In this document: positions 1 to 27,675 of the stretch, piece after piece
Numbering within the stretch: the first letter of the stretch is position 1
How the letters are laid out: the number at the start of each line of letters is the position of its first letter
Assembly: GCF_000003605.2 (NCBI RefSeq)
Contig: NW_003138338.1
Span: forward strand, 81,910-109,584
DNA from: Saccoglossus kowalevskii
Taxonomy: Eukaryota; Hemichordata; Enteropneusta; Harrimaniidae
DNA: 27,675 bases
Direction of reading: 5' to 3'
Translations under genes and position numbers: made by a program
Notes under the pieces: model-generated
Database searches by the model: none
What the model saw: only the letters and a program-made list of their open reading frames with translations
Told to the model about the DNA's origin: nothing

Positions 1-293
1 AAAAGGAACCTATTGACCATTGAAAATGTTGAAAAAGAACCTATTGACCCTTGAAAATGTCAAAAAGGAATCTATTGACCATTGAACATGTCAAAAAGGA
101 ACCCATTGACCATTGAAAATATCAAAAAGGAACCCATTTACCATTGAAAATGTCAAAAAGGAACCCATTTACCATTGAAAATGTCAAAAAGGAACCCATC
201 GACCATTGAAAATATCAAAAAGGAACCCATCAACTATTGAAAATGTCAAAAAGAAACCAATTGACCATTGAAAATGTCTAAAAGGAGCCCATT
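1..293. repeat. Minisatellite, about 31-bp unit, about nine copies
   Basis: The unit begins AAAAAGGAACCCATTGACC and ends ATTGAAAATGTC. It repeats every 30-31 bp from the window edge to about 293 with scattered substitutions (ACCCATT/ACCTATT, GTC/ATC). The array probably continues to the left of the window. Long minus-strand frames here are a by-product of the repeat and are not genes. Confidence 0.95.
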
Positions 294-322
294 GACAAGG
301 AACCAAGTCAAGTGGTTTTGTT

Positions 323-632
323 GACTCTTGTGTGCTTCGCACACAATAGGAATTTTCGTGGTGAGTGCTTCTGCTTCTGTGTGTGTATGCTTGTTCCACT
401 GATATCTCAAGAACCAATTATGAGATTTTAATGAAACTTGGTACATAGATGCTCTTGGAGATAGTACTTGATTAGTTTTTGGTTGAAGTTTATGCATATT
501 AATTACCTAATTTGCATATTAGTAATGCCAATTACACTTGTTTACACTTGTTTCTCGTGTACTACGCAGTACAGTATTCCTTATTTGTACTTTAATACCT
601 TCAACACACAGGAGCATTCTTTAATTCCTAGA
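323..632 (+). repeat. Hairpin-started repeat, short copy
   Basis: It opens GACTC then a perfect hairpin TTGTGTGC-TTC-GCACACAA (328-346). It then shares CACTGATATCTCAAGAACCA, GAAACTTGGTACATAGATGC and ATGCATATTAATTACCTAAT with the larger copy at 1869-2805. It ends around GGAGCATTCTTTAATTCCTA, resembling the end of the other copy (GGGAGTTCTTTCTAAG). It has no coding capacity. Confidence 0.65.
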
Positions 633-659
633 GGAATGGCGCAGGGCACCAACATTAAA

Positions 660-1170
660 TTAATGTTTTCTAGGTAGAGTGTAAATGAATTTAGGGTCTT
701 TACATTGAAAATGGTACAAGTGAAGCAGTAAAGCGAAATCAGGAAGGCCAAAGAAGCTCATTCAAAATAAACTCATGGATAACGTCTCACGGAGCAGTTG
801 TTTCACTTCGCTCAAGTGTTAACAGCTATAAATGTCAATTAACAGCCAGAAATTCATAAAACTTTGTTCACTTTTGATTAAATAGTGTTAGTTTCAAATG
901 TTACTTAGTATTATCATGTGATTAATTAATTAATTATTTATAAAGACATTTCATTTGGACAGAAAATCATAGCAAGACAAAGACAGTTGGGGATAAAAAT
1001 ATCTTTATCTCCTGTACACAATGTCCTCATTTCATTTTTACATGCTAAATAATAAAAGTCTATGGATACTGAAAACCATTCATTTCATTATTATAATTTT
1101 AAAATGTACCAACTGTAAACACGGATATTACATGGCCTGCACTCTTCACTGTAAAGTATTATATACTTCC
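660..1170. other. AT-rich stretch without recognised features (MICU1 upstream intron)
   Basis: No conserved reading frame, RNA gene or element end was recognised. It presumably lies in the intron upstream of MICU1 exon a, since the N-terminal exons are not in the window. Confidence 0.5.
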
Positions 1171-1868
1171 TTTGTAGTTACTATACTTCACTGATTTACC
1201 ATTTCTTTAATAATTAGTTACCGTTCGGAGGAAGTTCGAAAATGGGGACTTATAATTCGGTCTTTGTCTGTCTGTCTGTCTGTGTGTCTGTCTGTCCAGA
1301 GTCATGTTTCAGAATCCTTTGGACCGATTCCGTTCATTCTTTGCATGTGTCTAGTACTTTATGTGGGACATATGCACATGCAGTGGTTTAACGATTCGAT
1401 TCAAAATGGCCTACTGGCAGCCATCTTGTTTTTTGATAATGTTGTGTTTTGGACATGCTTTGTCAGTTTTCATTCAAATTTGGCACATACTTTATACATG
1501 TAAGGATACATGTCCATGACAATTTGTTTCAAAATCGAATGGCCGATTGACAGCCATCTGACTTTTTGGCCTTACTACTATATTTCCAAGATTTATGTAC
1601 AATTTTCATTCGTATTTGGCACATGCGTCGTACATCATGTCACTTTGTTTCATAATCAGATCAAAGATGGCCGAATAACGGCTGTTTTTATTTTTGGACA
1701 TATTACTATATCTGTGTCACCATGTATCATTTTCATTGTTATTTAGCATGTCATAAATGGATACATGTACATTCAATTTGCAATTTGATCAAATATGAAC
1801 GACTGGCGGCCATCTTGTTTGTTTAAAATGTGATAACTTGGACATGCTTTCACTTGTGATCTATGTTT

Positions 1869-2805
1869 GACTCCCATGTGTGAACCACAAAATGGGAGTC
1901 TTTGCAGTTAGTGTGTCTGTCTGTGGGTGGGTGGGTGTGTGTGTGTATGTGTGGGTGTATGTGTGTCCGACACTGTTCCACTGATATCTCAAGAACCATA
2001 CATCAGTTTTTGATGAAACTTGGTGCATTGATGCTCTGGGCCAATGCGCAGATTTGATTAGGTTTTGGTGAAATTTCATGCATATTAATTACCTAATTTG
2101 CATGATAATATGCTAATTTTTAGCTGTTCCATGACTGTTCCATTGATATCTAAAGAACTACTCATTGGATTTTGATAAAACTTGGTATATAGATGCTCTG
2201 AACTTGTGCGCAGATTTGATAAGTTTTTGGTGAAAATCCGTGCACATTAATTACCTAATTTGCATGATAATTAGCCAATTTTTAGCTGTTCCATGACTGT
2301 TCCACTGATATCTAAACAACCACTCATTGGATTTTGATGAAATTTGGTATATAGATGCTCTGAATCAATGCTAGGTTTTGATTAGTTAGTACATGGATGC
2401 TGTAGAATAATAGACAGACCTGGATAATTGTGGGTTAAAATCCGTACATATTAATTACTAATTTGCATAATTAACCACTTTTAAGCTATCACACTGATAT
2501 CTAATTATTCCATTTCAATGAAACTTTGTACAAAGATGCTCTAGGACAATGTACAAACCTGATTAGTTTGGGGTTAAAATCTGGTTATATTAATTCCCTA
2601 ATTAGCATAATAAAACTTGATACAAATATTGGTTTTATATATTGTGCAGACCTCATTAGTTTTACACTCAAGTCTGTTCATATGAATTTTCTGATTTGCA
2701 TTATTGGTTTTCAGCTTTTCCATCACAATCTCAATCAAGTACAAGTAATTTTGAATTATATTTAATGTGCCTCCAATACTCTCAGCACATGGGAGTTCTT
2801 TCTAA
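1869..2805 (+). repeat. Hairpin-started repeat, long copy with internal tandem units, nested in the 1216-3014 element
   Basis: It begins with arms GACTCCCAT (1869-1877) and ATGGGAGTC (1892-1900). GT-rich simple sequence follows, then about four diverged units of about 160 bp, each with a block like CCACTGATATCTAA, then GATGAAACTTGGTATATAGA, then TTAATTACCTAATTTGCAT. It ends near CACATGGGAGTTCTTTCTAA. It is the same family as 323-632. No open frame of note. Confidence 0.7.
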
Positions 2806-2838
2806 GCTTTCTTTGATTTTCTTTGCTACATGTATGTC

Positions 2839-2950
2839 TTAAACCGGAGGGGTCGTCACGCAACACATTTGAATTTGATGTAAATAAACAATATACGCCA
2901 CTTGGGGCTCAAGTTTGAAAGACATACTCGCGACAACCCTCCACTTTAAT
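2839..2950. repeat. Imperfect inverted repeat inside the 1216-3014 element
   Basis: Arms 2839-2860 and 2929-2950 are about 22 bp each and share TTAAA..GGAGGG.TCGTC.CG with several mismatches. It could fold as a hairpin or be a remnant of a small inverted-repeat element. Confidence 0.4.
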
Positions 2951-3014
2951 ATGTCGAGCACAAAGAGAACTTTCAAAAATTTAACGGGGACTGTGTCATT
3001 TTCAATGACTTGTT

Positions 3015-3062
3015 TCTTTCAAATATTGTTGTTTTCCACCTCAGGTTATTGAATATGAGTAA
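3015..3062 (+). pseudogene. Duplicate of the MICU1 exon a splice acceptor with an immediate stop
   Basis: GTTTTCCACCTCAG then GTTATTGAATATGAG (3045-3059) exactly repeats the true acceptor and first five codons (3156-3170), but TAA follows at 3060-3062. It could act as a decoy acceptor. If used, the message would read VIEYE-stop. Confidence 0.9.
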
Positions 3063-3155
3063 ATCTGAGAAGTGTTATATTTTCTTTGTAGTTCCTATAC
3101 TTCACTGATTTACCATTTCTTTAATAATTTTTTTCAAATATGTTTTCCACCTCAG

Positions 3156-3318
3156 GTTATTGAATATGAGAATAGAATCAGAGCATATTCTACACCAGAT
3201 AAAATCTTTCGTTACTTTGCTACACTGAGAGTACAGAGTGAGCATGGGGATTATGAAATATATATGACTCCTGAAGACTTTGTTAGGTCCATCACACCAG
3301 ATGCTAAGCAACCTGAAG
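3156..3318 (+). CDS. MICU1: MICU1 exon a (ends phase 1)
   Basis: The acceptor is TTTTCCACCTCAG and the donor is GAAG|GTAACG. The exon encodes 54 residues plus one base. It opens with [18 protein letters not shown], equivalent to the human segment beginning VMEYEN about residue 111, so some 110 residues are encoded upstream. It contains [12 protein letters not shown], the helix leading into the first calcium-binding lobe. The acceptor and first 15 exon bases also occur in a duplicate just upstream (see 3015-3062). Confidence 0.95.
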
Positions 3319-6300
3319 GTAACGTATATATACTGTACTTTAATTTCATTTATATCGCATATAGCATAAGTAGACACAAATAGATTCTATCTTTTTATCT
3401 CATATTAGTGTAAAAGCCTACTCATAAATGAAAATACCCAAAATGTATTTACTTAGCTAGTAAAATGAAAAAAAATTAAGAAACAAAATTATTTATTGTT
3501 TACTTTTTGCTATCCTGAATTATTTAAATAATCTTTGTTTGGAAAAATAATAAATGCTATTTGCTTCAATACTGTGTTCTGTGGAACTGTACTAAAAATA
3601 GCTGCACTCCAGAATGTATGTTACCATAATTCTATAGCACCATAATTGTATATACATGAAATAAACCAATGAACAGTATTCCGTGTTTTATAACCAACTT
3701 TCAAAAAACATATTTCAATAAATTATAACTACCAGCAAGAAAATAATATGATAATATTGTGGAATATGATCACCTTAGTGCATACTTTACAGTATTCTTG
3801 TGATAACCTTGTATTTGCATTCATTGTAATTACGTTTATATTTCATGTATACTGTAAACGACTTTAGTTTTGTGGGTGACTCTGACTTTAGCTCTGGTTC
3901 GCCAATTGTTGTCATCACAAATGCCATAAATCATCAAATCTCAAAAATTAAACGATTTTATATAATATAGTTTACATGTAATTTGAAATATATCTAAAAT
4001 CTAAACAAAACATGTTTCCTATCTGGTCCTTGTTCAATTGAATTTGCTTTAATATAAAAGAACTCATGAACTCATTTTCTCAGTCTATTTATTGAAATAT
4101 ATAAAATGCATATGTTAGGTAGGGTTTTCACAATTGGTATGTAGAGAATGAAAAACTTGAAAAAAGAGAAACTTTCATTTTTATTTTTACTCATCATATG
4201 CGCGCAAAAGGTCGCCGGGTCAAGCCCTGGTGGTACAAATATATCAGTATTCATGTGTTCTGTTGTCTTTTATTCCCTGTAGGCCTTGGTCTAGATCAGT
4301 TCAGGAGATATGATCCAAAGGTATGTATCAGTATTCAATACAATGTCAGTGTTAGGTCGTGGGGTCAAATTAGAGGCCAGTAGATTAAATTATCATAAGT
4401 GGGTTTATATTAGCTATGGTATTAAAATTTCAGAATTGAAATTCAAGATGTTGAATATAAAGGACCATTTTTTCTTGTATTTTTAATCCATAGTTACTGA
4501 GCCAAAATAATATTTGTGGTATTTAATGGATAAACACACATTACCTGGTGTATATTCATGATAATTTAATACCAACAGATGGACATGATTTTTGTTTGAA
4601 CAAAAATTTATTTCTCAGCATTCTAGGCACTGTTTATATATGCATATCATCATGACGTTTTAACCCCATGTGGATTCACAAAGATCACAAAAATAGATGC
4701 AGATAAGCAAAAATAAAACAAATGGCAATTAGAACTCTAAAATAATTGGAGCCTCAGATTGAGATTAGTTGGTTATTATAGTAGCTTCTTATTTATTTAT
4801 ATATAGATGCTGTACATTTCATATTGTATTAGAATCCTAATGTAATAATGTCACTCTTCAATTTTATTTTAAAAGTTTTTGAACTTCCAGAACATTACAA
4901 TTCTGTATTGTTAATAAAAAAATTATAAGAACAATTTAGCAGACTGAAATTTGGAAAAATTAAGATATTAGTGTAAAACATTACAGTAAATTAGCTTTTA
5001 CGAGTAATCTTTAGTTTATGCTAGTTTATCAACCAAAAAATAGTTAGTAATCAATGCAAGTGTTTTCCTATGTAGGCAGATGGAGCAGCTAGGAGTTTCA
5101 TATCGTGTTGGAGACAGGTAGAGTAACTTTGGGATCAACAACATTTGTTTTAAAACAATTAACCAGATTTCAAGCAATTTGTTATATACAATCTTAGACT
5201 AACAATTTTGTTATGGCTAATCTATTTTACATAGTTTTATGTTTTTGCATTTCAGATATTTTTTTTATTACAGAAAATATTGTGCTTGTGTTAGTGCAGC
5301 CCCTTGTTTTAGTGTCCCTCCTTGTGTTAGTGCTGCTCCTTTTATGGAAACCACTAAAATTCCATGATGAAAAACAAACATTTGTGAATTTCACTCATTT
5401 AAAGTAGAGATGCAGTTTACTTGACAGGTATTTTAATTAGTTAATTAGGCAACCAAGATGACCTCCCTTGTCCACAAAACTATATATTTTCGAAAAGCTT
5501 ATTGTATGAACTTTAAAATTGTGTTAGTGTTTTTTTTCTATGGACACTTATAGTTTGAAATATGCAAAAAAATGTGCTTTTTTGGTCAAAAGTGATTTAA
5601 AAAAAATTAGCTTCTAAACCATGCTTCTGTTTCCTGTCAAAATTGGTATATGGGTACATCTGTTTACTATGAAGAAAGTGCCGTCTTGAAAACTGTCTAC
5701 CAGTTGTCAATTTTACAGGGCGGCAGCTCAAATTTCACTACTTCAAGTTTATGCATAAATTAACACCCAGGCTAGTTGTTTGTACGATTGTTGTATACTG
5801 TTCAACCAAAAACAATTTCCCGACGGCGTTTTGAAGATAAACACATTGTCAATCATTTGTGAAAATTTCAAAACAAAAGGTCAAAGCGTCTAGGAGCTAT
5901 TTTTTTTTAAAGTTCCGGGTGTTGCACTAAAAAGAAGCTGAGATAATTGCTAATTTGCATAACAATTCACTCAGTAAGAAGTTTGCTAATGCTCATAATT
6001 AAAATGGCTGTAACAGTTCCAAATTTAAATGTATTATCGTTTTGTTAAAAGTTAAATATAGTGCATAATATGGAGATCCCGTCATTTCTTTTTTTCACCA
6101 TGTTTCTTTTTAGCTCCGCTGTCGACTTTGTCGAGCGGAGCTTATCATATGAGTGATTGTCCCTCGTCGTCCGTGTCAATGTTTTACTTTTTCGACTTCT
6201 TCTTGAAAACTACAAGCCTGAATGCTTTGATACTTGGTGTATATGTACCTTGGGTAGACCTCTCTTAGGTTTGTTCATTTCATGTTGATATCTTCAATTC

Positions 6301-9300
6301 TCTAATTTTGGTGAATATTTTTGTCATTTTTGGTAAAAAGTGATATTTTCGACTCGTTAAAAACCGCAAGTCCGATTGCTTTGATATTACATATATAGGT
6401 ACTACATGTGGGTCCCTCTCAGATTTGTTCATTTTGTGATGATGTCTTCAATTCTCTAATTTTGGTGAATATTTTTGTAATTTTTGGTAAAAAAGTGATA
6501 TTTTCGACTTCTTGTTAAAAACCAAAAGTTTATTTGCTTTTATATTACATATATAGATACTACATGTAGACCTTTCTCAGATTTGTTCATTTCGTGATGA
6601 TATCTTCAATTCTCTAATTTTGGTGAATATTTTTGTCATTTTTAGTAGAAAGTGATATTTTCGACTTCTTGTTAAAAACTGTAAGTCTGATTGCTTTGAT
6701 TCTATACATAATGTTCATTTTCTAATGATGTCTTCAGTTCTTTAATTGAAATGTGCATTGCTAACAGTGGAGCTATCTCAGCCGATAGGCTGCTTGTTTA
6801 TTATTTATGTACACCCTTGCTAAATCTTGCTAAGCATTCAAAAGAGAGAATGTTTGCACCTGTTATCTATAATTAAAAATCGTTTTTTGAGTATTTTCCA
6901 CTATTCACAATTGTACAAAATTTTAACAGTCTATAGCCAAAGACTGTTTGGACAATAAAAAGCAAAAAAAAAAAATTCACTCCAAAGTGCCCACGAACCT
7001 GCATCTCTACCTTAATACAACAATAAATTTCATGGATTGCAGTTTACACATTGCTGTTGTGCATTGCATCTATACATCATTTCTTCATTCATTTTGATCA
7101 GTTTGTTTGGACCAATATTACCACTATTGTGGTGTTGACAAAATTACTTGCTCATCTAAGAATGTACAGAATGACACAGTATGTTAATGCTTTGGAGCTG
7201 ACATTTGCACAAGTACTTTACAAAGTAATTTTTATGTTAGTTATGTTATGTTGGATCATTATTGTGTTTTTTTTTCTTCAAATTTTATTCCATTTGCTCT
7301 TGCATGTAGTTTAATATTATATGAAATTTGTACCAAGCCAAACCTAAAACTACAGAAAAGCACAACTGCAAACCGTTCAATTTTCACTTTGTTCCAAATA
7401 GTTGCTGTGATTTCTTGTCTGCAGGGAACTTGTGAAATTTTTGTTTCTATAACATTTCATGATTATCGCTGACTCAGGAAAATTAGCACGGTTTGCAATA
7501 TGTAGAGGGTTGCATGGTACAAGTAATTTTTCTCATAATTGATTTATATAGTAATTAAGGACTTATTTCCTCTATCAGAGGCACGTACAACTAATACGTA
7601 AGTGGATTTATAAATGGAGAACTCCTTGATTCCTTATTTTGGTTGTCTTGGTAGCATATACATGTACCAATCACTGCAGGGAGCAACGTACCTGGAGGTT
7701 ATTAAGGCCATGATTTGAACTTTGCTATGTTATAGACACCTGATTCCTTTATTTACACAAGTACAAGTGCATTTACTGAATAATTGGTTAAAGCCTAAGG
7801 TCAGTTGACCTGGTCACTAATCTTAATAAAAAATGGGGACTTATACTAATACACTAATAGTGTTTTGTTCATGTGTCTGTCTGTCTGTTTGCGCATGATC
7901 ATCCAATATCATTTCTCAAACATGCCTGAGCTGATTTTGGTTGAATCTTGGCACAAAAGTCATAATAGGAGACATATGCAAGTCGATTAGCTTTTCGCTC
8001 TGTTGACATTTGACTGACTGGTGGCCATTTTAGTCCCAAAGTATGCCATCAACATTTAGCATCTGTTTCTTAGGTGAACCTTCACCGAATTCATTCAATC
8101 TTGGTGTTGACAACACTCATGGTGGGTCACTGATGTTTGTCAATCTTATTCAAAATGACCAAAAGTTTTCTTGTGATTTCTATATCAAATTTAACAAGTT
8201 AACAACAATTTTCTTTTTTTCTGACATACCTGGGCCAATTTTATTCAAACATAGTAAAAACATTACACATAGTGTTTTGATGCATGTCTATTTGGTTTGT
8301 GCATTGCTTTAAAGTGGCTGACTGGGGTAGTGGAAGCAGAGGGGCCATGTTGGTTTTCTCAGACATTTTCTTCCAAGAAACTTGTCCTTTACTCAGAGGG
8401 CTTTATCATACTTTAATACTCAGTCACATAAAACTGTTTTTGGTGGTATGCATGTGCTTCCTTATTTGACTTTTTGCTGACAAAATTCTCACACATACTA
8501 CCGGTAGATGTACATTGGATGTGCACATCATCCAAAAAAATATTATATTTATAACATATCATTAAAATATGACTTAATTTTACCATTGACACATCTGTGT
8601 CATTTACATGAATAGAGCTTATTGGTATATGGAATATTTAGGAACAAGTATTAACTCAAGTAAAGAATGGAAATAATCAGTCACAAACATTTTTATAAAT
8701 GTGGAGACATCTACTTCATGACAGTTATTTCTGTTTCTATTTCACTAATAATCCCATTGTTTCATTCTCATCAATAATGTCATTTGAAGTTTCCCAGTTC
8801 AATAATTAATAATTCTAATTCTGTTTGAATAATCTCTTTGTTTGTTACAGTGATTGATTCTTTTTTGAGTTTATATTTAACTTTACTCACATAACCTTTT
8901 ATTGCTGGTGTAAGTTGCTAAGCAATGCTTTGTACTGATATACATGTAGTAATAAACATTAACATGTTTAATGTTTGTAGAGAGGTACAGTAGTTATATA
9001 AATTAATTATAACAGTTCATGCAATAATAACTACAAAGTAAATGATTTGGCAAAATTAAATAATTATATACTTTGCAAATTTAAAATCATCCATTTATCT
9101 ATTCTTTTGTTCAAATTCATCGTATATATCATATTTTTTAACTATACATTATTTTCTGTATTTGTAGCGCATTTACCGAGTACTTCACAATTACATTATT
9201 ATAAATTACATTTAAAAATTTTATGTCAAAAAATGGAATATGTTTAATGATTTGGTAAGATTCAAGTGCAATTTTTGGTTTATATGTGTTCTAATGATAT

Positions 9301-12300
9301 TGGAGATGTGCTTCTAGTAGGACAAATATGGTATATGTAACATTTCATTTTTTTTGTATTCAATATTTTTTATTTTAGAATAGCCTTTGAGTATGTTCCA
9401 TTCAAAATTCACTTTGCAACTCTTTTTTCTTTTTATATATAGCAAACTGACAAATTAATGTGTTTTCACCCCTGTATATCTTTATTTTATCAGCAAATTA
9501 AATGTTTCCCAGAACTCATTATAATTTATACAGATTATTTAGCCTAATTTGCATATCAAATCCCTTAAATGATTTGCATACTGCACTAAACTATTTAATG
9601 TTACAAATGTAATTGAGTTTGGCTAACTACCTTAATAATTTTATCATTTTAGGAGAGATTGCCGAAATGTAGTGTTAAAAATAAACATAAAGTAGTTCTT
9701 CCCAGAGAATAATAGAGTGGTGGCCCATTACTATAATTGGATATTAAAAGTCGTAACACTGAAAACAAACACAGCACTGTGATAGTTCCCTGGGGAGAAC
9801 ACTAAATTGAGTTAAATCCTTATACTTAATGGACGATGGTCGTCGTGTCGTGTGCTGTTCGATATGAGACTCATAGCAACATATACAGTACCGGTATATG
9901 TAAAATACAATGTTTATTTACATGAAATTCGAACATGCACTGCACGACAACCACTGCACTTTAAAGCACTATAGTCATTGCACCATGTTCTGTTCTGTTC
10001 TGTTCTCATAGCGTTGTACACAGACAATAAATACATTGTAAATTTATTTTGCTGAAATATAAATGTATAATGTGTTAAAAAACTGATTTAGCATTAAAAA
10101 AAAACATTGCATCATTAAAGGGACTCAGTCAGAACACACCTCCTCATGTCAAATATGGGTTCCATGTGACGTACATGTGGAAAATTCATTATTCACATAT
10201 TATTCAAATATGCCACTTCCAATATTCCACGCTTTGAAAATTATCAGGTCATCACAAGAATGTCGCTAAGTGTGCACTATGGCGATACGTCAATGAGTTA
10301 TAGAGAAATCATGTAAACTCATAGTCCTGTACTGCCTGAATACATACATGTACATTTGTATTTTGCAGTATTCTTGTAGTATATCTTTTTCCTACATAAT
10401 TTAATGAGGGATTATAACCCAAAATGGCAATGAAAAATGCTTTCTGCTATATTTTCTGTGATGCTATTCGATCGTACTATAGCACTTCTGCAATCAAATG
10501 TACACAAAGGCACATGTTTGAATTTGACATTAGTAACTTTGAATGGGTCAATGCTGGTGACATAGTTCACCCTATATATTGTAAGGGAAAATTTGAAAGT
10601 TCTAATGAGTGCTGATAGATTTTAGAATGAGTGCTGATAAAGCTTTTCACAGAACACCAAATCCTATGTATAATTATTATAATAATAACTTTATTTCAAC
10701 ATGTTTTCAAATAGGCTTGGCTCACACATGGTCTCTTTAAATGAATCATATTATTTAACGTATTAAGTGCTATCAAAAATGGATTGGTACATTAAGAACT
10801 GACTTGTCAATATATATATATATATATACCCGGTAGTTGATTTTTTTGTATATACCCGGTAGTTGATTTTTTTGTATCTAAGACCTTGTTGGTGATTCTT
10901 TGCAGAAAGTTGGTGCTACCTCTCAGTTCTCTGAAGAAGGCAGTATATTCAGTACTTTAGGACAGTGTGGACTCATCACATTCTCAGATTATATATTTCT
11001 TCTTACAGTCTTATCAAGTAAGTATATTTTACATTCAGGAGATCTGTTATTACCACAGAATTTCATTCTCTAAGAGCAGCGAATGAATGGTTGAACACTG
11101 TTGCATCTTGTTATGTGAAATGATAGAAAGAGTGATAAATAATTGAATAGCTAAAACTAATTGCATTTATTCATAATATACCGTAAAACATGTCTTTTTC
11201 GCGAGCATGTCTTTTTAGCGAATTTTATAGCGAGAGAACTGATTCGCTAATTCAAGATGTTGCTAATGACTTTATTATAAATTCAAAATGGGAATTTGTA
11301 TACAGTAATTATGAAAACAGGAAATCAACAATGACAAGTGAGATTAGCTAAATCAACATTTCGCTATTACGTTATTTTACCAGAATTCGCTAAAATTGCA
11401 TGTCACTTTTTCAACATGTTTTACAGTAGTCTACATTACACAACACTGTAAATCACCTATGTAAAAATCATCAAAATTTGTGACTTCAGCAAAGTTTTGT
11501 CTTCACTAAGGCCAGACTTTTATTATCCATTGTTTCGCGAACCCGCCGAATGAACAGGAGCCGAAAATGAAATAAAAATAAAATTTGATTTCAGCGTAAT
11601 TTCTCGCGCCCGCGACTTGTAAGCGCAAAAAATGCTAAAAAAATATTATTTTTATCTTCATTTTTTTACCGCCCGCGCATAACAAATCCAAGTTGCATTT
11701 TCATGGGAGTATCATGATCCAAGTACCGATGTCTCGAGCAGATGAGAAAAACGTTATACATAGAATAAAATTTTATTTCATTTCTTCTCTCCGATCAATG
11801 ATCTCATTTACAATTCTTTGAGAATCACACAAATCCAATGGAAAAAAAGAATTAATTTTATTTTTTTTTCGCTCCCCCTCAAAAAAGGTGCTTTACAAAA
11901 ACTCGAGAAACAAGGAACAAAAAATGTCTGGCCTAATGCCATAAAATCCTAAAATCAATGAACGCAGTGAAAGTTAAATAGTTTTGTTCCTCATATAGCC
12001 ATTTTAACCTTTTACCAACAGTTCTCTCTTTTCATCACAAATTCACAAAATATTCCAGTTTATGGTCTGCAATTTCCATTACAAGATTGGGACTAAAATA
12101 GTCAAATATTTTAACTAAAAACTGAAAATTTACTCAAATTTTGTCTGTTGACTCCAAAATTAGGGTTCATCTCAGAAATATTGCAGATTATAAGAAAATA
12201 GTGCAGAACAATATGGATTAGTAAGTCTGATGGTGAAAAGGTTAAACACAGACTGGGGTGTTTCTACCATACAACCTCTGACCTACAACCCCTGACCTAC

Positions 12301-15300
12301 AACCTATACCCTACAACCTCTGACCTACAACCTCCGACCTACAACCTGTATCCTACAACCTGTACCCTACAACCTATATCCTACAACCTCTGACCTACAA
12401 CCCCTGACCTGAATCCTGAAGATTAATACAACTTTATCTGATATTTAAAATTAAGTTATTAACAACCCTTTCAGGAATTTGATCTTCCAAACAACATTCT
12501 ACTGAACCAAACAACCATGAATATTCACATTGGTTAGTACTTATAATGTGCTCATTGTTGAATTCAAATTACAAAATTGCGCCACTCCAATTGTATTATT
12601 ATCTTGCCTGCATTTTTGTGATCACGTCCAGCAAAACAGAAATTTTGCACAATATTAAAAAAAACACTTGGTCACTGTCAAATCAATTAAGAGGTAAAAC
12701 CTAGCCATCAGCTTAACTCAAAAAACAAAACAAAACAAATTATTTATTCATACCATTACAGTCATATGATATTCAATAACTATTCCAGATATTTGAAACT
12801 GCGTATCACTAACATCTGAGTTAATTGGTTTTAGTAGTACTTGTATGAATGTTGCGGTATGTTAGAGGTCAGCAAAACATGTATTTTATATAATTGAACT
12901 GAGTGAGTTTTTATGGATTGTGACTGAATAAAAAGCCAGATTCAAAGAGTTGACGATGTATAAAGACATTCTACTCTAGAATATATCTGAACATTGGGCA
13001 ATAGGTAATTTTTCGTTCAACTGCAAGATATCACAAATTGTGTAAAAGGCCGTACGAACATCTGCCGTAAAAATCAAACAATTTGATTTTGAACTTGAAT
13101 TTCTGTTTTTCATAGCTCAAAGTCGAAAGGGTGATCTTTGAAAGGGGAATATTGCGTTCAGATACCCTTGATTCATCGAAATTGACCATAAACAAATGTG
13201 TACAGCGCATTTTTAAGCATGGAAATATCCCCCAAAATACTTTCGTGTTGAATCCTACATGATGTTTGATGCCACCACGATGCTATGAACTTTGTTTGTC
13301 CTGTTTTTACGTTCGATTTCACGCATAATATGGGATCTTGCAGTGAAGGGACAATAGTCTGTATGTCGAGGGTATAAACAACAAGCAAAGATATTTGATA
13401 GCGGATACAAGACATTGCTAGAGAAAATTAGCATATTTGATGGAAGATAATCACCAAGCTTATGCATACCGGTATATCGCATAATAATCCTAAGACCCTA
13501 AATAAATCTTATTGAATGTTCTCAGAGTGCAACTTTAATAATTGTGTAATATTTTATTTCAGCTCCTCCTAGGCACTTTGAGATAGCATTTCGTATGTTT
13601 GATTTAGATGGCAATGGAGAGATACAACCCTTTGAATTCGAGAAGGTATGATGTTAGTTTATCATGTGTAATGTGTCAATCACTACAGTGTACTGTTAAT
13701 AACGATATGTAGACTAGGTATGATTCAAGATATTTTGCTGTGTGCTTCTTAAATCGCCACACTATCTAATAAATAATGTATTTTACATGTGTTGTATGCA
13801 TCTATTGGGACTCAAAAACAACACAGTGCGATAACATACATGTAGAACAGCACTACATTACATGTTCATCAGAATATATGTTTGGGAAAAAATATATCTG
13901 TAATCTGTGATTACCGTCAAAGTGCTGTAGAATACTTTATTTTTGCTTGGAATTATTTTTTGCTATTTTCACTGAAGAAATAATTCGGTGAAAATAAAAT
14001 CCAGTGAATATACCTTTTTTCCTATATTTCACATTCAACTCGTCAAAAATCAGTGCAAATAATTCCATGCAAAACACCCAAATAGTTTATTCAGTGAAAA
14101 TTAATTCCAGTAATTTACAGTATTATCAATCCTTGTTATACCGGTATTTCCTGGTTGGACAAAGTCCCAAAATGGGCACTATAGACTCACTTTTGTGCAT
14201 CTGTTCATTCATTTCTGTGACATGTCATATATACTACCGCAGACAATACATCGCTCCTCTAAATTGTGCTCTCTGGTGATATAGTGCTTATATGACGTAA
14301 GCGAATGAAACAAAGACAGTTCAAACCTGTGTTTAAAGCATTGATATTGTTTTGATCTATAGTCGTCCCTCAATGGAGACCATGTTTGGGGAGATTTTAC
14401 TATATTCCAGATTACGAACAACAACACAGCCAAACACAGTTGTTGAATTGAAGGACATTGCCTTCCCCCATATACGTAATTTTGACATCACTAGAAGGTG
14501 CAACTTATATGAATGGTGTATAGACCAGTGAGATTTCATTATTGGATCTAAACATGAGTCCCATGCAACATACAAATGTATACATGTCTAAAATACAGTT
14601 TTTCTTCACACAAAATTTAAAAATGCTCTGCATGGTGATTGATGCTTTATACATATTTTGTTAACCGTAATTTAAATCATGTATAAGAGTCTTTAAATTA
14701 GAGCCTAACATGGTTACTTGCATGTACATGCTTGGAGCATTGTCCTCAAATGGGAAGTCATGAGGTATCTCTTGCTAAGATTTATTTACCTATAGGTAAT
14801 AAAGTGAATATAATAAGGGACAGAAAACCGGGACAGCTAACAGAGACTTAATTCAATTTGTTTTCAGGTTACACAAATAATCCGAGCACAGACAAGTACA
14901 GGACAGCGCCACCGTGACCATGCTGTCACTGGTAGCACCTTAGCACATCATATCAACAGTGCATTGACAACATATTTCTTTGGAGAAAATATGGATCAAA
15001 AACTGACAATAAATAAATTTATTGAGTTCCAAACAAGACTGCAGGAGGAAATACTCAAATTAGAGGTAAATTTATAGTTTTGCATTGTATAATTATATAC
15101 TGGTAAATTGTGATGACATTCTGATGGTTAAATGATTAGTGAATATATTCTATCCGGATGCTTTAATGAGATTCAGAGGTCATACCATTTCTACAATGAT
15201 CTACATATGTTACATTGAATGGCCCATACTACATGTATTTCTATTGTCCTACTGGAATGCAACTCAGTATGGTACATCACATGAATATGTGCAAATCAAC

Positions 15301-18300
15301 CTATTCAACTGAAATGAATTAGTTATATCCATCATAGTCTAACACCAGCAGCTACATGTACCTAAACAATGGTATGTTATCTAGGCAACTCACTACATCA
15401 ACACAATCCAGCAAGAAGTTTATGTTCTTCATTCGACAATTGTATTCTTGTTAAACTACATGCCAGGACAAAAGAAATTCGGTATTACCAGGTTTCACTT
15501 ATATTAATCCCAATACTTGGAATGAGTTACTTTTTGATAATAAAAATTCAAAATCTTTATATTCATTTAAGCATTCACTAAAGGCGTTTATTTTTAAACA
15601 TTTAAAAGTAAGTTTTATTGTGCAGTGACTGGATGGCAAAATCCGATGTTTACACCTGGAGATAAAATAAAGCAATGTTCAATGCTTCTTGTATTAAATA
15701 TTCATGTATGTGTCTCTGTTAATAAAAAAAAACACTTATGGGTGATGTTGTTACAGCAGATCACGAGCCAGTTTTGATCAAGGAGAGATATTTGTTATCA
15801 GATATTTGCATGCTGGTTGGCGAAAATATAAACTTGCATTTACATGTATCTTATCTTGGGGTATTTAGTGTACTGTTATCGAGCTATGTCGTTATAATAT
15901 AGGGGTGATATCTTGATTGAGTGTTACATTCTTAGTTCAATAGGTTTGATCCAGAAGATGGAAAGATAACAGAAGGTGAGTTTTCTGACTCACTTCTGGC
16001 GTATGCTGCTCTCACAGAGAAGAAGAAAACTAGGATGATAAAAAGAGTAAAGAAAGCTTTCAAAGAAGAACCACAGGTAGGCAGTGTACCGCAATAATGT
16101 CAGATTTACAGTGGAATGACAAACTAATCACTCATGATCCATGTTTGCAGTTCAAAAGGTTTTTAGTTCCCGTTCGGACACAGTCCGAAAACGGCGACTT
16201 ATGTTTTGACCTCCGTGTGTCCGTGCGTGCATGTGTGCGTGCGTCTGTGCGTGCGTCTGTGCGTGCGTCCGGACCTGTATCTTAGAAATGCCTGAATCAA
16301 TCACAATCAAACTTCACACATACATCATACATGATATTATACATATGCACGTCAATTTGTTTCACGATCTGATTCAAAATGGCTGTCTGGCAGCCATTTT
16401 GTTTTAATGAATGGGCTTCTAGAGCCATATCTCTTAAATGCTTTGACTGATTATATTCAAATTTTATATATTCATTATACATCATGTTATATATATACAT
16501 GTATTCAAAATGGCTGATTTTGAATGCTGTTCCAGAGCAATATTTCTCAATATGGACAAGTACTTGTTTGACGATCAGATACAAATGTCAATCATTTTAA
16601 TGTTAAAAAATCATATTCCTGACATGGTTATATTCCAGCTATATTACTATAAACAAAACTATATATCTTAAATTTGATAACTAACGGGGACTGTGCCATG
16701 CATGGCTTGTTGAACATTGAAGTCACTGCTGTTGATTTTATTTGTCTTTGGTGCAAACCAATCTCCTATAATTAAAAATACCACATGTTTGAAAGACAGG
16801 GCAGATCTCTGATTTATACTGATCAGTAAACAGTTGGCTCCATGAATTTAACCAAGAAACCTTCTTGATGTTAAACACAGTACCATCGCCCACATCTTGA
16901 TATGTTTCCCCTTCTCATTTGTGGTTCATCACTGTGTCAGAGAAATAAAGGTAGCTTGCTGTGATTTCAATTAGTCAAAAATATTTCAATTTAGAGTGTT
17001 CAAAAAACTTTATATTTTAACAATACATAAAAGTCACAAATTCAATTTTGACTTGATTATTAATGTTCTGTTCACAGGGTGTAACATTACAAGAATTTTT
17101 AAGCTTTACAAAACTGTTACGAAGTATCCATGATGTTGATACAGCACTGACATTTTATCATGTAGCAGGAGCACCTATAGGACATGGTAATTTGATACAA
17201 ATATTAATTTTTACTGTTGTTAGTGTGCTTATAAAATGATGGACAAAAACTACTGCTACAAAGAAATAGTGGAAAAATGTCATGCCCATATTGCTATGTG
17301 TTTAATTCTGATTGGTTAGCCATGTGTTTAATTCTGATTGGTTAGCCATGTGTTTAATTCTGATTGGTTAGCCATGTGTTTAATTCTGATTGGTTAGCCA
17401 TGTGTTTAATTCTGATTGGTTAGCCATGTGTTTAATTCTGATTGGTTAGCCATGTGTTTAATTCTGATTGGTTAGCCATGTGTTTAATTCTGATTGGTTA
17501 GCCATGTGTTTAATTCTGATTGGTTAGCCATGTGTTTAATTCTGATCGGTTAGCCATGTGTTTAATTATGATTGGTTAGCCATGTGTTTAATTCTGATTG
17601 GTTAGCCATATGTTTAATTATGATTGGTTGTGACATATTCCCTCATTACTACAATTCAAAGTGTGCAATGTTCATGAATAGATTATTGATATCTAAATGT
17701 AATATATGATTATGTTTTATATCTTTGTCAAAGTATCACAATCCACAACAAAATAATTTTTATTTTTAAACTTATTAAACAAGGGCGCACATCCAGGTAG
17801 CTGTACAGTGCATACATACATAATTGCGTAATAATTGTGCTTGATCTTTGCTTTGTTCTCAGATACATTGAAGCATGTTGCCAAAACGGTGGCTGGTGTA
17901 GACCTCAGTGATCATATTGTTAACGTGGTTTTCACACTATTTGATGAAAATAGTAAGTACAAAATGTACCGGTAGTTTTTACTATGTTTTCTCTGGTTGT
18001 ATCATTAATGCATTACAACTATGCTTTTGACCTGAAGCTATAGGCTGGCCCATATGTTTTATTATTCTTTTATATTATAATTCCTCGAAGAACAAGTTTG
18101 TAGAATCTCGTACGTTGAGGTAAGGTTGCCATGACTGGTCTGTTCTGCTGCGCCCTCTATAGTTGTCACCACGTTTTTGAGGTGATAAATTTGCTAATGA
18201 GTAGCATAACTTGTAAGCTGCAAACCAATAGCAAAGGCAGCTTTTGATCTGACCTTTTCTATGCAACTATAACGCATACGTGATCTGACTATTAGAATCC

Positions 18301-18693
18301 TTTACTATCCCCTCTCTGTTTCACTCCAGGGTTATACAATATATAAAGTCACTGCATATCATGAATAATTAATAGCAGTGAGTTAGTATGCCACACAGTA
18401 GACCAGTCGTGGTAATTCTGCATTGGAAAAAAAAAAATTATAAAATTATCAGGGCTGGCTACTGAAGCCTATAGCATTAGTGGATATCATAGCAACTACC
18501 AACCTTTGAAGCTTAATTAATATTTCCTTTGTGTTCAGACGACGGCAAACTGACACATAAAGAGTTTGTATCTGTTATGAAAAATAGAGGAATGCGTGGT
18601 CTAGAAAAATCTAAAGACACTGGTGTGACAAGACTCATTGAAACCATGTGGCGATGTGCCAAAGAAACTAAGAAATTCAACTGGGAAAGTTGA
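3156..18693 (+). CDS. MICU1: MICU1 (mitochondrial calcium uptake 1), 3' nine coding exons, partial at 5' end
   Basis: Joined exons are 3156-3318, 4283-4320, 10906-11017, 13563-13645, 14868-15065, 15936-16076, 17078-17186, 17863-17952 and 18539-18693. They total 1089 nt, all junctions are GT-AG and phases agree throughout, giving 362 residues plus TGA. Seen: [20 protein letters not shown] near the start, [11 protein letters not shown], and two canonical EF-hand loops, [12 protein letters not shown] (fragment residues 118-129) and [12 protein letters not shown] (309-320). The C-terminal part has MRGLEK and MWRCAKET. Family knowledge: MICU1 lies on the intermembrane-space side of the inner membrane, binds Ca2+ through these loops, dimerises with MICU2/3 and gates the MCU pore. 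All ligand positions (1, 3, 5, 12) are intact in both loops, so Ca2+ binding should be retained. The first block and the tail match MICU1 better than MICU2 or MICU3. The start codon, targeting peptide and polybasic region lie upstream of the window. Confidence 0.96.
3319..4282 (+). other. MICU1 intron, no further feature resolved
   Basis: AT-rich intron of 964 bp. A weak pair of ends (ACTGTAAAC near 3850, GTTTACATG near 3970) hints at a small TA-flanked element but is too degenerate to call. No coding sequence was recognised. Confidence 0.6.
4283..4320 (+). CDS. MICU1: MICU1 exon b (38-nt small exon)
   Basis: The acceptor is TTCCCTGTAG and the donor AAG|GTATGT. It completes a glycine codon and then reads [12 protein letters not shown], matching the human HLGLDQYIIKRFDGK segment. 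It ends in phase 0, at the position where vertebrates insert the muscle microexon (EFWQ). Confidence 0.9.
5076..5117 (+). CDS. MICU1: Candidate alternative 42-nt cassette exon of MICU1
   Basis: The sequence between TGTTTTCCTATGTAG and AG|GTAGAG is exactly 42 nt, open in phase 0 and symmetrical, reading [14 protein letters not shown]. Including it between exon b (DPK) and exon c (KVG) would add 14 residues without breaking frame. The canonical protein does not need it, since exons b and c join to the expected length. The site equals that of the vertebrate MICU1.1 insertion. Short open GT-AG windows also occur by chance in a 6.6 kb intron, so this remains a candidate only. Confidence 0.3.
5403..7011. 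mobile_element. TTAA-flanked inverted-repeat element (piggyBac-like, non-autonomous)
   Basis: Ends AGTAGAGATGCAGTTT (left) and, inverted, GGTAGAGATGCAGGTT (right) are flanked on both sides by TTAA (5399-5402 and 7012-7015). Exact TTAA duplication is the hallmark of piggyBac transposition. No transposase frame is seen. The host element is about 0.9 kb once the nested 6112-6798 insert is removed. It lies in the second MICU1 intron. Family assignment rests on the target site and terminal repeats only. Confidence 0.65.
6112..6798. mobile_element. Hairpin-terminated element nested in the TTAA element; related end structure, different sequence
   Basis: The left end is a strong two-part hairpin: arms AGCTCCGCT (6112-6120) and AGCGGAGCT (6134-6142) with an inner CGAC-TTT-GTCG. 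The right end is CAGCC-GATA-GGCTG followed by CTTGTT. In between are about 3.5 direct units of about 155 bp with TTCGACTTCTTGTTAAAAAC, TCAGATTTGTTCATTT and TCTTCAATTCTCTAATTTTG. It is flanked by T-rich DNA with no evident target duplication. No coding capacity. Confidence 0.65.
7051..7472 (+). pseudogene. Possible polycystin-like channel fragment with frameshift (weak)
   Basis: Frame 1 reads [19 protein letters not shown] then a hydrophobic helix. After a T8-9 run near 7265 the adjacent frame reads [19 protein letters not shown] and later [15 protein letters not shown]. The order (K-LL--LR basic segment, helix, FA----L-L-E linker, IFT-F) resembles the S4-S5 and pore entry of PKD-type channels. 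Identity is low and the frames are broken, so this is a pattern-level guess, with chance similarity a real alternative. Confidence 0.22.
7833..8510 (+). repeat. Diverged copy of the 1216-3014 family
   Basis: It contains AAAATGGGGACTTATAC as in copy 1, then TGTCTGTCTGTCTG, then spaced blocks with TTGGCACA and GGTGGCCATTTTAG. Neither terminal hairpin is preserved, so the boundaries are approximate. Confidence 0.5.
8520..10800 (+). other. AT-rich part of the second MICU1 intron, no gene recognised
   Basis: No conserved frame or splice-supported exon was found. A 63-codon open frame at 10424-10615 has no recognisable similarity and no splice context. Contents noted are an inverted repeat (9838-9956), a short (TGTTC)n run (9986-10006) and simple AT sequence. 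Confidence 0.55.
9838..9956. repeat. Imperfect inverted repeat
   Basis: GGTCGTCGTGTCGTGTGCTG then TTCG at the left pairs imperfectly with CGAACATGCACTGCACGACA then ACC at the right. The arms are about 25 bp with a loop of about 70 bp. It may be the remains of a foldback element. Confidence 0.4.
10811..10876 (+). repeat. (TA)n and 26-bp tandem duplication just upstream of the MICU1 exon c acceptor
   Basis: About nine TA repeats are followed by two copies, 26 bp apart, of CCCGGTAGTTGATTTTTTTG. Each copy carries a T7 tract. The second copy ends about 30 bp before the acceptor at 10905, so the duplication adds pyrimidine tracts in the splice-signal region. Confidence 0.85.
10906..11017 (+). CDS. 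MICU1: MICU1 exon c
   Basis: The acceptor is GATTCTTTGCAG and the donor TCAA|GTAAGT. The exon encodes 37 residues plus one base, with [19 protein letters not shown] and [11 protein letters not shown]. This matches human FADEGSIFYTLGECGLISF and SDYIFLTTVLS closely. It covers the segment just before EF-hand 1. Confidence 0.95.
11181..11426. mobile_element. MITE, TA-flanked (Tc1/mariner-like)
   Basis: Terminal repeats CCGTAAAACATGT (left) and CTGTAAAACATGT (inverted right) are flanked by TA on each side (11179-11180, 11427-11428). Further in, inverted GCGAA/TTCGC motifs recur (TTTTAGCGAATTTT and AATTCGCTAAAATT). It is 246 bp with no coding capacity. A TA target plus C-GTAAA ends fits Tc1/mariner-type MITEs. 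Confidence 0.75.
11510..11933. mobile_element. MITE, TAA-flanked (PIF/Harbinger-like)
   Basis: Ends GGCCAGACTTTTATTATCC (left) and GGCCAGACATTTTTTGTTCC (inverted right) are followed on both sides by TTGTTTC-CGA, giving about 25 of 31 matching positions. TAA flanks both sides (11507-11509, 11934-11936), a 3-bp TWA duplication as in PIF/Harbinger. It is 424 bp and locally richer in CpG (GCGCCCGCG) than the host intron. No frame. Confidence 0.8.
11937..13562 (+). other. Remainder of the third MICU1 intron
   Basis: Apart from the CCTACAA minisatellite (12270-12410) nothing is recognised. The stretch about 12950-13500 is slightly richer in CG dinucleotides than its surroundings and may be old repeat DNA, but no ends or coding frame could be defined. 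Confidence 0.5.
12270..12410. repeat. Minisatellite, 15-bp CTACAACCTCTGACC-type unit
   Basis: About nine to ten units alternate between CTACAACCTCTGAC and CTACAACCTATACC forms, all with an ACAACCT core. The strand bias is extreme (C/A rich, few G). Confidence 0.92.
13563..13645 (+). CDS. MICU1: MICU1 exon d, EF-hand 1
   Basis: The acceptor is ATTTTATTTCAG and the donor GAGAAG|GTATGA. It reads [13 protein letters not shown] followed by [12 protein letters not shown], a complete EF loop with D1, D3, N5, G6, I8 and E12. Human MICU1 has DLNGDGEVDMEE here. N at loop position 5 in place of D is an accepted ligand. Confidence 0.95.
13914..14120. mobile_element. Probable TA-flanked MITE, diverged
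   Basis: The left end is TA|CCGTCAAAGTGCTG and the inverted right end is TA|CTGTAAATTACTG, with internal CAGTGAAAATTAATTCCAGT and GGTGAAAATAAAATCCAGTG blocks in similar arrangement. The ends match only partly, so this is less secure than the 11181 element. Confidence 0.5.
14121..14867 (+). other. Intron sequence, nothing recognised
   Basis: No conserved frame or element end was seen. Open frames on the minus strand at 14209-14575 show no family resemblance. Confidence 0.5.
14868..15065 (+). CDS. MICU1: MICU1 exon e
   Basis: The acceptor is TTTGTTTTCAG and the donor GAG|GTAAAT. The exon is 66 codons in phase 0. It contains [32 protein letters not shown] and EEILKLE, aligning with human IIRSQTSMGMRHRD, LTTYFFGA, LTIKNFLEFQ and HDVLKLE. 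It forms the linker and pseudo-EF region between the two functional EF hands. Confidence 0.95.
15390..15628 (+). pseudogene. Relic of a non-LTR retrotransposon ORF2 C-terminus
   Basis: One frame reads [15 protein letters not shown] and RTKEIRYYQ. From 15491, after a frame change, the text is [20 protein letters not shown] then [19 protein letters not shown], closing with TGA at 15626-15628. The pattern W-N-L-------S---FK--LK--- is the usual C-terminal tail of LINE endonuclease/reverse transcriptase proteins. Only about 80 codons remain and the frame is broken, so it is inactive. Its 5' boundary is uncertain. Confidence 0.6.
15936..16076 (+). CDS. MICU1: MICU1 exon f
   Basis: The acceptor used is ACATTCTTAG, giving [16 protein letters not shown], to match human FERHDPVDGRITERQF. 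A second AG eight bases further (TTCAATAG) would lose two conserved residues and the reading frame. The donor is CCACAG|GTAGGC. The exon is 47 codons, ending in the basic helix [14 protein letters not shown]. Confidence 0.93.
16165..16711. mobile_element. Hairpin-terminated element, copy 2 (same family as 1216-3014)
   Basis: The left end is AGTTCCCGTTCGGACACAGT, with stem CCGTTCGGAC (16170-16179) and GTCCGAA/ACGG (16183-16194). The right end is GGGGACTGTGCCATGCATGG, holding the 12-bp palindrome GCCATGCATGGC (16695-16706) and then TTGTT. GTGCGTGCGTC repeats lie inside (16215-16270), as do CAAAATGGCTG...CAGCCATTTTG blocks. It is 547 bp, non-coding, in a MICU1 intron. Confidence 0.75.
16712..17077 (+). 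other. Intron sequence, nothing recognised
   Basis: Ordinary AT-rich intron between the repeat element and the exon g acceptor. Confidence 0.5.
17078..17186 (+). CDS. MICU1: MICU1 exon g
   Basis: The acceptor is TTCTGTTCACAG and the donor CATG|GTAATT. It encodes 36 residues plus one base, including [10 protein letters not shown] and [16 protein letters not shown]. The human counterpart is INDVDTALSFYHMAGA. The CCAAT-box array starts 109 bp after this exon ends. Confidence 0.95.
17296..17632. repeat. Minisatellite: 13 tandem 26-bp units each carrying a CCAAT box
   Basis: The unit, read from its middle, is CTGATTGGTTAGCCATGTGT then TTAATT. ATTGG falls every 26 bp at 17311, 17337, 17363 and on to 17623; the unit at 17545 has ATCGG. 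On the minus strand each unit gives CTAACCAATCAG, a close match to the NF-Y consensus. Units are nearly identical, implying recent expansion or homogenisation. Confidence 0.97.
17640..17862 (+). other. Intron sequence after the CCAAT array
   Basis: Nothing recognised apart from the exon h splice signals. Confidence 0.5.
17863..17952 (+). CDS. MICU1: MICU1 exon h, start of EF-hand 2
   Basis: The acceptor is TTTGTTCTCAG and the donor AATA|GTAAGT. It encodes [20 protein letters not shown] then VFTLFDEN, so the intron splits the second EF loop after its third residue. Human has VARTVAKVELSDHVCDV and VFALFDCDGNGE. Confidence 0.95.
17953..18538 (+). other. Last MICU1 intron
   Basis: 586 bp with consensus ends. 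A TGCGCCCTCTATAGTTGTC stretch near 18150 looks like a fragment of a dispersed repeat, but no boundaries could be set. Confidence 0.5.
18539..18693 (+). CDS. MICU1: MICU1 terminal coding exon i, rest of EF-hand 2 and C-terminal helix
   Basis: The acceptor is TTTGTGTTCAG. The exon completes the loop (NDGKLTHKE), then reads [15 protein letters not shown] and [20 protein letters not shown] before TGA at 18691-18693. The cysteine in MWRCAKET aligns with the C-terminal cysteine of human MWKCAQET, the one used for the disulfide with MICU2. The tail after that motif diverges from the human ending WDFALPKQ. Confidence 0.95.
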
Positions 18694-19860
18694 TCAGGCA
18701 TGGATGAGAGCAGAGCATGAAATCAGCAACAATACTTGGTATCTGGTTATTCCAGTAATGAACTTCCAAGAATCAGCATCTATTATGTTTCCACATGTTC
18801 ACCTGCTCCTGATTTCATATGATTCCTTCCTTTCTTTGGTGCAGTGTTAGATATTACCAGTAGTAGTACTGTATTACAAGTAGCATTTCCAATAGAAGTC
18901 ACATTCTTTTGTACAACTGAGAACCAAAAATTCACCATTTCTCATATGTATAGATGCTCTAATAGAAGCCACATCCTTTTTCGGCTTCTAATACAGATTT
19001 TACAATAATTGAAAAGTGGCATTGTGGATCCTGAATTTCTGACACTGCGATGTAACTTCGTATATTTTTGCTAACCATCTTACCACTTGTTTGACAAAAA
19101 TGTTGAGCATTGATCAGAGTTACCTTGTGATCTGCTGTTACAACAGTGGCCGGAGTTGTTTTTATTAATTGGAAAACGTGTATATCTCATAACAGAACTG
19201 AACAATTTAATTATTTTAGCTTTATGTGCAAATGTATTTTGCTAACTAGTTACTGCACACATGTGAGAGAAGCCTTTATCTGTATAGCCATTGTTTCCTG
19301 TGACATACTTGTAGATAATATTCCACCACATTTGTTGTCCTAGTCTGTGATGACTTTTAAAGCAGTAATATGGATAGTTTTTTGAGCATATTTTATTAAC
19401 TTTGATTAATATAGCAAGTTATACTACATGTATTTAGTGTTGTCTTGGCAACATGCATAGCAGTATTCATTGATTAAAATACTACAAAATGTAATATATA
19501 TACACACCTGATTTACTGATTGCCTACAGGTAGTATAAATACTGATTTTTTTGTTGTTGAAATTTTACAAGAAATCGTATTCCACTGTTTTTTTGAATAT
19601 GCTAAATAATTCAGGGTGTTAATGTCAGTTTAATTGTGTAAAAAGTGGGATTAAAAAACTAAATACTAATGATACAGTGCTGAATGATTCAAATGTTTGC
19701 AGGCAGTCAGTAATGTTAGATTGAACTTAAATTTTTTTTATTTATTTTGAAATTTTTACTCGTTTTATGAATTGTACATGAGGGCACTATTAAAAACATT
19801 GGAACACTGCAATTCTACTTTGTATGGTCTGTTAATAAACCTCTCACTGTCCACTCATAA
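18694..19860 (+). other. MICU1: Probable MICU1 3' untranslated region
   Basis: No conserved reading frame continues after the stop. The first well-formed AATAAA on this strand is at 19834-19839, about 1.1 kb downstream, followed by a T/G-containing stretch (GGATTTTGTACAG). The 3'UTR boundary is inferred from this hexamer alone. Weaker ATTAAA variants occur earlier (near 19475). Confidence 0.45.
19834..19839 (+). terminator. Candidate polyadenylation signal AATAAA for MICU1
   Basis: Exact AATAAA in the context GTTAATAAACCTC. It is the first clear canonical hexamer noted downstream of the MICU1 stop. Its use is inferred, not shown. Confidence 0.4.
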
Positions 19861-20050
19861 GTGGATTTTGTACAGTTCCCAAGAAAACTTATAGAAACCT
19901 GAAATCAAATTTAGAAGTAACTTACGAAATATAATGAAAATTGTTCAATTTGGTGATTACAACACGACCTTTAGTGCAGGTCAGCTCCAATGCATGGGTC
20001 ACTGCTCATAACCGTGCTGTTTTATGTGTCGTGCTTATAGTCTTGTAAAT

Positions 20051-20114
20051 GGGCATGGTGGTCAGCATGTTTTTACCTCCCATCATGGAGGTTCTGGGTT
20101 ATATTCCCGGAGCC
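20051..20114 (+). repeat. tRNA-derived SINE-like sequence or tRNA pseudogene
   Basis: It runs from GGGCATGGTGGTCAGCATG to CCCGGAGCC. An anticodon-arm-like CCTCC-CATCAT-GGAGG is followed by a T-arm-like CTGGG-TTATATT-CCCGG, and the B-box position reads GGTTATATTCC instead of GGTTCGATTCC. The acceptor stem does not close and B-box bases are changed, so it is not a working tRNA. A non-tRNA tail probably follows, but its end was not found. Confidence 0.55.
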
Positions 20115-20227
20115 AACTGTTCACTCAGCAGTATAAATTTGAGTACAGTCTGCCATGCCTTCCAAACAAAAAAGTCAGGAGAGACAGCAGTTACTTCAAT
20201 AGCTAGAACTACCGTAATCTACATGAA

Positions 20228-20495
20228 ACAAATATTTTCAACTTCTTGAAAACTGCTAGTCTGATTGGGTTATTTTATATGTAGGTACCTTGGCTGGCTA
20301 TTCTCTAGTAAATGTGATAATTGAAAACAGACAGCAAACATTTCCCTAAATATAAATTTTACAAATTGGTCTCAAGATATTTAGTCAATTTTTAAAAAAA
20401 AATCTAAATTTTTTACATTTAATAATGAATTAACTGTACCCATCTCAGATTTGTTCATTTTGTAGTAATATTTTGTATTCTATATTTCTAATGAA
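20228..20495 (+). repeat. Diverged fragment of the 6112-6798 family's internal units
   Basis: It shares TTCAACTTCTTGAAAACTG, then TATGTAGGTACCTTGG, and later CATCTCAGATTTGTTCATTT with the units at 6188-6660, in the same order. No terminal hairpins remain. Confidence 0.5.
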
Positions 20496-20499
20496 TAAA

Positions 20500-22125
20500 T
20501 GGCATCTGAATTGGTTAGATACTATGCTGCAGGTACCATGGATGGACGGTCAGAATTATGTCCATTTCTAATTTTAACGAAATAGTTTTATACTTATGAC
20601 ATGACCTCAACCCCCCACCAAAGATATTGCATAGTCCAACCCTTGGCCATAACAAGACCAGAATTTAACTTAAGGGTGGAGGTCATCACATTACATCACG
20701 TTCGATACAAGACACGTAGCGTAATACACAATGCATGTACAATACATTACTTGTTCACATAATATTCTAACGTGCTCCATGACGATCTCTGCCCTTTAAA
20801 TTTCTATCACCTCAAGTTTTATTTGATACACAAGAGTTTTAAAACAATCCAATTCAAGTAAATAAAAAGCAAAGTTTCTCGACAAACAGTCACTTGTTAT
20901 TTATTTGCACGCAGATTTTTTAAAAATGTTTTTGGTAATTATGAAAGTAAAATAATACAAAATAAAAACAGCAAAATACCGATAATAAAAAAAAATAGTA
21001 AAAATAAATTAAACAACATACATCAGATTTTAATCACTGAATAATGAAGCATTTCAAATACAAAAGTTTAATAATTATCAATTACAAGATTAATTTTTCA
21101 TATATTACATTCCTTGTATTAAAATATGATGCTTCAGCAAACTGAAATAATAGAACAAGTGCCTGATCATGTAAATACAACTCTAAGATAAAAATAAAAT
21201 ATAGATCTAAAGAGTGATAATCACGACAGTGTGCATTCAAATTTCTGTGTAAATAAACCAAACATCATTCTAACATGTACGTGTTGCTATGCATGGTATG
21301 GGACCCAATTATAACAAACACAGGTGTCCAAAACCAATATTTTCCAGTGTTGTTGTGGGAGTAATAAGTTTAAAATCAACACAGATGTTATCATAGTTAA
21401 TTTTAGGGATTATAAACAATAATTATGTAAGAAAAACAAAACTGGAATTTGAATAATCCTGAGTGGAAGTGTTATTGTGCTACAAAAGTTTTCAGTTTTC
21501 TCCTAATAGAATGCATTTTATAAAGCAATTTCAATATATTTACATGACCCATATATGTGTATGAATACGAGTACACTGTATGTATAGTTGACCTTGCTTC
21601 AATGACCTCACAACTTGTATTATGATTGCACAGAAAACATCGTGCCAATTTTGCGGCACTAGCTATTATTTTTCCCCATGTACATATAGTTATATTATTT
21701 AGTAGAATAAAAACACAAACACATGTGACCTTGAACTTTTGCCCCTAAAAGATTCTGCAGCATGTTGGTGATGTAAAAATTTTTTTTGCCAATCTTGAGG
21801 TCTGTACCCCCCCCCCCCCCCCGAGTTATAATGCACATACGCATCAGCGCATACACATGTACACATCTTACAATCGTTGTAACGACACACATTGGATTAA
21901 ATTTTAATATACACGTAGTTGAAGTAACTTTTAATATAGTTGCGTTATGTTTAATTAAACACAATCACAATATAATTCAACATAGAATTTTCTGAGGTTC
22001 AATTAAACAAGCAATGATCGTTATCAAATTTAAGATAGATAGTTTTTTTGAAATATAAACGTGTCAGCAATATGGATCCAGAAGCTGATGCTTGATTATG
22101 ATTTTTTAACATTGAAATAAGTTGA
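20500..22125. other. Intergenic AT-rich DNA between the two genes
   Basis: No coding sequence was recognised on either strand. It includes a very AT-rich block at about 20900-21120, a 16-base C run, and short open frames without resemblance to known proteins. Confidence 0.5.
21807..21822. repeat. Poly-C homopolymer (16 C)
   Basis: An uninterrupted run of C after TCTGTA and before GAGTTAT, in otherwise AT-rich DNA. Open frames across it encode only poly-Pro or poly-Gly and are not genes. Length may be unreliable in assembly. Confidence 0.95.
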
Positions 22126-22129
22126 CATT

Positions 22130-22933
22130 CAGTCATCTGGTATCTAATTATCAAACGAGTACTTGTTCATAATGAGAGATATTGCTCTAGTACAACATTA
22201 GTTAAAACAAAATGGCCACTGAATGGCCATTTTGAATACATCAATATTTCTATGATATGATGTAAAATGAATATGTAAAATTTGAACATAACCAGTAAAA
22301 GTTGTCAGAGATTATAGCTCTAGAACCACAAAATGGTTGACAGTCAGTCATTTTGAATCCGATCTGAAAAACAAAAATAAAATGCATCAGGGACCAATAA
22401 TGTCTATGATGTATGTACCAAGTTTGAATGAAATCCATCCACAAACGACAGAGATCCGGTTCTAGAATTTCAGAAATGCTTGACTTTTTAGCCACCATTG
22501 GGCATTTTGAATTGGATCGTCAAACCAACACATCTGTTTATCTATTACATGATGTATAATGAATATATAAAATTTGAGCATAACCAGTCAAAGCATGCCA
22601 GAGAATCCACATTCATTAAAACAAAATGGCCGCCAGTCGACCATTTTGAATCTGATCTCAAAAACAAAATGACAGACATCAAGGTCCCATAATGTCCAAA
22701 GTATATACCAAGTTTCAACAAAATTCATCTGTAAACAGTCAAGATCTGGTTCCTCAATGCAATAAATGTTTTCAATGATTTTTCAGTACAAAATGGCCAC
22801 CATTTCGCCATATTGAATCAGAAACAAATTGCATAAGTATAATATTATGTCTGATGAATGTGTGAAGTTTGAATGTAATCCGCCCAGGCATGTCTGAGAC
22901 ACAGGTAAATCCACTGTGTCGGAACGAGGACTA
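22130..22933 (-). repeat. Inverted copy of the hairpin-ended family with five inverted AAAATGGCC blocks
   Basis: On the minus strand it begins near TAGTCCTCGTTCCGACACAG, resembling TAGTTCCCGTTCGGACACAG of copy 2, and ends near TTTGATAATTAG, resembling TTTGATAACTAACGGGG. Inside, five units carry pairs such as CAAAATGGCCACTGAATGGC followed by CATTTTGAA. The terminal hairpins are decayed. Confidence 0.6.
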
Positions 22934-23190
22934 CTTTAAGGTGTGGGTCATGACTTGCTAGGTCTGTTGTCACTTAGGTATATGTAGGTGTAAAGATAAA
23001 TGAAAATTGTCACAACGTTGATATCACAAGCAAACACACACATACATTCATAAAAATACACACACATGCATACAAATGACACACAAACGCATACCTACAC
23101 ACTGCTTCACACTGGTGCAGGTAAATATATAATTTATCTATACGATGGTAATAATGAATTATCTAATTCTAAATAAAAATTGGTCTTTTC

Positions 23191-23280
23191 GTTGTTATAA
23201 AATACTAAATTGTATGAATCTCACAAAAACTTTTCATTGTTATAAAATACTTAATTGCATGAATCTCACAAAAACCGTAA
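23191..23280. repeat. 45-bp direct tandem duplication
   Basis: Two adjacent copies both contain GTTATAAAATACT-AATTG and ATGAATCTCACAAAAAC, differing at a few positions. They account for the repeated CYKILNCMNLTKT in an open frame that is not a gene. Confidence 0.9.
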
Positions 23281-23394
23281 AAACAAAAATAACTAAAATA
23301 TCTTACATCTTGTACTCTCTTGACAACAGCCAAGTTTTTTGTTCTATGGTTGCTAAGCTACCATATGTGGGGAGGGGGAGTAAATAGTTGTTGA

Positions 23395-23400
23395 TTTATT
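23395..23400 (-). terminator. Candidate polyadenylation signal AATAAA for the carrier gene
   Basis: TTTATT on the plus strand reads AATAAA on the minus strand, about 470 nt after the TAA. An ATTAAA variant much closer (minus strand, 23833-23838) is an alternative. No downstream evidence separates them. Confidence 0.3.
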
Positions 23401-23867
23401 TACTTCCAGTTTTTGGGAATGTGCAGGCAGTTTTAGGCAGATATTTTACTGCTTAGTTTATACTGACAATGTTGATTTTTTTTTATGGTAGGCATCTAGG
23501 TTTAAGTTCATGAAATTATTATGAAATATGCAAATGTAATATATAAACAGTATTAACTTTCATCCTGTCTGTGTTGAGTGTATGGGTGACATTTTGTTCT
23601 CAGTGATCAAACCCAAATGGTCACAATAAGTTCCACAGCTAATTGCATTCTGCAAATTTTTCAATTATACCAAAGTGGTCACCACATAGTTCCACAGTCC
23701 AAATGGTGACTGGATCTTGAAACTCACTACATCATCTTGTAACATCCCAAGTCATTGGATGATAGCAAAGAAGCAGTTAAACCTACAGCCAATCAAAGTA
23801 CATGTAACAGAAAGATGTGGCCCATCCAAGCTTTTAATCATGGTACATCAGGCCCATGTTTCCAATG

Positions 23868-24045
23868 TTAAAGCACAGTGTCTACACCAGTCTGTAAGTC
23901 CAACATCTGTTTCATGAATTCATACACTGTAAATGAGACTGCAATTTGTGGTATAGCTCTGAGGTAGTTTATACTTAGTCCTCTATAAAGTCCATGTACA
24001 ATTCCATCTGATTTGTAAACTGTTAATAATGTTTGAAACCAATTC
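23868..24045 (-). CDS. SLC25A16: SLC25A16 terminal coding exon
   Basis: The acceptor is TTTATCTGTTCTAG on the minus strand. It encodes NWFQTLLTVYKSDGIVHG, LYRGLSINYLRAIPQIAVSF and TVYEFMKQMLDLQTGVDTVL, then TAA at 23868-23870. The conserved part is the final transmembrane helix. The tail after MKQ extends about ten residues beyond the human ending. Confidence 0.93.
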
Positions 24046-27000
24046 CTAGAACAGATAAATACAAGTATTATACATCTGTAACCATAACGCCATAAATTAC
24101 AGCGTGCTGTAAAAATTTGAGTCGGTTTTCAGTTTTTATCCCAAAAATTAGGTTATTTTTGTCCTAATCAATGGAAAGTGCAGATTATAAACAGAACTAC
24201 TTTGTGAATTTGTGATGAAAAGAGGGAACTGGTGGTAAAAAAATTGAATTGTCCAATGATTAAATGAATCACCACAGATAAGAAACACCTAGGACATATG
24301 GATGGTATATAAAAATAATCCACACATGGCTGTATTGGATCTTATCAATTATCGTTTACAAGTCCTCACCTGAACATGTGGGAGTCTGGTAAAATCATCG
24401 CTAGCTGCATTCTTCGCCTTGCAACATCTAATGGATATCTATAAACATGATGAAAACACTGGTTATATAACATGTGGTAGCATGGAGCATGGATGTTGTG
24501 TAGATTATGGATTGTTAATCAAGCAATATGTCATGTTGGATATTTGGTTTTCACTAAGATTTTAAAATGTCAGTTTAAATATTCACGATATTTGCAATAT
24601 TTGAAAGGTTATTGCAATACATCACAAAAAATGCCCGAATACAGTACACTGTCATACCAACCTCTGCTACATGGTGAGTAGAATCCAATTTTATGCAATC
24701 TTTGCAGTATCTTTGCAATAACTATGCGTATATTGCAAATAATTGAACTGACATGATGAAAACTTGAAAATATAAAACCCATAATAACCTAATATTATAC
24801 ATGTACATCTTTCTGATTTGGTTTGGTGTAGGATGTCAAGAACTGACCAAAATGATAAAAATTACTGGAACTTTCTCACTATAAACATTGTTTACAAAAC
24901 TACAAAAATTTCTACCTTGGAAATATTGTGTACACGTAACTGTTCCCTACTTGGAATTTGCATTTCCTAATATGGTAGGATGCAGAAACCCAGTAAAAAT
25001 ACCACTAAATTACGGCAAGCTTTAACTATACTTTGAAAAATGTATAATAATATTATCATTTAATTATACACAACCTTACAATGCATTTGATAAACAATTG
25101 TTTAATTCTACATATGCAATTCATAGTGAGATTAAACAAAATTCTGCCATGAATTGTCTATTTAATGGCCCAATATTTGGTTTCCAGGTGTTTTCCTGCA
25201 ATCCAACTTTTCACATAACAATGACCAACCAGGACATGGGATAAGCTGACAACATTCAAATATTTTCAAGAATACAGTAAATTTCATGAAGGTATGAATT
25301 TATAAAAAAAAACTTATAAAACACCTACCCTGGAAGACCATCAAAGTTCATTAAAATTCAAAGAATATGCTTTCAGAATATGGAATTAGAAGCTAATTGT
25401 TAACACTATCTCATTACCCAGCTCGGTGACAGCTTGACAGCCATGAGACTTGTTATTTCTCATTAAATAGTGTTCCATTCTCTCTTGTCATCATGTCCAT
25501 CGATTACCATGGTAACACATGCCAGGGAACAGAGGACGTGATGTCTAGAGAAAATGAACCACTATTTTAGAGAAAAAAAAAAAATGTCTGTTGCTCACTC
25601 ATCCTAAATGATATCTTGGTGGTTATTTCCATCTAAGGTCTGTCCAATGATTGTAATACTGACTGCAACACAGATACAGATTGTGTACGAATGATACAGT
25701 TTGTGACATAGCTCCAGCAGTAACAAAATTAATTAATAGAAATGTTAAATTGTGTACTTACGATACAGTTTGCGCCATAGCTCCAGCCATACCACCAATT
25801 AAGAAAGTTACAGGCAGCCTAAGTACCAATTCCTCTTTATGTTTTATAGAAGGTTTACACGTCCATTCCGTAAAATTTGTCAAAAAAAATGCTTTTAATG
25901 TTTCATATGTGTAAAAAGAAAGTCCTGTATAAGAATATAAAAGTATACATTAATAGTGAATGAATGGAATGTAGAACATTGTGCGACAAAACTCCACTCC
26001 TGAGTATTAGTGAGAACAAATTTGACTTTAATGTAGAATGCTAAACAAAATTAAGAATGTTGTCATTTTCTTTATTATCACATATTTAATATATCATGTT
26101 ACAAGAATGGAGAAAATAAATTAAAAATACGGGGTCACCGTAATGTTCAAAGCAAATAGATCAATAAAATACCCTCTGTACTTTTTGTCTGTTTTAGGGT
26201 GTTTTACCATCGTTTCCAAATATCTGAATACCCCAAAATTGTGCTCATTGACATAAACAATGTCTTACAACAAAAAGTATTAAAAATTGAATGGGACAAA
26301 ATTTAAAATTAACGATGAAATGAGTTTTCATTGTGATCTATAAGACTGCTGCTAAAATGGCATTTATTTATTTATTTTTCTCAAAAACCAGATTGACAGT
26401 GACCAAAACAATCTTGTCACACTGTTGACTAATATTAAAACAATTATGACAAAATTGCCACTGCTATGTGTGCACATGTAAAAAAAACTCACTAATAGCA
26501 TTCTGCTTTATATGCTTACCTGCATAGGGTACCATGCCTATTATTGTAGGTGTAAAACCTCTGTAAAAAGCTTTGATTCCACCTTCCTAAAGAAAATAAC
26601 ACAAAACATATACAATAAAATTGAACTTAAAAATTAAAATTTCCTGAACAAATTGTCAGTTCAACTTAAATTATAATACACAATATTTGTATAATTTTAA
26701 CCTATCAATGCTATAATTTATCTTACACACTAATTTTTCACTAAATGATCTAAATCTTGCAATAATACATAAAAGATAAATCTTTACAGTAATATCCAAA
26801 AATTGAATACCACATGCACATCATGGTACAAGTACAAAAAGATAACTCACTAGACATAACCCTTTGAACAACATAATTGATTTATATTTTTAGCATTTTT
26901 CTGAAATGTCTTTACTAAATTTGAACTGAATGGGCATGATTTTCCAATGCCTACATGTCTTGGTCAAAAATGTTTGAAAATATGAAAAAAATTATTCAGG

Positions 27001-27583
27001 TATAATTTGGGCAACTTGAAGATAACAAAAGGTAAATTTTGACATCAAGGGTTAAGAGGTTATATATGGGGATTTTATCAAGGTAACATCGAGTTTGATT
27101 GTAAAACTAAAAAAAAAAATTTACTGTGGAAAAAAACACGTATAGATTATATACCGGTACATATATTCTAATTTGTATAAATAATACAGAATATTAGATC
27201 GTAGATTTACAACAACAATCTATGTTCAAACTAAGAATCTTACAAAAAAACAAAAATTATTATATAATTGAACTTTGAGGGCACCCATTGGTGCAGCTGA
27301 TTTTTATACCAGTACCATGCAATGTATTTCTCAGTCTGACTTTTAAGCCTGTTGGGCTGGACAATTCTATGAGTTGCAGAACACAATAATAAAACTCCTA
27401 ACAATTACTACTTATTTTTACAATATAAGTTCTGAACAAAAAAAAACTATAACTGTAATACCTGGTGGAAAATGCTTTGAAATGTATGGAATATACCATT
27501 ATAGATGTGCTCTCCCGTAATCTGGAATGCTAGCCTGGCTCGTACCATGTCAAGAGGGTAAGTAAATGTCACAGCAGTTATAC
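23868..27583 (-). CDS. SLC25A16: SLC25A16-type mitochondrial carrier, 3' five coding exons, partial at 5' end
   Basis: Coding order on the minus strand is 27583-27462, 26586-26520, 25924-25762, 24438-24370 and 24045-23868. These total 599 nt with GT-AG junctions and consistent phases, ending in TAA. The 198 complete residues cover carrier repeats 2 and 3. Seen: signature motifs YPLDMVRARLAFQ and YPLDVARRRMQLA (PxD/ExxK/R), EGGIKAFYRGFTPTIIGMVP, PYAGLSFYTYETLK, GGMAGAMAQTVS, and GLYRGLSINYLRAIPQ. These match human SLC25A16 segments (TYPLDMVRVRLAFQ, FYRGLMPTILGMAPYAG, GGVAGAIAQTISYP, LYRGLSLNYIRCIPS) better than its relative SLC25A42. The family is the six-helix inner-membrane carrier fold. SLC25A16, the Graves disease carrier protein, is related to yeast Leu5p and has been linked to coenzyme A supply; its substrate is not firmly proven. 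Repeat 1 and the start codon lie to the right of the window. Confidence 0.93.
24370..24438 (-). CDS. SLC25A16: SLC25A16 exon: repeat 3 signature
   Basis: The acceptor is TGTTTATAG and the donor TTCAG|GTGAGG on the minus strand. It reads YPLDVARRRMQLAMILPDSH then MF, carrying the third PxDxxRR signature. The human equivalent is YPFDVTRRRMQLGTVLPE. Confidence 0.93.
24439..25761 (-). other. SLC25A16: SLC25A16 intron
   Basis: AT-rich, 1323 bp, carrying the partial exon-end duplicate near its 5' side (25682-25736). No other feature was recognised; the open frame at 24493-24681 on the plus strand has no resemblance to known proteins. Confidence 0.6.
25682..25736 (-). pseudogene. Partial duplicate of a carrier-gene exon end, donor destroyed
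   Basis: GATACAGTTTGTGACATAGC then TCCAGC repeats, 69 bp away, GATACAGTTTGCGCCATAGC then TCCAGC of the true exon end. The true donor (TATC|GTAAGT on the minus strand) reads TATC|ATTCGT in the copy, so it cannot splice there. Confidence 0.8.
25762..25924 (-). CDS. SLC25A16: SLC25A16 exon: end of repeat 2, inter-repeat loop, start of repeat 3
   Basis: The acceptor chosen is TATTCTTATACAG on the minus strand, giving GLSFYTYETLKAFF, which matches human GVSFFTFGTLKS. An AG further in (ATTAAAAG) would delete this block. The exon ends IGGMAGAMAQTV with donor TATC|GTAAGT. The intervening loop (TNFTEWTCKPSIKHKEE) is not conserved with human. A degenerate copy of its 3' end lies 69 bp downstream in the intron. 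Confidence 0.92.
25925..26519 (-). other. SLC25A16: SLC25A16 intron
   Basis: 595 bp intron with consensus ends and no further recognised content. Confidence 0.6.
26520..26586 (-). CDS. SLC25A16: SLC25A16 exon: repeat 2 matrix loop and next helix
   Basis: The acceptor is TTATTTTCTTTAG and the donor GCAG|GTAAGC on the minus strand. It encodes 22 residues plus one base, EGGIKAFYRGFTPTIIGMVP then YA, with the EGxxxxYRG matrix-helix motif typical of carriers. Confidence 0.93.
26587..27461 (-). other. SLC25A16: SLC25A16 intron
   Basis: 875 bp AT-rich intron. It contains one exact TACCGGTA (27152-27159). Nothing else was recognised. Confidence 0.6.
27462..27583 (-). CDS. SLC25A16: SLC25A16 exon: start of carrier repeat 2
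   Basis: On the minus strand the acceptor is TATCATTGTAG and the donor CACCAG|GTATTA. It completes a glycine codon, then reads ITAVTFTYPLDMVRARLAFQ and ITGEHIYNGIFHTFQSIFHQ. It carries the repeat-2 signature PLDMVR on an odd-numbered transmembrane helix. This is the rightmost exon seen; the intron continues off the window edge. Confidence 0.93.
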
Positions 27584-27675
27584 CTACAATGATATCACAG
27601 AAAACTTATGTTGATTGAAAGAATTTACTGCAACACAACATTTAGTCCCTCCAACCAACACCACATGTACTGCAA

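Follow-up and report, generated by a model that had tools for sequence, protein, structure and literature searches.

Probable non-autonomous Helentrons nested in a MICU1 intron of Saccoglossus kowalevskii, with a paralogous empty site in a tandem duplication

A window of 27,675 nucleotides from the hemichordate Saccoglossus kowalevskii, to which all positions refer, carries in an intron of MICU1, beside a duplicated splice acceptor, a composite insertion (1216-3014, plus strand) that is very probably a HINE (a non-autonomous Helentron) inserted at a T-rich point. The sequence interrupted by this insertion recurs intact immediately downstream: both are units of a tandem duplication of ca. 110 bp that covers the 3' splice site of a MICU1 exon, the "empty site" being the uninterrupted one. 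The insertion is not a single element, as had been assumed, since a second HINE of another family is nested within the outer one. Identification as a HINE is based on the empty-site alignment, the ends common to all three two-ended copies in the window, 3' palindromes that stay self-complementary with different letters, a microsatellite, central repeats and the presence of related elements. It adds one more case to a kind of element that is already well described, and the main inference of the original prediction, a Helentron-type identity, was right: it is very probably a HINE, as the further copies in the window and its related elements also indicate.

The tandem duplication and the MICU1 splice acceptor

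Pairwise comparison reproduced the two matches from which the insertion had been recognized, with the same coordinates: 1171-1215 and 3085-3129 were identical at 44 of 45 positions, and 3130-3170 differed from 3015-3059 by one substitution and one indel of 4 nt. Alignment of the joined flanks to 3040-3200 gave a score of 172, against a maximum of 38 for 1000 single-base shuffles. The repeat was longer than previously noted, reaching 1154-1215 versus 3070-3129 (91.9% identity over 62 columns), and self-comparison of the duplication units, with the element left out, yielded 103 identities, 4 mismatches and 9 gap columns. All parts lie on the plus strand: the upstream half of the first unit (1154-1215), which is MICU1 intron and forms the left flank of the insertion, its downstream half (3015-3067), and the second, uninterrupted unit (3070-3178), which is the paralogous empty site. 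Duplicated sequence extends to either side of the insertion point, and the order along the DNA is A-E-B-A-B (A and B, halves of a unit; E, element). The built-in empty site originally described is real, and amounts to a MICU1 intron/exon edge duplicated in tandem over a short length. The closeness of filled and empty sites, which had been called unusual, is a curiosity; the find is ordinary in that paralogous empty sites routinely define such elements (PMC4067079, PMC7492417), the ends of HINEs having been confirmed in this way (PMC4067079).

Because of a run of Ts at the junction (AATAATT TTTTTCAAAT versus CTTGTT TCTTTCAAAT), the insertion point can be placed only to within one or two Ts. Since TT amounts to 12% of the dinucleotides in the window, a single copy with "T|T" is by itself weak evidence. 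The empty site bears out the claim of a T-rich insertion; the claimed lack of a target duplication at this copy holds only if the tandem duplication is independent of the insertion.

Downstream of the insertion lies a genuine MICU1 exon (3156-3318, plus strand; edges predicted from the splice-site sequence), in which all 54 residues encoded by 3156-3317 align to Calcium uptake protein 1 (MICU1) with an E value of 1.3e-24. A later exon at 14868-15065 matches MICU1 too (E 7.1e-19). The duplicated ca. 110 bp include the real 3' splice site, CCACCTCAG, together with the opening bases of the exon. The interrupted upstream unit keeps the same acceptor, ending at 3044, followed by 15 nt of exon; the sequence after 3044 reads GTT ATT GAA TAT GAG TAA, with an in-frame TAA stop at 3060-3062. 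Located 111 bp upstream of the genuine splice site, this acceptor may be a decoy.

Outer element, inner element and related copies

The outer HINE of the composite insertion begins with AGTTACCGTTCGG and finishes with a palindrome and CTTGTT, ends shared with copies at 16165-16711 (plus strand) and 22932-22006 (minus strand), so that the AGTT...CTTGTT boundaries first proposed are corroborated by two further copies bounded by the same motifs. Its 5' end (1216-1250, plus strand) comprises a weak subterminal repeat, AGTTACCGTT, and an imperfect inverted repeat, and is followed on the same strand by eight copies of a TGTC microsatellite (1265-1296, identified with Tandem Repeats Finder) and by degenerate central repeats of ca. 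130 bp (1394-1850; repeat families D6 and D8). The 3' end (2986-3014, plus strand) comprises GGGGACTGTG, the palindrome GTCATT-TTC-AATGAC and then TTGTT. The subterminal inverted repeat (subTIR) matches its 3' partner at 8 of 10 bases, a level reached by 97 of 500 shuffles and alone not significant, and with DNA parameters 82 of 200 shuffles folded as well as the 5' inverted repeat. The 3' hairpin, with a 6-bp stem of -3.6 kcal/mol as DNA, was equalled by 7 of 200 shuffles. None of the four open frames of at least 75 aa overlapping the insertion had a Pfam match at E 0.1.

Copy 2 (16165-16711, plus strand) has both ends; it begins AGTTCCCGTTCGG and closes with AACGGGGACTGTG, CCATGCATGGC and TTGTT, and includes a perfect 12-nt 3' palindrome, GCCATGCATGGC. 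Its subTIR matches at 9 of 10 bases (12 of 500 shuffles do so), and its 5' inverted repeat was matched in folding with DNA parameters by 17 of 200 shuffles. The palindrome has no loop and its innermost pairs are unable to close as a hairpin; folded as such it did not stand out in stability from shuffles, of which 94 in 200 folded as well. Inspection by eye indicated that the palindromes GTCATT/AATGAC of copy 1 and GCCATG/CATGGC of copy 2 are both self-complementary, with both sides changed at two of the six pairs. One frame of copy 2 gave a weak Pfam match (E 0.039), which is below the curated cut-off and was set aside as chance. Copy 3 (22006-22932, minus strand) also has both ends and aligns with copy 2, the score being 418.5 compared to a maximum of 170 in 100 shuffles. 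It begins AGTCCTCGTTCCG, its first 20 nt matching copy 2 at 17 positions, and closes with GCTTGTT; its 3' region is partly deleted, the GGGGACT stretch being absent and the palindrome reduced.

All three two-ended copies in the window are preceded by a flanking T, start with AGTT or AGTC, and have CTTGTT at the far end. The empty-site comparison concerns copy 1, and copies 2 and 3 were judged by their flanking letters. On the left side, the aligned region of copies 1 and 2 extends beyond AGTT by no more than two bases (TT). The 3' ends were compared by pairwise alignment, MAFFT having put the three out of register. On the right side, pairwise local alignments continue weakly, with gaps, past CTTGTT, and because similarity has no abrupt stop there the right edge was set by the common motif and the empty site. 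The 5' end pattern had no matches in viral genome contigs and none in prokaryote genome contigs, as expected for an animal element.

Two stretches, 14146-14195 and 7808-7880, are possible decayed left ends of the outer family in which no right end was recognized, and were left out of the count of two-ended copies. At 14146, 15 of 20 bases agree with the 5' end, the next best chance match on either strand being 13 of 20, and this stretch probably represents a decayed left end of the family. The stretch at 7835 (AATGGGGACTTATA, GTCTGTCTG) was rejected as a further copy, full alignments being barely above shuffles (216.5 and 191.5 versus maxima of 206 and 175.5, respectively, in 100 shuffles each).

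The inner HINE belongs to a different family and extends from 1867 to ca. 2830 on the plus strand. Its subTIR, GACTCCCATGTG, is matched at the far end at 11 of 12 bases, a level attained in none of 500 shuffles, and it contains a perfect 9-bp inverted repeat, a GT-rich microsatellite and a central array of a 162-bp repeat at 1972-2371 (Tandem Repeats Finder). With RNA parameters, the 5' ends of copy 1, copy 2 and the inner element fold at -9.4, -15.4 and -18.5 kcal/mol, respectively, values calculated without shuffles. The left part of the inner element and its repeat align to 321-533 with a score of 183, the maximum of 100 shuffles being 51. This relative, which has the same left end, may run to about 650, near which a weaker 3' partner matches at 9 of 10 bases (18 of 500 shuffles), or at 9 of 12 when 12 bases are considered (124 of 500). 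The segment 2815-2965, between the inner element and the outer 3' end, folds as RNA into a long imperfect inverted repeat of -32.1 kcal/mol, a figure likewise obtained without shuffles.

A third HINE-like family is represented at 6112-6798 (plus strand), where a T run and AGCTCCGCTG are followed by a 5' inverted repeat, a hairpin and CTTGTT. The 3' partner of its subTIR, AGCTCCACTG, matches at 9 of 10 bases (3 of 500 shuffles), and the element holds 2.9 copies of a 158-bp repeat. Altogether, the outer and inner elements are accompanied in the window by two or more HINE-like elements that belong to other families. Minisatellites occur at 1-296 (31-bp unit), at 12270-12410 (14-bp unit) and, inside a MICU1 intron, at 17296-17629 (26-bp unit, 12.8 copies with 98% matches).

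Comparison with known Helentrons and Helitrons

HINEs are known from oyster, mite and Drosophila (PMC4067079, PMC7492417). Their published description comprises subterminal inverted repeats and a 3' palindrome, to which some copies add microsatellites or tandem repeats; they insert at TT or T-rich targets, leave the target unmodified and end in a variable number of Ts (PMC4067079). The elements of the window fit this description, with a reservation on the subTIR and the 5' inverted repeat of the outer family. At copy 1, comparison with the empty site gives T-rich/TT insertion without target duplication; a 3' palindrome or stem loop is present in two of the three outer copies, and microsatellite and central tandem repeats, which are common though not universal in HINEs, are found as well. 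Terminal structure carries much of this classification, and the argument of the original prediction that T|T insertion and the lack of a duplication exclude other transposons was overstated.

By description, close parallels exist with the Cg_HINEs of the oyster Crassostrea gigas. These have subTIRs of 11-12 bp together with a complementary inverted repeat of 7-12 bp; in many of them there are microsatellites of GTCY type, and they also carry central repeats and a palindrome at the 3' side. They favour T-rich sites without target duplication, and some of them lie in non-coding regions of genes (PMC7492417). The elements described here resemble them in microsatellite type, in having central repeats, in the T-rich target and in the lack of target duplication, and also, with the reservation already made for the outer family, in a 5' subTIR plus inverted repeat and a palindrome placed after the 3' subTIR; unlike theirs, the subTIR of the outer family is short and imperfect (8-9 of 10 bases). 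With HINE-Mo and DINE-1, also compared by description, they share the TT or T-rich target, ends defined by empty sites, the absence of target modification, the variable terminal Ts and the 3' stem loop (PMC4067079). The subTIR of mite HINEs is located ca. 38-60 bp from the 3' end (PMC4067079), whereas the corresponding distance is 22 nt in copy 1 and 19 nt in copy 2. The modular organization of bivalve Pearl elements, described with central repeats of ca. 160 bp (PMC7492417, PMC5139131), recalls the 162-bp repeat of the inner element.

The insertion does not have the features of a canonical Helitron, in which CTRR follows the 3' hairpin. Its ends, AGTT...CTTGTT at a T run, also differ from the insertion between A and T and the CTAG terminus given for canonical Helitrons in PMC4067079.

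Origin of the duplication and order of events

The arrangement is best explained by two successive steps. A tandem duplication of ca. 110 bp would have copied the end of the MICU1 intron with its 3' splice site, together with the start of the exon, and a HINE would then have inserted at a T-rich point of the upstream unit without target duplication, the downstream unit, with the working splice site, staying empty and so providing the paralogous empty site. The inserted DNA would most likely have been a single-stranded product of rolling-circle replication, a mechanism suggested by family membership, with Rep/helicase presumably supplied in trans by an autonomous element elsewhere in the genome. 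The second HINE, of another family, lies inside the first. That duplication came first is less sure than the HINE identity and the insertion, because two rival explanations share that identity and differ only in the origin of the duplication.

According to the first of these, the element entered a single-copy site, and unequal exchange or template switching between filled and empty chromosomes subsequently joined the two alleles in tandem, a single event that would account for both the duplication and the built-in empty site. Such an exchange yields exactly the order A-E-B-A-B and requires no coincidence of a rare duplication with an insertion; it is nevertheless rather unlikely, given that small two-copy tandem duplications without this element exist elsewhere in the window, at 23185-23275 and 25680-25802, which makes an independent duplication not far-fetched and its chance association with the insertion reasonable. 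In the second of these duplications, 25680-25732 and 25749-25802 form a tandem partial copy (81%, offset 69, minus strand) of an exon end and donor site, one exon copy being followed by GTAAGT and the other reading ATTCGT. This exon end probably belongs to a mitochondrial carrier gene, another putative exon of which (23868-24125) matches PF00153 with an E value of 7.6e-11.

The second rival attributes the duplication to the insertion itself, through repair of the nick by synthesis running ca. 50 bp past the 3' end and restarting ca. 60 bp upstream on the sister strand. A tandem duplication flanking the insertion point on both sides is what this would produce, yet self-comparison (matches of at least 30 nt, E up to 1e-4, offset below 2500) found none flanking the other two two-ended copies, and no precedent stood out in a literature search, mostly of titles, which renders this course very improbable. 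More broadly, the duplication could be a by-product of Helentron activity, through fusion of filled and empty sites by exchange or through nick repair, that seeds tandem duplications of exon edges and decoy splice sites. This reading is doubtful, and the exon-edge duplication at 25680-25802 adds no support to it because it contains no element. Finally, a cut-and-paste MITE with decayed ends is scarcely credible: oyster Pearl elements of similar build were first described as MITEs (PMC7492417), but the comparison of filled and empty sites reveals no target duplication, and the repeats are subterminal at the 3' side and followed by a palindrome, as in HINEs.

For one HINE family the locus defines both ends cleanly and from its own sequence, and it shows two families nested in the intron of a gene. 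Should it be true that the element caused the duplication, this would represent a route for rolling-circle elements to create decoy splice sites.
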